Positions 1 to 64,000 of a DNA stretch of 64,000 bases are shown piece by piece. This stretch comes from Piscibacillus halophilus (GTDB lineage Bacteria > Bacillota > Bacilli > Bacillales > Alkalibacillaceae): positions 124,001 through 188,000 of the forward strand of contig NZ_FOES01000002.1 of NCBI RefSeq assembly GCF_900110685.1, written 5' to 3'. Numbering within the stretch: the stretch's first letter is position 1; every line of letters starts with the position of its first letter. A program made the translations under genes and the position numbers. The notes below the pieces were generated by a model. It worked only from the letters and a program-made list of their open reading frames with translations. It did no database searches and was not told where the DNA came from.

Positions 1-1
1 G

Positions 2-823
2 GGCGTCTATGCACGCGTAGGAATGGGGCCTAATAAAATTTTAGCTAAAATCGCATGTGATGCCTTTGCTAAAAAGAACGAAAATGGCATGTTTTATCTT
101 TCCCACGACAATATGAAAGACACGATGTGGCACCTTCCAGTTGGAAAGATGTTTGGAGTTGGAAGTCGTATGGAGCGCCATTTTGCACGAATGGGAATCC
201 AAACCATCGGAGACTTGGCCGTGTACCCTGTTCATTATTTAAAGAAACGCTGGGGAATTAATGGCGAGGTTTTATCCAATATTGCCAACGGAATTGATTA
301 TTCACCTGTTAAAACAGAAACCCATAACAAGCAGAAAGCCGTTGGACACCACATGACATTACCAAGAGACTATGAAACCTTAGAGGATATCAAAATTGTG
401 TTATTAGAACTGTGCGAAGAAGTGGCTAAACGAGCAAGAGCTAAAAACTACCGTGGTCACACATTATCACTAGGTTTACGTGGTGCTAACTTCGATCTCC
501 CAACAGGATTTCACCGGCAAATTAAACTAACCTCCCCAACTAATTATGGGATGGATTTGTTTCATGCCGCCTTACAATTATTAAGTAAACATTGGGATGG
601 GCTACCTGTACGTAGTGTAGGCGTGACATTGTCTCAACTTCAATCGGCAGATGTTTATCAACTCAGCCTTTTTAACCCATCAGTCGAAAAAGATCAATTA
701 AGCAAAGCAATGGACGATATCCGCAAAAAATTTGGTCATACCGCGATTGTCAGGGCTTCTTCTTTAAATAAAGCTGGTCAAGTGTTTGATCGCGCTCAAA
801 AAATTGGTGGACATTATAAATAA
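2..823 (+). CDS. uvrX: UvrX-type Y-family DNA polymerase (5' part cut off by window)
   Basis: This is the C-terminal ~273 residues of a UV-damage-repair / translesion DNA polymerase. The frame is open from base 2, so the ATG at 23 is internal. The text around it, ARVGMGPNKILAKIACD, is the Y-family block that follows the palm domain, so the catalytic N-terminal ~140 residues lie outside the window. A helix-hairpin-helix thumb (VGSRMERHFARMGIQTIGDL) and little-finger domain follow, with a likely sliding-clamp motif QLSLF near the end. The downstream yolD gene begins 12 bases after the stop, the usual uvrX-yolD pair. Its promoter and any LexA box are upstream and not visible. The Y-family call is near certain; UvrX rather than DinB rests on the YolD neighbour and sequence style. 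Confidence 0.9.
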   Translation, partial: GVYARVGMGPNKILAKIACDAFAKKNENGMFYLSHDNMKDTMWHLPVGKMFGVGSRMERHFARMGIQTIGDLAVYPVHYLKKRWGINGEVLSNIANGIDYSPVKTETHNKQKAVGHHMTLPRDYETLEDIKIVLLELCEEVAKRARAKNYRGHTLSLGLRGANFDLPTGFHRQIKLTSPTNYGMDLFHAALQLLSKHWDGLPVRSVGVTLSQLQSADVYQLSLFNPSVEKDQLSKAMDDIRKKFGHTAIVRASSLNKAGQVFDRAQKIGGHYK

Positions 824-835
824 GGAGGACTCATC

Positions 836-1177
836 ATGAATCCGAACAAATTAACTCATGGACACAACTTACTTTGGGAATCAAGTCGCATGATGCTTCC
901 TGAACATAAAGAACTCATCCAACAGCATCAAAAACAACTAAACCAAAAAACAAAGCCTGAGTTAGATGAACAGGAGGTAGAGTGGCTAGAGCATCAAATT
1001 CAAGAAGCCATCCGTCAACAATCCACTATACGTTTCAATTTATATAACCCTTACGAAACCCGCACTGTAGTGGGAACTATTCAAAAAGTTGATTTGCACA
1101 CTCAACAACTCAAATTACTAACACCCCAAGGGGATATAGAGTGGTTTTCGTTAAGCGATCTTGTTAGTATTCAATAA
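836..1177 (+). CDS. YolD-like protein
   Basis: A 113-residue protein of the YolD-like family, encoded just after uvrX; its Shine-Dalgarno AAGGAGGA overlaps the uvrX stop codon, so the two are probably translated together. The C-terminal half (VGTIQKVDLHTQQLKLL, then GDIEWFSLSDLVSI) resembles the small beta-barrel seen in this family; a glutamine- and lysine-rich helical segment precedes it. YolD-like proteins are usually paired with Y-family polymerases and are thought to be accessory factors like UmuD; this role is inferred from the family, not seen in the sequence. The next 108 bases hold nothing I recognise. Confidence 0.88.
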   Translation: MNPNKLTHGHNLLWESSRMMLPEHKELIQQHQKQLNQKTKPELDEQEVEWLEHQIQEAIRQQSTIRFNLYNPYETRTVVGTIQKVDLHTQQLKLLTPQGDIEWFSLSDLVSIQ

Positions 1178-1285
1178 AAAGGAATTAAGAAAACATCCTC
1201 AATAAATGCTCTAATTTCATCAAATTTTTCTACAAAAGGAATTTTCTAAATACCTTATTCTCAAAACCCTTATGAGACAAACAAG

Positions 1286-2128
1286 CTAAACCCTTGTTTT
1301 AAAATGATCGACCATTTTAGTGAACTCCTCTTTCTCTTCTAGGAATGGAAAATGGCTACTCTTGTCAAAAACATACAGGATTGAATTCGGTACAAGCTGT
1401 TGAATTTCTTGTGAAAATATAAGCGGACATTGCGAATCATGTTTTCCACAAAAAACAAATGTCGAAGTAGATATTTCAGACAATTGATCTCTGATATCAT
1501 AATCTGGTAGTTCTTCAAATGAATAATAATCCAATCGCTTTTGAACCACTCGACCACTACTCGGTTTTGAAAAATATTCATCAAATCGACTTGGGTCATA
1601 CAATGACATCGCTGTCCATTCTCTTGCTACTTGCTTTCTTTTTTCTTGCGTAGTTTCATTTGATTTAAGTATTGAAAAAATCTCTTTAAGCCTTTCATTC
1701 TTGGGATTTAAACGGCAGTAAATACTGTCTTCGTGGTTCATATAATCATATGTAGCCGTAGCTCCCCCAACTAATAAACGCTTCAAAGAATGTGAGTGAT
1801 TGATCCCATAAACCAAGCCTAACATTCCACCTGTTGAATTACCTGCAAAGCTCCATTCTTTTATACCTAAGGCTTCTCGTATGGCTTCTAAATCCCTCAC
1901 CGTTTCCTGCATACTTAGTTCTTCTTTTTTAACAACTTTACTTGAGTTTCCCGCTTCTTTTAAATTTACAAGATAAACACGAAATGCATCTAAAAACATG
2001 TCCGCGAAATAATTCCCCCGTTCATTGAACTCACTATATAAATGAGTGACGCACAATGGTTCTCCATTACCTGAAACAAATATTTCAAATTCGCCTCTGT
2101 CTGTGTTAACAAACATTTGCTCCCACAT
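1286..2128 (-). CDS. alpha/beta hydrolase
   Basis: A 280-residue alpha/beta-hydrolase-fold protein. The nucleophile elbow GNSTGG puts the catalytic serine at residue 98; the acid is probably Asp231 (FCGKHDSQCP) and the base His259 (DKSSHFPF), in the canonical order. The start is ATG with a strong GGGGGGAG ribosome site. The gene stands alone: the uvrX-yolD pair converges on it from one side, and a 310-base gap with a terminator lies on the other. It resembles proline-iminopeptidase-like or ester hydrolases, but nothing here defines a substrate. A TATAAT-like box (reverse of 2185-2190) lies about 60 bases upstream. Confidence 0.8.
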   Translation of the reverse strand: MWEQMFVNTDRGEFEIFVSGNGEPLCVTHLYSEFNERGNYFADMFLDAFRVYLVNLKEAGNSSKVVKKEELSMQETVRDLEAIREALGIKEWSFAGNSTGGMLGLVYGINHSHSLKRLLVGGATATYDYMNHEDSIYCRLNPKNERLKEIFSILKSNETTQEKRKQVAREWTAMSLYDPSRFDEYFSKPSSGRVVQKRLDYYSFEELPDYDIRDQLSEISTSTFVFCGKHDSQCPLIFSQEIQQLVPNSILYVFDKSSHFPFLEEKEEFTKMVDHFKTRV

Positions 2129-2438
2129 ATTTCTCCCCCCTCAATACTACTTTTCGTTATTCATCACCTTATCCGTTGGCCTTCATTATATAAAATGGAT
2201 GAGTATTTACATCTAAACATAGCCATTCTTTCCTATAAAATAAATTCGATATCCTACATGGAATTCCCTGTAATTAGAGCAAGAATTTAGTGCTAGATAC
2301 TAGAGCTTCTCCACTCACTCACCCAATGCTAAACACAAATTATCTAGATCATCAAAAAAGACGTTAACCCTTTATGGATTAACGTCTATGTTCTAGATAA
2401 GTAATCATTAACTACTCTAATCAAAAATTTTATCAACC
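2129..2438. other. 310-base intergenic gap
   Basis: No gene is supported here. It holds a possible -10 for the alpha/beta hydrolase (reverse strand, 2185-2190) and the terminator of the metallo-hydrolase gene (2353-2387). The rest is AT-rich sequence with no open frame of note. Confidence 0.6.
2353..2387 (-). terminator. intrinsic terminator of the MBL hydrolase gene
   Basis: On the minus strand, arms AGACGTTAA (2379-2387) and TTAACGTCT (2359-2367) enclose an 11-base loop and are followed by a run of T (2354-2359). It lies about 50 bases past the stop of the metallo-hydrolase gene. Confidence 0.8.
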
Positions 2439-3413
2439 CTACATATCACTTGTGACTTTATGGCGTGCAATAAAACGAGTGGGGCCCTCTTGGTCTAATT
2501 CAGTGATTTTCCCGAGAGAACATAAGTAATCTAACTGGCCAACCGTTTCAGACATGGTTAATCCGAACTGTGACTGATAATGCTTTGGAAATAGATACTG
2601 ACAAATTTCAAATGGTGTTGCAGGTGAATGACGAATATAATCTAATACTTTTTTCGAACGTTTCTCCTGCTTTGCTAACCGTTCTATAATTAAATCTCGA
2701 TGATCAGAAAAAATGTCGCCATGGCCTGGATAAATGTTTGAAAAAGTATAACCTAATACTTTTTTCATCGATTCCCGATATTTTAATAATGGCTTTGGAC
2801 GTTCTTCTCCCTTATTCATTGGAGGTTCTAATAATGGGTTAGACGAAATATGTTTTAATAAGAAATCACCTGCTAAGAACTCGTTTGTCTCGTTATGATA
2901 AAAGGATAGATGGCTTTCCGCATGACCAGGTGTTCCTAGTGTCACAAATCCGTCTAAACCTGGTACCTCATCTCCCTCTGTCAACACATCCGTTAGCTCG
3001 CTAGTCGTTGTAAATGCGAGTGTGTTTTGAAGCGTTTTCTCCATATTTCGAAAACGTTCAGGGACTCCCCATCTAAAATATAAGTCATTAAAAAAGTTTA
3101 AGTAATGGTTGATATACTTCTCATCACGTGTTAACCACTTATGAACTAAGAGATGGCCATATATGGCATCCACATGATCTAATCGACCAACTAATCCTAT
3201 GTGGTCTGGGTGATGATGAGTTAAAACAATTTGGCCAATATCTTCAGGGGCTAAATTTATATTTTTTAATTGCTCCTTGAAAGAGGTCCAAGCTTCATTT
3301 GTATGAACCCCTGCATCTATTAGTGTCACGGTATCATTTTTAACAATATAAGCATGAACATCACCTACTGGATAGGGCGTAGGAAGTGTTATTTGGTGAA
3401 TCTCATTAGTCAT
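2439..3413 (-). CDS. MBL-fold metallo-hydrolase (YqjP-like)
   Basis: A 324-residue metallo-beta-lactamase-fold hydrolase. The metal-binding motif HxHxDH is intact (H66, H68, D70, H71 in LTHHHPDHIGL), followed by further ligands in GTPGHAESH, GDFLL and IYPGHGD. The C-terminal ~70 residues form a winged-helix-like extension typical of the YqjP/LACTB2-type branch. ATG is preceded by GGAGG at good spacing. The neighbour upstream, the M20 hydrolase, corresponds to B. subtilis YqjN, which also sits near YqjP. A palindrome between a TATAAT box and the ribosome site (3428-3451) suggests repression by a TetR-type regulator encoded elsewhere. The substrate is unknown. Confidence 0.85.
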   Translation of the reverse strand: MTNEIHQITLPTPYPVGDVHAYIVKNDTVTLIDAGVHTNEAWTSFKEQLKNINLAPEDIGQIVLTHHHPDHIGLVGRLDHVDAIYGHLLVHKWLTRDEKYINHYLNFFNDLYFRWGVPERFRNMEKTLQNTLAFTTTSELTDVLTEGDEVPGLDGFVTLGTPGHAESHLSFYHNETNEFLAGDFLLKHISSNPLLEPPMNKGEERPKPLLKYRESMKKVLGYTFSNIYPGHGDIFSDHRDLIIERLAKQEKRSKKVLDYIRHSPATPFEICQYLFPKHYQSQFGLTMSETVGQLDYLCSLGKITELDQEGPTRFIARHKVTSDM

Positions 3414-3427
3414 TAAAACGCCTCCAT

Positions 3428-3451
3428 AAAACTGAATAGTTATTCAGTTTT
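3428..3451. promoter_or_regulatory. palindromic operator, TetR-regulator style, after a TATAAT -10 box
   Basis: Two perfect 11-base arms (AAAACTGAATA / TATTCAGTTTT) separated by 2 bases lie just downstream of a TATAAT box (reverse strand, about 3453-3458) and upstream of the GGAGG of the metallo-hydrolase gene. This position fits an operator that blocks transcription start. TGAATA..TATTCA half-sites are common for TetR-family repressors; no such regulator is encoded in the window. Confidence 0.65.
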
Positions 3452-3485
3452 ATTATACTACAAAAATAGTTATTTAACATGGCGA

Positions 3486-5123
3486 TTAATGATTTTCAAA
3501 TGTAAATTTGATTGCTTCAGATAAAATATGTGGTAATTCACCAAAAGAAAAGTCAACGTTTAAGCGTTCCGTCCACTGATGTGCATCTTTTCCAATGGGA
3601 CCGATGTTGATCGACGGAACAACCAGCTCTTCCTCAAGGTATTTCAAAAAGGAATCTCCATTGTTCTTTAAAGGCATTTGTCGATACAATTCATCAAGGT
3701 TTTCTTTTGAATTGTTATCTTCTCCAATAAAACTTAAATCTGAAATACCATTAAAATATTGGATCGTTTTAACCTGATGTTGACCTTCCCTTTCCATTAA
3801 TTGAGTGACATGTTGACCAACTGAGTTAACTAATGGATGTGAATGACTCGTCACTGCCGGATAATATGGAGGACTATAAAACAACACCATCATTGGAGCC
3901 AAATCTTTACACAAATAAGCTAAATCTTGTACAAGAAGGGTACTAAAGTCTCGATCCCCCTGTTCTCTTTCATTGACGAGTGCCTCACGCCTTCTTGCAA
4001 CCTCTACTTCGCCATGGCGTTTCACCGCTTCCTGATATAACGTATCATAGTCTAATAGTTTAATATCAAAAGAGGTAGAAATATTAGAGTGACTTAAATC
4101 AGCATAAACGCTCGCTTGCCTACTAATATGTGACTCTATTTGTAATTTTGTTTGCTCCATAATTTTATGTAACTTCTCAGAGATTTCTTTGACGGAGCGG
4201 TTCATTAAAAGAATATTATACATAGAAACTGCGGTTAATGGCGTTTGAACTGAGTAATTTTCTTTTAAGTCTCTGTTCATTAAACTAATTGGAGGAGGGG
4301 TCACTTCCTCTCCTACTTTTTCCATTAATTCTTCACTTAGCTCTAAGTTGATATTTAAGTAACTCAACATTAAATTAGCATTGAGGCCATTGAATGGTTC
4401 TCCAACGTGTGTCTCTTTTCCGTAACATAAGAAGCCAGGTAATACTTTTCCTAAAGAACCTGTGTAAATATACATCTGCTCATCTTGAGGAAATTGGCGA
4501 AACATCGGCTCACTGTTAACACATAAAATAAATTCTAGGTTCTCTTTTTCTTTTATTTGATTAACCGTGTGTCTAGCCTTTAGCATACCAGCAGAATTAA
4601 CTTCTTCATCCGGAACAAGCAACAATAATATGTTCCCATCCCATTCGCCAGCCATCGCTTTTTCAACCATTGATAAATGAAGAGTTGTCCCAGCCTTCAT
4701 GTCCATTGTCCCACGACCAAACAGCCATTCTTGAGAATCGTTTAGATCATTTAGGACATCTTCTGGTAAAGATTGAGAATCGTTCCTTAATTGTTCAGTT
4801 AATTCTTTAGGGTTAAAGGCTAAATCTTGTAATGAACCATAGTCTTCAACACCTACTACATCAATATGACTTAACAAAATAATCGTCTTTTTAGTATCTC
4901 GTTTTCCTCTAACCAAAGCTGTTAATAACTTTCGGCCGTCACTTAATTGATCGGTTTGTAAGTACTGAGGATATTCTTTAAAGTAAGGGTAATCTTGAAG
5001 AACCTTCTCAACGTGCTCAATAATGGCTACTTCCCCTTCTTCACCAGATATACTCTTGAATTGAACTAATTGGCATAAACTGTTCACTAACTCCTCTTTC
5101 GTCTGCCATTTCAAAGTCATCAC
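3486..5123 (-). CDS. M20-family hydrolase, RocB/YqjN-like
   Basis: A 545-residue zinc hydrolase of the M20 peptidase family, the length and style of RocB and its paralogue YqjN. Metal-binding segments are visible: LLSHIDVVG (His), GRGTMDMKAG (Asp) and VPDEEVNSAGM (catalytic Glu pair). RocB belongs to arginine use, but its exact reaction is not settled, and YqjN is known only as a putative amino-acid-degrading hydrolase, so no substrate is claimed. The start is a GTG with an ATG one codon later; GGAG lies too close to either for the start to be certain. The gap to the metallo-hydrolase downstream is 72 bases and carries that gene's own promoter and operator, so the two are probably separate units. 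Confidence 0.82.
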   Translation of the reverse strand: MMTLKWQTKEELVNSLCQLVQFKSISGEEGEVAIIEHVEKVLQDYPYFKEYPQYLQTDQLSDGRKLLTALVRGKRDTKKTIILLSHIDVVGVEDYGSLQDLAFNPKELTEQLRNDSQSLPEDVLNDLNDSQEWLFGRGTMDMKAGTTLHLSMVEKAMAGEWDGNILLLLVPDEEVNSAGMLKARHTVNQIKEKENLEFILCVNSEPMFRQFPQDEQMYIYTGSLGKVLPGFLCYGKETHVGEPFNGLNANLMLSYLNINLELSEELMEKVGEEVTPPPISLMNRDLKENYSVQTPLTAVSMYNILLMNRSVKEISEKLHKIMEQTKLQIESHISRQASVYADLSHSNISTSFDIKLLDYDTLYQEAVKRHGEVEVARRREALVNEREQGDRDFSTLLVQDLAYLCKDLAPMMVLFYSPPYYPAVTSHSHPLVNSVGQHVTQLMEREGQHQVKTIQYFNGISDLSFIGEDNNSKENLDELYRQMPLKNNGDSFLKYLEEELVVPSINIGPIGKDAHQWTERLNVDFSFGELPHILSEAIKFTFENH

Positions 5124-5286
5124 TCCATTTCAATAAAGTTTCAAAAAATAGGGCTATAACTAGTTTGACTTTTCATGATTTATACACCACAATCATAACA
5201 GAAATAACAGGAATTAAAGTTCGTTTATCGTATTAAATATTTAATAACAACTGTTCAGTTGATGGAAAAAGAGGTGGCTACTTACT

Positions 5287-6003
5287 ATGAAAATATTTGC
5301 TCACCGTGGTGCTAGCCGTTACGCACCAGAAAATACATTACCAGCCTTTGAGCTTGCTTATGAATTAGGTGCAGATGGTATAGAGCTTGATGTGCAGTTA
5401 ACCAAAGATTTAGTGCCAGTCATTATACATGACGAAAACATTAGAAGAACAACTAACGGAACTGGCTTTGTTCAAAATTATACTTTAGAAGAATTACAAG
5501 AATTTGACGCGGGATATTGGTTTTCTAAACACTATTTACATACACCGATCATGTCTTTAAAGGAATTCTTTCAATGGGTTCAGGACAAGGATCTATTAGT
5601 TAATATTGAATTAAAAACAAATGTGATTGAGTACCCTACAATTGAAAGGCGTGTCATGGACTTAATATTGGAATATAACATGATACACCGAACCATCATT
5701 TCAAGTTTTAATCCATATACCATTCAAAGGGTTCGTGACCTTAACTCGGACATAGAGCTAGCCTGGTTAACCAAAATTCAAGTACGTAAAATCGATCAAT
5801 ATCTCAAAGAATTGGGTGCTAATACCATCCATATCAAGTCTCGTTTATTATCGTCTAAAATGGTTAAATGTTTATTAGATCAACAGATTCCATTCCGTGT
5901 TTATACAGTAAATCGCGTGAGCTTAGGACGAAAATGTGTCACAATGGAGGCGGATGGATTATTTACGGATATTCCAGATATTATGAAAGTAAAAACACAA
6001 TAG
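5287..6003 (+). CDS. glycerophosphodiester phosphodiesterase
   Basis: A 238-residue GDPD-family enzyme that cleaves glycerophosphodiesters to glycerol-3-phosphate and an alcohol. The catalytic pair HRG (H6, R7), the metal site [10 protein letters not shown] and the second histidine in VIIHD are in place, followed by a TIM barrel ending in [19 protein letters not shown]. There is no signal peptide, so it probably acts in the cytoplasm on lipid breakdown products. The ribosome site AAAGAGGTGG precedes ATG. namA follows 20 bases after the stop, suggesting co-transcription. Confidence 0.9.
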
Positions 6004-6023
6004 AAAAGGCAGGGATTCTTATA

Positions 6024-7043
6024 ATGAACACGAAACTTTTCGAACCTATTAAAATACAAAATGTAGAACTTAAAAACAGAATTGTGATGTCGCCAATGTG
6101 TATGTATTCTTGTTTTGAACAAGATGGTAAGATTACACCATTTCATATAACTCATTATGAGAGCCGTGCTGCTGGGCAAGCTGGATTAGTTATATTGGAA
6201 GCGTCAGCCGTGCAGCCTGAAGGTCGAATCTCAGCAGAAGATCTAGGAATATGGTCCGATGAACATATCGAAGGATTAATAACTGTCAATGAAAGAATTC
6301 ATGCTCACGGTTCAAAGAGTGGAATTCAACTCGCACATGCAGGAAGAAAAGCAACTGTCAAAGAGGATATTTTTGCTCCAAGTGCAATTCCTTTTAATGA
6401 TCAATTTAAAACACCAAACGAAATGACGACTAATCAAATACATGAAACGGTTCATGCATTTAAAGACGCTGCAAGACGAGCAAAAGAAGCTAATTTTGAT
6501 CTCGTTGAAATTCATGCAGCGCATGGATATCTCATTAATCAATTCCTATCACCATTAACGAATAAACGTAAAGATGAGTATGGTGGATCTCGTGATAATC
6601 GATATCGCCTACTTAAAGAAGTTATTGAGGTGGTAAAAGAAGAATTTGACGGACCAATATTTGTTCGGATTTCAGCATCCGAGTATCAAGATGAAGGTAA
6701 TCAGATGGATGATTTTATTTACTTCGCAGAGCAAATGAAAAAACAGAATATTGACCTTATTGATTGTAGTTCTGGTGGCGTTGTACCTGCTCGTATTAAA
6801 ACATTTCCAGGCTACCAAGTTGGCTATGCTGAAACAATCAAAAAAGAAGCAGGTATTAAAACTGGAGCTGTTGGAATGATTACGACAGGGATCCAAGCTG
6901 AGGAAATTCTTCAAAACAATCGTGCGGACCTCATCTTTGTAGCTCGAGCATTTTTAAGAAACCCTTATTGGCCAAAGCAAGTAGCGGACGAATTAGGCGT
7001 CAATCTTGAAGGTCCTGAACAGTATAATCGCGGTTGGTCATGA
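6024..7043 (+). CDS. namA: NADPH dehydrogenase NamA (old yellow enzyme)
   Basis: A 339-residue FMN-dependent ene-reductase of the YqjM/NamA type, reducing activated C=C bonds with NADPH, probably in detoxification of electrophiles. The chosen start ([19 protein letters not shown]) matches YqjM, which is 338 residues; a longer open frame from 5868 overlaps the upstream gene and has no ribosome site. Signatures: SPMCMYS with the redox-tuning cysteine, [17 protein letters not shown] with the two substrate-binding histidines, and the FMN-phosphate region near the end ([15 protein letters not shown]). It is followed at 20 bases by rnz, as in a short plus-strand operon. Confidence 0.95.
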
Positions 7044-7062
7044 GATAGGAGGATAAATCAAG

Positions 7063-7989
7063 TTGGAATTAACGTTTTTAGGAACCGGTTCAGGTGTTCC
7101 ATCTAAAATGAGGAATGTATCTTCCTTAGCACTCTCTATGTTACAGGAACGGGATGAAGTTTGGTTATTTGATTGTGGAGAAGCTACTCAACATCAAATA
7201 TTACATTCATCTATCAAACCAAGAAAAATCTCAAAAATATTTATCACTCATATGCATGGGGATCACATATTTGGATTACCAGGATTGTTGAGTAGTCGTT
7301 CTTTTCAAGAAGGGTTAAATCCCGTTGAAATATATGGTCCTCCTCGATTAAAAGAATTTATTGAGATTAGCCTTAAAGTAAGTGAAACTAGGTTAAAATA
7401 TGATTTAATATTTAAATCTATTTCTCAACCAAAATTGTTTGAAGATCATCATTTATCGGTCTCTTCTATCCCATTAAAACATGGGATCCCGTCGTGTGGG
7501 TATATTATTGAGGAGAAAGATTCTGTAGGTCCCCTTCTACCTGATAAATTAAAAAGTTTAGGTGTGAAACCTGGACCCATTTATCAAAACATTAAAAATA
7601 ATGAAAAAGTTAGGTTGTCGGATGGTACTATCATTTATAGAGATGATGTGACGGGGCCACCGATTAAAGGACGAAAAGTCTCTATACTAGGTGATACACA
7701 TGCATCGGATGACATTATTGAGCATGTAGCCGATTCGGACTTGCTTATTCATGAAGCCACCTTCATCCATGAGGATCAAGAGCTAGCTCGCAAATATTTT
7801 CATTCAACAAGTCTTCAAGCTGCTCAAATAGCTAAAGAAGCAAACGTCAAACAATTAATTCTCAACCATATATCGTCTAGGTATTTGCATGAGGATTTAC
7901 AAAAAGAGCTTAAACAAATTAAGCAAACCTTCCCTAACACAATATATGCTGAAGATTTATCTTCATATACGATTCAAAAGGAGGGGTGA
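7063..7989 (+). CDS. rnz: ribonuclease Z
   Basis: A 308-residue tRNA 3' endonuclease of the beta-CASP-free metallo-beta-lactamase family that removes 3' trailers from CCA-less tRNA precursors. The zinc motif THMHGDH gives H63, H65, D67, H68; later ligands appear in ILGDTHASD and LILNHISSRY. The start is TTG, supported by AGGAGG ten bases upstream (7047-7052) and by alignment of MELTFLGTGSGVPSK with the family start. The stop codon overlaps the GTG start of the aldehyde dehydrogenase. Confidence 0.95.
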   Translation: MELTFLGTGSGVPSKMRNVSSLALSMLQERDEVWLFDCGEATQHQILHSSIKPRKISKIFITHMHGDHIFGLPGLLSSRSFQEGLNPVEIYGPPRLKEFIEISLKVSETRLKYDLIFKSISQPKLFEDHHLSVSSIPLKHGIPSCGYIIEEKDSVGPLLPDKLKSLGVKPGPIYQNIKNNEKVRLSDGTIIYRDDVTGPPIKGRKVSILGDTHASDDIIEHVADSDLLIHEATFIHEDQELARKYFHSTSLQAAQIAKEANVKQLILNHISSRYLHEDLQKELKQIKQTFPNTIYAEDLSSYTIQKEG

Positions 7990-9362
7990 CCTTGTCTAAT
8001 TTTCATGACTTAGTTCAAAATCAGAAAGAAATGTTTCATGCCGGTAAAACGATGACGTATACTTATCGGATCCATCAGCTACAAAAGCTTCAAGAAATGC
8101 TTAATCGTTATGAACCTCGTATATACGAGTCATTACACAAAGATTTAAATAAATCGACTTATGAGGTGTTAACGACTGAGTTCGGATTTTTACAACAAGA
8201 AATTAATTACACCATTAAGCATTTAAGAGAATGGATGCAGCCTAAAAAGGTAAAAACACCTAACTCTCATAAGGGAGCCAAAAGCTTAATTTATAAGCAG
8301 CCCTATGGTGTTACATTAATTATTAGTCCTTGGAACTATCCTTTAAACTTAGCTTTATCCCCATTAATTGGGGCTATCGCAGCAGGTAATACAGCAATTA
8401 TAAAACCTTCAGAATTAACACCTTACACAAGTGATTTACTTGAAGAAATGATTAAGGAAACGTTTGAAGAGAAATACATCACAGTTATTCAAGGTGACCG
8501 TGAAGTCAGTCAACAACTTTTAGATCTACCATTTGATTATATTTTCTTTACAGGAAGTGTGCCTGTAGGGAAAATTGTCATGGAGAAAGCAAGTCAACAA
8601 TTAATTCCTCTCACCCTAGAGCTAGGTGGAAAAAGCCCTTGTATCGTAGATCGAGATGCAAAGATTGAATATGCGGCAAGACGAATCGTTTGGGGAAAAT
8701 TCGTCAACGCAGGTCAAACATGTGTCGCACCTGATTATTTATTAGTACAAGAATCGATTAAACAGAAATTATTAGATCAGATTAAAATAGAAATCGAGAA
8801 AATGTACACCTCTAATCCTATGGAAAGTGGAGAATACACTAAAATCATTAATAAAAATCATTTTGATCGATTGGTGAATTATTTTGATGAGGGTGAGATT
8901 CATTACGGAGGGGAATCAGATCGAACTAATCAGTTAATTAATCCAACCATTATTGATCAAGTTAATTGGGGTTCAAAAATTATGCAGGAAGAAATCTTCG
9001 GTCCCCTATTACCTGTATTAACATTTGATAAGCTTGAAGAAGTCCACGATCATATTGAGCATTCAAGGAATCCATTAGCTCTCTATTATTTCTCAGAAAA
9101 CGAGAAGAACCAGGAATGGGTAATCAGAAACCTATCATTTGGCGGTGGATGTATTAATGATACGATGATGCATTTAGGAAATAATCAACTACCTTTTGGG
9201 GGGATCGGAACTAGTGGTATAGGAAAATATCATGGAAAGTATAGTTTTGATACATTTACTCATGAGAAAAGTGTATTAAAACAAACTACTGCCTTTGATC
9301 TTGCGTTCCGATATCCGAATTCAAAAATGGGAAGAAAAATTTTAAAGAAATTATTTAAATAA
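7986..9362 (+). CDS. aldehyde dehydrogenase (class 3 type, YwdH-like)
   Basis: A 458-residue NAD(P)-dependent aldehyde dehydrogenase. The general base lies in TLELGGKSP and the catalytic cysteine in NAGQTCVAPD; the cofactor fold is marked by FFTGSVPVGK. Length and the C-terminal basic helix resemble fatty-aldehyde (class 3) enzymes, suggesting long-chain aldehyde substrates, which is inference. It starts at a GTG overlapping the rnz stop by four bases (GTGA), so translation is coupled; a TTG two codons later is the other option. A strong hairpin terminator follows at once. Confidence 0.9.
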   Translation: MTLSNFHDLVQNQKEMFHAGKTMTYTYRIHQLQKLQEMLNRYEPRIYESLHKDLNKSTYEVLTTEFGFLQQEINYTIKHLREWMQPKKVKTPNSHKGAKSLIYKQPYGVTLIISPWNYPLNLALSPLIGAIAAGNTAIIKPSELTPYTSDLLEEMIKETFEEKYITVIQGDREVSQQLLDLPFDYIFFTGSVPVGKIVMEKASQQLIPLTLELGGKSPCIVDRDAKIEYAARRIVWGKFVNAGQTCVAPDYLLVQESIKQKLLDQIKIEIEKMYTSNPMESGEYTKIINKNHFDRLVNYFDEGEIHYGGESDRTNQLINPTIIDQVNWGSKIMQEEIFGPLLPVLTFDKLEEVHDHIEHSRNPLALYYFSENEKNQEWVIRNLSFGGGCINDTMMHLGNNQLPFGGIGTSGIGKYHGKYSFDTFTHEKSVLKQTTAFDLAFRYPNSKMGRKILKKLFK

Positions 9363-9391
9363 GGAAGCGATCATGAATCGCTTCCTTTTTC
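9361..9391. terminator. terminator between convergent aldehyde dehydrogenase and polYA
   Basis: Arms AAGGAAGCGAT (9361-9371) and ATCGCTTCCTT (9377-9387) with a 5-base loop and a T run to 9390. The T run serves the plus strand; the hairpin also overlaps the last codons of polYA on the minus strand. Confidence 0.85.
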
Positions 9392-10621
9392 TTCTGTTTT
9401 ATATTCACTTAGAAAATCTTTTTGAAAACTCGTACTTATATTAGGTTCAGGGTCTCTCAGCTGAATAAACACCTCATCGCCATACTTTTCCTTCATTTGA
9501 TCCATAGCTAAGTATAACTTTTCTTTCTCAGCTTCTTGTTCATAATTAAATAAATCTAATTGCTTTGATAATTCGTTTTTAGGGGTTAAATGTTGCGCTG
9601 TCACACCTAATAAACGAACAGGTTCTTCATTCCAATGTTGTTGGAATAATCGCTTTGCCCACCCTGATATTTCTTCTTTGGTTTCAATAAAATCTTGTAG
9701 TTGTTTACTTCTAGTAATGGTTTTTCGGTCATGATAACGAATCATAATTTGAATATTTTCAGTTACGACATTTTTATATTTTAAGCGTTCTGCCACTTTT
9801 TTAGAAAGTTGATCAAAGGTTTTATAGATGTTTGTCAAATCTGTCATGTCATAAGGTAAAGTTGTTGAATTCCCAATACTTTTAAATTCATTCACCGCAT
9901 CCGGATCAACTGGACGATTATCAATCCCATTTGCACGTTGGTGTAGACGTTCACCATTAATACCTAATAAATTTTTTAGTGTTAAGACATCTTTATTAGC
10001 TAAATCTCCAATTGTATGAATTTCAATTCTTTTAAGCTTTTCTGCGGTTTTTTGTCCAACTCCATACATTTCTCCAATATCAAGTGGCCATAGTGTATGT
10101 TTAATTTCTCTTTTTCTTAAGACTGTAATTCCTAATGGCTTTTTCATATCAGATGCCATTTTAGCCAAAAATTTATTAGGGGCAATGCCTATACTACATG
10201 GAAGATCTAATTCGTTTAAAATACGCTGTTGTAACTTATGTGCAAATTCAATCGGATTCTCTTCCCCAACATAATCTGTTAAATCCATGTAACCTTCATC
10301 AATAGAAACGGGCTGAACAAATGGTGTGGCTTCCGATAAAATTGAAAATATATGCTTTGAAGCTTCACGATATCGATTGAAATTTGGCCTTAAAACAATT
10401 AGTTCAGGGCAATGCTCATAAGCTTGCCATAATGGCATTGTCGTTTTGACACCGCGAGCCCTTGCCTCATAACTACTTGTAACGACAATCCCTCGGCGTT
10501 CCTCAGGATTACCTGCAATAGCAACAGGTTTCCCTTTTAATTCAGGTCGATAGGCCATTTCAACCGAAGCATAAAAACTATTCATGTCTACATGGAAGAT
10601 AATTCTTCCTTTACGTTTCAT
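9371..10621 (-). CDS. polYA: DNA polymerase IV (Y family)
   Basis: A 416-residue error-prone polymerase of the DinB/YqjH type for bypass of damaged template bases. Catalytic carboxylates sit in IFHVDMNSFYASVE and PVSIDEGYMDL; SIGIAPNKFLAKMASD and the helix-hairpin-helix segment YGVGQKTAEKLKRI follow. The motif QLDLF near the C terminus is a canonical sliding-clamp tether. I take ATG at 10621, with GGGTGG just upstream, over an in-frame TTG at 10642 that has no ribosome site. It is transcribed alone, convergent with the aldehyde dehydrogenase. No LexA box was seen upstream. Confidence 0.94.
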   Translation of the reverse strand: MKRKGRIIFHVDMNSFYASVEMAYRPELKGKPVAIAGNPEERRGIVVTSSYEARARGVKTTMPLWQAYEHCPELIVLRPNFNRYREASKHIFSILSEATPFVQPVSIDEGYMDLTDYVGEENPIEFAHKLQQRILNELDLPCSIGIAPNKFLAKMASDMKKPLGITVLRKREIKHTLWPLDIGEMYGVGQKTAEKLKRIEIHTIGDLANKDVLTLKNLLGINGERLHQRANGIDNRPVDPDAVNEFKSIGNSTTLPYDMTDLTNIYKTFDQLSKKVAERLKYKNVVTENIQIMIRYHDRKTITRSKQLQDFIETKEEISGWAKRLFQQHWNEEPVRLLGVTAQHLTPKNELSKQLDLFNYEQEAEKEKLYLAMDQMKEKYGDEVFIQLRDPEPNISTSFQKDFLSEYKTEEKGSDS

Positions 10622-10660
10622 ATAAACCACCCATTTATTCAAGCATCATATTACAGTATA

Positions 10661-10696
10661 ACAAAAGTGCTTGATGTCCTAAAAACATCAAGCACT
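10661..10696 (-). terminator. terminator of the YqjE-like peptidase gene
   Basis: Arms AGTGCTTGATG (10686-10696 and 10666-10676 on the two strands) form an 11-bp stem with a 9-base loop, followed on the minus strand by TTTGTT. It separates the peptidase from polYA. Confidence 0.8.
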
Positions 10697-10706
10697 CTGA
10701 TCGCAT

Positions 10707-11840
10707 TTATTTATTAGCTGCTTCCGTAATAATCGAAGCGATAAATTCTGACATTTTGACTAGTTCTCCAATTGGCATTCGTTCACTAGTAGTATGAATA
10801 TTTTCGTAACCAACACAAAGGTTGACAGTCGGTACACCTAAACCAGCAAAAATATTGGCATCACTGCCTCCACCACTCTTTTCTAATTGGCTCTCGCGTC
10901 CAATACGTTTGGCCGCAGTTTTGGCCACTTCAACGACCTGATCCCCGTCTTGATGATGATAACCTGGATAGACTATTTGGACATCTACGTCAAAAGATCC
11001 ACCTAATTCTGTTTCCGCTTCTTGACAAGCCTTTTTCATTTTTTCAAGTTGAGCATCTAATTTTTCAGGATCTAATGAACGGGCTTCTGCCAAGATAAAT
11101 GCTTCATCACTAACGATGTTCGTAGCTTTTCCACCTTCAAAACGACCGATATTAGCAGTCGTATCTTCGTCAATTCGGCCTAAAGGCATTTTAGCGATCG
11201 CTTTAGCTGCTAATGTGATTGCCGAAATCCCCTTTTCAGGTGCGACACCAGCATGTGCTGTTTTTCCTTTTGCTGTAATCTTTAATTTTGCTTGAGTTGG
11301 TGCAGCCACTATAATATTCCCAACTTGTCCATTACTATCTACAGCATAACCGTATTTAGCCTTAAGTAGGTTAGAATCAAATGCTTTCGCACCAACTAAG
11401 CCAGATTCTTCTCCTACTGTAATAACAAATTGGATATCACCATGCTGAATACCGGATTTTTTAATCGTTTTAATTGCCTCCAACATTGCTGCAATACCTG
11501 CTTTATCATCTGCACCTAAAATAGTGGTTCCATCTGAAACGATATAATCACCATCAATAGAAGGTTTAATACCATTTCCAGGTACGACCGTGTCCATATG
11601 GGAAGTAAAGTAAATCGGAGTGATTCCTTCATCTTGACCCTCTAGTGTAAAAACTAAGTTATTCGCTCCGTGCCCTGTTTTCTCTTTAGCATTGTCTTCT
11701 TGTACCGATAAGCCTAACTCTGTGAATTTTTGTTTTAATACTTCTGCAATTTTATCTTCATGTTTTGTTTCTGAATCAACTTGTACTAGTTCCATAAATT
11801 CTTCGATTAATCGATCTTGGTTTACTTGAATTTCATTCAT
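10707..11840 (-). CDS. yqjE: M20 peptidase, PepT-like (YqjE)
   Basis: A 377-residue M20/M28-type zinc peptidase similar to tripeptidase T. Metal and catalytic residues are visible in YFTSHMDTV (His), ILGADDKAG (Asp), VGEESGLVGAK (Glu-Glu) and GGGSDANIFAG; the dimerisation domain lies at roughly 190-285. Cytoplasmic. It is located, as in B. subtilis, next to the YqjD-type carboxyltransferase, 20 bases after it, and ends at a strong terminator, so it closes the propionyl-CoA operon. Whether it has a part in that pathway is unknown. Confidence 0.88.
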   Translation of the reverse strand: MNEIQVNQDRLIEEFMELVQVDSETKHEDKIAEVLKQKFTELGLSVQEDNAKEKTGHGANNLVFTLEGQDEGITPIYFTSHMDTVVPGNGIKPSIDGDYIVSDGTTILGADDKAGIAAMLEAIKTIKKSGIQHGDIQFVITVGEESGLVGAKAFDSNLLKAKYGYAVDSNGQVGNIIVAAPTQAKLKITAKGKTAHAGVAPEKGISAITLAAKAIAKMPLGRIDEDTTANIGRFEGGKATNIVSDEAFILAEARSLDPEKLDAQLEKMKKACQEAETELGGSFDVDVQIVYPGYHHQDGDQVVEVAKTAAKRIGRESQLEKSGGGSDANIFAGLGVPTVNLCVGYENIHTTSERMPIGELVKMSEFIASIITEAANK

Positions 11841-11860
11841 GCTGTTGCACCTCCAAAGTT

Positions 11861-13408
11861 TTATAAAGGAATGTTACCATGTTTTTTCTTAGGTCGCTGT
11901 TCTTTCTTGTTCTTCAACATATCTAATGCTTGAGAAAGTTTAACCCTCGTCTCACGTGGGTCAATGACATCATCAACCATTCCTAAACCTGCTGCCACAT
12001 ATGGATTCGCAAATTTTTCTCGATATTCATTAATTTTATTTTGTCTTGTTTCTTCTGGGTTGCTACTCTCCTTAATATCTTTTGCAAAAATAATATTGGC
12101 TGCACCTTCTGGACCCATGACAGCTATTTCTGCATTTGGCCATGCAAAAACTAAATCAGCACCAATGGATTTACTGTTCAAAGCAACATAGGCTCCACCA
12201 TAAGCCTTACGAGTAATAACTGTTATTTTAGGAACGGTTGCTTCAGAATAGGCATATAAAATCTTTGCACCGTGACGAATAATCCCACCGTGTTCTTGCT
12301 TAACACCAGGGAAAAAGCCTGTGACATCCTCGAATGTAATAAGAGGAATATTAAAGGAATCACAGAATCGAATGAACCTAGAAGCTTTATCACTTGAATC
12401 AATATCTAGGCCACCAGCTAAGAACTTAGGCTGATTGCAGACTAAACCAACCGTCTCTCCTTTAATTCTAGCGAATCCAACGACAATATTTTTAGCAAAA
12501 TCAGGGTGAATTTCAAAGAAAGAATCGTCATCGACGATTTCTCGAATAATCGTTCTTACATCATATGGACGAATTGAATCAAATGGAATTAAATCAGTTA
12601 GATCATCTCTAAAGTCTTCTTTAGGTTCAACATTAACCTTCGGAGTTTTTTCATCATGGTTTTGTGGTAAATACTGAACTAATTTTTTCACTTGATCTAA
12701 CGCTTCTTCTTCAGTTTTTGCCTTAAGGTGGGCATTACCACTCTTACTATTATGTACGTCTGCTCCACCTAAATCTTCAGATGAGATTTGTTCACCTGTT
12801 ACAGTTTCAATAACTTTAGGACCCGTAATAAACATTTGAGATGATTTTTCAACCATTACGACAAAATCCGTAATCGCTGGTGAATAAACAGCCCCACCTG
12901 CGCATGGACCCATAATAACAGAAATCTGTGGAATGACACCAGAATAGATTGAATTACGATAAAACACATGTCCATAACCATCTAAGGACGCGACCCCTTC
13001 TTGTATTCTAGCACCACCTGAATCGTTTAATCCAATAAATGGGGTTCCATTTTTCGCTGCTAAGTCCATAACAGCTGCGATTTTCTTGCCGTGCATTTCG
13101 CCTAATGCGCCACCGTAAACTGTAAAATCTTGAGCAAAAAGATAGACAGGACGCCCTTTAATTGTACCATATCCTGTCACCACACCTTCTCCTGGCACTT
13201 CCTTACCATTCATGCCAAAGTCCGTTACACGATGTTCGATAAAGGGGTTTAATTCTACAAAAGAACCATCATCTAACAAATAATCAATACGTTCTCTTGC
13301 TGTCATTTTCCCTTTATCTCGTTGTTTTTGGATTTTGTCATCCCCACCGCCTAGTTCAACTTTACGACGTTTATCATATAATTCATTTATTTTATCGTAG
13401 ATATCCAT
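11861..13408 (-). CDS. propionyl-CoA carboxylase, carboxyltransferase subunit (YqjD)
   Basis: A 515-residue biotin-dependent carboxyltransferase, MmdA/PccB type, with crotonase-fold N and C halves. Oxyanion-hole glycine pairs are seen in GGARIQEGVASLDGYG and in the second half (RKAYGGAYVALNS). In the methylmalonyl-CoA context it most likely carboxylates propionyl-CoA to methylmalonyl-CoA. No propionyl-CoA biotin carboxylase or biotin carrier is encoded beside it; the AccB/AccC pair elsewhere in the window may serve, which is inference. It overlaps the epimerase stop by one base (TAATG). A sodium-pumping decarboxylase is unlikely without the membrane subunits. Confidence 0.88.
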   Translation of the reverse strand: MDIYDKINELYDKRRKVELGGGDDKIQKQRDKGKMTARERIDYLLDDGSFVELNPFIEHRVTDFGMNGKEVPGEGVVTGYGTIKGRPVYLFAQDFTVYGGALGEMHGKKIAAVMDLAAKNGTPFIGLNDSGGARIQEGVASLDGYGHVFYRNSIYSGVIPQISVIMGPCAGGAVYSPAITDFVVMVEKSSQMFITGPKVIETVTGEQISSEDLGGADVHNSKSGNAHLKAKTEEEALDQVKKLVQYLPQNHDEKTPKVNVEPKEDFRDDLTDLIPFDSIRPYDVRTIIREIVDDDSFFEIHPDFAKNIVVGFARIKGETVGLVCNQPKFLAGGLDIDSSDKASRFIRFCDSFNIPLITFEDVTGFFPGVKQEHGGIIRHGAKILYAYSEATVPKITVITRKAYGGAYVALNSKSIGADLVFAWPNAEIAVMGPEGAANIIFAKDIKESSNPEETRQNKINEYREKFANPYVAAGLGMVDDVIDPRETRVKLSQALDMLKNKKEQRPKKKHGNIPL

Positions 13409-13818
13409 TAATCATCCTCCTGTTTCTGTTCGCAGAGTTCGAATAATACGCCTTGTGCTGCTTTAGGGTGTAGAAAAGCGACTTGATTTTGGTGAGCTCC
13501 TTCCTTTGGATCTTCATGAATTAAAGGAACTCCTTGTTCTTTTAAGTGATTTAAACGTTGATGAATATCATCTACATCTAAAGCGATATGGTGAATTCCT
13601 TCACCTTTTTTAGCGATAAATTTCGCAATCGGTGATTGTTCATTTAGAGGCTCTAATAATTCAATGGCACTTTCTCCAATCTTGAAAAAAGCTACCTTGA
13701 CGTTTTCTGATGCTACTACCTCTGTTCCATTAAATGTTAAACCTAGTTGATCACGATAAAAAGGAATCACCTCATCTAAATTAGAAACCGCTATCCCAAT
13801 GTGCGCGATTTTCTTCAT
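13408..13818 (-). CDS. mce: methylmalonyl-CoA epimerase
   Basis: A 136-residue vicinal-oxygen-chelate fold protein (YqjC-like) that interconverts the S and R forms of methylmalonyl-CoA. Typical segments are IAHIGIAVSNLDEVIPFY, SAIELLEPL, GIHHIALDVDDI and LFELCE, giving the two metal histidines and two glutamates. Its start overlaps the upstream B12-subunit gene by four bases and its stop overlaps the next start by one, showing a tightly packed operon. Confidence 0.92.
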   Translation of the reverse strand: MKKIAHIGIAVSNLDEVIPFYRDQLGLTFNGTEVVASENVKVAFFKIGESAIELLEPLNEQSPIAKFIAKKGEGIHHIALDVDDIHQRLNHLKEQGVPLIHEDPKEGAHQNQVAFLHPKAAQGVLFELCEQKQEDD

Positions 13819-14219
13819 ACAACTTCACCTCGAACAAGCTTCTTAATATATTCTGCTATTTCTGTAGTTGGAGTACCAGAAGTGAAAATCTTATGAACGC
13901 CCTTCTCTTCTAAGTAAGATACGTCATCGTCTGGTATGACACCGCCTCCAATAACCGGAATATCCTCTGCGCCCCGTAATTTTAATTCTTCCACAACCTT
14001 TGGAAACAAAGCTTTATGTCCTCCGGAAAGTGAAGACAATCCAACTACATCAACATCTTCTTGAATTGCCGCTTGGGCGATTTGTTGTGCTGATTGTCTT
14101 AATCCTGTATAAATGACTTCCATTCCACTATCCCTTAAAGCTTGGGCAATGACTAACGCCCCCCTATCATGCCCATCCAGTCCTGGCTTAGCTATTAACA
14201 CTCTTATTTTTTGATCCAT
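13815..14219 (-). CDS. methylmalonyl-CoA mutase, B12-binding subunit
   Basis: A 134-residue free-standing cobalamin-binding domain. The cobalt-ligating motif DxHxxG is intact (LDGHDRG) and the rest of the Rossmann-like fold is clear (DVVGLSSLSGGH, VIGGGVIPDDD). It is the small partner of the 552-residue catalytic subunit encoded 21 bases upstream; together they form a split methylmalonyl-CoA mutase of the archaeal/thermophile type instead of the single long chain of many bacteria. Confidence 0.94.
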   Translation of the reverse strand: MDQKIRVLIAKPGLDGHDRGALVIAQALRDSGMEVIYTGLRQSAQQIAQAAIQEDVDVVGLSSLSGGHKALFPKVVEELKLRGAEDIPVIGGGVIPDDDVSYLEEKGVHKIFTSGTPTTEIAEYIKKLVRGEVV

Positions 14220-14240
14220 AAGTTCCCCTCCTATTAACTT

Positions 14241-15899
14241 TTAAACCCCGCTGTACTCTCCAAATTCTTCACGTAAGACGTTACAAATTTCTCCAACCGT
14301 CGCATAAGCTTTCACCGCATCCAAAATGAAAGGCATTAGATTGGACTTTTCATCTTTAGCGGCCTCTTCTAAAGCTTTTAATTTTTCTTTTACGGTTGAA
14401 TCATGGCGTTGTTCTCGAACATTTTGGACTTGTTGAACTTGATCCTTCTCTAATTGTTCATCTACCTTCAATAAGTCTGCTTGCACTTCTTCTTCTAATT
14501 GGAATTCATTTAAACCGACTATGATATCTTCTTTCGATTCAATTCTTTTTTGAGCTTCATAGGCTGCTTGATGGATCTCTCTTTGCATATAACCATCCTC
14601 AACGGCTTGAACTGCTCCACCCATTTCCTCAATTCGATCTAAGTAAGTGAGCACTTCCTTTTCAATCTGATCTGTTAATTGTTCTACGTAATAGGAACCA
14701 GCAAGAGGATCAACCGTGTCTGCAACCCCGCTTTCATGGGCAATAATTTGTTGAGTTCTTAATGCAATCCTTGCTGATTCCTCAGTTGGAAGCGCCAAAG
14801 CCTCGTCTCTTGAGTTAGTATGTAGGCTTTGTGTGCCACCTAATACAGCTGATAACGCTTGCAAAGCAACGCGCACAATATTGTTATCCGGCTGTTGGGC
14901 GGTTAAAGTTGAGCCACCTGTTTGTGTATGGAAGCGAAGACGTAGGCTCTTTTCATTTTTCGCACCAAACTGCTCTTTCATAATCTTTGCCCAGATTCGA
15001 CGGGCAGCTCTAAACTTTGCCGCTTCTTCAAAGAAATTATTATGGGCATTGAAGAAGAAAGCTAATCTAGGAGCGAACTGATCAACACCTAAACCGCTTT
15101 CAATTGCCGCGTTAACATATGCAATCCCATTGGCTAATGTGAAAGCCACTTCCTGAACTGCTGTCGAACCTGCTTCACGAATGTGATAGCCTGAAATACT
15201 GATCGTATTAAACTTCGGGACCTCTTTAGCACAGTATTCAAAAATATTGGTGATCAATCTCATTGATGGTTTAGGTGGATATATATACGTTCCACGAGCT
15301 ATATATTCTTTCAAAATATCATTTTGAATCGTTCCAGTAATTTTTTCTTTAGGCACGCCTTGTTTTTCAGCTACCGCAATGTACATACATAGTAATACCG
15401 ATGCTGGTGCATTAATCGTCATTGATGTACTAACTTGATCCAACGGGATACCATTTAGTAAAGTTTCCATATCTTCTAATGAGTCAATAGCTACTCCTAC
15501 TTTTCCGACTTCTCCTTCTGCCATTGGGTCATCAGAGTCATATCCAATTTGTGTTGGTAAATCAAAAGCTACAGATAACCCCGTTTGCCCCTGATCTAAT
15601 AAGTAACGGAATCGCTTGTTCGTTTCTTTAGCGGAGCCAAAACCAGCATATTGACGCATTGTCCAAAACCGGCTACGATACATTCCTGGCTGAATGCCAC
15701 GCGTATACGGGTACTGTCCAGGAAAACCTAACTTCTCCATATATTCTTCCTCAATTGATTCTTGATGTGGTACATATAAAGGGTCAATATTAAGATCTGA
15801 ACTATTGACAAATGAATCTTTACGTTCTGGAAAACGCTCTTGGGTTCTCGTTAGTTTTTCCTGCCACTCTTTCTTGGCCTCATGAAATTGTTTCCCCAT
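14241..15899 (-). CDS. methylmalonyl-CoA mutase, catalytic (large) subunit
   Basis: A 552-residue TIM-barrel subunit that rearranges (R)-methylmalonyl-CoA to succinyl-CoA with adenosylcobalamin. Recognised by [36 protein letters not shown] and the [16 protein letters not shown] segment. It lacks the B12-binding C-terminal domain, which is a separate gene here. GGGAG precedes ATG. It heads an operon with the B12 subunit, epimerase, carboxyltransferase and peptidase. No MeaB-type G-protein chaperone is encoded next to it, which is unusual and means one must be elsewhere or absent. Confidence 0.94.
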
Positions 15900-16055
15900 A
15901 CCCTAATCTCCCTTCAAAATGAATAAAATTAAGACATATATTATTATTAAGAATTTTCTCTCCTATTACTATTTTAAAGGAAAGATTAATCTTGTCCAAT
16001 CCTACTTTTTCTTTTACAATAACGATAGGGTAATCTTATAGGGGAGGAATCCATC

Positions 16056-16205
16056 GTGTATAACAATCAGAAAAGAAAACAGCCGCAAGCTCCTTTTTCT
16101 TCAAGAAGAAGACAGCGTAAAAAATGGACGACAGTAGTTATTTGGTTAATGATTATTGCGATGCTACTATCTACATTTACATTCGCGGCTGCTATGTTTA
16201 TATAA
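16056..16205 (+). CDS. small membrane protein, Prli42-like
   Basis: A 49-residue protein starting at GTG, with a strong GGGGAGGA ribosome site. It has a basic N-terminal half (KRKQP, SSRRRQRKK) and one membrane segment (VVIWLMIIAMLLSTFTFAAA). The pattern of a short basic tail, then LMxxAMxxST in the helix, matches the tiny Firmicute membrane protein Prli42, which anchors the stressosome in Listeria, and the related DUF4044 group. A possible promoter (TTTACA, 17 bases, TTATAG) lies upstream and a hairpin terminator follows, so it is a complete one-gene unit. The family call is by eye. Confidence 0.72.
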   Translation: MYNNQKRKQPQAPFSSRRRQRKKWTTVVIWLMIIAMLLSTFTFAAAMFI

Positions 16206-16215
16206 GACCGAGTAA

Positions 16216-16250
16216 AAAAAGGTATGAGCTTCTTTGGCTCATACCTTTTT
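16216..16250. terminator. bidirectional terminator between the Prli42-like gene and niaR
   Basis: Arms GGTATGAGC (16221-16229) and GCTCATACC (16237-16245) with a 7-base loop, flanked by an A run on one side and a T run on the other, so it can stop transcription from both directions. Confidence 0.88.
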
Positions 16251-16781
16251 ATTGACTAAAAATCCCGCCTTATTTAGTGCTTTTTCTGCTTCATCCAATA
16301 ACTCTTCTCGATCAGCCGTGATCGTATGTAGATGAATGCCCTCTGTTAATTCGGATAATAAGGCAGCACTAGATGATTGAACTTGCTTCACAAATTTTTC
16401 TACCTCTATACGGTTTGAGATCCTTAGTTGAGCCGTAAACTCTCCATAAATTGGATGGTCTACTGTAACATCCTTCACAAACACACCATGATCAACTAAT
16501 ATATTTAATTCTTTTCCCGTATCTTCTGGCTTGTGATAACAAGCAATGGTTCTCTCATATCCATTACTCTCTTGGGAGTCATACATATAAATATATCCTT
16601 GGCTAGTAGCTAATATTGGCTCATTTTTTGCTTTTAGCAAAGCCATATCTCCCACGATAATTTGACGACTGACTCCTACTTTTTCGGCAATCTCCCTCCC
16701 AGATAGAGGCTCTTCTTGTTCCTTTAATAATTTTAAAATGTATTCTCGACGTTCATCTGCCGGCATTTTTTGTTTAGTCAT
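16239..16781 (-). CDS. niaR: NAD biosynthesis repressor NiaR
   Basis: A 180-residue transcription factor (YrxA type). Residues ~12-60 form a winged helix (PLSGREIAEKVGVSRQIIV), followed by a 3H domain whose histidines appear in ACYHKPED, LVDHGVFV, TVDHPIYGEF and GIHLHTI. NiaR uses nicotinic acid as co-repressor and shuts down nad genes. It is encoded right behind nifS (4-base gap; its AGGAGGT overlaps the nifS stop) and opposite nadBCA, the arrangement known in B. subtilis, so it is probably autoregulated through the intergenic operator. Confidence 0.93.
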   Translation of the reverse strand: MTKQKMPADERREYILKLLKEQEEPLSGREIAEKVGVSRQIIVGDMALLKAKNEPILATSQGYIYMYDSQESNGYERTIACYHKPEDTGKELNILVDHGVFVKDVTVDHPIYGEFTAQLRISNRIEVEKFVKQVQSSSAALLSELTEGIHLHTITADREELLDEAEKALNKAGFLVNKKV

Positions 16782-16784
16782 AGC

Positions 16785-17924
16785 TTACCTCCTTATTTCA
16801 ATACCTGATTCAGTCTTAAAGTCTAATGTCATCTTCACTAAAAATTGAGCGAGCTCGATCATATCTTCTTCAGATGTATCTTTACCGATAGATATTCTAA
16901 AAAATTCCCTTGCTTTTTCAGGTGGTATAGATAATGCTTTTAAAGTATTGGTTATCTTATTATATTTTACATCACAAGCACTCCCTGTTGAAATGGCAAA
17001 ACCATTTCGATTACACTCTAGCATCACCCACTGACCTTCAATTCCATGAATCCCCATCCCAATAATGGATGGAATTTGATTACCATTTAAATTTTCATAA
17101 ACCGTTAATAAGTCACTTATTTCGACCAAGTGATGGAAGAATATTTTTCTTAATTCATTCATTCTTTTCATTTCTGAGTCCATTTGTTCTATCATTTCAT
17201 AGGCTGCAGTGACGAAAGAAGCTATACTAGCTAGATCCATCGTGTTACCTCTTAAAAGCAGTGCTTCCACTCCATTATTTTGAGCGTCTTTTAAATATAA
17301 CAAACCCATTCCTTTAGGACCGTAAATTTTATGAGACGATACACTTATACTGTCTACTAAAGGTGTAACTTGTGACAAATCCATCCTTCCAAAACTTTGA
17401 ACACTATCCATATGAAGAAAAATATGATGTTGACGGCACAGGTTAGCTATTTCTTCAATTGGTTGGATCGTACCGATTTCCCCGTTAACATGTTGAACAA
17501 TGACTAATGCCGTATCTTCCCTGATGTATGACTCTAATTCTAATAAATCGACTTGACCAGTCGAATTAAATTCCAAATAACTAATGTCGTAACCTAATTG
17601 CTTTAAGTACTCGCACGTTTGTATGATGGAATTATGTTCAGCCATCGACACTATAACATGCTTTCCTACTAAATGATTTTTTAATAAAGTTTGAACCCCT
17701 AATATGTTCGCCTCTGAACCACCTTTTGTGAAAAAAAGTTGATCCGACTTACAATTCATTAATTTTGCTAGATGAAATTTACATTGTTCTAGTAATTGAC
17801 CGGCATTTGAACCCAAGTCATGAAGACTATTCGTATTGGCAAAATATCTCCTTGATACGGTAGTATATGTTTCTAACGCCACGTCACTCATTGGAGTCGT
17901 AGCTGCATAATCAAAATACTTCAT
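16785..17924 (-). CDS. nifS: cysteine desulfurase NifS (NAD-linked)
   Basis: A 379-residue PLP enzyme taking sulfur from cysteine. The PLP lysine is in VSSHKIYGPKG and the persulfide-forming cysteine in ISTGSACDVKYN. Its place facing nadB and beside niaR indicates the NadA-dedicated desulfurase that matures the quinolinate synthase iron-sulfur cluster. I use the ATG at 17924, with GGGGA at 8 bases, rather than the in-frame TTG at 17939. The promoter is the divergent NiaR-controlled region. Confidence 0.93.
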   Translation of the reverse strand: MKYFDYAATTPMSDVALETYTTVSRRYFANTNSLHDLGSNAGQLLEQCKFHLAKLMNCKSDQLFFTKGGSEANILGVQTLLKNHLVGKHVIVSMAEHNSIIQTCEYLKQLGYDISYLEFNSTGQVDLLELESYIREDTALVIVQHVNGEIGTIQPIEEIANLCRQHHIFLHMDSVQSFGRMDLSQVTPLVDSISVSSHKIYGPKGMGLLYLKDAQNNGVEALLLRGNTMDLASIASFVTAAYEMIEQMDSEMKRMNELRKIFFHHLVEISDLLTVYENLNGNQIPSIIGMGIHGIEGQWVMLECNRNGFAISTGSACDVKYNKITNTLKALSIPPEKAREFFRISIGKDTSEEDMIELAQFLVKMTLDFKTESGIEIRR

Positions 17925-17958
17925 AACATCATTCCCCAATAAATTTTACTTCTCCCTC

Positions 17959-17986
17959 TTGTCATTTATTAAATTATATGTAAATA
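17959..17986 (+). promoter_or_regulatory. possible SigmaA promoter of nadBCA
   Basis: TTGTCA (17959-17964), 16 bases, TAAATA (17981-17986). The NiaR-like operator begins at the predicted start point just after the -10. The -10 match is weak. Confidence 0.45.
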
Positions 17987-17996
17987 TATATGTCAA
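17968..17996 (-). promoter_or_regulatory. SigmaA promoter of nifS-niaR
   Basis: On the minus strand a consensus -35 TTGACA (17991-17996) is followed after 17 bases by TTTAAT (17968-17973). The -35 lies inside the likely NiaR operator, so repressor binding would exclude polymerase. Confidence 0.65.
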
Positions 17997-18006
17997 GACA
18001 GGTGTA
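17985..18006. promoter_or_regulatory. probable NiaR operator
   Basis: An imperfect 22-bp palindrome centred on TGTC-AA-GACA (17991-18000) with outer arms TATATA and GGTGTA. It lies between nifS and nadB, over the -35 of one promoter and near the start point of the other, exactly where a repressor serving both would bind. Identity as the NiaR site is inferred from the adjacent niaR gene and the TGTCTTGACA core. Confidence 0.68.
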
Positions 18007-18023
18007 AAACAAGGAAGGTTAAC

Positions 18024-19592
18024 ATGACATATACAGACGTACTCATAATTGGAAGTGGCCTTGCTGCATTACAACTAGCTACTCACCTAGATGAAAATTT
18101 AAACGTGACGATTCTGACAAAAAGCAATATAAAATCTAGTAATTCAAACCTCGCTCAAGGTGGGATCTCAGCTGCAGTCAACACCGATGACAGTCCAATC
18201 CACCATGCATCCGATACGATAAAAGCTGGAAGATATATTAATCATCAAGACATTGTCTATGAGATGACGAGTCAAGCCCCTAACATCATTCAACAGTTAA
18301 TGAAACAAGGCTGTTCTTTTGATCAAATTGATCAACAATTATCTCTAGGTCAAGAAGGTGCCCACTCTCATAGAAGAATTGTTAAAGCAGGTGGTGACCA
18401 AACTGGGCGGATGCTTGTTAATACATTAATCAGCCAGCTACCTGATCAAATAAACATTATCGAGAATGCTTTTGTCTATGAATTGTTACATCAAAATCAA
18501 AAATGTTATGGGGTTAAATATAAAGATATTTGTGAAGAAAATCACACAATATATAGTCCACATATCGTTTTAGCTACTGGCGGCTGCGGACAGCTATATC
18601 CTTTTACTTCTAATTGTAAAGAAGCAACTGGTGATGGAGTTATTCTAGCTTATTTAGCTGGAGCAATTATTTCCGACATGGAATTTATTCAATTCCACCC
18701 CACCCTTTTATATAAAAATAACAAAACTCAAGGACTTATTTCTGAAGCAGTACGAGGTGAAGGGGCTGTTCTCGTTAACCAAATGGGTCAAAACATCATG
18801 AAGGCCGTTCATCCACTAGAACATTTAGCCCCACGCCACATCGTAGCTCAAACAATCTATAACCATATGAAGAAAGGTGACAGGGTTTATTTAGACATAC
18901 AAAAAATTGAAAACTTTGCTGATAAATTCCCTTCCATTACCGATCACTGCACAAAACAAGGGATTAATCTAGGAAGTGGTTTAATTCCTGTTGCGCCTGG
19001 TGCGCATTTCATGATGGGTGGTGTCACCACTAATATCTATGGAGAAACTAACATAGAAGGTTTGTACGCGATTGGAGAAGTAGCCAATAATGGATTTCAC
19101 GGTGCCAATCGTTTGGCTAGTAATTCATTATTAGAAGGGTTAGTAATGGGAGAAAGATTGGCACAACGAATCAATCAATCTACTAGCAATATTGATTTTT
19201 TAATTGAAAAAAATTCAAAATCTCAGGATTTTAAACGAATAGATTTACCACCTATAAATGGTTTAAGAGATCAGATGATGAATCGTGTTGGGATTGTACG
19301 AAATAACAACAATTTATTAAAAATGATTGATTGGTTAGATTCTTTACAAGTTGAGAAATACTTGTATGCAGATTTAAGTGAACATTCTAAAGATGATATT
19401 CAAAGAATCTTTCTATATAATTTAGCCTTTCTTATTACAAAATCTGCTTTAAATAGAAAGGAAAGTCGTGGAGCTCATCATCGAACGGATTACCCATTTG
19501 AACAGGACTCATTATTATCTTTCCATACCATTTTGGAATTTGAAGAAAGAAGGAAACAGTATGAATACATTACGACTAAAAAAACAAATTGA
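18024..19592 (+). CDS. nadB: L-aspartate oxidase
   Basis: A 522-residue flavoprotein oxidising L-aspartate to iminoaspartate, the first step of de novo NAD synthesis. The FAD-binding motif is IIGSGLAALQLA, followed by SSNSNLAQGGISAAV, EFIQFHPT and HFMMGGV of the succinate dehydrogenase/aspartate oxidase family. It heads nadB-nadC-nadA; its 3' end overlaps nadC by 32 bases. It is expected to be repressed by NiaR. Confidence 0.96.
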   Translation: MTYTDVLIIGSGLAALQLATHLDENLNVTILTKSNIKSSNSNLAQGGISAAVNTDDSPIHHASDTIKAGRYINHQDIVYEMTSQAPNIIQQLMKQGCSFDQIDQQLSLGQEGAHSHRRIVKAGGDQTGRMLVNTLISQLPDQINIIENAFVYELLHQNQKCYGVKYKDICEENHTIYSPHIVLATGGCGQLYPFTSNCKEATGDGVILAYLAGAIISDMEFIQFHPTLLYKNNKTQGLISEAVRGEGAVLVNQMGQNIMKAVHPLEHLAPRHIVAQTIYNHMKKGDRVYLDIQKIENFADKFPSITDHCTKQGINLGSGLIPVAPGAHFMMGGVTTNIYGETNIEGLYAIGEVANNGFHGANRLASNSLLEGLVMGERLAQRINQSTSNIDFLIEKNSKSQDFKRIDLPPINGLRDQMMNRVGIVRNNNNLLKMIDWLDSLQVEKYLYADLSEHSKDDIQRIFLYNLAFLITKSALNRKESRGAHHRTDYPFEQDSLLSFHTILEFEERRKQYEYITTKKTN

Positions 19593-20397
19593 AGAATTTT
19601 TAATAGAAGATGTCGGATATCAAGATTTAACGACCGATGCTATTTTTAATGATCAATCAGGTGAAATTGAATTTTTGGCAAAATCAAATGGATATTTTTG
19701 TGGGGAAGATGTCATTCGCGTAGGATATAGCACGATTAATTCAAATATAGAGATAAATCTACAAGTTAAAGATGGAGATTCAATACAAAAAGGTCAGACA
19801 ATAGCCTATGTCAAAGGACCCATCAACGAGTTATTAACTGGCGAGAGAGTTATTCTTAATTTGATACAACGTATGAGTGGTATAACCACCAAAACCCAAC
19901 ATGCAGTTCAGCTATTAAATAACCCTCGTACCAAAATTAGTGATACAAGAAAGACAACACCTGGTTTACGAATGTTAGAGAAATATGCTGTAACAAAAGG
20001 TGGCGGGTTTAACCACCGATTTGGGTTAGATCATGCTGTCATGATCAAAGATAACCATATTTCATTTTGTGGCTCGATATCCAATGCTGTTCAAAAGGTA
20101 AAAGATCAAGTCGGACATATGGTTAAAATTGTTGTTGAAGCTGAAAATGAACAACAGGTCCATGAAGCTGTTAAAGCGAAGGCAGATTGTATTTTATTAG
20201 ACAATATGAGACCAAATGAGATTGCTGAGATGCTTAAATTAATACCTTCTTCTATTTTGACGGAAGCATCTGGCGGAATCACACTTCAAGACTTACCAAA
20301 ATATTCGAACCTAACATTGGATGTTATATCTTTAGGATGTCTCACCCACCAAATTGAATCTTTAGACATTAGTGCTGAGGTCAAAATTAATTCATAA
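19561..20397 (+). CDS. nadC: nicotinate-nucleotide pyrophosphorylase
   Basis: A 278-residue quinolinate phosphoribosyltransferase making nicotinate mononucleotide. Family signatures: [35 protein letters not shown] and ILLDNM. The ATG at 19561 follows GAAGGA and gives the family's usual N terminus ([19 protein letters not shown]); the longer frame from 19468 lies within nadB. The start sits 32 bases inside nadB, suggesting coupled translation. Confidence 0.96.
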
Positions 20398-20410
20398 GGG
20401 AGTTTTTATA

Positions 20411-21511
20411 ATGAACTTGTTAACTCAAATGGAAAGTTCCATCTCCAAATTACCGGAACAATATAAAAATATGAGCACGTCAGAACTCAATCGTTTAATC
20501 GAAAATATAAAACGTAAATTAGGTGACGAATTATTTATTCCAGGTCATCATTACCAAAAGGAAGAAGTCATGGCATTTGCGGATGCGAGAGGTGACTCAT
20601 TACAACTAGCGCAATTATCAGCTAATACAACGGCGAAATATATTGTTTTTTGTGGCGTCCATTTCATGGCAGAAACAGCTGATATATTATCTGATGACCA
20701 TCAAGCTGTTTATTTACCCGATTTACGAGCTGGTTGTTCAATGGCTGATATGGCCGATCTTCAGCAAACTGAATCAGCATGGCAGCATCTTATGCAAATG
20801 TTTGATGACACAATCTTACCTATGACTTATGTTAATTCAACAGCAGCTATTAAATCCTTTGTTGGGAAACATGGAGGTACGACTGTAACATCATCCAATG
20901 CAAAGCGCGTGATGCAATGGGCCTTTACTCAAAAGGAACGTCTACTATTTTTACCTGATCAACATTTAGGTCGAAATACGGCTTACGAATTAGGCATCTC
21001 TTTAAACCAAATGGCTGTATGGGACCCTATTTTAGAGACATTAATTTATGAAGGTGATTTGAAGGACATTAAAGTTATTTTATGGAAAGGCCATTGTTCA
21101 GTTCACGAAAACTTTACTGAATACAATATAAAGCAAGTAAGAGAGCAACATCACGACATGTCTATCATCGTTCATCCGGAATGTCGACGAGAAGTCGTTG
21201 AGTTATCGGATTACAATGGATCCACTAAATATATTATTGAAACAATCGAAAATGCGCCAAGTGGATCGAAATGGGCAATTGGAACAGAAATGAATTTAGT
21301 TAAACGTCTGATGAAAGAAAATCCAGATAAAGAGATTATTTCATTAAACCCTCATATGTGCCCTTGTCTAACGATGAACCGAATTGACTTACCTCATTTG
21401 GCATGGTGTTTAGATTCTATTGATCAAGGTCAACCTATCAATCAAATTAAAGTCGATCAAGATATAACCCATTATTCTAAAGTCGCCCTAAATCGAATGT
21501 TAAACCTATAA
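20411..21511 (+). CDS. nadA: quinolinate synthase A
   Basis: A 366-residue iron-sulfur enzyme that condenses iminoaspartate with dihydroxyacetone phosphate. Cluster cysteines are visible in [21 protein letters not shown] and the C-terminal [18 protein letters not shown] is the usual active-site block. ATG at 20411 follows AAGGGAG at good spacing and gives a length close to the B. subtilis enzyme; the 39-base upstream extension overlaps nadC. It is the last gene of the operon and is followed by a terminator. Confidence 0.96.
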
Positions 21512-21570
21512 ACATATAAAGAAGTTAGGAATACTTGACGTCCTCCAGAGAATACGAAGCTATAAGAAAG

Positions 21571-21616
21571 AAGGCGAACCTTGGAAGTTTAATACAGTCT
21601 AAGGTTCGCCTTTTTT
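21571..21616 (+). terminator. terminator of nadBCA
   Basis: Arms AAGGCGAACCTT (21571-21582) and AAGGTTCGCCTT (21601-21612), an 18-base loop and a T run. It may act for the convergent yqjA too. Confidence 0.82.
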
Positions 21617-21659
21617 ATATAATTAATATTTTTATCTCAGCCTCTTACATCCGTCTCTT

Positions 21660-22613
21660 TTAAATATCGCTCTTTTTATAAGAACGTTTTAAGATTAGAT
21701 ATTGCTCGATTTCATTTAGTAGTAAATATAAATTCGCTCGTTCTTCAAACGCTTTTCGATCTGATGGTAAAGGTTCTTGATTAAACTGATTTCTAATTTC
21801 CTTTAATTGCTCTAGATATTTAATAGCTGTATTCTTAGGTTGGACATGATCAGATAAGCTTTCGAATAGTTCACCTATATAATAGTACTCATCCTCTGTC
21901 GCATGAATACGACTGATTAACGGGAGCATTCGCTCTAATATTTCAAATTGTTTCTGCCTCATATGAAAATAGTGATAATAAGGGTGATGGCTTCTTAATA
22001 AATGGTTTTCAACATCACGAGAAGCCAAATCATTCGCTTCCTCTAATAATTGAGAGACTTTAGTGAACTCAACCCCTGTCCACGAATGATCTCCTGTTTT
22101 TAAGAAGTGAGCTATTTCTTTTAATATAGCAGAAAAATTCTTCTCTACTTCTTTTTGCACACCTTCTAAATCTGATTCTAAGCTTGGCATATAAAGGTTT
22201 AATATTAAGGCGACCCCTAATCCAACGATTAATAAAATTAACTCATTGATGACTAAACCTACAGTGAAATTTTCTGCACCATATATATGTAGTATGATGA
22301 CGGAACTAGTAATAACTCCTTCTGTTATTTTCAACATGACGGTAATAGGGATAAATAGGATTAATACTAACCCGACAGCAAGTGGTGTATATGCTATCAA
22401 TTCAAATATTAATCCAGATAGAATGATACCTATAACACACGCATAAAAACGATACCATGCGCTTAAAATAGATCGCCTTCTGGTTACTTTAATACATAAT
22501 ATAGTTAGAATACCAGCTGATATAAAGTTTTCTAAACTTAATAATTGAGCAATGAAAATTGAAATTGGTGCTCCAATTGCTGTTTTAATTGTCCTTGAAC
22601 CAATCTTAAACAT
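21660..22613 (-). CDS. yqjA: aromatic acid exporter family membrane protein (YqjA)
   Basis: A 317-residue protein with about five membrane segments in residues 15-145 (for example FISAGILTILCIKV, FIPITVMLKI, LILLIVGLGVALILNLYMP) and a long charged cytoplasmic C-terminal half. This layout and length match YqjA, of the ArAE/FUSC-like export family. The substrate is unknown. It is a single gene convergent with nadA; the ribosome site is GAGAGGA. Confidence 0.8.
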   Translation of the reverse strand: MFKIGSRTIKTAIGAPISIFIAQLLSLENFISAGILTILCIKVTRRRSILSAWYRFYACVIGIILSGLIFELIAYTPLAVGLVLILFIPITVMLKITEGVITSSVIILHIYGAENFTVGLVINELILLIVGLGVALILNLYMPSLESDLEGVQKEVEKNFSAILKEIAHFLKTGDHSWTGVEFTKVSQLLEEANDLASRDVENHLLRSHHPYYHYFHMRQKQFEILERMLPLISRIHATEDEYYYIGELFESLSDHVQPKNTAIKYLEQLKEIRNQFNQEPLPSDRKAFEERANLYLLLNEIEQYLILKRSYKKSDI

Positions 22614-22679
22614 GATTGTTCCTCTCTTAAATCTTCTTTTTACTACACTATACCCTAATTATTTAGTTTTAATTATAAG

Positions 22680-22705
22680 AAAAAAGGTGGTATAACACCA
22701 CCTTT
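22680..22705 (-). terminator. terminator of brxB
   Basis: AAAGGTGGT (22697-22705, minus strand) pairs with ACCACCTTT (22683-22691) around a 5-base loop, followed by a T run, directly after the brxB stop. Confidence 0.85.
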
Positions 22706-22708
22706 CAC

Positions 22709-23140
22709 TTAGTATTCTTCACAATATTCATCAAATAAAGATTGTAATTTTTGTACAACTTCCATTGGTGTAGAGCTTTCAATTTCATGACGCTCAACCA
22801 TTTTTTGAATTTTACCGTCTTTTAATAGAGCGAATGAAGGTGAAGATGGCTGATAACCTTCAAAGTATTCTCTCGCTCTTTCTGTTGCTTCACGATCTTG
22901 TCCAGCAAAAACGGTTACAAGGTGATCTGGACGATGATCATGATGAATAGCATTAGCAGCAGCAGGACGAGCGACACCACCAGCACAACCACAAGTTGAG
23001 TTAACCATTACTAGTGTTGTTCCTTTGCGAGCAAACGCCTCATCTACCTCTTCAGGTGTCGTGAGGTTTTCAAATCCAGCTTCGTTAATTTCAGTACGAG
23101 CTTGATTCACAAAATCTTGCATATAAATGTTAAAATCCAT
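22709..23140 (-). CDS. brxB: bacilliredoxin BrxB (YqiW)
   Basis: A 143-residue thioredoxin-like protein of the BrxA/BrxB family, which removes bacillithiol from oxidised protein thiols. The CGC active site is at residues 50-52 in [13 protein letters not shown]. Cytoplasmic. It has its own promoter and terminator between yqjA and the bkd cluster. Its presence suggests that the organism makes bacillithiol. Confidence 0.93.
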
Positions 23141-23184
23141 TTCTGAATGGCCCCTTTTTCATTTGTTTTAAGTAGTTCATTATT

Positions 23185-23213
23185 ATCCTATCAATTTTAG
23201 GTAAGTGTTTCAA
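23185..23213 (-). promoter_or_regulatory. SigmaA promoter of brxB
   Basis: Minus-strand TTGAAA (23208-23213), 17 bases, TAGGAT (23185-23190), about 50 bases before the brxB start. Confidence 0.5.
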
Positions 23214-23235
23214 TTATATTGCAATTTTCTGAGGA

Positions 23236-23273
23236 ATAAAAATAGATGGCAATCGAATTTGCCATCTATTTTT
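23236..23273 (-). terminator. terminator of the bkd operon
   Basis: Long stem: AAAAATAGATGGCAA (23238-23252) pairs with the matching arm at 23259-23273 around six bases; T-rich tracts lie on both sides. It ends the operon just after bkdB. Confidence 0.88.
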
Positions 23274-23276
23274 TAA

Positions 23277-24554
23277 TTAATATACAGACGTATAGTCTTT
23301 AGACATATTTTCTAGAATTTCTTTAACACGTTTTAGGAAGTTACCACAAACTAAGCCATCTAAAATTCTATGGTCGAGTGATAGACATAGGTTAACCATA
23401 TCACGTGCTGCAAACATACCATTCATATAAACTGGTTTCTTAACAATTGATTCCACCTGTAAGATGGCTGCTTGAGGGTGATTAATAACTCCCATTGATT
23501 GGACAGAGCCAAACGATCCAGTATTATTAACTGTGAACGTTCCACCTTGCATATCATCATTGGTTAATTTACCTTGACGAGCTTTGTTCGCTAGATCAAC
23601 TATGTCTTTAGCAATACCTTTAATACTTTTCTCATCAGCATTTTTGATCACTGGAACGAATAGTTGATTTTCATTAGCAACTGCAATGGATAAATTAATA
23701 TCTTTCTTCTGAATAATCTTATCTCCAGCCCAAGTACTATTAAGTTCTGGAAACTCTTTAAGGGCTTGAGCGACTGCTTTTACAAAGAATGCAAAGTACG
23801 TAAGTGAGAACCCTTCTTTACGTTTGAAGTCATCTTTTAATTCATCACGTAGGTTAACCAGGTTCGTAACATCGACTTCTACCATCATCCAAGCGTGAGG
23901 AATTTCAGTCTTAGACTTAACCATGTTTTGAGCAATAGCTTTTCGAACGCCCGTCACTGGAATTTCTACATCACCAGCTTGAGTAGTTGGCATTTCTGCC
24001 GGTTTGCTTGGTTGAGTTGGCTGCTGTTGAGTCTGATTAGAAACTTCTTCTTTTGCACCCGTTGTTTGCTCTTGTGTACTAGGTTGCGGGATCTGACCTG
24101 AATCAATTATTTTTTCTAGGTCTTTACGAGTGATTCTTCCTCCACGACCTGAACCTTCAACTTGATTTAAATCAATATCATGCTCTTGAGCTAATCTTAA
24201 TACAGCAGGAGAATAACGTTTTTTCATAGATTGATCTTTCGGCTCATCTGCTTGTTCTTCTTTGTCTTCGGTTTCCGCTTCTGGTGCTTCAGTCTCCACA
24301 TCATTAGCTCCACCTTCAACTTCGATATAACAGATTAATTCACCAACTTCAATCGTGTCTCCCTCTTGTGCAACCAATTCCTTGATAGTACCTGTATATG
24401 AGGACGGAACTTCGGCATTAACTTTATCTGTCATAACTTCTGCAATCGGGTCGTATTTATTAACTTGATCTCCGACACCAACTAACCAAGAACTAATGGT
24501 ACCTTCCGTAACACTCTCTCCCAGCTGTGGCATCGTGATTTTTTCAACACTCAT
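23277..24554 (-). CDS. bkdB: branched-chain 2-oxoacid dehydrogenase E2
   Basis: A 425-residue dihydrolipoyl acyltransferase, the core of the branched-chain 2-oxoacid dehydrogenase complex. Domains in order: lipoyl domain (lipoyl lysine K44 in EVMTDKVNAE), an acidic then glutamine/proline-rich linker, a peripheral-subunit-binding domain (~115-150, YSPAVLRLAQEHDID), a second linker, and the acyltransferase domain ending with the catalytic HRILDG. One lipoyl domain only, as usual for Bacillus. Last gene of the operon. Confidence 0.95.
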   Translation of the reverse strand: MSVEKITMPQLGESVTEGTISSWLVGVGDQVNKYDPIAEVMTDKVNAEVPSSYTGTIKELVAQEGDTIEVGELICYIEVEGGANDVETEAPEAETEDKEEQADEPKDQSMKKRYSPAVLRLAQEHDIDLNQVEGSGRGGRITRKDLEKIIDSGQIPQPSTQEQTTGAKEEVSNQTQQQPTQPSKPAEMPTTQAGDVEIPVTGVRKAIAQNMVKSKTEIPHAWMMVEVDVTNLVNLRDELKDDFKRKEGFSLTYFAFFVKAVAQALKEFPELNSTWAGDKIIQKKDINLSIAVANENQLFVPVIKNADEKSIKGIAKDIVDLANKARQGKLTNDDMQGGTFTVNNTGSFGSVQSMGVINHPQAAILQVESIVKKPVYMNGMFAARDMVNLCLSLDHRILDGLVCGNFLKRVKEILENMSKDYTSVY

Positions 24555-24573
24555 CTCAAAACCTCCTTATCAA

Positions 24574-25557
24574 TTAAAATTCAGCTAAATCACGCATGGC
24601 TTCTTCGACTTTATCAGGATTAACCATAAAGAACTTCTCCATCGTAGGTGCATACGGCATCGCAGGTACATCTGGTCCAGCTAACCTTCTAATAGGAGAA
24701 TCAAGTTCGAATAGGCAATTCTCTGAAATGATCGCTGCTACTTCACTCATAATGCTTCCTTCTTTGTTGTCTTCAGTAACGAGCAGGACTTTTCCAGTCT
24801 TTTTAGCTGCTTCAATAATCGCATCTTGATCAAGAGGATACACTGTTCTTAAATCTAAAATATGAGCAGAAATACCTTCTTCTTCTAATTTTTCAGCAGC
24901 TTGTAATGCGAAATTAACACATAGTCCATACGTAATGACGGTAATATCGTCACCTTCACGCTTCACATCTGCTTTACCTATAGGGAGGACGTAATCGTCA
25001 TCAGGTACTTCTCCTTTTAATAATCGATAAGCACGTTTATGTTCAAAGAATAAAACAGGGTCTTCATCACGAATAGCCGCTTTTAATAATCCTTTAGCAT
25101 CATACGGTGTTGAAGGCATGACAATTTTAAGTCCAGGTTGGTTAGCGAACACCGCTTCAACCGATTGTGAATGATATAATGCACCGTGAACTCCCCCACC
25201 ATAAGGAGCGCGAATCGTAATCGGACAATGCCAGTCATTGTTAGAACGATAACGAATTCTTGCCGCTTCTGAAATAATCTGATTAACCGCAGGCATAATA
25301 AAATCAGCAAACTGCATTTCCGCAATTGGTCTCATACCGTACATGGCAGCTCCAATTCCTACACCCGCTATCGCAGATTCAGCTAAAGGTGTATCGATGA
25401 CACGCTGCTCACCGAATTGATCATAAAGACCTTCAGTTGCTTTAAAAACGCCGCCTTTTTTTCCTACGTCTTCACCTAAAACAAAGACCTTTTCGTCACG
25501 TTCCATTTCTTCACGCATTGCCTGCGTTACAGCTTGAATATACGACTTTACCGGCAT
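24574..25557 (-). CDS. bkdAB: branched-chain 2-oxoacid dehydrogenase E1 beta
   Basis: A 327-residue transketolase-fold subunit pairing with BkdAA to decarboxylate the 2-oxoacids of valine, isoleucine and leucine. Recognised by VLGEDVGKKGGVFKAT, DTPLAESAIAGVGIGAA, IRAPYGGGVHGALYHSQSVE and the C-terminal RLAGPDVPAMPYAP. It begins two bases after bkdAA stops. Confidence 0.95.
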   Translation of the reverse strand: MPVKSYIQAVTQAMREEMERDEKVFVLGEDVGKKGGVFKATEGLYDQFGEQRVIDTPLAESAIAGVGIGAAMYGMRPIAEMQFADFIMPAVNQIISEAARIRYRSNNDWHCPITIRAPYGGGVHGALYHSQSVEAVFANQPGLKIVMPSTPYDAKGLLKAAIRDEDPVLFFEHKRAYRLLKGEVPDDDYVLPIGKADVKREGDDITVITYGLCVNFALQAAEKLEEEGISAHILDLRTVYPLDQDAIIEAAKKTGKVLLVTEDNKEGSIMSEVAAIISENCLFELDSPIRRLAGPDVPAMPYAPTMEKFFMVNPDKVEEAMRDLAEF

Positions 25558-25559
25558 CT

Positions 25560-26564
25560 TTATTCCCCTCCCTCTTCAGCGTAAACATATTTTAATGCGC
25601 TTTCTGCTTCTGCATATGCTGCGTTTTCAGCATAATCTGTCGCTTCATTAATTTCTTTATCTAATTCTTTCTTAAGTTCTTCTTCTTTTTCATCTGTTAG
25701 AATTCCACAGTCTTTTAAATACTGAGAGAAAAATAATACACAATCATTTTTCTTCATCTCTTCAATTTCTTCTTTGTCACGGTAAGCTGTGTGATCATCA
25801 TCACTTGAATGAGCAGTTAGTCGGTTTGTAACAGCTTCAACAAGTGTAGGACCTTCACCATTGACTGCACGTTCCCTTGCTTCTTTTACAACTTTAAACA
25901 CTTCTAAAGGATCATTACCATTTACTTGGTAACCTGGCATACCATAACTTTTAGCACGATCTGCAACTGTTTCCGATGCTACCTGACGTTCTAGCGGGAC
26001 AGAAATGGCATACTTGTTGTTTTCAACCATTGTAATAACTGGCAGTTTATGAACACCTGCAAAGTTTAATCCTTCATGGAAATCTCCTTGGTTTGAAGAA
26101 CCTTCTCCTAATGTTACAAACGATACAAAATCCTTTTCTTCCATTTTCCCCGCTAACGCAACACCTACTGCATGAGGCAATTGAGTAGTAACTGGTGAGG
26201 AACCTGTTAAGATGCGATTTTTCTTCTGACCAAAGTGTCCAGGCATTTGTCGGCCACCAGAGTTCGGATCTTCAGCCTTTGCAAACCCTGATAAAAACAG
26301 TTCTTGAGTAGTCATTCCAAAAGCTAAGACAACACCCATATCACGATAATATGGTGCAGCATAATCCTTGTCACGGTCTAAAGCATATGCAGCTCCGATT
26401 TGAGCAGCTTCTTGACCTTGACAAGAAATTACGAAAGGAATTTTACCTGCACGGTTTAATAACCACATTCTTTCATCAATTTTACGAGCTAATAACATGG
26501 TGCGATACATATCCAATACTTGCTCATCAGTTAAACCTAATTCTTCATGACGATTCTTTCCCAT
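25560..26564 (-). CDS. bkdAA: branched-chain 2-oxoacid dehydrogenase E1 alpha
   Basis: A 334-residue thiamine-diphosphate subunit. The cofactor motif runs from LGEGSSNQGDFHEGLN to VENN, slightly changed from the textbook GDG (GEG here, common in this branch). The phosphorylation-loop equivalent contains RLTAHSSDDD. It sits between lpdV and bkdAB in conserved order. Confidence 0.95.
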   Translation of the reverse strand: MGKNRHEELGLTDEQVLDMYRTMLLARKIDERMWLLNRAGKIPFVISCQGQEAAQIGAAYALDRDKDYAAPYYRDMGVVLAFGMTTQELFLSGFAKAEDPNSGGRQMPGHFGQKKNRILTGSSPVTTQLPHAVGVALAGKMEEKDFVSFVTLGEGSSNQGDFHEGLNFAGVHKLPVITMVENNKYAISVPLERQVASETVADRAKSYGMPGYQVNGNDPLEVFKVVKEARERAVNGEGPTLVEAVTNRLTAHSSDDDHTAYRDKEEIEEMKKNDCVLFFSQYLKDCGILTDEKEEELKKELDKEINEATDYAENAAYAEAESALKYVYAEEGGE

Positions 26565-26584
26565 CTTAAGACCTCCCTTGTTTT

Positions 26585-28006
26585 TTATCCATGAATTTGT
26601 TTACCATCTACAGCTAACGCTGCTTCACCGATCACCTCTGATAATGTTGGATGAGGGTGAATAGAATGTGCGACTTCCCATGGAGTAGCATCTAATACTT
26701 GAGCCAGCCCAGCTTCAGAAATCATATCTGTCACATGTGGACCAATCATATGCACGCCTAATAAATCTTCTGTCTGTTTGTCAGCAATGATTTTTACAAA
26801 ACCATCTTTTTCACCATATACAAGTGCTTTTCCAATTGCTTGGAAAGGGAACTTTCCGACTTTTACATCATAGCCTTGATCTTTGGCTTGTTGTTCTGTA
26901 AGTCCAACGCTTGCAACCTCAGGATTCGAATATATACATGTTGAGATATGATCATAATTAATAGCGAGTGGATTTTCATTCGCTATATGTTCAACAGCTA
27001 CTATCCCTTCGTGAGAAGCAACATGTGCTAACTGCATTCCACCGATGACATCTCCAATGGCATAAATATGAGATTCTTTTGTTTGGTAAAATTGATTGGT
27101 TTTAATAGAACCATTATCAACAATGATATCTGTATTCTCTAAACCTATATTATCGATGTTCGGTGCGCGCCCGACAGATACGAGCATTTTGTCAGCTGTA
27201 AACGATTGCTGCTCACCTTTATATTCAGCCTGAATCGTAACATTTTCACCTTTTTCAAGCGTGTCTGGAAGGACTTTAGCTCCAGTTACAAACTTAATTC
27301 CTTTTTTCTTTAATAATTTCTGAGCCTCTTTTGAAATATCTTCATCCTCAGTTGGAAGGATTCGATCCATATATTCTAATACCGTAACCTCTACACCGAA
27401 GTCTGCAAGCATTGAAGCCCATTCGATACCAATGACTCCTCCACCAACAATTAAGATGGATTCTGGAAGTTCTTCTAATTTTAAGGCGTGATCAGAAGAT
27501 AGGATTAATTCACCATCTAAATCTAATCCTGGTAAAGATTTTGGTTTTGATCCAGTAGCAATAATAACGTTTTTAGGAATAATTATTGTGTTTTCTTCAC
27601 CATCATTACGTTCCACTGATATCGTACCGGCTGTAGGTGAAAAAATACTTGGACCAAGAATTCTACCAAAGCCCTCAAAGACATCAATCTTTCCTTTTTT
27701 CATTAAACCTTGTACGCCTTTATGTAATTGATCTACAATGGATTGTTTACGCTCCTGTACTTTATCAAAGTTTAACGAGGTATTTTCAGTCATAATTCCA
27801 AACTGTTCAGCTTCTTTAGTCTGTTTAAACACTTCAGCACTACGTAATAATGCTTTAGAAGGGATACAGCCGTTGTGTAGGCAGGTCCCTCCTAGATTAC
27901 CTTTTTCCACTATGGCTACTTTCAAGCCTAATTGACTTGCACGTATAGCCGAAACATATCCCCCAGTGCCGCCACCAAGGACGACCACATCATATTCTAG
28001 AGCCAT
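26585..28006 (-). CDS. lpdV: dihydrolipoamide dehydrogenase of the Bkd complex
   Basis: A 473-residue flavoprotein (E3) reoxidising the lipoyl arm of BkdB. The FAD fold is VVLGGGTGGYVSAI; the redox disulfide is C42/C47 in GGTCLHNGCIPS; the NAD fold is ILIVGGGVIGIEWASML; the C-terminal active histidine is in HSIHPHPTLSE. Starting with its ATG three bases before the buk end, it is translated in series with buk. Confidence 0.95.
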   Translation of the reverse strand: MALEYDVVVLGGGTGGYVSAIRASQLGLKVAIVEKGNLGGTCLHNGCIPSKALLRSAEVFKQTKEAEQFGIMTENTSLNFDKVQERKQSIVDQLHKGVQGLMKKGKIDVFEGFGRILGPSIFSPTAGTISVERNDGEENTIIIPKNVIIATGSKPKSLPGLDLDGELILSSDHALKLEELPESILIVGGGVIGIEWASMLADFGVEVTVLEYMDRILPTEDEDISKEAQKLLKKKGIKFVTGAKVLPDTLEKGENVTIQAEYKGEQQSFTADKMLVSVGRAPNIDNIGLENTDIIVDNGSIKTNQFYQTKESHIYAIGDVIGGMQLAHVASHEGIVAVEHIANENPLAINYDHISTCIYSNPEVASVGLTEQQAKDQGYDVKVGKFPFQAIGKALVYGEKDGFVKIIADKQTEDLLGVHMIGPHVTDMISEAGLAQVLDATPWEVAHSIHPHPTLSEVIGEAALAVDGKQIHG

Positions 28007-28008
28007 TT

Positions 28009-29100
28009 CTAAACTCCTTTCTTTTCAATTATATATTCTTTAGGTTTTTCCTGATTTGTTAATACTCTTAACGCTCCTTCTGCAAGCGCTTCCAGTTCGT
28101 TTTCCCCAGGTTTAACCACAACATCGGAGATCCATTCAACATAACTCGTAATATTTTTAACAAAGTCTTCTCCGTATGCTAATCCACCAGTTAGTACAAT
28201 GGCATCTACTTGTCCTTTTAAGACGACACTAGCAGATCCTATTTCTTTAGCAATTTGATAAGCCATCGCATCGTAAATGGCTTTCGCAGTATCATCGCCA
28301 TTTTGGATGCGCTTTTCAACTTCTAGCGCATCCTGTGTTCCTAAATGATCAACTAAACCACCTTGACCAACTAATTTTTTCTTAATGGTTTGTTGATCAT
28401 AATTCCCCGAAAAACACATATCAACAAGTTGCCCTGCTGGCAAGGTACCAGCACGTTCTGGTGAAAAAGGACCTTCTCCATCTAATCCATTGTTTACATC
28501 AATCACTTTACCATGTTGGTGGACTCCAACTGTGATCCCTCCACCCATATGGCAAACGATTAAGTTAGCCTTATCATACGCCTTATTAAGCTCTTCAGCG
28601 ACTTTTCGTGCGACTGATTTTTGGTTTAATGCATGAAAAATACTTTTTCGAGGTAGCTCACTTAATCCACTTATTTTGGCTTTTGGTTGCATTTCATCGA
28701 CGACAACTGGGTCAACAATATATGCTGGAACTTTAAGGTCCTGAGCCATATCATAAGCAATTAAGCCACCTAAATTAGAAGCATGTTCACCGTTATAGCC
28801 GTTTTTCAAATCGTGAACCATGTCTTCAGATACAATATAGGTTCCACCTTCAATTGGTCTAAGCAAACCACCTCTAGCGCATATTGCCTTAAAATCAGAT
28901 AAATTAAATCCTTCCTGCTCTAAAGTATCTAAGATGATATCTTTCCGGAATTTGAATTGATCTATCATCCGATTGAATTGGTTAAGTTCTTTTAAATCAT
29001 GGCGAATTGTTTTCTCAAATATGTTTTTATGATTTTCGAATACACCGATTTTCGTTGATGTAGATCCAGGATTGATGATAAGCATTCGAATGTTTGTCAC
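28009..29100 (-). CDS. buk: butyrate kinase
   Basis: A 363-residue acetokinase-family enzyme that converts branched-chain acyl phosphate to the acid with ATP formation. The nucleotide fold starts with [33 protein letters not shown] and [15 protein letters not shown] are diagnostic. I choose the GTG at 29100, preceded by GGAGG at 8 bases; an in-frame ATG at 29124 overlaps the bcd stop and lacks a ribosome site. It works with Ptb, five genes' worth of operon context agreeing. Confidence 0.94.
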
Positions 29101-29116
29101 TGATGATTCCTCCAAG

Positions 29117-30217
29117 TTACCCATTTCTTCTTGAAATAATACTGTGTTCGTTTTTTAAGAATGTACTACGAGAACGACTAACACTTTCGATACGTTCTTC
29201 AGCCATACGATCAGCTGCAATATGAGTTGGAATATTGTCACGCTTCGAAATTTCAAAGATTCTTTCTAAGCTATCATAAATTTTCTCAATCTGTTTGAAC
29301 GCACGATCTTGATTATACCCATTTAACTCATCAGCAACATTGATGACACCACCAGAGTTAATGACATAATCAGGTGCATATACAATACCTAGCTCATTTA
29401 ACTTCTCTCCGTGTCTTGGTTCAGCTAATTGGTTGTTTGCGGAACCTGCAATGGCTTTCGCTTTTATTTGTGAAAGTGTATCATCATTGATTGTAGCTCC
29501 TAATGCACATGGTGCATAAATGTCACACTCCACACCATAAATATCATCTGGGTCAACAGCATGTGCTCCGAAATCTTCCATGGCACGTTTTACAGAGTCT
29601 TTATTTATATCTGTAACAATAAGCTTCGCACCTTCTTCATGTAGATGTTTACACATATGATAAGCAACATTTCCTACACCTTGAACCGCCACGACTTTCC
29701 CTTCTAATGAGTCACTTCCGAAGGCTTCTTTCGCTGTCGCTTTCATCCCTAAGTAAACACCGTAAGCTGTTGCAGGAGATGGATTACCTGAAGATCCGAA
29801 TTCTGGTGAAATACCTGTTACGTAATCTGTTTCCATGTAAATCGTATCCATATCTTGAACGGTTGTGCCTACATCTTCAGCTGTAATATAGCGACCGTTT
29901 AATCCTTGGATATAACGACCAAATGCTCTAAACATTTCAGGGTTTTTGTCCTTCTTTGGATCCCCTATAATAACTGTTTTACCGCCACCTAGATTTAATC
30001 CAGCAGCTGCGTTTTTATAAGTCATCCCTTTTGCTAAACGTAATGCATCAATAATAGCATCTTCTTCAGAATCATAAGTCCACATACGTGTACCACCTAA
30101 TGCAGGACCTAATGTCGTATCATGAATAGCAATAATCGCTTTTAATCCTGAATTTTTATCTTGGCAAAAAACAACCTGTTCGTAATCTTGATCCTCTAAA
30201 TATTTAAATATTTCCAT
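29117..30217 (-). CDS. bcd: branched-chain amino acid (leucine) dehydrogenase
   Basis: A 366-residue NAD-dependent amino acid dehydrogenase that deaminates leucine, valine and isoleucine to the 2-oxoacids fed to the Bkd complex. The catalytic lysine is in [13 protein letters not shown], the dinucleotide fold [14 protein letters not shown], and ALGGTRMW and [11 protein letters not shown] are typical. First enzyme of the pathway, third gene of the operon. The 22-base gap to ptb shows co-transcription. Confidence 0.95.
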
Positions 30218-30238
30218 GTCTGTATTCCTCCCAATATT

Positions 30239-31153
30239 TTAAGATGATAATAAAGCAAATGCTAAAGAATATATTTTACTCTCTGCCGAATCGGCTCGAG
30301 AAGTTAACACGATTGGAGCCTTTGCCCCACTTATAATACCTGCTACCTTTGCACCAGCAAAATAAGTAAATGATTTATATAGCGTGTTTCCTACCTCAAT
30401 ATAAGGACAAAGCAATACATCTGCGTCACCCGCAACATCTGATTGAATTCCTTTCTGTTGTTTAGATTCTAATGATATTGCGTTATCAAACGCTAATGGT
30501 CCATCTACAATACAATTTGTTATTTGACCACGTTTTTGCATTTGAGATAGGACTGCCGCATCAATAGATGCTTGCATAGCTGGATTCACAATTTCTACAG
30601 CAGCTAGTGGTGCCACTTTTGGTTTTTCAATCCCTAGCTTATTTACAACATCAACCGCGTTTTGTATAATTTGCACCTTTTCTTCCAAGCTAGGAGCTAT
30701 ATTCATACCTGCATCTGTTAAAAATAATAGTCGATTGCGATCCTTCATTTCGAACATAGCAACGTGCGAAAGAATGCGACCGTTTCTGAGGCCTGAACCC
30801 TTTTTTAGAACAGCCTTTAAAACAATTTTAGTTGCAACATTACCTTTCATTAATATATCAGATCGCTCTTCAGAAACAGATTGAACTGCTTTATCGACTG
30901 CATTTTCAACAGACGTAGCATGGTGTAGCGTAATTTTTTCATTGTTCAAATCTAAACCAATTTCTTCAGCGGCATTTGTAATCTCTTCTATATTTCCAAA
31001 TAATTTAAAACCCGCTAAATTGCGACCAATTCCATCTTTTACAGCTTTTAATGTCTCAACGTTAGTGGCTTCGGCAACGGCTACAACTTTTTTCTCACGC
31101 ATATTACAAAGTTGTTCGACCAATCCATCTAATGTCATTTCTTTTGTTTTCAT
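30239..31153 (-). CDS. ptb: phosphate butyryltransferase
   Basis: A 304-residue phosphotransacylase that swaps CoA for phosphate on branched acyl-CoA, giving the substrate of Buk. Family signatures: DILMKGNVATKIVLKAVL, LLFLTDAGMNIAPSLEEK and IVDGPLAFDNAIS. It begins only 8 bases after the bkdR stop, leaving no room for a promoter of its own between the genes. Confidence 0.94.
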   Translation of the reverse strand: MKTKEMTLDGLVEQLCNMREKKVVAVAEATNVETLKAVKDGIGRNLAGFKLFGNIEEITNAAEEIGLDLNNEKITLHHATSVENAVDKAVQSVSEERSDILMKGNVATKIVLKAVLKKGSGLRNGRILSHVAMFEMKDRNRLLFLTDAGMNIAPSLEEKVQIIQNAVDVVNKLGIEKPKVAPLAAVEIVNPAMQASIDAAVLSQMQKRGQITNCIVDGPLAFDNAISLESKQQKGIQSDVAGDADVLLCPYIEVGNTLYKSFTYFAGAKVAGIISGAKAPIVLTSRADSAESKIYSLAFALLSS

Positions 31154-31161
31154 GGTGTTAT

Positions 31162-33210
31162 TTAATTATCCTTTCCGATGTTATATTTTTTCATTTTGTA
31201 ATATAAGTTTCTTATGGATATATTTAGTTGTTTAGCTGTTTTAGACTTTATGAAGTTATTCTTTTCAAGTGTTTCTAACAATAACTGTCTCTCAAACTCA
31301 TCTAATGCTTCTTGCAATGGAATGATTTCGTCATCAGACGTTTCATAAAAAATATCTACGTCATCTAATGACGTTTTTCTTAAAGGTGGAAGATGGTCTT
31401 CATGAATGACTTCTTCTCCTAAAGCCATGTTAATCATAGCTCGGCCAATTATATTTTCTAATTCTCTTACATTACCCGGATAATTATATTTTTTCAGTTT
31501 ATCCAGTGCTTCATTAGAAATTCCTTTGACATTTCGACCATAATTTTCATTTAAATGACTTAATAAATGGTCAATTAATGGCTTCAAATCCTCTAATCTT
31601 TCCCTTAATGGAGGGATGTTAATTGGAAATTTGTTCAAACGATAGTAAAGCTGTTCGTTAAACTCTTGAGTCATGATAGCTTTCTCTAAATTAACATTAG
31701 TAGAGGCAATAATTCTAACTTCAACAAATATTGGTTCTTGTCCATTAACTCTTATGATGGTTTGATCCTCAATGACCCTAAGAATTTTAGATTGAAGACT
31801 TTGAGAAAGATCACCAATTTCATCTAAAAAGATACTGCCTCCATGAGCTTCTTCAAAATACCCATTTCTTTGCTCAGGTGCACCTTGTTCATCCCCGAAT
31901 AATAACTTTTCCAATACCTCTTCATCATACGACGCACAATTAACCCGAATAAATTTCATATGTTTTCGATTACTTTCATTATGAATCGCATGTGCTATTA
32001 ATTCTTTACCAGTACCAGGCTCGCCTCTTAATAGTACATTAGTCGGTGATTTAGCTCCTACTTTAGCTTGTTCTAATGCCAATTTCATATCACTTGAATG
32101 TGCCACAATGTCATCAAAAGTATACTTAGCTTCTAAATCACGTATAATTTGCCTAGCTCGTTTTAATTCAGAAGTTAACGATTCAATTTCAGATAAATCA
32201 TGAATCACTCCCACACTACCTTTTAACTTTTCATCAACTATAATGGGAGCAACATTAACTAAAACATCTCGTTTATTTGGTCCTACCTTCATTCTAGCCC
32301 CACGAACCGCTTGACGCGTTTCAAGAACTCTTAAATGCATACTTTCTCCTTCAGATATATCCGCGGTCGCCGGTTTACCAATAACATCTTTTTCAGTTAA
32401 ACCTGTAATTTTTGTATAGGCAGGATTAATCATTAGCCCATGACCCGTTTCATCCACAACTGATATCGCTTCTTCACTTGATTGAATTATCGCTTCTAAC
32501 ATAACCTGGATGTCTTTAAGGTTCGTTATTTCCTCAGCCAAGCTGACAACTTCCGTTATATCTTTAAATACTGAAAAAGCACCTAATAGATCACCTGATT
32601 CGGTTATTAAAGGAATGCGTGTTGTAATAACCTTTTTTTCATTAGATAGTGTTAAATGTTGATTAACTTCTTGTTCTCTTGTGTTTAATACATGCGGTAA
32701 TCTAGATTCAGGTATGACATCTAAAATCCTTCGACCAAGCATATCACTTTTTTGAATATCTAATATATGACAAGCTGAATCGTTCACAAATGTGACGGTC
32801 TCATCATTATTGATGACAATCATCCCATCATGCACTGAATTCAGGACTAATTCTCTTATTGATGTAGCTTTTTTTATTTGGTCAACTAGTGATTCTTTCT
32901 CATCTAATAACTGATAAATAACATGGGCAATTGTACCTGGAATCAACACACATTGATTTGGTTTAATTTCCATCAAATGCTCGAAAACACCTTGATCACC
33001 GGTTGCCTCAACTATTATATCAACAGATGAATCAATCATGTCCTGATAATCGGTATATGTATTTATATTTATTTTTTTAGCTATTTCAAGTCCAGGTGCT
33101 TGTGAATTAATATCCGCTACAGCTTTTAGGTTCAACATATCAAATTGTTGAAAAAGCTTTAAAATCGCGGTACCACCTTTACCTGCCCCTACTATAACAA
33201 CATTTTGCAT
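31162..33210 (-). CDS. bkdR: BkdR-type regulator with degenerate GAFTGA loop
   Basis: A ~682-residue regulator of the bkd operon. In order: an N-terminal Rossmann-like segment (VVIVGAGKGGTAILKLF, DIIVEATGDQGVF), two PAS domains (~125-225 and ~240-340), an AAA+ domain (Walker A RGEPGTGKE near 398-406, Walker B GGSIFLDEIG near 460-469) and a Fis-type helix-turn-helix (SKTAKQLNISIRNLYYKMKK). Between LFG and Walker B the text is DEQGAPEQRNGYFEEAH, where sigma-54 activators carry GAFTGA; that loop is missing. So it may not engage sigma-54. ATG at 33210 has AGGTGG upstream; a GTG nine bases earlier is possible. Confidence 0.85.
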   Translation of the reverse strand: MQNVVIVGAGKGGTAILKLFQQFDMLNLKAVADINSQAPGLEIAKKININTYTDYQDMIDSSVDIIVEATGDQGVFEHLMEIKPNQCVLIPGTIAHVIYQLLDEKESLVDQIKKATSIRELVLNSVHDGMIVINNDETVTFVNDSACHILDIQKSDMLGRRILDVIPESRLPHVLNTREQEVNQHLTLSNEKKVITTRIPLITESGDLLGAFSVFKDITEVVSLAEEITNLKDIQVMLEAIIQSSEEAISVVDETGHGLMINPAYTKITGLTEKDVIGKPATADISEGESMHLRVLETRQAVRGARMKVGPNKRDVLVNVAPIIVDEKLKGSVGVIHDLSEIESLTSELKRARQIIRDLEAKYTFDDIVAHSSDMKLALEQAKVGAKSPTNVLLRGEPGTGKELIAHAIHNESNRKHMKFIRVNCASYDEEVLEKLLFGDEQGAPEQRNGYFEEAHGGSIFLDEIGDLSQSLQSKILRVIEDQTIIRVNGQEPIFVEVRIIASTNVNLEKAIMTQEFNEQLYYRLNKFPINIPPLRERLEDLKPLIDHLLSHLNENYGRNVKGISNEALDKLKKYNYPGNVRELENIIGRAMINMALGEEVIHEDHLPPLRKTSLDDVDIFYETSDDEIIPLQEALDEFERQLLLETLEKNNFIKSKTAKQLNISIRNLYYKMKKYNIGKDN

Positions 33211-33227
33211 ATCATCCACCTACACCC

Positions 33228-33241
33228 TGCAAAAATTTGCA
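33228..33241. promoter_or_regulatory. 14-bp palindrome in the bkdR leader
   Basis: TGCAAAAATTTGCA, two perfect 6-base arms, lies between the bkdR promoter and start codon. It could be an autoregulatory site for BkdR or another regulator. Only position and symmetry support this. Confidence 0.4.
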
Positions 33242-33248
33242 CACTTTA

Positions 33249-33277
33249 ATGATAATGTAAGCGCTTTAGGATTGCAA
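33249..33277 (-). promoter_or_regulatory. SigmaA promoter of bkdR operon with overlapping cre-like site
   Basis: Minus strand TTGCAA (33272-33277), 17 bases, TATCAT (33249-33254). Between the two boxes lies TGTAAGCGCTTTAG (33256-33269, plus strand), matching 12 of 14 positions of the CcpA cre consensus TGWAAGCGCTTWCA. CcpA binding there would block polymerase, giving glucose repression of branched-chain amino acid use. Confidence 0.65.
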
Positions 33278-33310
33278 GATATTTTCATTTTTTTTATTAG
33301 AAAATCATGG

Positions 33311-33316
33311 TATACT
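33311..33316 (+). promoter_or_regulatory. extended -10 promoter of yqzF
   Basis: TGGTATACT gives TATACT with the TG of an extended -10; the -35 region is only T-rich. It lies 30 bases before the yqzF start, divergent from bkdR. Confidence 0.45.
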
Positions 33317-33345
33317 ACATAAGGACATAGAAAAGGGGTCTAAAC

Positions 33346-33582
33346 ATGAGAATCATTGCATTTTTAGTTTTACTTATACCTGGTATCCTTTCCGTTTATG
33401 GAATCAAACTCATACGTGATTCATTTTTCGGTATTGTTGAGTCCATTTTTATAAACGTTTTCGTGCAATTATTTGCAGGTATTTTATTTGTTATTGTTGG
33501 GATAGGATTTGTTGGAGGATACCTTTTACATAGAGATCGTAAGAAAAACAAAACTAAAGGTCATTTTGAAACTAAAAAATAA
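33346..33582 (+). CDS. yqzF: DUF2627 membrane protein (YqzF)
   Basis: A 78-residue protein with two membrane helices (IIAFLVLLIPGILSVYGI and FVQLFAGILFVIVGIGFVGGYLL) and a basic C-terminal tail. Size, composition and position beside bkdR match YqzF. A good AAAGGGG ribosome site precedes ATG. The function is unknown; it is probably an integral membrane protein. Confidence 0.8.
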   Translation: MRIIAFLVLLIPGILSVYGIKLIRDSFFGIVESIFINVFVQLFAGILFVIVGIGFVGGYLLHRDRKKNKTKGHFETKK

Positions 33583-33979
33583 CCTATGTGGATAAAGAAG
33601 AAATCCCGTATAACATTTATTATAAGGCCATATGTACGGGAGGTTTTTCAAATTAGGAAAGACGTTTACGAAAATTACTTTGACTTACTTGAAGAAAATA
33701 GAATTTAACATACACAATTTCTGTTGTTTCTCTTGGAGAAAACTCTTTCAGTTCAATCGGAAACATCTTGATTCAAGGAAGACTAGAAGGTCTTGTAAAC
33801 GTGGCGGAGTTGCTCCTGAACGTAGGATAAGAACTAGTCCAGGTTAAATACTCTTGAGGAGGAATGGAAATATCATTCGTTGTAAAAATGAACTGGGGAG
33901 AACTACTGCTTTTGAAATTGAATGTTCCGTTTAGTTAAAAAAGAAATTGTTATTAGGGTTGTCTTTGTTGAAATTATTA
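33583..33979 (+). pseudogene. 397-base stretch with possible decayed coding fragments
   Basis: No intact gene is supported. Several short frames have protein-like texture: ATG at 33586 runs 40 codons and ends DVYENYFDLLEENRI; another frame reads SVVSLGENSFSSIGNI then QGRLEGLVNVAELLLNVG before a stop at about 33828. They are in different phases and lack ribosome sites, as expected of a frameshifted, degrading gene. I could not identify the parent family. Chance is the alternative. Confidence 0.3.
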
Positions 33980-34468
33980 CTATTGCTTTGTAGCATAATC
34001 AAGTATTTCTTGATAAAGTTCGTTCCAATCGTGATAATAATACATTACTTCACTAGGATTTATAAAGATCCTTTTGCTTGACTCATACTTGGCTTTAAAA
34101 TCATGTAATTGCTCAATGTTCATACGATAAAAAACTTGATAACCTACTTTTGGGTACGGACTTTTTTCATTCCATTTTGGGTTTTCACTATGGTCAACTA
34201 TAAGATGCCCTAAAAGAGAGCAACTTCCAGTAACATATCCTTCTTCATATGCTTCACGCTTTAAACACTCTTCAGGAGTTTCTTCAAACTCAATATGACC
34301 TCCTGGAAAATCCCAACCTCTATGGTTTAAATTGACTAATAACAGACTATCATCCTTAAAACAAAACCCATGGACACTTGTTATCAGTTCTCTTGGCGGT
34401 ACTTGTTTATCAAATTTCCAAGTTAATTTTACTTTTCCTTCTTCCCAATTGACATATTTTGAAGTCAT
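33980..34468 (-). CDS. Nudix hydrolase
   Basis: A 162-residue pyrophosphohydrolase. The Nudix box GX5EX7REXXEEXG is present in GGHIEFEETPEECLKREAYE followed by EGYV. The substrate cannot be told; nucleotide-sugar or modified-nucleotide clean-up are usual roles. It is a single gene flanked by non-coding stretches on both sides, near a decayed region, and may be a recent arrival. ATG is preceded by GGGGAGAA. Confidence 0.85.
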   Translation of the reverse strand: MTSKYVNWEEGKVKLTWKFDKQVPPRELITSVHGFCFKDDSLLLVNLNHRGWDFPGGHIEFEETPEECLKREAYEEGYVTGSCSLLGHLIVDHSENPKWNEKSPYPKVGYQVFYRMNIEQLHDFKAKYESSKRIFINPSEVMYYYHDWNELYQEILDYATKQ

Positions 34469-34649
34469 GTATTTTCTCCCCTTACTACTCTATTCTTTTT
34501 TGTCAGTAGAAGAATCACATACATCTATATTCTAACATAAAATTCCATATAGGCTTTTTTCATGTTAACAGGAAAAATGAGAGACCGCTGAAGTCTGGAT
34601 CAGTTCGATGTTGCAACAGTTGTAGTCGTGCCTGCGAAGCATTTTGACA

Positions 34650-34698
34650 CAAAAGAAGCCGAACTTTAGGTATGAAATTAAACAACCTAAAGTTCGGC
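34650..34698 (-). terminator. terminator of the aspartokinase gene
   Basis: Minus-strand arms (34686-34698 and 34658-34670, GCCGAACTTTAGG and its complement) with a 15-base loop, followed by TTCTTTT. Confidence 0.72.
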
Positions 34699-34727
34699 CC
34701 CTTTTATATAAAGGTAACCTCATTTCA

Positions 34728-36092
34728 TTATCTTACCGGCATAGAGGATTCAAAAAAATCTTGATAAAGTGATTTAACCGTTACATCAATATCCTCTTCA
34801 CGTATTCCAAACATCATGGAAACATCAGAAGAGCCTTGGTTAATCATTTGAATATTGACACCTGCTTTCGCGATCGCCGTCGTAGCAATTGCCGCAACAT
34901 TAACTCTCTGACTCATTCCTTCACCTACGATGACAACCATCCCTAATCCATGATTAATACTAATGTTATCGACATTAAGCTCTTGTTTTATTCTACGTAT
35001 TAATCGCTCTTCTTTCTTTTCTGTTAATTGATTAGAACGAACAATAACCGACATACTATCGATACCAGAAGGAGCATGTTCAAATGATATGCCTTCTTCG
35101 ACTAATATATTTAAAAGGTTTCGACCAAATCCAAGTTCACGGTTCATTAAATACTTCCCTACATATATACTCGAGAAGCCTTTATCACTTGCAATACCCA
35201 CAACAGGACCATTATAGTTCTCTTTCTTAGCAACAATCATCGTACCTGGCGCTTGAGGTTCGTTAGTATTTTTAATACATACCGGAATGTTTTTGTTAAA
35301 TGCAGGTATTAACGCTTCATCGTGAAATACTGAAAAACCAGAATAGGATAATTCTCGCATTTCTTTATATGTTAAAGCTTTAATTTCTACAGGGTTCTCA
35401 ACAATGTTCGGATTTACACAATAGACAGAGCTAACATCCGTAAAGTTCTCATATAGATCTGCTTCTACTCCTGCGGCGATAATGGACCCTGTTATATCTG
35501 ATCCACCCCTAGGAAATGTTGTTAAAACTCCTTTTTCTGTATATCCGAAGAACCCAGGGATCACTGAGATACCTTCTTTATTCCTAAGTTGATAAATTTT
35601 TTCATAACTTGAGTCTAATACTTGTGCATCTCCTGGCTGGTCACTTACAATGATGCCAGCATCTTTTGGATTGACATAATTTGCATTAAGACCAATTTTA
35701 TTTAAATAAGCACTCAATACGCGCGCTAAAGAATCTTCACCCATTGCTTTAAGGGCATCTTTTAAGTGCGCTGTGTTTCCTGTTTCTTTTAAAAGAAAAG
35801 TCGTTTCTTTTTTAATACGTTCTACAATTTCATCAGATAAGTCCAACTCTTTAGTGATTGATAAAAAACGTTCTGTAATTTGTTGCAATGTACTTTCGGT
35901 TTCCTTACCACTTATATGCTGTTCCCCAAGTTTAATAAATAAATCTGTTACTTTTATATCATCATCAAAACGTTTACCTGGAGCTGACACTACAATAAAT
36001 TTTCGTTCTGCATCTTCTTGAATAATGTTTGCGACTTTTTGTAGCATGTCTGCACTTGCGACAGAGCTCCCACCAAACTTTGCGACTTTCAT
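34728..36092 (-). CDS. aspartate kinase (YclM type)
   Basis: A 454-residue aspartokinase forming aspartyl phosphate for lysine, threonine and methionine synthesis. The kinase core starts KFGGSSVASADM and continues with FPRGGSDITGSIIA; two ACT domains fill the C-terminal third (LLNILVEEGISFEHAPSGID and INHGLGMVVIVGEGM). Single-chain length equals YclM, the threonine-inhibited isozyme. ATG at 36092 follows AAGGGG; the longer frame from 36146 has no ribosome site. No lysine riboswitch was seen upstream. Monocistronic. Confidence 0.92.
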   Translation of the reverse strand: MKVAKFGGSSVASADMLQKVANIIQEDAERKFIVVSAPGKRFDDDIKVTDLFIKLGEQHISGKETESTLQQITERFLSITKELDLSDEIVERIKKETTFLLKETGNTAHLKDALKAMGEDSLARVLSAYLNKIGLNANYVNPKDAGIIVSDQPGDAQVLDSSYEKIYQLRNKEGISVIPGFFGYTEKGVLTTFPRGGSDITGSIIAAGVEADLYENFTDVSSVYCVNPNIVENPVEIKALTYKEMRELSYSGFSVFHDEALIPAFNKNIPVCIKNTNEPQAPGTMIVAKKENYNGPVVGIASDKGFSSIYVGKYLMNRELGFGRNLLNILVEEGISFEHAPSGIDSMSVIVRSNQLTEKKEERLIRRIKQELNVDNISINHGLGMVVIVGEGMSQRVNVAAIATTAIAKAGVNIQMINQGSSDVSMMFGIREEDIDVTVKSLYQDFFESSMPVR

Positions 36093-36233
36093 GTAAGAAA
36101 TCCCCTTCCAAATATGTAATACATTTTTACATTTTATCACTTGCAATTAGATAAATGAAACGTTATTTTCTCAAGGACTAGTGAGTTTATCTACATTATT
36201 CAGAGTATTTTTAGAATGAACAGGTCATTAAGC

Positions 36234-36265
36234 AAAAAAATAGCACCTCATCCATTGAGGTGCTA
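36234..36265 (-). terminator. terminator of spo0A
   Basis: TAGCACCTCA (minus, 36256-36265) pairs with 36241-36250 around 5 bases; a run of seven T follows (36234-36240). Confidence 0.92.
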
Positions 36266-36277
36266 CTTAATCCACAA

Positions 36278-37066
36278 TTAACCAACCTTATGTTCCAATC
36301 GTAATTTATCTGCAATCATTGCGATAAACTCAGAATTTGTAGGTTTTGCTTTAGAAACACTAACCGTATAACCAAATATAGATGATAACGAATCAATATT
36401 TCCACGGTTCCAAGCAACTTCTATCGCATGACGAATAGCACGTTCGACACGAGATGCTGTTGTATTATATTTTTTCGCAATGTCAGGATAAAGAACTTTA
36501 GTAATGGAACCCAATAATTCAATATCATGATAAACCATTGATATGGCTTCTCTTAAATATAAATAACCTTTAATATGTGCAGGCACTCCCACTTCATGAA
36601 TGATGGAAGTTATGTTTGAATCTAAATCGATCTTTTTCGTTGATGGTGATTTACTACTCTGTTGAATGTTCTTAATAGGTGACTGTTGAACAGCACCAGC
36701 TGCTTGTAAAACTTGTTCATTCAATAAATCCAAGTCAAAAGGCTTTAACATGTAATATGTAGCACCCAATTCAACAGCTTTTTTCGTCACTGATTCATGA
36801 CCAAATGCTGTTAACATAATGACATTAGGAAATTCATCGATATCAAGGTCACGCATCTTCTCTAAAACAGCTAATCCGTCCACATGGGGCATAATAATAT
36901 CTAAGATGAGAACGTCTGGGTTGGTTTCTTCAATCATGGTTAAGCATTCTCTACCGTTATAAGCTGTACCTACGACTTCGACCATTTCCTCCTCGTTAAA
37001 GTAATTCTCCAACATGGTGACTAATTCACGATTATCATCTGCAATCCCTATACGTACTTTTTCCAT
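36278..37066 (-). CDS. spo0A: sporulation master regulator Spo0A
   Basis: A 262-residue response regulator. The receiver domain holds the acidic pocket DD (residues 10-11), the phosphorylated Asp56 (VLILDIIMP) and the conserved lysine in LKPFD. The C-terminal DNA-binding domain ends with [15 protein letters not shown]. Start: ATG at 37066 with GGGAGG upstream, giving the family N terminus [16 protein letters not shown]; an upstream in-frame extension is not needed. A SigmaH promoter and two imperfect 0A boxes lie upstream. Downstream of spoIVB as in all Bacillus. Confidence 0.98.
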
Positions 37067-37110
37067 TAACTGTAACCTCCCAGAAAATTCTTCCTTCTTC
37101 ACTTAACCTT

Positions 37111-37137
37111 ATTCCATGCAATTCTTAAAAATCCTTC
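37111..37137 (-). promoter_or_regulatory. SigmaH promoter of spo0A
   Basis: Minus strand GAAGGATTT (37129-37137) matches the SigmaH -35 RNAGGAWWW exactly; after 11 bases ATGGAAT (37111-37117) matches the -10 RNNGAAT. It corresponds to the sporulation promoter Ps of B. subtilis spo0A. Confidence 0.82.
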
Positions 37138-37200
37138 TTTTATCCAAAAAAAAATTAAAATATTTATATTTTTATTCAAATTCTCTTTATTTCTTCAAGT

Positions 37201-37239
37201 TACGACATTTTTCTCGATTTCAAAAAATCTTTTGTCGAT
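37201..37239. promoter_or_regulatory. two candidate 0A boxes upstream of spo0A
   Basis: TGTCGTA (minus, 37201-37207) and TGTCGAT (plus, 37233-37239) each match 6 of 7 bases of the Spo0A box TGTCGAA, and lie 60-100 bases upstream of the SigmaH promoter, where autoregulatory boxes are found in B. subtilis. Confidence 0.5.
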
Positions 37240-37251
37240 TTAATTATTTGA

Positions 37252-37282
37252 TAAAAAAACAAAGCCACCAAAAGGTGACTTT
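37252..37282 (-). terminator. terminator of spoIVB
   Basis: AAAGTCACC (37274-37282, minus) pairs with GGTGGCTTT (37261-37269) including a G-T pair, followed by a seven-T run. Confidence 0.85.
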
Positions 37283-37283
37283 G

Positions 37284-38357
37284 TTAGCTGGCTTCATCTA
37301 ACTCTTGGTCGCTTTCTATTTGCAATCCTGCTTCATTTAACATCCATTCAACATGCACGCCGTAACCGCTTGTCGGGTCATTTAAGAAAACATGAGTAAC
37401 TGCTCCTACAAGTTTGCCATTTTGAATAATGGGACTTCCACTCATGCCTTGTACTATTCCACCGGTTTTATTGAGTAGTTCTTTATCAGTAATTTTAATA
37501 ACCATACCTTTAGTTTCTGGGTTCTTACTTGGTACACTGCTTATAATTTCTATATCAAAAGATTTTACTTCGTCGTCTTCCACAACGGTTAAAATTTCTG
37601 CTTTACCTTCTTTGACCTCATTTGATGGAGCAACAGGAATTGGTTTATGGTGATCATCCAAGAATGAAGCATCATTTAACTTACCAAAAATACCATAATC
37701 ACTATTCCTTTGAATGGTACCTAAACTTTCATCCTCCATAGAAAAGCGGGCCTTCTTTTCTCCAGGTGTACCATTTTTACCTTTATTTATCGAGGTAATG
37801 TCAGAAGGAACAATTTTACCATTATAAATATCAATTGGTTTTTTGGTCTGATGATCCATAATGACATGGCCTAAAGCACCATATTTTTTCGAATCTGGGT
37901 CGAAGAAGGTTAATGTACCGATACCAGCCGTAGCATCGCGAATAAATAACCCTAATCGGTATGCTTCATCCTCACTATCATAAACGGGTTTTATCGAAAG
38001 AGGAAAGATGTGTTCTTCTCGTTTGATGAGTAACTCCACAGGCTTTTTACTTTCCTCTAATTTCTTCATCTTTTGTACAAATGCGTTCATATTATCCACT
38101 TTGTCACCATTCACTTGAAGGATAATATCACCTGTTTTGACTCCTGCATCTTCTGCAGACGATACTTTTCCGTCTGATGTTTCAACGGGACTAAATCCAA
38201 CAACAATAACCCCAGTTGTGTGTAATTTAACACCTATAGATTGACCACCTGGGATCAATTCTTTAACGGTTTCGGCGGAAACTGCGTCAACATGCGAAAA
38301 TGGAATAAAAAACGAAACAAGGAGAAGTAAATGTATAATGTGGCGAGACTTTTTCAT
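37284..38357 (-). CDS. spoIVB: SpoIVB peptidase
   Basis: A 357-residue forespore-secreted serine peptidase (family S55) that triggers SigmaK activation in the mother cell. It has a signal/membrane segment ([18 protein letters not shown]), a PDZ domain (~70-130, [15 protein letters not shown]) and the peptidase domain with the histidine in ALGHVIMD and the serine in [18 protein letters not shown] at 38357 follows GAGGAG; the longer frame is not preceded by a ribosome site. Usual neighbour of spo0A and recN. Confidence 0.96.
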
Positions 38358-38525
38358 ATTCACACTCCTCATTTCTTGATCAAGCTGTAAGCTTAATTTG
38401 AGCATTTCGCACCCTTTTTAAACGATTAAAACACATGTAATACAGTTTAACTTTTCCTTCTTTACGTATAATTGATTTGTATATACCGAGCTCTTAAAAG
38501 TGGCAAAATTGAAACGGTTAGAAAA

Positions 38526-38564
38526 TAAAAATCGCCCTTAGTATACGTACAAAAGGCGATTTTT
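38526..38564 (-). terminator. terminator of recN
   Basis: AAAAATCGCC (38527-38536) pairs with GGCGATTTTT (38555-38564) around an 18-base loop; T-rich on the minus side. Confidence 0.75.
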
Positions 38565-38573
38565 AATAGTTAT

Positions 38574-40289
38574 TTAATTAACGCTTTGTTTAGCTTGTTC
38601 AATTAATTCTTCAGCATGTTGTAAAGTAGTATCCGTAATCTCTGTGCCAGACATCATCCTACTTATTTCTAATACAGATTGTTCACGATTAAGCTTTATC
38701 ACAGAAGTAGTCGTACGATTTTGCTTTTGATTTTTTTCAATTAATAAGTGATGATCAGCCATGGCAGCAACTTGAGGTAAATGTGTAATACATAATACTT
38801 GGGATTCATTAGATATTTGATGAATCTTCTGTGCAATAGCTTGGGCCACTCTACCACTTACACCAGTATCCACTTCGTCAAAAATAACACTGGTCATATT
38901 TTGATGCTCAGCAAAAATCCTTTTTAGGGCCAGCATGATCCTAGAAATTTCACCACCTGAGGCAACCTTTTGTAACGGTTTTAAAGGTTCTCCAGGATTT
39001 GTACTGATCATAAATTGTACTTGATCTAATCCATTTTTCGTCAACTTAATGGATTGGTCTTTCCAATGAATATGTCCAGTGAATGTGTCAAAAGATACAT
39101 TGAACTGTGATTTATCCAAATATAAATCCTTTAATTCTTGGTGTATGGCAGCACATAATTCGTCGCTTATTTCTTTACGAACTTGATGTAACTGTTCTGC
39201 CTCCATTAAAGTGTCTTTTTCAACTTCTTTAATTTGATTCTCTAATGCTTGAATATGGGTATCTTTATTTTCTAATTGCTCCAATTCTTCTTCCATTTTT
39301 GCCATGAGCTCTAATAATTCATTTACGCCTTTACCATATTTTCTCTTTAACCTATTAATTTCATGCAACCTTTTTTCAATTTCATTTAAACGCTCGGGTT
39401 GAAATTCAAGCTGGTCTAAATGATTTCTTATTTCAAAAGATAATTCTTCAATAACATAATAATTTGATTTTAGTTGTTCTGAAAGATGCTTGTAGGTATC
39501 ATTTACATCTTCTAATTGCTCTAAAGAAGTCATGGCATGGCTAAGGTAATCTAATCCTTTACTTTCTCCATACAAGGCATAATATGTTGATTGGAGGCTA
39601 TCAAAAATCCGCTCAAAATTAGCTAATTGTTGCCTCTCTTCCTCTAAACGATCATCTTCATCCAGCTCTAACCCTGCTTCATGCAATTCATTTAATTGAA
39701 ATTTAATTAGATCAATACGTTGTGCAATTTCTTGTTCATTCTCGGATAATTCTTTAAAACGTTTTAGTAAACGCTCATAATCATAAAATAATTTTAAATA
39801 AGATTCCTTTGCTTGAGAAATTTTTTCTACTTTATAGTGATCGAGTAATTCAATATGTTTCTCCGGTTGCATTAAAGACTGTGTTTCATGTTGACTATGT
39901 ATATCAATTAAAGATTGTCCAATTTCTTTGAGGATCCCTAACGTAATGAGCTTACCATTAACACGACAAATACTTTTACCCTTTGATGTAATCTGACGTT
40001 GAAGTATGATACTACCTTCCTCATCTATTGGTAAATCAAATTGTTTCATTACGTTGTAGACAGGGTGATTTGAATCATCGATGAAAAAGATTCCCTCTAA
40101 ATTGGCTTGATCTGCTTCGTGACGAACGAATTCTACAGAAGCTCTAGCACCAGCTAATAACTGAATAGCATCAATTATAATGGATTTACCAGCTCCTGTT
40201 TCTCCAGTTAGAACCGTTAACCCATCTTGAAAGATTAAAGATATTTCATCGATGATTGCAAAATTTTCAATGTTAATTTCTGCCAACAC
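38574..40289 (-). CDS. recN: DNA repair protein RecN
   Basis: A 571-residue SMC-like ATPase for double-strand-break repair. Walker A is GETGAGKSIII; a long coiled coil (~155-370) separates it from the signature VASGGEISRIMLAL and Walker B SVIFDEVDTGVSG. I place the start at the GTG giving MLAEINIENFAII, which lines up with the B. subtilis N terminus and has GAGGTGG upstream; the frame is open three codons further. It starts 14 bases after argR. Confidence 0.96.
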   Translation of the reverse strand: MLAEINIENFAIIDEISLIFQDGLTVLTGETGAGKSIIIDAIQLLAGARASVEFVRHEADQANLEGIFFIDDSNHPVYNVMKQFDLPIDEEGSIILQRQITSKGKSICRVNGKLITLGILKEIGQSLIDIHSQHETQSLMQPEKHIELLDHYKVEKISQAKESYLKLFYDYERLLKRFKELSENEQEIAQRIDLIKFQLNELHEAGLELDEDDRLEEERQQLANFERIFDSLQSTYYALYGESKGLDYLSHAMTSLEQLEDVNDTYKHLSEQLKSNYYVIEELSFEIRNHLDQLEFQPERLNEIEKRLHEINRLKRKYGKGVNELLELMAKMEEELEQLENKDTHIQALENQIKEVEKDTLMEAEQLHQVRKEISDELCAAIHQELKDLYLDKSQFNVSFDTFTGHIHWKDQSIKLTKNGLDQVQFMISTNPGEPLKPLQKVASGGEISRIMLALKRIFAEHQNMTSVIFDEVDTGVSGRVAQAIAQKIHQISNESQVLCITHLPQVAAMADHHLLIEKNQKQNRTTTSVIKLNREQSVLEISRMMSGTEITDTTLQHAEELIEQAKQSVN

Positions 40290-40303
40290 GTTAGCCACCT
40301 CAA

Positions 40304-40756
40304 TTAATTCAACATTTCATTAAAGCTATTGTAAACATCTTCAGAACGTTCAGGAGACCTACATATAATCATGCATGTATCATCTCCACATAATGTCCCC
40401 ATAATGCCATTCCATTCTAACTGATCAAGCAACGCTCCGACTGCTTGAGCATTTCCAGGAATCGTTTTAAGAACTATAAAATGATCTGCTCGGTCAATCG
40501 ATACAAAACTGTCTGTTAGCATACGTCTAAGTTTTTGGATAGGGTCGTATCGTTGGTCTTGAGGCAAACTGTATTTATAAGAGCCATCATGCGTTGGAAC
40601 TTTTACTAATTGTAACTCTTTTATATCTCGAGAAATCGTCGCTTGTGTTACTGGATAACCCAGTTCATGAAAACGTCTTACCATTTCATCTTGTGTCTCA
40701 ATATTTTCTTGAGATATTAATTCTCTTATTTTCATTAATCGTTGTGCCTTTTTCAC
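40304..40756 (-). CDS. argR: arginine repressor ArgR/AhrC
   Basis: A 150-residue hexameric arginine sensor. The N-terminal winged helix contains [16 protein letters not shown]; the C-terminal oligomer and arginine-binding part holds [13 protein letters not shown] with the paired aspartates. The GTG start matches the homologue's N terminus; the ribosome site is weak (GGTGAT). Conserved neighbour of recN and the TlyA-like gene. Confidence 0.95.
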
Positions 40757-40775
40757 CTGTCAAATCACCAACTTC

Positions 40776-41612
40776 TTATCCATTCATTTTCTTTTTATTT
40801 TGAAGGTCCTGATGAGCTGATTTCACTAACTCACGGATGTCATCGTCATTGATTAAATGAGTGGTAGCACCTTCAGACCACCGAGAATGTAATAAAAACT
40901 CTATATTCCCATCTCCACCGGTTATAGGTGAGTAATCTAATCCTAAAATATCAAAGCCATCCTCATAAATAAAGTTTGTTACATTACGAATAACTTCTTC
41001 ATGGACTTTAGAATCTCTTACGATTCCCTTCTTTCCAACTTGTTCTCGACCAGCCTCGAATTGAGGTTTAATCAATGCAACAATATCTGACTGATCTTTA
41101 AGTAAATTTTTTAACACTGGGAATATTAATTTTAAAGAAATAAACGATACATCTGTTACAGCTCTTTCTGGAAGTCCATGTTTTAAATCTTCTTTTGTGA
41201 CATAACGAAAATTAGTTCTTTCCATCACGTGGACTCTACCGTCGTTTCTTAACTTCCAATCAAGTTGATTGTACCCTACATCTATGGCATAAACTTCTCT
41301 AGCCCCATTCTGCAAGGCACAATCAGTAAAACCTCCTGTTGAAGATCCTATATCCATAATAAGTCGATCTTGAACATCTATATTAAAGACTTTTAAAGCT
41401 TTTTCGAGCTTTAGCCCTCCGCGACTAACATATGGAATGGCTTTACCCTTAATGGTAATTTCTGTTGAAGGGTCAATCTTTAAACCAGGCTTGTCCAATC
41501 GTTCATGTTTATGAAAAACTAAGCCAGCCATTATCGAACGCTTGGCTTTTTCTCTAGAATCAAAAAACCCTTGTTCAACTAATAATGTATCTAAACTAAC
41601 TTTCTTACTCAT
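40776..41612 (-). CDS. TlyA-family rRNA methyltransferase (YqxC)
   Basis: A 278-residue protein with an N-terminal S4 RNA-binding domain (~1-62, EQGFFDSREKAKRSIMAG) and a FtsJ-type SAM-dependent methyltransferase domain (DIGSSTGGFTDCALQNGA, ALIKPQFE). TlyA homologues 2'-O-methylate rRNA; those of Bacillus are less studied and may also be haemolysin-like in annotation only. Starts two bases after dxs. Confidence 0.9.
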   Translation of the reverse strand: MSKKVSLDTLLVEQGFFDSREKAKRSIMAGLVFHKHERLDKPGLKIDPSTEITIKGKAIPYVSRGGLKLEKALKVFNIDVQDRLIMDIGSSTGGFTDCALQNGAREVYAIDVGYNQLDWKLRNDGRVHVMERTNFRYVTKEDLKHGLPERAVTDVSFISLKLIFPVLKNLLKDQSDIVALIKPQFEAGREQVGKKGIVRDSKVHEEVIRNVTNFIYEDGFDILGLDYSPITGGDGNIEFLLHSRWSEGATTHLINDDDIRELVKSAHQDLQNKKKMNG

Positions 41613-41614
41613 GG

Positions 41615-43507
41615 TTACGCTCTTTTCTCTTTTGTTGGTACCATTTCTTTTAACTTTGTCACAATACCTTCTTTAGTTAACCCAATCTCTTCTAATAATT
41701 CATTAACACTTCCGTGTTCGATAAAACGATCAGGAATACCCATTCTTTGAATGTATGGAATTGGTCGGCGTTCTTCTTCATAAAACTCTAATACCGCACT
41801 ACCAAATCCACCTTTTAATGCATGTTCTTCAATTGTTAAAATTGGAATATTTAACTGCGCAAATTTTCTTAGCATTTGTTCATCTAATGGTTTTATGAAC
41901 CTTGCATTCACAACTTTAATCGTATAATCGTTTTGCTCTAGTTCAGATGCTGCTTCTAATGCTACATCTATCATCGTGCCAAAAGTTAAAATAATGGCAT
42001 CTTCACCTTCTTTAAGAACTTCCCATTGACCAATAGGTAATTTCTTTAAAGTACGTTCTTTTGGTGCTTCTTTTGCATTGCCACGTGGGTATCTAACCAC
42101 AATAGGTCCATTATCATGCTCTAGAGCAGTATAAACCATATCTTGGCATTCATCAGCGTCCTTCGGCATCATAATCGTTATATTAGGTAAGTCGCGTAAA
42201 AACGAAATATCAAATACACCTTGATGAGTTTCGCCATCTGCACCAACTAAACCAGCACGATCAATCCCAAAAGCTACATTTAAGTTCTGACGACATACAT
42301 CGTGAACGACTTGGTCAAATCCTCTTTGTAAAAATGTAGAGTATATGGATAAGAAAGGCTTCATACCTTGAGTAGCAACACCGCCAGCCAGTGTCGTTGC
42401 ATGCTGTTCTGCAATTCCCACATCGAATAGGCGGTCAGGGAATTTCTTTTTAAAGTCTTCTAATTTTGAACCTACTGTCATAGCAGGTGTAATCGCGACC
42501 ACTCTTTCATCCTGATCGGCTACTTTTATTAAGGTATCGCTTACGACTTTACTCCATCCAGGTCCGTTTGAAGCTTTCTTCAAGCTTTCACCAGATTCAA
42601 TTTTGTATGGTCCTACGCCATGCCAAGTACCGATTTTATCGGACTCCGCTGGATGATATCCTTTGCCTTTTTTAGTAATGACGTGGATTAAAATTGGACC
42701 TTCTGTTTTCTTTGCATATTGGATTGAATTGAAAAGATCTTCAAAATCATGACCATCTACTGGACCATAATAAGTAAAACCCATCTCTTCAAAAAACATA
42801 CCTGGTACTACTAAATATTTCATACTGTCTTTTACACGTTCTGCAACAGTCGCAATACGGCCACCTACAGCCGGTATTTTCTTCATTAACCACTCTAATT
42901 CGTCTTTAACCCAGTTATATTTATGACCACTTCTTAATCTTCCTAAAATATTATGAAGTGCTCCTACATTTGGAGCAATGGACATTTCATTATCATTTAA
43001 AATGACAATAACATTTTTCTTTTCACTTCCTATATGGTTTAAAGCTTCTAACGCCATTCCACCAGTCAGCGCTCCATCACCAATTATAGGCACAACAGAA
43101 TGATCTTCACCTTTAATATCTCTTGCTATGGCCATCCCCATTGCCGCCGATAAAGATGTAGAACTGTGTCCCGTTTCCCAAATATCGTGTTCACTCTCAT
43201 TCATTTTAGGGAAACCACATAAACCTTTGTACTGTCTTAGAGTTGAAAATTGTTCAGTACGCCCAGTTAACATTTTATGAACGTAAGATTGATGACCAAC
43301 GTCCCAAATTAATTTATCTTTAGGGCTATCAAATGTATGATGTAGAGCTAATGTTAATTCAACCACACCTAAATTGGGACCTAAATGTCCGCCGGTTATT
43401 GATAATTGTTCAATTAAAAATTGTCGGATTTGTTCACTTAACCCTTTTAATTCCTCGATAGAAAATTGTTTAATATCTGAAGGATGTTTAATGTCTTTCA
43501 GATCCAT
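41615..43507 (-). CDS. dxs: 1-deoxy-D-xylulose-5-phosphate synthase
   Basis: A 630-residue thiamine-dependent enzyme, first step of the MEP isoprenoid pathway. Thiamine motif [15 protein letters not shown] to [42 protein letters not shown] and [16 protein letters not shown] are diagnostic. It lies in the same transcription unit as ispA, separated by the OLE RNA and oapA. Confidence 0.97.
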
Positions 43508-43528
43508 AGTGGATCACTCACCTTTATC

Positions 43529-44119
43529 CTATATTTCTTGCTTCTTGTTTTTCTTTTTTAGGTTCGGTAAAACTTTAATGTGTAATTTAGTTTCTACAAA
43601 ATAGAGTATTTTACCGACCATAAGTATTATTTGAGTAGAGTTTGACATCGCTAAGGTCTTTCCTAAAGCTTTTCCACCTACAGTTAACGCTGCAACAATA
43701 CTTGTTAAAATTGTATTTAATACGGGTTGTCCAAGCTCAATGACGTTCATTAATTCAATGACAACAATCATTGCAGCCACTCCACTAACAACTCCTGCTA
43801 TATCTCCAATTACATCATTACAGAATGATGCAAATCGATCGGCATTTCTCACAATAATAATCGCGTGCTTGGCCCCTGTTACTTTTTCTGAAGCCATGGC
43901 ATGAAAAGGTGTTTCAATAGCAGCTGCTGCAGCTATTCCCATCATATCAAAAAACACACCAATAAATACAATAATTATAACAATCAATAATCCAATAGAC
44001 CATGTTGTTCCATCTAATGCATTATTGGATATAATTGAAAAAATGGCCGCTAACACGAATGTGATAACGGCGATACTTATGCTAAAACGAAGCGATCTTT
44101 TTATCGTATTTTTGCTCAT
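43529..44119 (-). CDS. oapA: OLE-associated membrane protein OapA
   Basis: A 196-residue membrane protein with about four helices (FSISIAVITFVLAAIFSII, WSIGLLIVIIIVFIGVFFD, VSGVAAMIVVIELM, and a last one near 150-175) and a basic tail (LKKKNKKQEI). The conserved centre, GIAAAAAIETPFHAMASEK then RNADRFASFCNDVIGDIAG, resembles the N-terminal part of CNNM/CorC-type (DUF21) magnesium proteins. Position between the structured OLE RNA and dxs, and this size, are those of OapA, which binds OLE RNA at the membrane in Bacillus (Halalkalibacterium) halodurans. Identity rests on context, as I cannot run a search. Confidence 0.85.
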   Translation of the reverse strand: MSKNTIKRSLRFSISIAVITFVLAAIFSIISNNALDGTTWSIGLLIVIIIVFIGVFFDMMGIAAAAAIETPFHAMASEKVTGAKHAIIIVRNADRFASFCNDVIGDIAGVVSGVAAMIVVIELMNVIELGQPVLNTILTSIVAALTVGGKALGKTLAMSNSTQIILMVGKILYFVETKLHIKVLPNLKKKNKKQEI

Positions 44120-44170
44120 AATTTCCCTCGTAAATGATAAAAATATGTTTAATCAACACTTATTATGTAG

Positions 44171-44772
44171 GTAGGGATGGTCACTTAAAAGGTAAATATT
44201 GCGGCTTAGGTCCAGTAGGTTTTCCCAGTACAGTGCCGTGTGTTGCCACATCGGTGGTTCCCCATTAAACCGTACTTAGCTGAGTTACCACAGCTAGACT
44301 GGACTACCACTTAGTCCGCACTACAATCCCTTTTAAGTGTCCAACGAACAGTCTAGGAGTTTTCCTCGACAGTCTTTAACCACTTCCTAGCCTCTTTTGC
44401 AGTGTTTATTTCATACAATGTCAACAGTAACTCCTCAGTGGCCATCCGATTCATTACTTTTAATTGTAATCCCCTAAACACCACTCAAGGCAGGCTACGC
44501 TGCAAATAAGGGTCCTAACCTTATAGTGCAGGTTCATACCCCATTTCGTACCCCATTAAGCGCGATTAATGGGGCACAATAATGGGCCTCCGCGGAAGCA
44601 GGGTCAACGCCCACATGCCTTTGTGGATCGCCCTACAACCTTAACTCCCAGCATTGACCCAAGGCTGGGCGCCTCAAGCCAACACCAGGAACTTCATCGA
44701 TGTGCCCTTTGGCGGATTTTTAGGCCCGCCTTCAGAAGTGGAGGACCGACTAGAATACTGCACCATCCCTTT
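44171..44772 (-). ncRNA. ole: OLE RNA (ornate large extremophilic RNA)
   Basis: About 600 bases without a gene, between ispA and oapA on the operon's strand. The ends pair: AGGGATGGT at the 5' side (44762-44770) with ACCATCCCT at the 3' side (44173-44181). Inside are strong hairpins: CCCCATTAA/TTAATGGGG (44551-44574), GGCGG/CCGCC (44711-44730), TAGCTG/CAGCTA (44277-44296), GGACTA/TAGTCC (44301-44317). It is richer in G+C than its neighbours. Length, operon position and the oapA neighbour match OLE RNA, a membrane-bound ribonucleoprotein RNA linked to ethanol, cold and Mg2+ tolerance. Exact 5' and 3' ends are estimates. Confidence 0.88.
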
Positions 44773-44821
44773 TACACCTACTATTTTATCATATCCAATT
44801 ATAGTAAACAATCTTTTGTAA

Positions 44822-45697
44822 CTAGGACTGGCGGTTTCCGAAAATGTCTAATAGTTCTAATAATATAGGCTGTTCTATTTTTGATTCTTCGTATTTGTTT
44901 CTAGCTTCATTCATGTACGATTCCTTCATTCTAATCGCTTCATTTAATCCTAAAATTTGAGGATAAGTACTCTTGTTTTTAGCCTCATCACTACCAACAG
45001 GCTTACCAATAACTGCCATATCTCCACTAACATCTAGAATATCATCTTGAATTTGGAAAACTAACCCTAAATATTTCCCAAAATCATCAAGTGATTCTAT
45101 TTGAGGTGGTGTTGCACCACCTAAGTAAGCACCAATTTTGATGGCAGCTCTTATTAAGGCACCAGTTTTCAACTGATGAATTTCATTCAATTCATGTTCA
45201 TTTAAATGTTTATTTTCAGCTTTTAAATCAAGATGTTGGCCAGCAATCATTCCTTCAAATCCTGAAGCTTGGCTGAATTGTTTTAATGTATAAACCTTTT
45301 CCTCCGCTTCTAAAAAGCTTGAAGTTGATACGACTTGAAACGCATAAGTTAATAATCCGTCACCTACTAATATAGCTGTAGCTTCATCGAACTTCTTATG
45401 AATGGTCTCTCGACCTCTTCGAAAATCATCATCATCCATCGCTGGTAAATCGTCATGGATTAAAGAATATGTATGAATCATTTCTAATGCTAAGGCAGGA
45501 TGTACGATTTTTTCAGGTTCATGATGAAAAGCTTCATACGTAGCCATCATTAAAATCGGTCTTAACCGTTTTCCACCTGCTTCCATCGAATATAAAATCG
45601 CTTCCATGAAGGATGACGGGATATTTAGTTGTTTTAATTCCACTAACATACGATTGTTTAATTCAGATTGCTTATGTTCAATATATTGATCAATCAC
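44822..45697 (-). CDS. ispA: farnesyl diphosphate synthase
   Basis: A 291-residue trans-prenyltransferase chaining IPP and DMAPP. The first aspartate-rich motif is HDDLPAMDDDD (D82, D83, D88) and the second QIQDDILDVSGD; GGKRLRPILMMA is typical. Its start overlaps xseB by eight bases. The OLE RNA follows directly. Confidence 0.95.
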   Translation of the reverse strand: MIDQYIEHKQSELNNRMLVELKQLNIPSSFMEAILYSMEAGGKRLRPILMMATYEAFHHEPEKIVHPALALEMIHTYSLIHDDLPAMDDDDFRRGRETIHKKFDEATAILVGDGLLTYAFQVVSTSSFLEAEEKVYTLKQFSQASGFEGMIAGQHLDLKAENKHLNEHELNEIHQLKTGALIRAAIKIGAYLGGATPPQIESLDDFGKYLGLVFQIQDDILDVSGDMAVIGKPVGSDEAKNKSTYPQILGLNEAIRMKESYMNEARNKYEESKIEQPILLELLDIFGNRQS

Positions 45698-45941
45698 GAT
45701 TTGATTCTTCCTCCAAATGATAAGATTCAGTTTCGCCGGAATCTTTCATAATCTCGGTTATTTCTTCTTCAACTGATTGCAATTTGTTATGACAAAAATT
45801 TGATAATTTCATACCTTCTTTGTAGTACTCAATGGCTTTTTCTAGAGGGACATCGCCTTCTTCAAGCTTATCAACAATGCCTTCTAACTTTTGCATTGCC
45901 TGTTCAAAGGTCAATTCCTGTTCTTGATTTACATCAGACAT
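45690..45941 (-). CDS. xseB: exodeoxyribonuclease VII small subunit
   Basis: An 83-residue helical subunit. LTFEQAMQKLEGIVDKLEEGDVPLE is the family signature. It overlaps xseA by eight bases at its start and ispA by eight at its end, so all three are coupled. It keeps XseA inactive until assembly. Confidence 0.95.
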   Translation of the reverse strand: MSDVNQEQELTFEQAMQKLEGIVDKLEEGDVPLEKAIEYYKEGMKLSNFCHNKLQSVEEEITEIMKDSGETESYHLEEESNRD

Positions 45942-47289
45942 GTTTATCCTCCTCTTGTTCCTCTATTCCCCAAACTTGACAATCTAATTGTCCATCTTTT
46001 AAAGAGATTTTGATGGCATCCCCTGGTTGTACCTGTTGAGTCGACTTAATAATCTGATTCCCTTTATATGATATAGAATAACCCCTTTTCATCGTCTCTA
46101 AAGGATTTAATATAGATAGTTTATTTAATTGGTTTTGAAATTGATTTTGTCGTTGATTGACTTCTTGTTTTAACGCTTGCTTTAACCTTGAGTTTTTATA
46201 AGCTAATTCTTGTTGCTGTTGTTGTACTAAGACGTGCGGGTTATAGCTATTAAAACGCTTTTCGGTATAGCTTAAGTTAATACGTTTATTCATCATAAAA
46301 CGTTTAATATTTTTATTTAGATTATTAACATGTCGATCAAGGTCTTGCTCTTTTTGTCTCGTAAGTTGTATAGGGTATTTAAAAGCATAAGCCTGAGTTA
46401 ATGAATAAAGTTTATCTTTATGATTCTTGATTCTATGTTGAATAATTTGGTCGAGGCGGTGAGACTCAGCTAAAAGCTGTTTTTTTAAATCTAATATTGA
46501 AGGAACAGCTAATTCAGCTGCTGCAGTAGGGGTTGGTGCTCGCAAATCAGCGACAAAGTCACTAATTGTAAAATCTGTCTCGTGCCCAACCGCTGAGATC
46601 ACGGGTATATTTGAGTTAGCAATGGCTCTAGCTACCATTTCTTCATTAAAAGCCCACAACTCTTCAATAGAGCCTCCACCTCGTCCAACTATAATCGTAT
46701 CGACATCATGAAAACTATTTGCTTGTTCGATTGCATTCACAATTGAAGGAGCAGCTTGTTTCCCTTGAACTGACACTGGAATAATAGTGCGTCGTACAGT
46801 AGGATAACGACGTTTTAATGTCGTAATGATATCACGAACAGCTGCTCCTGTTGGTGATGTAATAATAGCTATACGACTTGGGAATTTAGGGATTGGCTTT
46901 TTACTTTCCGTATTAAATAATCCTTCAATCTCTAATTTTTTCTTCAATTCCTCATAAGCTAAAAACAAGGCCCCAATTCCATCAGGTTGCATATTTTGAA
47001 CATATATCTGATATTGACCTTGAGGTTCATATACTGATAAATCGCCTCGCACCAGAACTTTCATACCATTTTCGGGGCGGAATTTTAACTGACGATTTTG
47101 AGAGGCGAACATCACAGCAGAAATACGTGCGTTTTCATCTTTTAGTGTAAAATACATATGCCCTCTAGAATGGTGGTTGAAGTTTGAGATTTCAGCTTGT
47201 AACCAAAGGTTTTTCAAATGTGAATCGGTATCAAACTTCCGTTTAATATAACGGGTTAAGGCTGTAACCGTTAAATACTGTTTCTCCAC
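45934..47289 (-). CDS. xseA: exodeoxyribonuclease VII large subunit
   Basis: A 451-residue nuclease subunit. An N-terminal OB domain (LTVTALTRYIKRKFDTD, SRGHMYFTLKD) is followed by the catalytic domain (ITSPTGAAVRDI, IIVGRGGGSIEELWAFN, VISAVGHETDFTISD) and a long C-terminal coiled coil ending with PLETMKRGYSI. Acts on single-stranded DNA ends. Confidence 0.96.
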   Translation of the reverse strand: MEKQYLTVTALTRYIKRKFDTDSHLKNLWLQAEISNFNHHSRGHMYFTLKDENARISAVMFASQNRQLKFRPENGMKVLVRGDLSVYEPQGQYQIYVQNMQPDGIGALFLAYEELKKKLEIEGLFNTESKKPIPKFPSRIAIITSPTGAAVRDIITTLKRRYPTVRRTIIPVSVQGKQAAPSIVNAIEQANSFHDVDTIIVGRGGGSIEELWAFNEEMVARAIANSNIPVISAVGHETDFTISDFVADLRAPTPTAAAELAVPSILDLKKQLLAESHRLDQIIQHRIKNHKDKLYSLTQAYAFKYPIQLTRQKEQDLDRHVNNLNKNIKRFMMNKRINLSYTEKRFNSYNPHVLVQQQQQELAYKNSRLKQALKQEVNQRQNQFQNQLNKLSILNPLETMKRGYSISYKGNQIIKSTQQVQPGDAIKISLKDGQLDCQVWGIEEQEEDKHV

Positions 47290-47301
47290 TAGAAAAACTC
47301 C

Positions 47302-48153
47302 TTATTGTTTGAAGTGACTGGCAACCTTAATGGTATTATGTAGTAACATGGTAATGGTCATTGGACCGACTCCTTTAGGAACTGGAGTAATTCGCTCGAC
47401 TTTTTCTTTTACTGCTTCAAAGTCCACATCCCCTATAACTCCACCATGTTCCAAGAACGTATTTCCTACATCTACGATTGTTGCCCCAACTTTTACATCA
47501 GCTGCTTGAATGGTATTGGCTTTTCCTGTTGCAACAATTAGTATATCAGCTTGTTTCGTTATATCAGAAAGGTTTTCTGTTTTCGAATGACAATATGTAA
47601 CCGTGGCATCTTGATTTAGAAGTAACTGTCCAATTGGCTTACCAACAATGTTACTTCTACCAACTACAACTGCGTGCTTTCCTTTAGTTTCAACCCTATA
47701 AAATTCTAATAATTTCATAATACCCAACGGAGTACAAGGAATCAGGGCATCTTGCCCGATTTGCATTCTTCCAATATTGATTGGATGAAAGCCATCTACG
47801 TCTTTATTAGGATTGATAAACTCTAATACACGATCTTCGTTAATATGATTAGGCAACGGTAATTGAACTAAAATACCGTGGACATTTGTATCCTTATTTA
47901 ACTTCTCTATTTGATACAGTAATTCCTCTTCACTGATATCTTCTTCAAGTTCTATGACTTGTGAGACAATCCCTACTTTTTCACAAGCCTTCTGTTTCAT
48001 TCTAACGTACGTTTTCGATGCCGGGTTATGTCCAATAATTAGAACCGTTAATTTGGGATGAACACTACTCTGTTTTAAAGCTTCGACCTCGGCTTTTATT
48101 TCTTCACGGATTTGATTCGCTAAAAGATTACCATACATGATGGTTGCCGACAT
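47302..48153 (-). CDS. folD: FolD bifunctional dehydrogenase/cyclohydrolase
   Basis: A 283-residue enzyme oxidising methylene-THF to formyl-THF. The active site TYVRMKQKACEKVGI has the essential lysine; VDGFHPINIGR and VVVGRSNIVGKP follow. Four start codons stand in a row; the ATG at 48153 has AGCAGG at nine bases and gives the B. subtilis length. It is 12 bases ahead of xseA. Confidence 0.95.
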   Translation of the reverse strand: MSATIMYGNLLANQIREEIKAEVEALKQSSVHPKLTVLIIGHNPASKTYVRMKQKACEKVGIVSQVIELEEDISEEELLYQIEKLNKDTNVHGILVQLPLPNHINEDRVLEFINPNKDVDGFHPINIGRMQIGQDALIPCTPLGIMKLLEFYRVETKGKHAVVVGRSNIVGKPIGQLLLNQDATVTYCHSKTENLSDITKQADILIVATGKANTIQAADVKVGATIVDVGNTFLEHGGVIGDVDFEAVKEKVERITPVPKGVGPMTITMLLHNTIKVASHFKQ

Positions 48154-48168
48154 CATCATCACCTGCTT

Positions 48169-48546
48169 TTACATAAATTTAGACAATACTCCATTAATAA
48201 ATTTACCAGACTTTTCTTCATTGAATCGTTTCGCAAGCTCGACTGCTTCATTTACTGATACTTCTTTCGGGACACTATCTTCATAAAGCATTTCGTATAC
48301 AGCAATTCTTAAAACCGTTTTTTCGACTGTTGCGATCCGATTGAAAGACCAATGTTCTAATTTATCTGAGATCTCTTGGTCAATTTCACTTAAATGACTC
48401 ATCACACCATTAATTAATTTCTTACTATATCCGTTCAAATCTTCTTGTAACGATTCAGTCATATTTTGATAAGAGACATTTTTATTAATATCTATTTGAT
48501 ACAAGGCTTGAACAGCCCTCTCTCTAGCTTGTCTACGTTCTTCCAT
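48169..48546 (-). CDS. nusB: transcription antitermination factor NusB
   Basis: A 125-residue all-helical RNA-binding protein for rRNA antitermination. RRQARERAVQALYQIDIN and VSVNEAVELAKRFNEEKSGKFINGVLSKF are the family ends. First gene of the nusB-folD-xseAB-ispA-OLE-oapA-dxs run, after a terminator. Confidence 0.95.
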   Translation of the reverse strand: MEERRQARERAVQALYQIDINKNVSYQNMTESLQEDLNGYSKKLINGVMSHLSEIDQEISDKLEHWSFNRIATVEKTVLRIAVYEMLYEDSVPKEVSVNEAVELAKRFNEEKSGKFINGVLSKFM

Positions 48547-48633
48547 GCTACTTCTCCTTTTTAGTGCCTTATTAAAATATCCTTTATTATCCTACCACGT
48601 CCAATACTAGTTTACCACGATTTTTATGAGAAG

Positions 48634-48673
48634 ATAAAAGAAGACCTGTTAGGGCATCATCCCCCAACAAGTC
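48634..48673 (-). terminator. terminator of accBC-asp23
   Basis: GACTTGTT plus GGG (minus) pairs with CCC and AACAGGTC around the loop (48643-48673), one bulged base, followed by TTCTTTT. Confidence 0.8.
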
Positions 48674-48681
48674 ATCTGTTT

Positions 48682-49083
48682 TTAAGCTTTATGATCTTTT
48701 TCTAGATCTTCCTGTTTATCTTCGATTTGAACACCGACGACATGAACGTTAATTTCTAAAATTTCAAGAGCCGTCATATTTTTTAACGTAGACCGGATAC
48801 TATCTTGGATTTTTTGAGCAACGGTTGGAATCGATACCCCGTAATCCAATACAGTAAAGACATCGATTACAATTCCATTCTCGGACAGGTCCACTCTTAC
48901 ACCTTTACCATGCTTCTTTTTACCAAAACGCTCTGTGACGTTAGATGCCAAATTACCACGCATGTTAGCGACACCTGAAACCTCATTAGCAGCAATTCCA
49001 GCAATGACTTCAATGACTTCTGGAGCAATTTCAACTTTACCTAATTGGTCATCACTTACATTCAAGAGTTGCTTATCTTCCAT
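48682..49083 (-). CDS. yqhY: Asp23-family protein (YqhY)
   Basis: A 133-residue Asp23/Gls24-domain protein. The core IAPEVIEVIAGIAANEVSGVANM and VDLSENGIVIDVFTVLDYGVSIP is typical. It is encoded directly after accC with no gap and is expected to tie acetyl-CoA carboxylase expression to lipid demand; in B. subtilis YqhY is linked to regulation of this enzyme. Localisation cannot be told from sequence. Confidence 0.9.
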   Translation of the reverse strand: MEDKQLLNVSDDQLGKVEIAPEVIEVIAGIAANEVSGVANMRGNLASNVTERFGKKKHGKGVRVDLSENGIVIDVFTVLDYGVSIPTVAQKIQDSIRSTLKNMTALEILEINVHVVGVQIEDKQEDLEKDHKA

Positions 49084-50463
49084 TTACTTCACCTCTTTTG
49101 CCGATTCTTCCGATAATACATCATACTCTTCTAAGAATTTGGTGTTAAAATCTCCATCCACAAACACTGGATGGTTCATCATACGTTTATGGAAAGAAAT
49201 GGTCGAATGTATGCCATCGATCACAAATTCATCAAGAGATCGATCCATTCTTCTTATTGCCTCATCTCTAGTATTACCATAAGTAATCAACTTTGCAATC
49301 ATTGAATCGTAATAAGGTGGGATGTTCCAGCCTGAATATGCAGCAGAATCAACTCTTACACCAAAACCTCCAGGTGGTAAATACATTTCAACCTTCCCAG
49401 CTGAAGGCATAAAGTTACGGAACGGATTTTCAGCATTGATTCGACATTCAATTGCCCAACCTTCAAATTTTATATCTTCTTGTTTGAAAGTTAATTTTTC
49501 TCCATTTGCAACCTTGATTTGTTCTTTTATTAAATCAACTCCCGTAACCATTTCAGTAACAGGGTGTTCTACTTGAATGCGTGTGTTCATTTCCATAAAG
49601 TAGAAATTACCTTGTTTACGGTCGTAAATAAATTCAATCGTACCAGCACCGACATAATCAACAGCTTCTGCAGCCTTAACTGCCGCTTGACCCATTTGCT
49701 GGCGAGTTTTTTCATCAATAGCTGGAGATGGAGTTTCTTCTATTAGTTTTTGAAGGCGACGTTGAACCGTACAATCACGTTCACCTAAATGGACTGTATT
49801 ACCGTGTTGATCGGCTAGAACTTGAATTTCAACATGTCGGAAATCCTCAATAAATTTCTCTAAATAAACACCCGGATTACCAAAAGCTGTTTCCGCTTCA
49901 TTTTGTGTTAATCGAATTCCTTTAACAAGTTCTTCTTCATCTCTTGCTACACGAATCCCTTTACCACCACCACCGGCAGTAGCTTTGATAATAACTGGGT
50001 ATCCGATTTCTTCAGCAACTTTTTTTCCTTCTTCAACATCTTTAATAATTCCGTCTGAGCCTGGGACAATTGGAACATTTGCCTGTCGCATTGTCTCACG
50101 TGCAACGTCTTTAGTTCCCATTTTTGAAATTGAGTCAGCACTAGGACCGATAAAGGTCACATTGCAAGCCTCACACATTTCGGCGAAATCAGCATTTTCA
50201 GATAAGAATCCATAACCAGGATGAATGGCATCTGAGTCTGTTAATTTGGCTAGACTCATAATATTCGTTTTATTTAAGTAACTGTCTTTGCTCAACGTAG
50301 GTCCAACACAATAAGCTTCATCAGCCAATTGTGCATGTAAGGAATCTTTATCAGCTTCTGAGTAGATTGCAACCGTTTCGATTCCTAACTCTTTGCATGC
50401 ACGTATAACTCTTACTGCAATTTCCCCTCTGTTAGCAATTAATACTTTTTGAATCACGGACAA
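49084..50463 (-). CDS. accC: acetyl-CoA carboxylase biotin carboxylase
   Basis: A 459-residue ATP-grasp enzyme that carboxylates biotin on AccB. The nucleotide loop is KATAGGGGKGIRVAR; HPGYGFLSENADFAEMCE and FYFMEMNTRIQVEHPVTE are diagnostic. It starts ten bases after accB ends. It may also serve the YqjD-type carboxyltransferase, which has no biotin carboxylase of its own nearby. Confidence 0.96.
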   Translation of the reverse strand: MSVIQKVLIANRGEIAVRVIRACKELGIETVAIYSEADKDSLHAQLADEAYCVGPTLSKDSYLNKTNIMSLAKLTDSDAIHPGYGFLSENADFAEMCEACNVTFIGPSADSISKMGTKDVARETMRQANVPIVPGSDGIIKDVEEGKKVAEEIGYPVIIKATAGGGGKGIRVARDEEELVKGIRLTQNEAETAFGNPGVYLEKFIEDFRHVEIQVLADQHGNTVHLGERDCTVQRRLQKLIEETPSPAIDEKTRQQMGQAAVKAAEAVDYVGAGTIEFIYDRKQGNFYFMEMNTRIQVEHPVTEMVTGVDLIKEQIKVANGEKLTFKQEDIKFEGWAIECRINAENPFRNFMPSAGKVEMYLPPGGFGVRVDSAAYSGWNIPPYYDSMIAKLITYGNTRDEAIRRMDRSLDEFVIDGIHSTISFHKRMMNHPVFVDGDFNTKFLEEYDVLSEESAKEVK

Positions 50464-50472
50464 TCCCCTCCT

Positions 50473-50982
50473 TTACTTCTTCTTCACTCTGAACAATGGT
50501 TGTCCGTATTCGACAAGTTCACCGTTATCAACTAGCACTTCTACAATCTCACCTTTTACTTCTGCTTCAATTTCGTTAAATAATTTCATGGCTTCTACAA
50601 TACATACAACCGTATTGGACTCAACTGAAGCGCCTACTTGGACATACGGATCATCATCTGGTGAAGGGGATGCATAGAAAGTTCCGACCATAGGGGAAAC
50701 GATTTCATGATCATAGTCCACTTTAGATGTTGGTTGTTCTTCTTTAGGTTCAGTTTTCACTTCTTCTTTAGGTTCGGCTTTCTCTTCAACCGTATTCACT
50801 GGTGCAGTTTGCTGTGGTGCTTCTTGAACTGGCTGTGTGTTTACCGGTTTACTGACCGTTACAACTTCACCATTTTCTTTTTTTAATGTTATCTTGGTAC
50901 CATTAGATTCATAAGTAAAATCGGAAATCGATGATTCATCAATAAGTTTAATTAATTCACGAACTTCTTGTACTTTTAGCAT
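50473..50982 (-). CDS. accB: acetyl-CoA carboxylase biotin carrier protein
   Basis: A 169-residue carrier. The N-terminal association region (~1-45) is followed by a proline/glutamate-rich linker and the biotinyl domain; biotin attaches to K133 in [14 protein letters not shown] FapR-like box and a SigmaA promoter precede it. Confidence 0.95.
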
Positions 50983-51004
50983 AATATTGGCACTCCTTTT
51001 ACTT

Positions 51005-51021
51005 TTAATAACAGGTACTAA
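51005..51021. promoter_or_regulatory. FapR-like operator before accB
   Basis: On the minus strand TTAGTACCTGTTATTAA, whose left part TTAGTACCTG is the FapR half-site of fatty-acid gene promoters. It lies just past the predicted start point of the accB promoter and before the ribosome site, the usual place for FapR sites. Confidence 0.7.
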
Positions 51022-51036
51022 TAATTCCTACTAAAT

Positions 51037-51066
51037 ATTGTACGATAAATAACTAATTAACTTCAA
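51037..51066 (-). promoter_or_regulatory. SigmaA promoter of accBC-yqhY
   Basis: Minus strand TTGAAG (51061-51066), 18 bases, TACAAT (51037-51042). Confidence 0.6.
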
Positions 51067-51104
51067 CTTATCTTTTGTTTTTTTAAACAAAGCTTTAAAA
51101 ATAA

Positions 51105-51141
51105 TCAATAATAAATCCCATACCTTTACGATATGGGACTT
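51105..51141 (-). terminator. terminator of the spoIIIA operon
   Basis: AAGTCCCATA (minus, 51132-51141) pairs with TATGGGATTT (51113-51122) with one G-T pair and a 9-base loop, then a T-rich tract. Confidence 0.8.
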
Positions 51142-51154
51142 CAAGGAATTATTT

Positions 51155-51805
51155 TTAGACGTCATCTTCTTGTAAGCTTACTCTGACATCCATAATACCA
51201 AATTCGTCTCTTGCCATTTGCATGATCTGATTAGCTTCAGTCTTAGAAAGTTCGTCCGCTATAACTGTAATAGTTACAACATCTTCCTCTTTTTGAACCA
51301 ATACATCACGGTAATCCTTTTCATACTGAATCGTGTTTTCTAACTTAGATTCTTTTTGAGCTGCAGTTTCAATTTCATGTATTTTTTCCATTGCTTCATT
51401 CTTTTCTTCTGCAGATGAGTCAGAAGACGCTAATACTGATTCCCATTGTTCTTTTAATTCACTGCGAGTATCTTCCTTTTCCAAACGAGTCGTCGCAAAT
51501 AACTCGTCCACAGTCATACCAGATACATCAAGTTCGCTTCCTTCTGATTCAGCCCCTTCTCCTTCAGTGCCTTCTTCTTCTCCCTCAGTACCTTTTTCTT
51601 CATCAGTACCTTCTTCATCATTTTGGTTTTCTTCATCTAAAGGTAATTCGCCTTGAGTCTCTTCAGTCTCTTCATTTTGATTTTCTTCATCATCAGCCGG
51701 TCCAACCACTTCAACATCATTTGGAGAAGTCATATAAAAGACGCTTAATACAATAAGTAAACTTAACATTGTAATTAACCATACAGTTTGTTTTTTTAAT
51801 ACCAT
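51155..51805 (-). CDS. spoIIIAH: stage III sporulation protein AH
   Basis: A 216-residue single-pass membrane protein (TVWLITMLSLLIVLSVFYM) of the mother cell that bridges to SpoIIQ of the forespore. Between the helix and the YscJ-like C-terminal domain (~130-216) is a very acidic, low-complexity linker (~33-95) made almost only of Glu, Asp, Asn, Gly and Ser. The C-terminal ring-forming domain ends VVTITVIADELSKTEANQI..ARDEFGI.DVRVSL. Last gene of the operon. Confidence 0.94.
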   Translation of the reverse strand: MVLKKQTVWLITMLSLLIVLSVFYMTSPNDVEVVGPADDEENQNEETEETQGELPLDEENQNDEEGTDEEKGTEGEEEGTEGEGAESEGSELDVSGMTVDELFATTRLEKEDTRSELKEQWESVLASSDSSAEEKNEAMEKIHEIETAAQKESKLENTIQYEKDYRDVLVQKEEDVVTITVIADELSKTEANQIMQMARDEFGIMDVRVSLQEDDV

Positions 51806-51808
51806 TCA

Positions 51809-52438
51809 TTATTCCTCCCTATCTTTTGGCAATACTGAAATTCTATGAGTTGAAACATCAAGTAACCTTGATACAGCTTCAACCACGTTTTGCTTCTTCT
51901 GTACGTTATCAACCCCCTCCGCAATGACTAGGACACCTCGAACGGACGGATATTTTTGTTGAATTAGTAATGGTTCTTCAGAGTTGTTCTTTCTGACGAT
52001 GACTGTTTGATGTTCGACGGTTTCATCCTCGACTTCTCGAGTTCCACCATTTTGATCAGTTTCACTAGTCCGTTGGTGACCCGTTATCGTGTTTTTTTCA
52101 TAAACTTTAGTTGATGATGCTTCCAATTGGAGCATAACTTGTACATTTGAAACGCCTTGTAAATTTTCTAAGGCGGTTGTTAACTCTTCTTGCATTTGAT
52201 TCCTTAACTCACTAGCGACATCATCTTCAGAATTTGATTGATTCTCTTCATTTTTATCTAAGAAAACTTCCTCCTCATCAACACTAGGAGGTTGCTCTTG
52301 TTGAGAATTACCCGAAAATATATTTGATACGATTAAAAACAATAAACCGACTAAACCAATGAGTATAATATAGGATCGTTTTGTAGGCTGATTACTATCA
52401 TCCTTCATCTTAAAAATCTTCTTTAAACTCTGAAACAT
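51809..52438 (-). CDS. spoIIIAG: stage III sporulation protein AG
   Basis: A 209-residue protein with one membrane helix (SYIILIGLVGLLFLIVSNIF) and a secretin/YscJ-like domain that forms a large ring in the channel between mother cell and forespore. ATG at 52438 follows GGAAGGAG; the TTG further up is not a likely start. TLENLQGVSNVQVMLQLEAS and KYPSVRGVLVIAEGVDN lie in the conserved domain. Confidence 0.94.
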   Translation of the reverse strand: MFQSLKKIFKMKDDSNQPTKRSYIILIGLVGLLFLIVSNIFSGNSQQEQPPSVDEEEVFLDKNEENQSNSEDDVASELRNQMQEELTTALENLQGVSNVQVMLQLEASSTKVYEKNTITGHQRTSETDQNGGTREVEDETVEHQTVIVRKNNSEEPLLIQQKYPSVRGVLVIAEGVDNVQKKQNVVEAVSRLLDVSTHRISVLPKDREE

Positions 52439-52440
52439 CC

Positions 52441-53046
52441 TTACTCTCCTTCCCAAACAAGTTGAATTTGATTTTCTGCAACGTTTAACTTAGTAGCAAT
52501 CATTTTTTTGATTGAAGCTTCATCTTCGTGATTTTGCTGTCTGTTTTTTGATGGTATAGAAACGATTTCAACTTCTTCTATCTGGTTGTCCATTTCTTCT
52601 TCAAGATGAAATGTCAGCATCTCAATGTCGTCAGCACTAATATTTTCAGATTCGATAGATTCATCAACTTGAAGATCTACAGATTTTAATGAAACGTTAT
52701 ACTCCTCTTTAAGGTCCTGCTCTACTAATTGATTTATTTCTAGTTGTAACTGTTCTAATATATATGCATGTTGTGAGTCTTGTATTTCACTTTTTTTAGA
52801 ATTTATTTCATCTTCTAAATCACTTCCTAGCATTTCTTCCATTGAAACCTCCCATGATTCCACGTACTGATTAGGATTAATGTTAAAAAGTTCAGTTATT
52901 GGATGCAGAAATAATAGAAAAATAACTAAGCCAAAGACTAATTTAATGACCTTGTCGTGTTTCGTAGACGGAACTAGAAGTGATATAAAAGTTGCTATAA
53001 ATATAAAAAATACAATTTGTGAGATCCATTCAGTTATAAAAGACAT
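52441..53046 (-). CDS. spoIIIAF: stage III sporulation protein AF
   Basis: A 201-residue protein with two N-terminal helices (ISQIVFFIFIATFISLLV and VIKLVFGLVIFLLFLHPI) and a charged extracytoplasmic part. It begins the C-terminal half of the spoIIIA operon; its stop is two bases from spoIIIAG's start. Confidence 0.93.
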   Translation of the reverse strand: MSFITEWISQIVFFIFIATFISLLVPSTKHDKVIKLVFGLVIFLLFLHPITELFNINPNQYVESWEVSMEEMLGSDLEDEINSKKSEIQDSQHAYILEQLQLEINQLVEQDLKEEYNVSLKSVDLQVDESIESENISADDIEMLTFHLEEEMDNQIEEVEIVSIPSKNRQQNHEDEASIKKMIATKLNVAENQIQLVWEGE

Positions 53047-53059
53047 GGCTGATCACCTC

Positions 53060-54226
53060 TTATCGAACCATTAAGGTTAAGTTACCAACAATAATCAACA
53101 TCACTAATGCAAAGAAAAACATTAATGAAACGGCCAATAATGCTGCTAATATATATAAAATGTGCTTTCCCATTGTTTCAATAGCCTCAATAATTGGACC
53201 ATCTGCTACCGGCTGTAATAATGCTGCAGATAACTTGAAAATTAATCCTAAAACTAATACTTTCAATACTGGGAATAATGTAATGATTAATATTAATACG
53301 ACGCCTGCTATTCCGATAGAATTTTTTAATAATACAGAAGCTGATAAGACGGTATCAGTAGCATCCGTAAACATCCTCCCTATAACTGGAATGAAATTAC
53401 TCGTTACAAATTTGGCTGCTCTAATTGCGATTCCATCAGTAACTGCTGCGTTAACTCCCTGAAGCGACATAATCGAAACAAAGAGCATAAGAAAGGCTCC
53501 TAGTACAATAAAAGCGATTTGCCTAATGAGGTTTGCTAATTTTGTTACGTTATATTCGTTATTAATGGTGCTGGCAATATTTAAAATGGCGGATAAAAAG
53601 AAAAGCGGTAGCACGACTTTACTAATTAAAATCCCACTCACTTGTACAAATACGAGAATAATAGGTTGAAAAAATGCAACCGAAGCTACATTTCCAAAAG
53701 CCGCCATTAAACTTAACATTAAAGGTAATAATGCAATCATGAAGTTCCCCATAGCATCTACGGCATTTGTTGCATATTCAACAGCATGATAAAAACTAGT
53801 GACAGCTATGGTTAATAACACACCAAAAATAACTAAATAACTGACTTTAGATACAGTCTCGTTTTCGAAAGAACCAATTAATAGTTTTAAAAAAACGCTT
53901 AATAGCGTTAAAAAAATCAGCATCCCCAGTAACTTTCCATTAACAATCCATTCATTGACGAAGAAGCTCAAAATACCTGAAAGCCAATATTTCAAAGTAA
54001 ATACTGATCCATCTTGTACAGAGTCTAACCAGTGATCTTGAGAAGAAAATGGTAAATACTCGCGGTAATTGGCTAAGATCTGTTGCCACTGTGCTTGCAT
54101 TTCTTCACTCTCGGCCCATTCCGTTGGTACCTCAAATAATTGATTGCGCTCCGTTGCTTGTATCATGACATCCATTTGAGAAACTATTAAAATAGCAACA
54201 GTACAGGCCAATACAATCTTCTTCAT
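53060..54226 (-). CDS. spoIIIAE: stage III sporulation protein AE
   Basis: A 388-residue multi-pass membrane protein, with an N-terminal signal-like helix (IVLACTVAILIVSQMDVMI) and about seven further helices. It resembles a channel or permease component of the SpoIIIA-SpoIIQ feeding tube. KVVLPLFFLSAILNIAST and FVTSNFIPVIGRMFTDATDT are the usual conserved stretches. Confidence 0.94.
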   Translation of the reverse strand: MKKIVLACTVAILIVSQMDVMIQATERNQLFEVPTEWAESEEMQAQWQQILANYREYLPFSSQDHWLDSVQDGSVFTLKYWLSGILSFFVNEWIVNGKLLGMLIFLTLLSVFLKLLIGSFENETVSKVSYLVIFGVLLTIAVTSFYHAVEYATNAVDAMGNFMIALLPLMLSLMAAFGNVASVAFFQPIILVFVQVSGILISKVVLPLFFLSAILNIASTINNEYNVTKLANLIRQIAFIVLGAFLMLFVSIMSLQGVNAAVTDGIAIRAAKFVTSNFIPVIGRMFTDATDTVLSASVLLKNSIGIAGVVLILIITLFPVLKVLVLGLIFKLSAALLQPVADGPIIEAIETMGKHILYILAALLAVSLMFFFALVMLIIVGNLTLMVR

Positions 54227-54244
54227 AGGACGATCCCTTCTTCA

Positions 54245-54634
54245 TTAACTCGGAATAAAATGCATTAATGTCTCAAGTACTGCAATAAAAATTGGTAGAG
54301 CGAACAATATAATGAATATTTTTCCGACTAATTCAACTTTAATAGCAATTGCTTCTAAGTCCGCGTCCTTTAATAACTGAGCCGTAAATTCTGTTATATA
54401 AGCAATTCCGATTACTTTAAAAATCGTATCTAGGTGAAGAAGCGACACATTAAAACGTGAAACTATTTGTTGAATCACATCAAATAATTGTGAAACTTTA
54501 TCCAAAATAAATATAAAAACAATAACTCCAGTAATGACGATCAACAAAAAGCCTATTGTTTCATGTTTTTCACGCACTAGAACAATTAACATCGCCGCTA
54601 CAATCACAACGGTTAATATCTGAAGTATTTGCAT
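54245..54634 (-). CDS. spoIIIAD: stage III sporulation protein AD
   Basis: A 129-residue protein with four membrane helices, resembling type III export FliQ/SpaQ-type parts together with SpoIIIAC. Its start overlaps the spoIIIAC stop by one base (TAATG). Confidence 0.93.
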   Translation of the reverse strand: MQILQILTVVIVAAMLIVLVREKHETIGFLLIVITGVIVFIFILDKVSQLFDVIQQIVSRFNVSLLHLDTIFKVIGIAYITEFTAQLLKDADLEAIAIKVELVGKIFIILFALPIFIAVLETLMHFIPS

Positions 54635-54858
54635 TACATAAATAAACCTCTAATAATGGTTTGTAATAGGAATACAGATTTAATCTGTTGAAAAAGTCTT
54701 GATAGATGATCGACTACTATGACGAGAACAATTACAAACCCAATTAAGGTAGCCCATTGAGCTATGTCTTCTTTCCCCATTTGTTTTAAAATGGTGTGGA
54801 TCATAGCGACTACAATTCCTATCCCAGCTACTTGAAATAATAAATATACATCGGTCAT
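54634..54858 (-). CDS. spoIIIAC: stage III sporulation protein AC
   Basis: A 74-residue protein with two membrane helices (FQVAGIGIVVAMIHTILK and WATLIGFVIVLVIVVDHL). GKEDIAQWATLIGF is the family signature. Slightly longer than the usual 64-68 residues. Confidence 0.93.
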   Translation of the reverse strand: MTDVYLLFQVAGIGIVVAMIHTILKQMGKEDIAQWATLIGFVIVLVIVVDHLSRLFQQIKSVFLLQTIIRGLFM

Positions 54859-54878
54859 CTATCTGAACCTCCCATTTT

Positions 54879-55391
54879 TTAAATGAAAATCAACGTTAAC
54901 AATAGACCAAATAATACTCCTAGCGCGCGAAACATATTAGAAAAACGCTTCTCTTCTTCTGATGCGTCAGTTAATTCTCTTTGAAGGTGAACTTTGGCAA
55001 GTTGAATTTGTTTTTGTTGTTGCTCTAAATTATGAACTCCTAGAGTTTGTCCAAATTGTATAAAGATCTCTTTTTCACGCTCTTTCATAGCTGTATGATC
55101 CCATTTTTTAAGAAATGTCTGTTCCCATAAGTTTTGTAGTGAATCATTACTTTTTACTAGCTGTTCTGCTATGTCGTAAAAGATATAACTTAATGGTGCT
55201 GTTAATTGTTTTGATATTTTATAAAGTACCTCGTGTATGGGCTCTTGCCCATACACCATTTCAGCCTCCATAATTTGAAGTGCATGTAGTAACTCGCGAA
55301 TCTGTTTCGGTCTTTTCGCGTAATTTCTAGCGATATCGATTCCGACCCACGTGCACGTGAACAGTATCAGAATAGCTCCGATCCACTTCAT
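54879..55391 (-). CDS. spoIIIAB: stage III sporulation protein AB
   Basis: A 170-residue protein with a helix at each end, similar to type II secretion GspF. The start MKWIGAILILFTCTWVGIDI agrees with the family and has AAGGGG upstream. The first 65 bases overlap the end of spoIIIAA in another frame, a much longer overlap than usual. Confidence 0.93.
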   Translation of the reverse strand: MKWIGAILILFTCTWVGIDIARNYAKRPKQIRELLHALQIMEAEMVYGQEPIHEVLYKISKQLTAPLSYIFYDIAEQLVKSNDSLQNLWEQTFLKKWDHTAMKEREKEIFIQFGQTLGVHNLEQQQKQIQLAKVHLQRELTDASEEEKRFSNMFRALGVLFGLLLTLIFI

Positions 55392-56322
55392 TGCGATTTC
55401 CCCTTAAGCTTTTGGTTAATATTTCAAAGTCTTTTTTATACACACCCTCGACTTGGCCTGGTTCTCCTTGATGATTAAGCAGAATATATCGTTCAAAAAC
55501 TTTGTCTTGAAAAAGTGGCTGTAAAGAAGGTCGTTTTCTAATTTCATCTAATGAATAACCATGGATACTGCAAATAACCTGAACCCCAGCTAATACAGCT
55601 TCTTTAATACTTCTCACATCCCGATCATCACCTATTTCATCTACGACTAGTACCTCTGGTGACATAGATCGAATCATCATCATCATTCCTTCTGCTTTAG
55701 GACAATCTGCCATAATATCTGTTCTCATCCCTACATCATGCTGTGGTATACCTTGAAATGGAGCGGCTATTTCAGAACGTTCATCAATTAAAGAAACACG
55801 GTGGCCATTGTTTCCGTAAAGTCCATCGCTAATGGAACGAACCATATCTCTAAGCAAGGTTGTTTTACCACTTTTGGGAGCTCCGATGATAACGGTGTTA
55901 CAGATTTTATTTGTGTTTGGATCGTAAATGTTTGGCATAATATGTTTAGCAGACCCTTTATGTTCTTTAGCTACTCGTATATTAAATGACGAAATATGAG
56001 TAATCGCTTGAACTTGTCCATTAGACAACGAAACTTTTCCTGCAATCCCGATTCGATGCCCGCCACGAATGGTAATATATCCATTTCTAAATTCTTCTTC
56101 CATTCGATAAACGGAGTGCTGGCTTATTTTTCCTAAAAACTCTTTCGCATCTTGCTCATTAAAAATATACCGATCGTTAAACTCTGTTTTATGGTGAAAA
56201 ACAAACTCTATCGGCTTATGAATTCTTAGTCTAATTTCTTCAAGCTGATCCTTGTGGCGAGGATTTAACTGTAAAAGCATATGTTCAATTGCAGCAGGTA
56301 GCATATCTAATATTTCTTTCAT
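55327..56322 (-). CDS. spoIIIAA: stage III sporulation protein AA (ATPase)
   Basis: A 331-residue secretion-type ATPase energising the SpoIIIA complex from the mother cell. Walker A: IIGAPKSGKTTLLRDM; Walker B: VLVVDEIGDD. The ATG at 56322 is placed by AGGAGG at six bases; ATG codons just before are too close. At 331 residues it is about 25 longer than in B. subtilis, the extra part being the C-terminal tail that overlaps spoIIIAB. Driven by a SigmaE promoter. Confidence 0.94.
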   Translation of the reverse strand: MKEILDMLPAAIEHMLLQLNPRHKDQLEEIRLRIHKPIEFVFHHKTEFNDRYIFNEQDAKEFLGKISQHSVYRMEEEFRNGYITIRGGHRIGIAGKVSLSNGQVQAITHISSFNIRVAKEHKGSAKHIMPNIYDPNTNKICNTVIIGAPKSGKTTLLRDMVRSISDGLYGNNGHRVSLIDERSEIAAPFQGIPQHDVGMRTDIMADCPKAEGMMMMIRSMSPEVLVVDEIGDDRDVRSIKEAVLAGVQVICSIHGYSLDEIRKRPSLQPLFQDKVFERYILLNHQGEPGQVEGVYKKDFEILTKSLRGNRNEVDRSYSDTVHVHVGRNRYR

Positions 56323-56347
56323 CATCATCCTCCTATTAGATATCACT

Positions 56348-56376
56348 ATTCTATGAACGCTATCTTTCGATTATGA
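56348..56376 (-). promoter_or_regulatory. SigmaE promoter of spoIIIA operon
   Basis: Minus strand TCATAAT (56370-56376) matches six of seven -35 positions, then 14 bases, then CATAGAAT (56348-56355), seven of eight of the -10 CATACAMT. It sits 26 bases before the spoIIIAA start, as expected for a mother-cell sporulation operon. Confidence 0.75.
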
Positions 56377-56424
56377 AAAGAGTTTAGTAAATCTATTAAA
56401 TTTATAATTAAGATTAAAATACAC

Positions 56425-56457
56425 AAAAAAAGAAGCACCTTAGAAAGGTACTTCTTT
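56425..56457 (-). terminator. terminator of papA-efp operon
   Basis: AAAGAAGTACCTT (minus) pairs with AAGGTGCTTCTTT around a 3-base loop, with a T run of seven at 56425-56431. Confidence 0.85.
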
Positions 56458-56481
56458 ATAATCAACTTTATTCTCATTTAG

Positions 56482-57039
56482 TTAAGCACGTGATACGTAT
56501 TTACCGTCTGATGTACTTACCACTAATACATCACCTTCATTAACAAAGAAAGGAACTTGAACAGTATAACCTGTTTCTAATTTAGCTGGTTTTGTACCAC
56601 CACTTGCCGTGTCACCTTTTACACCTGGCTCAGTTTCGATTACTTCTAATTCCACATTGTTTGGAAGTTCAATACCTAACGTATCTCCTTCATACATTAA
56701 AACCGTTACTTCGGTATTTTCTTTCATGAAATTCAATTCATTTTCAATTGTTTTAGTAGGAATTTCAATTTGTTCAAACGTCTCAGTATCCATGAATGCA
56801 TGATTATTACCGTCAGCATATAGATACTGCATTTTACGACGCTCTAAGTGAGCTTTATTTACTTTTTCACCAGCTCTGAACGTTTTCTCTTGAATGTTTC
56901 CGTTTTCTAAGTTTCTTAATTTAGATCGTACAAATGCTGCACCTTTACCCGGTTTAACGTGTTGGAATTCAATAACTTGCCATATGGAATTATCTAATTC
57001 AATTGTTAATCCCGTTTTAAAATCATTAACAGAAATCAT
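56482..57039 (-). CDS. efp: translation elongation factor P
   Basis: A 185-residue three-domain factor that relieves ribosome stalling at polyproline. The tip lysine is K32 ([17 protein letters not shown]), the residue that Bacillus modifies with 5-aminopentanol. Domain III ends [20 protein letters not shown]. It begins 19 bases after papA stops. Confidence 0.97.
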
Positions 57040-57058
57040 TGTTTTGCCTCCTCGAAGG

Positions 57059-58123
57059 TTATAAAGTAATTAATTCCTTAGGTGAGAATGTTAAGGTTTC
57101 ATTTCCGTCTTCAGTAATAACGGTATCGTCCTCAATACGACATCCGCCAACATTTGGCACATAAATACCCGGTTCAATTGTAACAACCATTCCTGGCTTT
57201 AGAACAGTGTTAGAACGATAAGATAATCCTGGGCCTTCATGAACATCCATTCCTAGACCATGCCCAGTTGAATGACCAAAATATTCACCGTAACCTTTCT
57301 CTTTAATGTAATCTCGTGTTAGAGCATCAGCTTCAATACCTGTCATTCCAGCCTTTGTATGCTCCATTCCACGTTTTTGTGCTTCCAATACAACATCATA
57401 TATTTCTTTTAGCTTTTCGTCAATTTCACCGACTGCAACTGTTCGAGTAATATCAGAGCAATAGCCTTGATATAGAGCCCCGAAATCTAATGTTACCAAT
57501 TCACCAGATTGAATTTCTTTATCAGATGCGACCCCATGAGGTAATGCTGATCGATATCCAGATGCAACGATAATATCAAATGAAGATGAGGTAGCCCCTT
57601 GACGACGCATAAAGAATTCTAATTCATTTGAGATGTCAATTTCTTTAACCCCAGGTTTTATGTAAGACTGAATATGTTCAAATGCATCATCTGCAATTTC
57701 AGCCGCTTTCTTCAGAATACTAATTTCTTCTTCAGACTTAATAAGTCGAAGCTCTTCTACTAGTCCTGATTCAGGTATGAATTCTGCTTCAAGTTCGCTA
57801 CGGTAAGTATCGAATATAGAATACGTCATAGTATCCTTTTCAAAGCCTATTTTATTTACATTAAGTTCTTTTACTTGTTTTGCAACTTCTTCATGGATTG
57901 GTCCCTTGTGCTCGATAATGTCATAACCTTGAATCTGTTCATTAGCTTGAACAGTGTATCGAAAATCGGTAATGAATAAAGCTTTATTCAATGTAACTAA
58001 TACGACACCCGCTGTCCCTGTAAATCCAGTTAAATAACGTCTATTTTTTCCGTTTGTAACTAAAAATCCATCTAAGTTTTTCTCTTCCATTTTCTTTCTT
58101 AATTGACTTAACTTACCTGACAT
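57059..58123 (-). CDS. papA: Xaa-Pro peptidase (M24 family, YqhT)
   Basis: A 354-residue creatinase-fold metallopeptidase removing N-terminal residues before proline. Metal ligands: [16 protein letters not shown] (two aspartates), [14 protein letters not shown] (His) and [19 protein letters not shown] (two glutamates). Co-transcribed with efp, whose targets are proline-rich proteins. Confidence 0.93.
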
Positions 58124-58141
58124 ATGAATCCTCTCCCTTGT

Positions 58142-58582
58142 TTATATATTATTTAAAAGTTTTAACATGGCAAATGCAGCGATTAAATATCCTTCAGTCC
58201 CAAAGCCAGTAATCTGTCCTGCTGCAACAGGTGTGATATATGAGTGTGACCGAAATGCCTCACGGTTATGTATATTAGAAATATGCACTTCAATAACAGG
58301 TGGATTAATGGCTTCCACCGCATCACGAAGTGCAATACTAGTATGCGTATAGGCACCAGGATTAAAAATAACACCGGCGAATTTTTCGTTAGCATGATGC
58401 AGCTGATCAATTAATTCACCTTCATGATTAGATTGAAACGTACTGACTTCAATATCGTGTCTCTTAAAAAACTCAATCAGTTCTAGTTCTACATCATTTA
58501 ATGTGCGATTGCCATAAACAGACTGGTCTCTTTGACCAAGTAAATTTAAATTAGGTCCATTCAACAAAAGTACTCGGCACAT
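58142..58582 (-). CDS. aroQ: type II 3-dehydroquinate dehydratase
   Basis: A 146-residue shikimate-pathway enzyme. LNGPNLNLLGQRDQSVYG carries the catalytic tyrosine and NPGAYTHTSIALRDA the substrate-binding block; HISNIHNREAFRSHSYI has the catalytic histidine. Starts 45 bases after yqhR. Confidence 0.96.
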   Translation of the reverse strand: MCRVLLLNGPNLNLLGQRDQSVYGNRTLNDVELELIEFFKRHDIEVSTFQSNHEGELIDQLHHANEKFAGVIFNPGAYTHTSIALRDAVEAINPPVIEVHISNIHNREAFRSHSYITPVAAGQITGFGTEGYLIAAFAMLKLLNNI

Positions 58583-58627
58583 ATATATTCCCCTTAAATA
58601 TTCTGTCTTTTTAATAGTCTATCATAA

Positions 58628-59128
58628 TTAAGCCTCTTTTTGGGGATGATTCGCTACAATTCGACGGTCATGATGTTCGTATGAAATAGTATAGCCTACG
58701 AAAACTCCATATAGCACGAATTGACAAATCGTTGTAACGATTGTATCACTAGATAAGTCATAAAATGTTGGAACATAGTAAAACATCGGATTCATGATGA
58801 TAAATACTAACACCCAAAGTCCGATTCCAAACATAATCCCAGGCATAACGCCATGTAAATTTTTCATCAATAAATAATAAACAAGAGCTGGCAAAACTCC
58901 AAGAACCGTGATAATGGCTAAGCTGATTAGTTCTCCCGTTATTCCTTCTGTCCAACTACCTGAGAAAAAGGATCTTAAAATAAAGGACCCGTGTGATACT
59001 TCTGAAAAAGAGAAGAAATAAGCGATAGAGCTAATAATTCCCCAAATAAATGCACCTGCTGCTCCACAAAACAGACTTTTTAAAAATACAGATCGTTTAC
59101 TCTCTTCTTGATTTTGTTTACTTGCCAA
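58628..59128 (-). CDS. yqhR: YqhR membrane protein
   Basis: A 166-residue membrane protein with four helices (FCGAAGAFIWGIISSIAYF, ISLAIITVLGVLPALVYYLL, IMFGIGLWVLVFIIM, IVTTICQFVLYGVFVGY) and charged ends. Position between aroQ and yqhP is that of YqhR. The role is unknown. First gene of the yqhR-aroQ-papA-efp run. Confidence 0.82.
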   Translation of the reverse strand: MASKQNQEESKRSVFLKSLFCGAAGAFIWGIISSIAYFFSFSEVSHGSFILRSFFSGSWTEGITGELISLAIITVLGVLPALVYYLLMKNLHGVMPGIMFGIGLWVLVFIIMNPMFYYVPTFYDLSSDTIVTTICQFVLYGVFVGYTISYEHHDRRIVANHPQKEA

Positions 59129-59301
59129 TGTTCATCACCTCTCAAAGATAGTTTGTACGAATCAAAATGAATCATACTTAATTAATATCATGTACGTTGG
59201 ACGCAAATTTTAGTAAAATATACATAGAATACCGTATATTAGTTGACTCACATGGCAAGATAATAATAAATTAAAAGATTACGGTTTGAAAGGAGTCTGT
59301 C

Positions 59302-59634
59302 ATGAGTCAGAACGCAAAATATTTCGTTTATGGAATTATTGGTTTAGCTGCTTTAGGACTTTTTTATAATTTGATTGTCAACCCTGTTAGTTTTTTTAAG
59401 TCTATATTTATGATGCTAGGTTTCGCTCTAGTAATTGGGATTGTGCTTTATTACTTTTTGATCGGTCGACATAGAACCGGACAAAATGCTAATTACCGCA
59501 AAGCGCTAAAACAATCCAGGAAAAAATATGGTAGAAATACTGTACCATTTTCCAAACCTAATGGGGCTAGTAAAATCCAAAGAACTAACAGAAAAGCAAC
59601 ACATTTAACCGTTATAAAAGGGAATAAAAAATAG
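59302..59634 (+). CDS. yqhP: YqhP-like small membrane protein
   Basis: A 110-residue protein with two membrane helices (YFVYGIIGLAALGLFYNLI and IFMMLGFALVIGIVLYYFLI) and a very basic C-terminal half. Length and place match YqhP/SA1362-like proteins of unknown function. Ribosome site GAAAGGAGT. Divergent from yqhR, with 173 bases between. Confidence 0.82.
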   Translation: MSQNAKYFVYGIIGLAALGLFYNLIVNPVSFFKSIFMMLGFALVIGIVLYYFLIGRHRTGQNANYRKALKQSRKKYGRNTVPFSKPNGASKIQRTNRKATHLTVIKGNKK

Positions 59635-59660
59635 CTGAATCTCAAAATAGATTCAGCTAA
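59626..59660 (-). terminator. terminator of yqhO, overlapping yqhP stop
   Basis: TAGCTGAATCT pairs with AGATTCAGCTA around six bases (59632-59659); on the minus strand a T run follows. The arm lies on the last codon of yqhP. Confidence 0.82.
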
Positions 59661-60558
59661 AATTAATTTTAGGAGACCAAGTTTGAAAAAATGTGTTCGC
59701 TGACTCTTCCCCTAAGTGATATAAATAATCTTTATCTTTTTGTTTTAAATCAAAATCTGTCGCCTTAATATCCTCATCTATCGGGATAAACATAATATTT
59801 TTAGCTTCACTATTTGATATATGCCTAGAGTCATGTGCTTGGATCATCGTGGATACAATAGCAGGTAACATGTCAAAGGCATTATTGATTGGTTGGTCAG
59901 GCACAGGAGATTCTTCTGCACTTAATTTAATCCCAAGTGTCGGCCTAGGTTGAGCTAGCTTTTTTTGTTTGAAAATCCAATATGGAAAGTTACTAAGGGT
60001 TCCTCCGTCAATAAACATGTTTTGTTTGCTCCCAGGACCAATAATTTTAATGGGGCGGAAAAAATAAGGAATGCTGATGCTTATTCTGACAGCTTTAGAA
60101 ACAGGAAATGTTTCAGGTTTTATACCATAGACTGGCTCTAAATCATCTGGAAATACCGCAATACGTCCATTCGTAATATCTGCACCTATTATATAGAGAG
60201 ATTGATCAACATCTGAAAACGTCCTTATCCCTTTCGCTCTTAGAAGATCATCAATCCATTTCTCAATATATTTCCCTTGATACAATCCTAAACTAAAATA
60301 TAACCATAACCATTTTATAATAGGGACTTTCTTAGCAACTGGATGAGGATCTAAAAATTTTTCTGTATTGACAGTATCTATAATTTTCTTAATCTCCTGG
60401 TGTCGGTATCCCGCAGCTATTAACGCAGCTATTAACGCTCCTGCTGAAGCTCCTGCTACCCTTTCAAACTTTATCCCAAGCCTGTCGCATTCTGCTAAGG
60501 CCCCTAAAAACGCAAAAGCTTTAATACCCCCTCCAGAAAAAACACCATCCACTTTCAT
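59653..60558 (-). CDS. yqhO: patatin-like phospholipase (YqhO)
   Basis: A 301-residue patatin-family hydrolase. The oxyanion hole is SGGGIKAFAFLGAL, the serine is in GASAGAL and the aspartate in DGGTLSNFP, giving the usual Ser-Asp dyad. It has no signal peptide and probably acts on membrane lipids from inside. ATG at 60558 follows GGAGGG; the longer frame lacks a site. Confidence 0.9.
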   Translation of the reverse strand: MKVDGVFSGGGIKAFAFLGALAECDRLGIKFERVAGASAGALIAALIAAGYRHQEIKKIIDTVNTEKFLDPHPVAKKVPIIKWLWLYFSLGLYQGKYIEKWIDDLLRAKGIRTFSDVDQSLYIIGADITNGRIAVFPDDLEPVYGIKPETFPVSKAVRISISIPYFFRPIKIIGPGSKQNMFIDGGTLSNFPYWIFKQKKLAQPRPTLGIKLSAEESPVPDQPINNAFDMLPAIVSTMIQAHDSRHISNSEAKNIMFIPIDEDIKATDFDLKQKDKDYLYHLGEESANTFFQTWSPKINFS

Positions 60559-60651
60559 AAGATCCCTCCGTCCATCAATACGCATATCATCCTATGAACA
60601 AGAAATAAAAATTAGAACACGATGTTTTTTCTCATGATTGACTTAAATAGT

Positions 60652-60678
60652 AAAAAGAGCCTGGCAATAGCCAGACTC
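60652..60678 (-). terminator. terminator of nrdJ
   Basis: GAGTCTGGC (minus) and GCCAGGCTC pair around four bases (60657-60678), followed by five T (60652-60656). Confidence 0.85.
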
Positions 60679-60688
60679 AAAATTTATC

Positions 60689-63247
60689 TTACAAACCACA
60701 TTTTAATTGTGCTCCACAGTTAGTACATGTGTTGCATCCACCAACGTCTTCTACACTTCCTTTTCGGCAGACAGGGCACGTATCACCAATTTCCGAACCA
60801 ATATTCACATTCGTTTTATCAAGTTCTTGAACAGTTTCCATTAATACGACTTTCTTTTCCTCTTTTTCAAAAAGCTCTTGTTGTTCCGACCAGTCATTCT
60901 CCTCAGCTTTTAAAGTTAATACTTGAGTATCACGACTACCATCTACATAAACAGTACCACCTTTAGCTCCACCTTTATAAAGTCGACGGTAGACTTTCTC
61001 TACTTGATCGACACGGTAACCTTTAGGTGCATTAACGGTTTTCGAAATCGAACTATCTACCCAACGCTGTATGACACATTGAGTATCTGCATGTGCTTCT
61101 GGTGATAAATCCATAGCCGTTACAAACCAAGATGGTAACTCGTCTTTTGGTGCATTTGGGTTTTGGTTGTAATATTCTTCTACAATATCTGCTTTAACCT
61201 CAATAAATTTACCTAGTCGGCCACTTCGATAATAAGTGAACGAGAAATAAGGTTCAAGACCAGTAGAGACTCCTACCATTGTTCCAGTAGAACCAGTCGG
61301 GGCAACTGTTAATAAATGCGAGTTACGTATACCATGTTCTAAAATACCTTGTTTAATATCTTCAGGCATTTTTTGCATATAACCCGTACTAATGAACTTT
61401 TCACGTAGCATTTTTGTCTCTTGTTCTGTATTTCCAATTAAGAAAGGGAAACTGCCTTTCTCTTTGGCTAATTCTATTGATGTACGGTAAGCAGTTGTAG
61501 CAATCGTCTCAAAAATTTTATCGACTAGCTGATTACCTTCTTCAGACCCATACTCGGTCTCACAATAAATTAATAAGTCATGTAAGCCCATAACACCTAA
61601 CCCAACACGGCGTTCGCCGAGAGCTTGTTCACGGTTTTCATCTAAGAAGTAAGGAGTCGCATCAATGACGTTATCTTGCATTCTGATGCCTACTTCCACT
61701 GTTCTTTTAAGTTTATCGAAATCAGGTTGCTTACGATCTTGATCTGCAATATTAGCTAAATTAACAGCTGCAAGATTACAAACAGAATACGGTGCTAATG
61801 GCTGTTCACCACATGGGTTTGTCGCAACAACCTTTTGGCCATAAGCCTTCGCATTTGTTTCTTTATTAGCATTATCAATAAAGAAAATTCCTGGTTCAGC
61901 TGAATATGTTGCACAAATGTTAATTAAATTCCAAAGCTCTTTCGCCTTGATTCGCTTATAAACTTTGATACTATAACCTAGATTTTCCCATTCGCGGACA
62001 TCGCCAACTTCATGCCAATGTTCATTATAAGCTTTCATTTCTTCCTCATTATAACTTTCTACATTAGGGAAACGTAATTCATATTCTTCATCGTTTTCTA
62101 CAGCTTCCATGAAATCATCTGTAATACATACTGAAATGTTAGCACCCGTTAAGAAATCAGGGTTATGAACACTGTAAGTACCACCATCTCTAAGTTTTGT
62201 TTCCGCTTCTCTAATATTTTCGTCAGAGAAACCACCTTGCCCAGGTATATGTTTATAATTAACTATCCCTTGATACATTTGTTCTTCTGTAGTAGTTAAT
62301 GGTGTAAATTTAAGCTTGTCCTTTGCCAGCTGCTGAACCGTTTCATCTTCAATATTTTCAATTAAGTACCTTAAGATTCGAGGGTTTTGCATTTTAGAAA
62401 TAATAAACTCAATAATATCAGGATGCCAATCGTTTAGCATGATCATTTGGGCACCTCTACGAGAACCCCCTTGCTCAACTAAGTGGGTCAACTTCGCAAT
62501 ATCATCTAACCAAGAAACTGAACCAGATGATTTACCATTAACCCCTCTCGCTAAGGTGTTACGAGGTCGCAAGGTCGAACCATTAGTACCAACGCCACCA
62601 CCACGGGACATAATTTCCATTACTTGTTTTCTATGATCACTGATTCCCTCTCTGGAATCTTTAACAAATGGCATAACATAACAGTTAAAGTACGTAACGT
62701 CTGTATTGGAACCAGCTCCATATAACACTCTTCCAGCTGGAATAAAGTTTAACTGAGATAGCTCTTCATTAAACTTTTCAAACCATTCTTGACGCTTTTC
62801 TGATGTGCGTTCAACCTCTGCAAGACCAGTTGCATTCCGACGTGCAATTTGCTCATAATAAACCTCTAATGGCTTATCTATCACACTTATTGGACGTTCA
62901 ATAATACCAGATTCCTGTTCATCTTCCTTCTCTAGTACATGGACATAATCTTCATCAATTTTTATTTTTGCCTTTTTAGTTTCATCATTAATTGATACAA
63001 TAAATCCTGTACCTCTTGCAGGGAATTTAGGATCTTCTTTAATCGTTAAAACAACAAAATCGCCTGCTTTTAAAGTTTTCTTTTCAGTATCTTTAAAAGC
63101 GTAACGATCTAACATGACTAATCGAGATACGCCTTTATGCGTTGTGTTCATCTCGGAAGTGATGGGATGCACTTGTGGGAACTGTTTGATATCTTCATTT
63201 AAACGATCCACATCAATTTGATAATCCCGGGTCTTAACACCTTGCAT
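60689..63247 (-). CDS. nrdJ: B12-dependent (class II) ribonucleotide reductase
   Basis: An 852-residue reductase that uses adenosylcobalamin to make the thiyl radical. Signatures: GGGVGTNGSTLRPR, NPCGEQPLAPYSVCNLA with the radical and redox cysteines, and APTGSTGTMVGVSTGLEPYFS. The C terminus has a zinc-ribbon-like cysteine set (CPVCRKGS.., CNTCTNCG, CGL) for rereduction. ATG at 63247 has AAGGAG; an in-frame extension to 63280 is unlikely. Oxygen-independent, so it serves both aerobic and anaerobic growth. Two NrdR boxes lie upstream. Confidence 0.95.
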   Translation of the reverse strand: MQGVKTRDYQIDVDRLNEDIKQFPQVHPITSEMNTTHKGVSRLVMLDRYAFKDTEKKTLKAGDFVVLTIKEDPKFPARGTGFIVSINDETKKAKIKIDEDYVHVLEKEDEQESGIIERPISVIDKPLEVYYEQIARRNATGLAEVERTSEKRQEWFEKFNEELSQLNFIPAGRVLYGAGSNTDVTYFNCYVMPFVKDSREGISDHRKQVMEIMSRGGGVGTNGSTLRPRNTLARGVNGKSSGSVSWLDDIAKLTHLVEQGGSRRGAQMIMLNDWHPDIIEFIISKMQNPRILRYLIENIEDETVQQLAKDKLKFTPLTTTEEQMYQGIVNYKHIPGQGGFSDENIREAETKLRDGGTYSVHNPDFLTGANISVCITDDFMEAVENDEEYELRFPNVESYNEEEMKAYNEHWHEVGDVREWENLGYSIKVYKRIKAKELWNLINICATYSAEPGIFFIDNANKETNAKAYGQKVVATNPCGEQPLAPYSVCNLAAVNLANIADQDRKQPDFDKLKRTVEVGIRMQDNVIDATPYFLDENREQALGERRVGLGVMGLHDLLIYCETEYGSEEGNQLVDKIFETIATTAYRTSIELAKEKGSFPFLIGNTEQETKMLREKFISTGYMQKMPEDIKQGILEHGIRNSHLLTVAPTGSTGTMVGVSTGLEPYFSFTYYRSGRLGKFIEVKADIVEEYYNQNPNAPKDELPSWFVTAMDLSPEAHADTQCVIQRWVDSSISKTVNAPKGYRVDQVEKVYRRLYKGGAKGGTVYVDGSRDTQVLTLKAEENDWSEQQELFEKEEKKVVLMETVQELDKTNVNIGSEIGDTCPVCRKGSVEDVGGCNTCTNCGAQLKCGL

Positions 63248-63335
63248 GATGGTCACTCCTTCTTTCGACAAAATCTGCAATCCATAAGAATATAAGATTG
63301 CTTGTTGAGATAAAGATAACAGAACTCATATCATA

Positions 63336-63351
63336 TTTCAATATATTGTAT
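63336..63351. promoter_or_regulatory. NrdR box 1 of nrdJ
   Basis: TTTCAATATATTGTAT has the CAATATATTG core of the NrdR consensus ACACwATATATwGTGT. It lies 32 bases, three helical turns, from box 2, as usual for the tandem sites of NrdR. Confidence 0.75.
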
Positions 63352-63367
63352 GAAGTTTTTAAAATTA

Positions 63368-63383
63368 ACACAATATATTGTGC
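63368..63383. promoter_or_regulatory. NrdR box 2 of nrdJ
   Basis: ACACAATATATTGTGC, only the last base off the full consensus. With box 1 it should let NrdR repress nrdJ when dATP is plentiful. Confidence 0.82.
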
Positions 63384-63478
63384 GGACTAGCATATTAATA
63401 TTCTTTCGTCAACAGAGGTTTTTGTCGAAAATCAAAAAAGTGATTTCAACAAAGTCATAAGATCAACAAATTTTATCT

Positions 63479-63507
63479 TTGAATATTGCTGTCATCACTT
63501 ATATAAT
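63479..63507 (+). promoter_or_regulatory. SigmaA promoter of yqhL
   Basis: TTGAAT (63479-63484), 17 bases, TATAAT (63502-63507), 32 bases before the ATG. Confidence 0.7.
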
Positions 63508-63538
63508 GTAATAGAGAAAGAGAAGAGAGGGGATCAAA

Positions 63539-63931
63539 ATGGATATTATTTTATCTATTTTAATCGTAATAGCTGTATTTATTTTAATCGGAGTCTTTCG
63601 TTATGTAAGAACGAATAAATTTTTAAAATCGTTAACTGAAGAACAGTTTATTGAAGGTTATCGAAAAGCTCAATTAATTGATGTGCGCGAACCAAATGAA
63701 TTTGAACGTGGACATATTTTAGGAGCTCGAAATATTCCAATCTCTCAGTTAAAACAACGTTTACAGGAAATACGTCCTGATAAGCCTGTTTATCTTTATT
63801 GCCAAAGTGGACAACGCTCCTTACGTGCAGCTACTATGCTAAAGAAAAAAGGCTATCAAGATTTAAACCATCTTAAAGGTGGCTTCCGCAAGTGGACTGG
63901 GAAAGTTAAAGTGAAGAAAAAATCTTACTAA
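63539..63931 (+). CDS. yqhL: membrane-anchored rhodanese (YqhL)
   Basis: A 130-residue protein with an N-terminal membrane helix (IILSILIVIAVFILIGVFRY) and a rhodanese domain: IDVREPNEFERGHILGARNIP, then the active loop CQSGQRS with the sulfur-carrying cysteine and the closing LKGGFRKWTG. It probably handles sulfane sulfur at the membrane. Ribosome site AGAGAGGGG. Its own terminator follows. Confidence 0.92.
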   Translation: MDIILSILIVIAVFILIGVFRYVRTNKFLKSLTEEQFIEGYRKAQLIDVREPNEFERGHILGARNIPISQLKQRLQEIRPDKPVYLYCQSGQRSLRAATMLKKKGYQDLNHLKGGFRKWTGKVKVKKKSY

Positions 63932-63959
63932 ATGATTCCATACAATGGAATCATTTTTT
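63931..63959 (+). terminator. terminator of yqhL
   Basis: AATGATTCCA (63931-63940) pairs with TGGAATCATT (63946-63955) around a 5-base loop, followed by a T run. Nothing recognised after it to the window end. Confidence 0.9.
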
Positions 63960-64000
63960 ATTCCAAAAACAAGAACACACGTTTGGTGTTTACTAAGATT

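Follow-up and report, generated by a model that had tools for sequence, protein, structure and literature searches.

The window analyzed here, a 64,000-nucleotide stretch of the Piscibacillus halophilus genome, carries bkdR and the bkd operon (Table 1), whose genes (ptb, bcd, buk, lpd, bkdAA, bkdAB and bkdB) are named here after the B. subtilis gene order. The regulator combines a Rossmann-like domain, two PAS domains, an AAA+ domain and a Fis-type helix-turn-helix, and is encoded upstream of ptb-bcd-buk-lpd-bkd, as found for BkdR orthologues. Its reading frame (31162-33219, minus strand) specifies 685 amino acids when counted from the GTG at 33219; the true start is probably the ATG at 33210, as relatives start at the same MQNV.

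Table 1. Features of the bkdR-bkd region of P. halophilus, in positions of the window.
Feature	Position	Strand	Basis
bkdR: Rossmann-like N-terminus, two PAS, AAA+ without GAFTGA loop, Fis-type HTH	31162..33210	-	ORF list, Pfam, alignment
Stretch LFGDEQGAPEQRNGYFEEAH carrying the shortened L1 loop	31843..31902	-	ORF translation and alignment
bkdR-ptb gap, 8 bp, too small for the -24/-12 promoter of loop-intact relatives	31154..31161	-	Alignment and gap survey
ptb, first structural gene of the bkd operon	30239..31153	-	ORF
Remaining bkd operon: bcd, buk, lpd, bkdAA, bkdAB, bkdB	23277..30217	-	ORFs
-35 hexamer TTGCAA, predicted sigma-A promoter	33272..33277	-	Conserved layout
cre-like site TAAAGCGCTTACA within the 17-nt promoter spacer	33256..33268	-	Pattern match
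-10 hexamer TATCAT, predicted sigma-A promoter	33249..33254	-	Conserved layout
BkdR-type box TGCAAATTTTTGCA (TGCA-N6-TGCA), predicted to be an operator covering the transcription start; begins 7 nt past the -10	33228..33241	-	Position and conservation
Second perfect BkdR-type box, possible auxiliary operator	33463..33478	+	Within divergent 78-aa ORF 33346-33582 (+), 236 bp upstream of the first

In the alignment with orthologues the AAA+ domain of Piscibacillus BkdR reads KLLFGDEQGAPEQRNGYFEEAHGGSIFLDEIGD, and the segment between LFG and Walker B is DEQGAPEQRNGYFEEAH. Loop-intact orthologues read approximately ELFGYEEGAF[ST]GA..GGK.G.FEEA..GSIFLDEIGE at the equivalent stretch; compared to these, five residues are absent from the Piscibacillus loop and the remainder of GAFTGA is replaced. 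GAF[ST]GA is present in BkdR of Oceanobacillus, Virgibacillus and Ornithinibacillus, and the shortened loop (PEQ..GY[FL]EEAH) is common to Filobacillus milosensis, Aquisalibacillus elongatus, Tenuibacillus multivorans and Piscibacillus salipiscarius. As it recurs in the records of these relatives, a sequencing error is unlikely. The original prediction, that the GAFTGA loop had been deleted from a BkdR with intact Walker A, Walker B and Fis-type helix, is borne out on all of these points.

In place of the FREDLYYRL segment, Piscibacillus BkdR has FNEQLYYRL, with the first Arg changed to N and the second kept; we take these two Arg to be the R-fingers (R162 and R168 of PspF). Among the traits of sigma-54-dependent bEBPs, the protein has the AAA+ domain of sigma-54 activators (PF00158, E 6.3e-53), and lacks the GAFTGA loop and the full pair of R-finger Arg. 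The predicted structure (pTM 0.40, 11 sequences) supports an AAA+ fold resembling the structures of NtrC1, FleQ and FlrC (TMt ~0.9), and leaves the domain arrangement unsupported. The Rossmann-like domain at the N-terminus (32920-33210, minus strand) contains GAGKGG, matches PF01113 (E 3.5e-6) and PF01408 (E 5.8e-6), and is conserved across nine aligned rows; it might act as a nicotinamide cofactor sensor.

A search for rpoN in the P. halophilus genome (a draft of 83 contigs, 99.98% complete), which had been proposed with the original prediction, gave no match to either PF04552 or PF04963, and B. subtilis was positive in both control searches. Absence of rpoN is a minority state, with PF04552 above the cut-off in 302 of the 348 sampled genomes of the order. 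BkdR is the sole convincing bEBP of the genome: the best PF00158 match has an E-value of 7.2e-54 and the next, to a frame of 821 residues, 5.2e-8. The 8-bp gap before ptb contains no -24/-12 promoter. A weak promoter-like match (ATGAAA-18-GATAAT, 9/12; 31194-31165, minus strand), at chance level for the region, is located in the 3' end of bkdR, directly ahead of ptb.

Loop state, operon arrangement and rpoN among BkdR orthologues

A BkdR N-terminal profile was searched in 61, 80 and 80 genomes, of which 42, 67 and 76 matched, and the survey set comprised 175 BkdR orthologues, five of them from named loci (L009-L013). Dropped were G005 (split match), the second weak matches of G174 and G224, the sole weak match of G080, matches in which the start of the N-terminal domain was missing (G060, G066, G088, G036, G041, G263, G304, G241, G172, G222, G147 and G200), and G340 (truncated bkdR). 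The other named loci, out of 17, were left out as duplicates of genomes with a G handle (L005-L008) or as partial or distant (L014-L021). We defined an intact loop as G[AS]F[ST]GA, so that the GSFTGA of G137 was scored as intact, and scored GAFVGA, GAFEGA, GAFPGA, GAYPGV and EDAFPFA as altered. The loop is intact in 136 of the 175 orthologues and lost or altered (below: lost) in 39.

Loop state coincides with the distance between bkdR and ptb. Among rows with a measurable gap, the 116 loop-intact ones span 82-214 bp and the 35 loop-lost ones -17 to 69 bp, without overlap; the gap was unmeasurable in 20 intact and three lost rows, and the frame-broken draft G015 was excluded from gap and promoter counts. 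A -24/-12 site, defined by a GG-N10-GC core and at least 10 of 12 consensus letters, is present in 114 of the 116 intact gaps (the exceptions are G341 and G212), versus none of the 28 lost gaps with readable sequence; in seven further lost rows the genes overlap. On a BkdR tree from which the loop columns were removed, loop state changes at least seven times, six of them forced by starred branches. This is a quick tree with long-branch warnings, and its change counts do not distinguish gains from losses; that a whole loop was regained seems unlikely. In six out of six independent pairs the gap differs in the same direction with loop state (sign test, p 0.031), a value from the enlarged sample in which 80 genomes chosen by family were added after the first set. 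The first set (107 rows) gave five changes and four out of four gap pairs, too few for significance.

The association with rpoN is looser. Intact loops go with rpoN in 134 rows and lost loops with its absence in 29, against ten rows with a lost loop and rpoN and two with an intact loop without it; here G015 (82% complete) and G311 are entered as rpoN-less, L013 is entered as rpoN-positive without a search, and the two intact, rpoN-less rows are the incomplete genomes G174 (80%) and G224 (62%). In nine of the ten loop-lost genomes with rpoN the gene was confirmed by PF04963; for Sediminibacillus massiliensis, the remaining one, the support is a match to PF04552. Neither sigma-54 family was found in Filobacillus (G010), Tenuibacillus (G021) or G011. 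On the tree, approximately 3.4 of six independent pairs agree in rpoN and loop state and none is opposite (median p 0.125, not significant). Loop loss follows the operon arrangement more closely than it follows rpoN.

Aquisalibacillus (G009) has rpoN and the shortened loop together. In an rpoN tree of 23 rows its RpoN groups apart from the main family clade, with one of two copies of G018, and as it does so the genome is weak evidence for loop loss before rpoN loss; this rpoN may have been regained or moved sideways, and sideways movement of rpoN is possible. G018, a family-1 genome, has two rpoN genes, and it is the copy at locus L002 that groups with the lone rpoN of Aquisalibacillus. A putative rpoN remnant in P. 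salipiscarius (G015; PF04552, E 2.5e-4) was rejected: it overlaps a frame that by eye looks to be of LacI type, the RpoN of G009 gives no tblastn match in the stretch, and PF04963 is absent. The weak PF04552 match of G311 (4.7e-4) was similarly not accepted as a remnant, with PF04963 absent there as well.

Several genomes resemble stages between the two states. In family f6, where rpoN is present in all 13 rows, eight rows of genus g17 have intact loops and gaps of 82-105 bp, three rows of genus g60 have point-changed loops (GAFVGA with an 18-bp gap, GAFEGA with 14 bp and GAFPGA with 9 bp), and in two rows of genus g109, whose gaps measure 11 and 3 bp, the loop is deleted. G341 keeps GAFSGA without a -24/-12 site, and in its starred sister Sediminibacillus massiliensis the loop is deleted and the gap is 12 bp. 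In G202 (EDAFPFA) a 69-bp gap retains a box and a cre-like site, without a -24/-12 site. Both R-finger Arg are absent from the 12 rows of family f39, and G033 and G239, of one genus, show erosion of residues in the Walker motifs and in sensors I and II; these two keep a perfect box, with no promoter found above threshold.

Other parts of the protein are retained in the loop-lost rows: RNLYYK of the recognition helix in 39/39, a Walker A ending in GKE in 37/39 and the sensor II segment in 36/39. Except for the draft G015, every one of these rows has a full-length frame, and dN/dS in nine loop-lost pairs is at most 0.34 where defined.

Predicted promoter and box upstream of bkdR

In the region 31100-33600 bare promoter-like hexamers are not above chance (8 found versus 12.1 in shuffles), and the predicted bkdR promoter is singled out by its conservation together with the box, not by hexamer score. 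In the first set the promoter-then-box layout was present in 32/35 loop-lost and 49/71 loop-intact rows, against totals of 0.01 and 0.04 expected from base shuffles. In the full set, with a slightly looser promoter score, it was present in 35/38 lost and 100/135 intact rows, and was not found in the other 35 of these 135. Counted from the -10, the box begins after 7-12 nt in lost rows and after 3-13 nt in intact rows, most often after 7 nt. In intact genomes the same type of box is also present within the bkdR-ptb gap, ahead of the cre and the -24/-12 site, the expected place for an enhancer. With a loop lost from an otherwise bEBP-like protein, and a predicted sigma-A type promoter and regulator box at its putative target, Piscibacillus BkdR shows, by sequence, two characteristics of the GAFTGA-less bEBPs that act at housekeeping promoters (TyrR/VpsR/NtrC type).

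Additional boxes are less regular. The 12 readable loop-lost rows of the Piscibacillus family have no second box (at most one mismatch) within approximately 240 nt upstream, and several other lost lineages have a second nearby box, mostly overlapping the -35 or spacer or beside the -10. Further upstream of the promoter a box with at most one mismatch is found in 6/38 lost versus 21/135 intact rows. The perfect 16-mer has exactly two copies in the 3-Mb Piscibacillus genome, both within 252 bp at bkdR; with one mismatch there are 12 sites genome-wide, not far above the 7 of a reversed-pattern control. The second perfect box has near-matches in several loop-lost relatives and is not conserved in most of the rows compared (the lost rows and 17 of the 136 intact ones). 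Looping between the two boxes is only a suggestion.

A cre-like site is located in the bkdR promoter in 25/35 lost layouts versus 0/100 intact layouts, by a looser pattern that was drawn up after viewing the sequences of families f39 and f30; by the strict pattern it is present in 11/35 lost layouts. The strict pattern is found in the ptb gap of 68/116 intact rows. The promoter spacer AGGAAAAGGCTTTCAT is nearly invariant across the f39 and f30 loci (e.g., L044, L067) and is not a textbook cre; it is possibly a variant CcpA site.

Proposed change of role of BkdR

The original prediction had left two roles for a BkdR without the loop, that of a SigmaA-type activator or that of a repressor. With no rpoN found, no loop and no room for a -24/-12 promoter, independence of BkdR from sigma-54 is well supported by the sequences. 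Between the two roles we favor the repressor, because the conserved box begins 7 nt past the -10 and no upstream box is present in the 12 readable loop-lost relatives of the family. A box in such a place (7-12 nt past the -10) should act as a block to polymerase and not recruit it, and the loop-lost BkdR is therefore read as a self-repressor. It is quite likely, in our judgment, that BkdR has lost its role as a sigma-54 activator and now represses its own sigma-A promoter, which would drive the whole bkd operon. The assignment of the box to BkdR follows from its position and conservation, and we infer from the sequences the binding and repression, the nature of the inducer, the double role of the ancestor and the sequence in which the changes took place.

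In the proposed course of events, the ancestral BkdR would have had two jobs. From boxes in the bkdR-ptb gap it would have activated a -24/-12 promoter before ptb, and at its own sigma-A promoter it would have bound a box that covers the start site. As most loop-intact BkdRs carry the box at about the same place, the comparison suggests that self-repression is ancestral. The ptb promoter would then have vanished and ptb closed up on bkdR, such that the operon came to be read from the self-repressed bkdR promoter, which may have gained a cre-like site in its spacer and with it catabolite control. After this fusion the sigma-54 contact loop would have had no purpose and been deleted, and rpoN would often have been lost as well. 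Repression is presumably relieved when the PAS and Rossmann domains at the N-terminus sense a branched-chain amino- or keto-acid signal.

The order of promoter loss, loop decay and rpoN loss would fit the candidate stages that coexist among the orthologues: a lost promoter in G341, point-changed loops in G071, G108 and G136, deleted loops in G236 and G258, lost R-fingers in f39 and an eroded ATPase in G033 and G239. G341 (L075) and G212 (L163), which have an intact loop without a full -24/-12 site, with only the -24 half retained in G212, are candidates for the first stage of the switch. In G340 (L187) the bkdR frame stops just past Walker A (423 aa) and abuts ptb (-7 bp), which may represent another route to loss of the sigma-54 promoter. 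Loss of an R-finger Arg, fusion of the operon, recurrence in other lineages and the apparently ancestral self-repression layout all go beyond the original prediction.

A loopless BkdR could instead recruit or stimulate the housekeeping polymerase as a sigma-A (sigma-70-type) activator, like the NtrC proteins of R. capsulatus and Caulobacter at some promoters. Activation of sigma-70 promoters by GAFTGA-less NtrC proteins is reported (PMC10274813), and the retention of Walker A (37/39) and the sensor II segment (36/39), the second perfect box 236 bp upstream in Piscibacillus and the upstream boxes of 6/38 lost rows would fit such a role. However, the box that the lost rows share is in a blocking rather than a recruiting place, and the 12 readable family genomes lack a box up to approximately 240 nt upstream, while elsewhere additional boxes mostly overlap the -35, spacer or -10 region. 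G033 and G239, in turn, keep a perfect box (with no above-threshold promoter found) despite their eroded Walker and sensor residues. On balance we consider an activator unlikely.

That BkdR is a decaying, non-functional leftover of rpoN loss is very unlikely: the R-finger positions are changed in Piscibacillus and many relatives, and the truncated bkdR abutting ptb in G340 points the same way, but the full-length frames, the dN/dS values, the invariant RNLYYK and the preserved predicted operator argue against decay, and rpoN in ten loop-lost genomes indicates that loop loss is not mere fallout of rpoN loss. We give hardly any credence to an rpoN gene missed by the draft assembly and a shortened loop still working with sigma-54. 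The 83 contigs and the co-occurrence of rpoN and shortened loop in Aquisalibacillus would allow for it, but the completeness of the genome with two sigma-54 families absent, the 8-bp gap without a -24/-12 site and the same double absence in Filobacillus, Tenuibacillus and G011 speak against it.

For the orthologues as a whole, we lean towards the view that independent conversions of this one regulator, from an activator working with sigma-54 to a repressor of its own sigma-A promoter, took place about six times or more. Each conversion would have followed the same path of promoter loss, fusion, relocation of the cre in some lineages, and stepwise erosion of loop, R-fingers and Walker residues.

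Relation to known regulators and meaning for sigma-54 control

TyrR acts mainly as a repressor. Francke et al. (PMC3162934) list it, with DhaR, HupR, VpsR and YplP, among bEBP relatives whose departure from sigma-54, established or probable, came about through an altered GAFTGA, and they link two species without sigma-54 to altered loops. Similar to these proteins, Piscibacillus BkdR has a bEBP-type AAA+ domain with the loop deleted or altered; in contrast to these separate regulators, a single orthologous regulator lost the loop several times, alongside operon fusion and loss of the target promoter.

The NtrC proteins of Caulobacter and R. capsulatus are GAFTGA-less and act at sigma-70 promoters, and the L1 deletion covers GAFTGA, as in BkdR; Caulobacter NtrC is reported to be both activator and repressor (PMC10274813, PMC12421884). 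NtrC is a two-component response regulator, whereas Piscibacillus BkdR is a PAS/Rossmann sensor. Caulobacter NtrC has dozens of binding sites in the presence of sigma-54, compared to two perfect boxes at its own locus for BkdR in a genome in which sigma-54 was not found.

BkdR of B. thuringiensis is a sigma-54 activator of ptb with a conserved GAFTGA and a TTGGCACGGTATTTGCT promoter (PMC4428206), and in B. subtilis BkdR the fourth GAFTGA residue is changed from T to S (PMC3162934). In both, the orthologous regulator is located upstream of ptb and the bkd genes, as in Piscibacillus, but unlike B. thuringiensis, Piscibacillus has neither the TTGGCACGGTATTTGCT promoter nor GAFTGA. The proposed ancestral dual state of BkdR resembles that of its B. 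thuringiensis paralogue SoxR, which is reported to be a sigma-54 activator with negative autoregulation at a promoter outside the sigma-54 class (PMC4941409). SoxR keeps its sigma-54 targets and, in the bEBP alignment of PMC4428206, also GAFTGA, which Piscibacillus BkdR lacks. In the part of the literature that was searched (BkdR/SigL, GAFTGA, rpoN loss, bkdR autoregulation) we found no account of GAFTGA loss in BkdR. GAFTGA-less bEBPs are already known, and it is the repeated conversion tied to operon fusion that appears to be new.

Activators of sigma-54 are usually treated as mechanistically bound to this factor; the BkdR locus and its relatives look like a replicated natural escape. Fusion of the target operon to the regulator's own repressed promoter would keep the bkd pathway under BkdR without ATP-driven activation, and if this is true, leaving sigma-54 control in this way would help to make sigma-54 dispensable. 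The loss of a whole sigma factor then becomes a testable evolutionary sequence. If the reading holds, the label "sigma-54-dependent" would misname 39 of the 175 BkdR orthologues.
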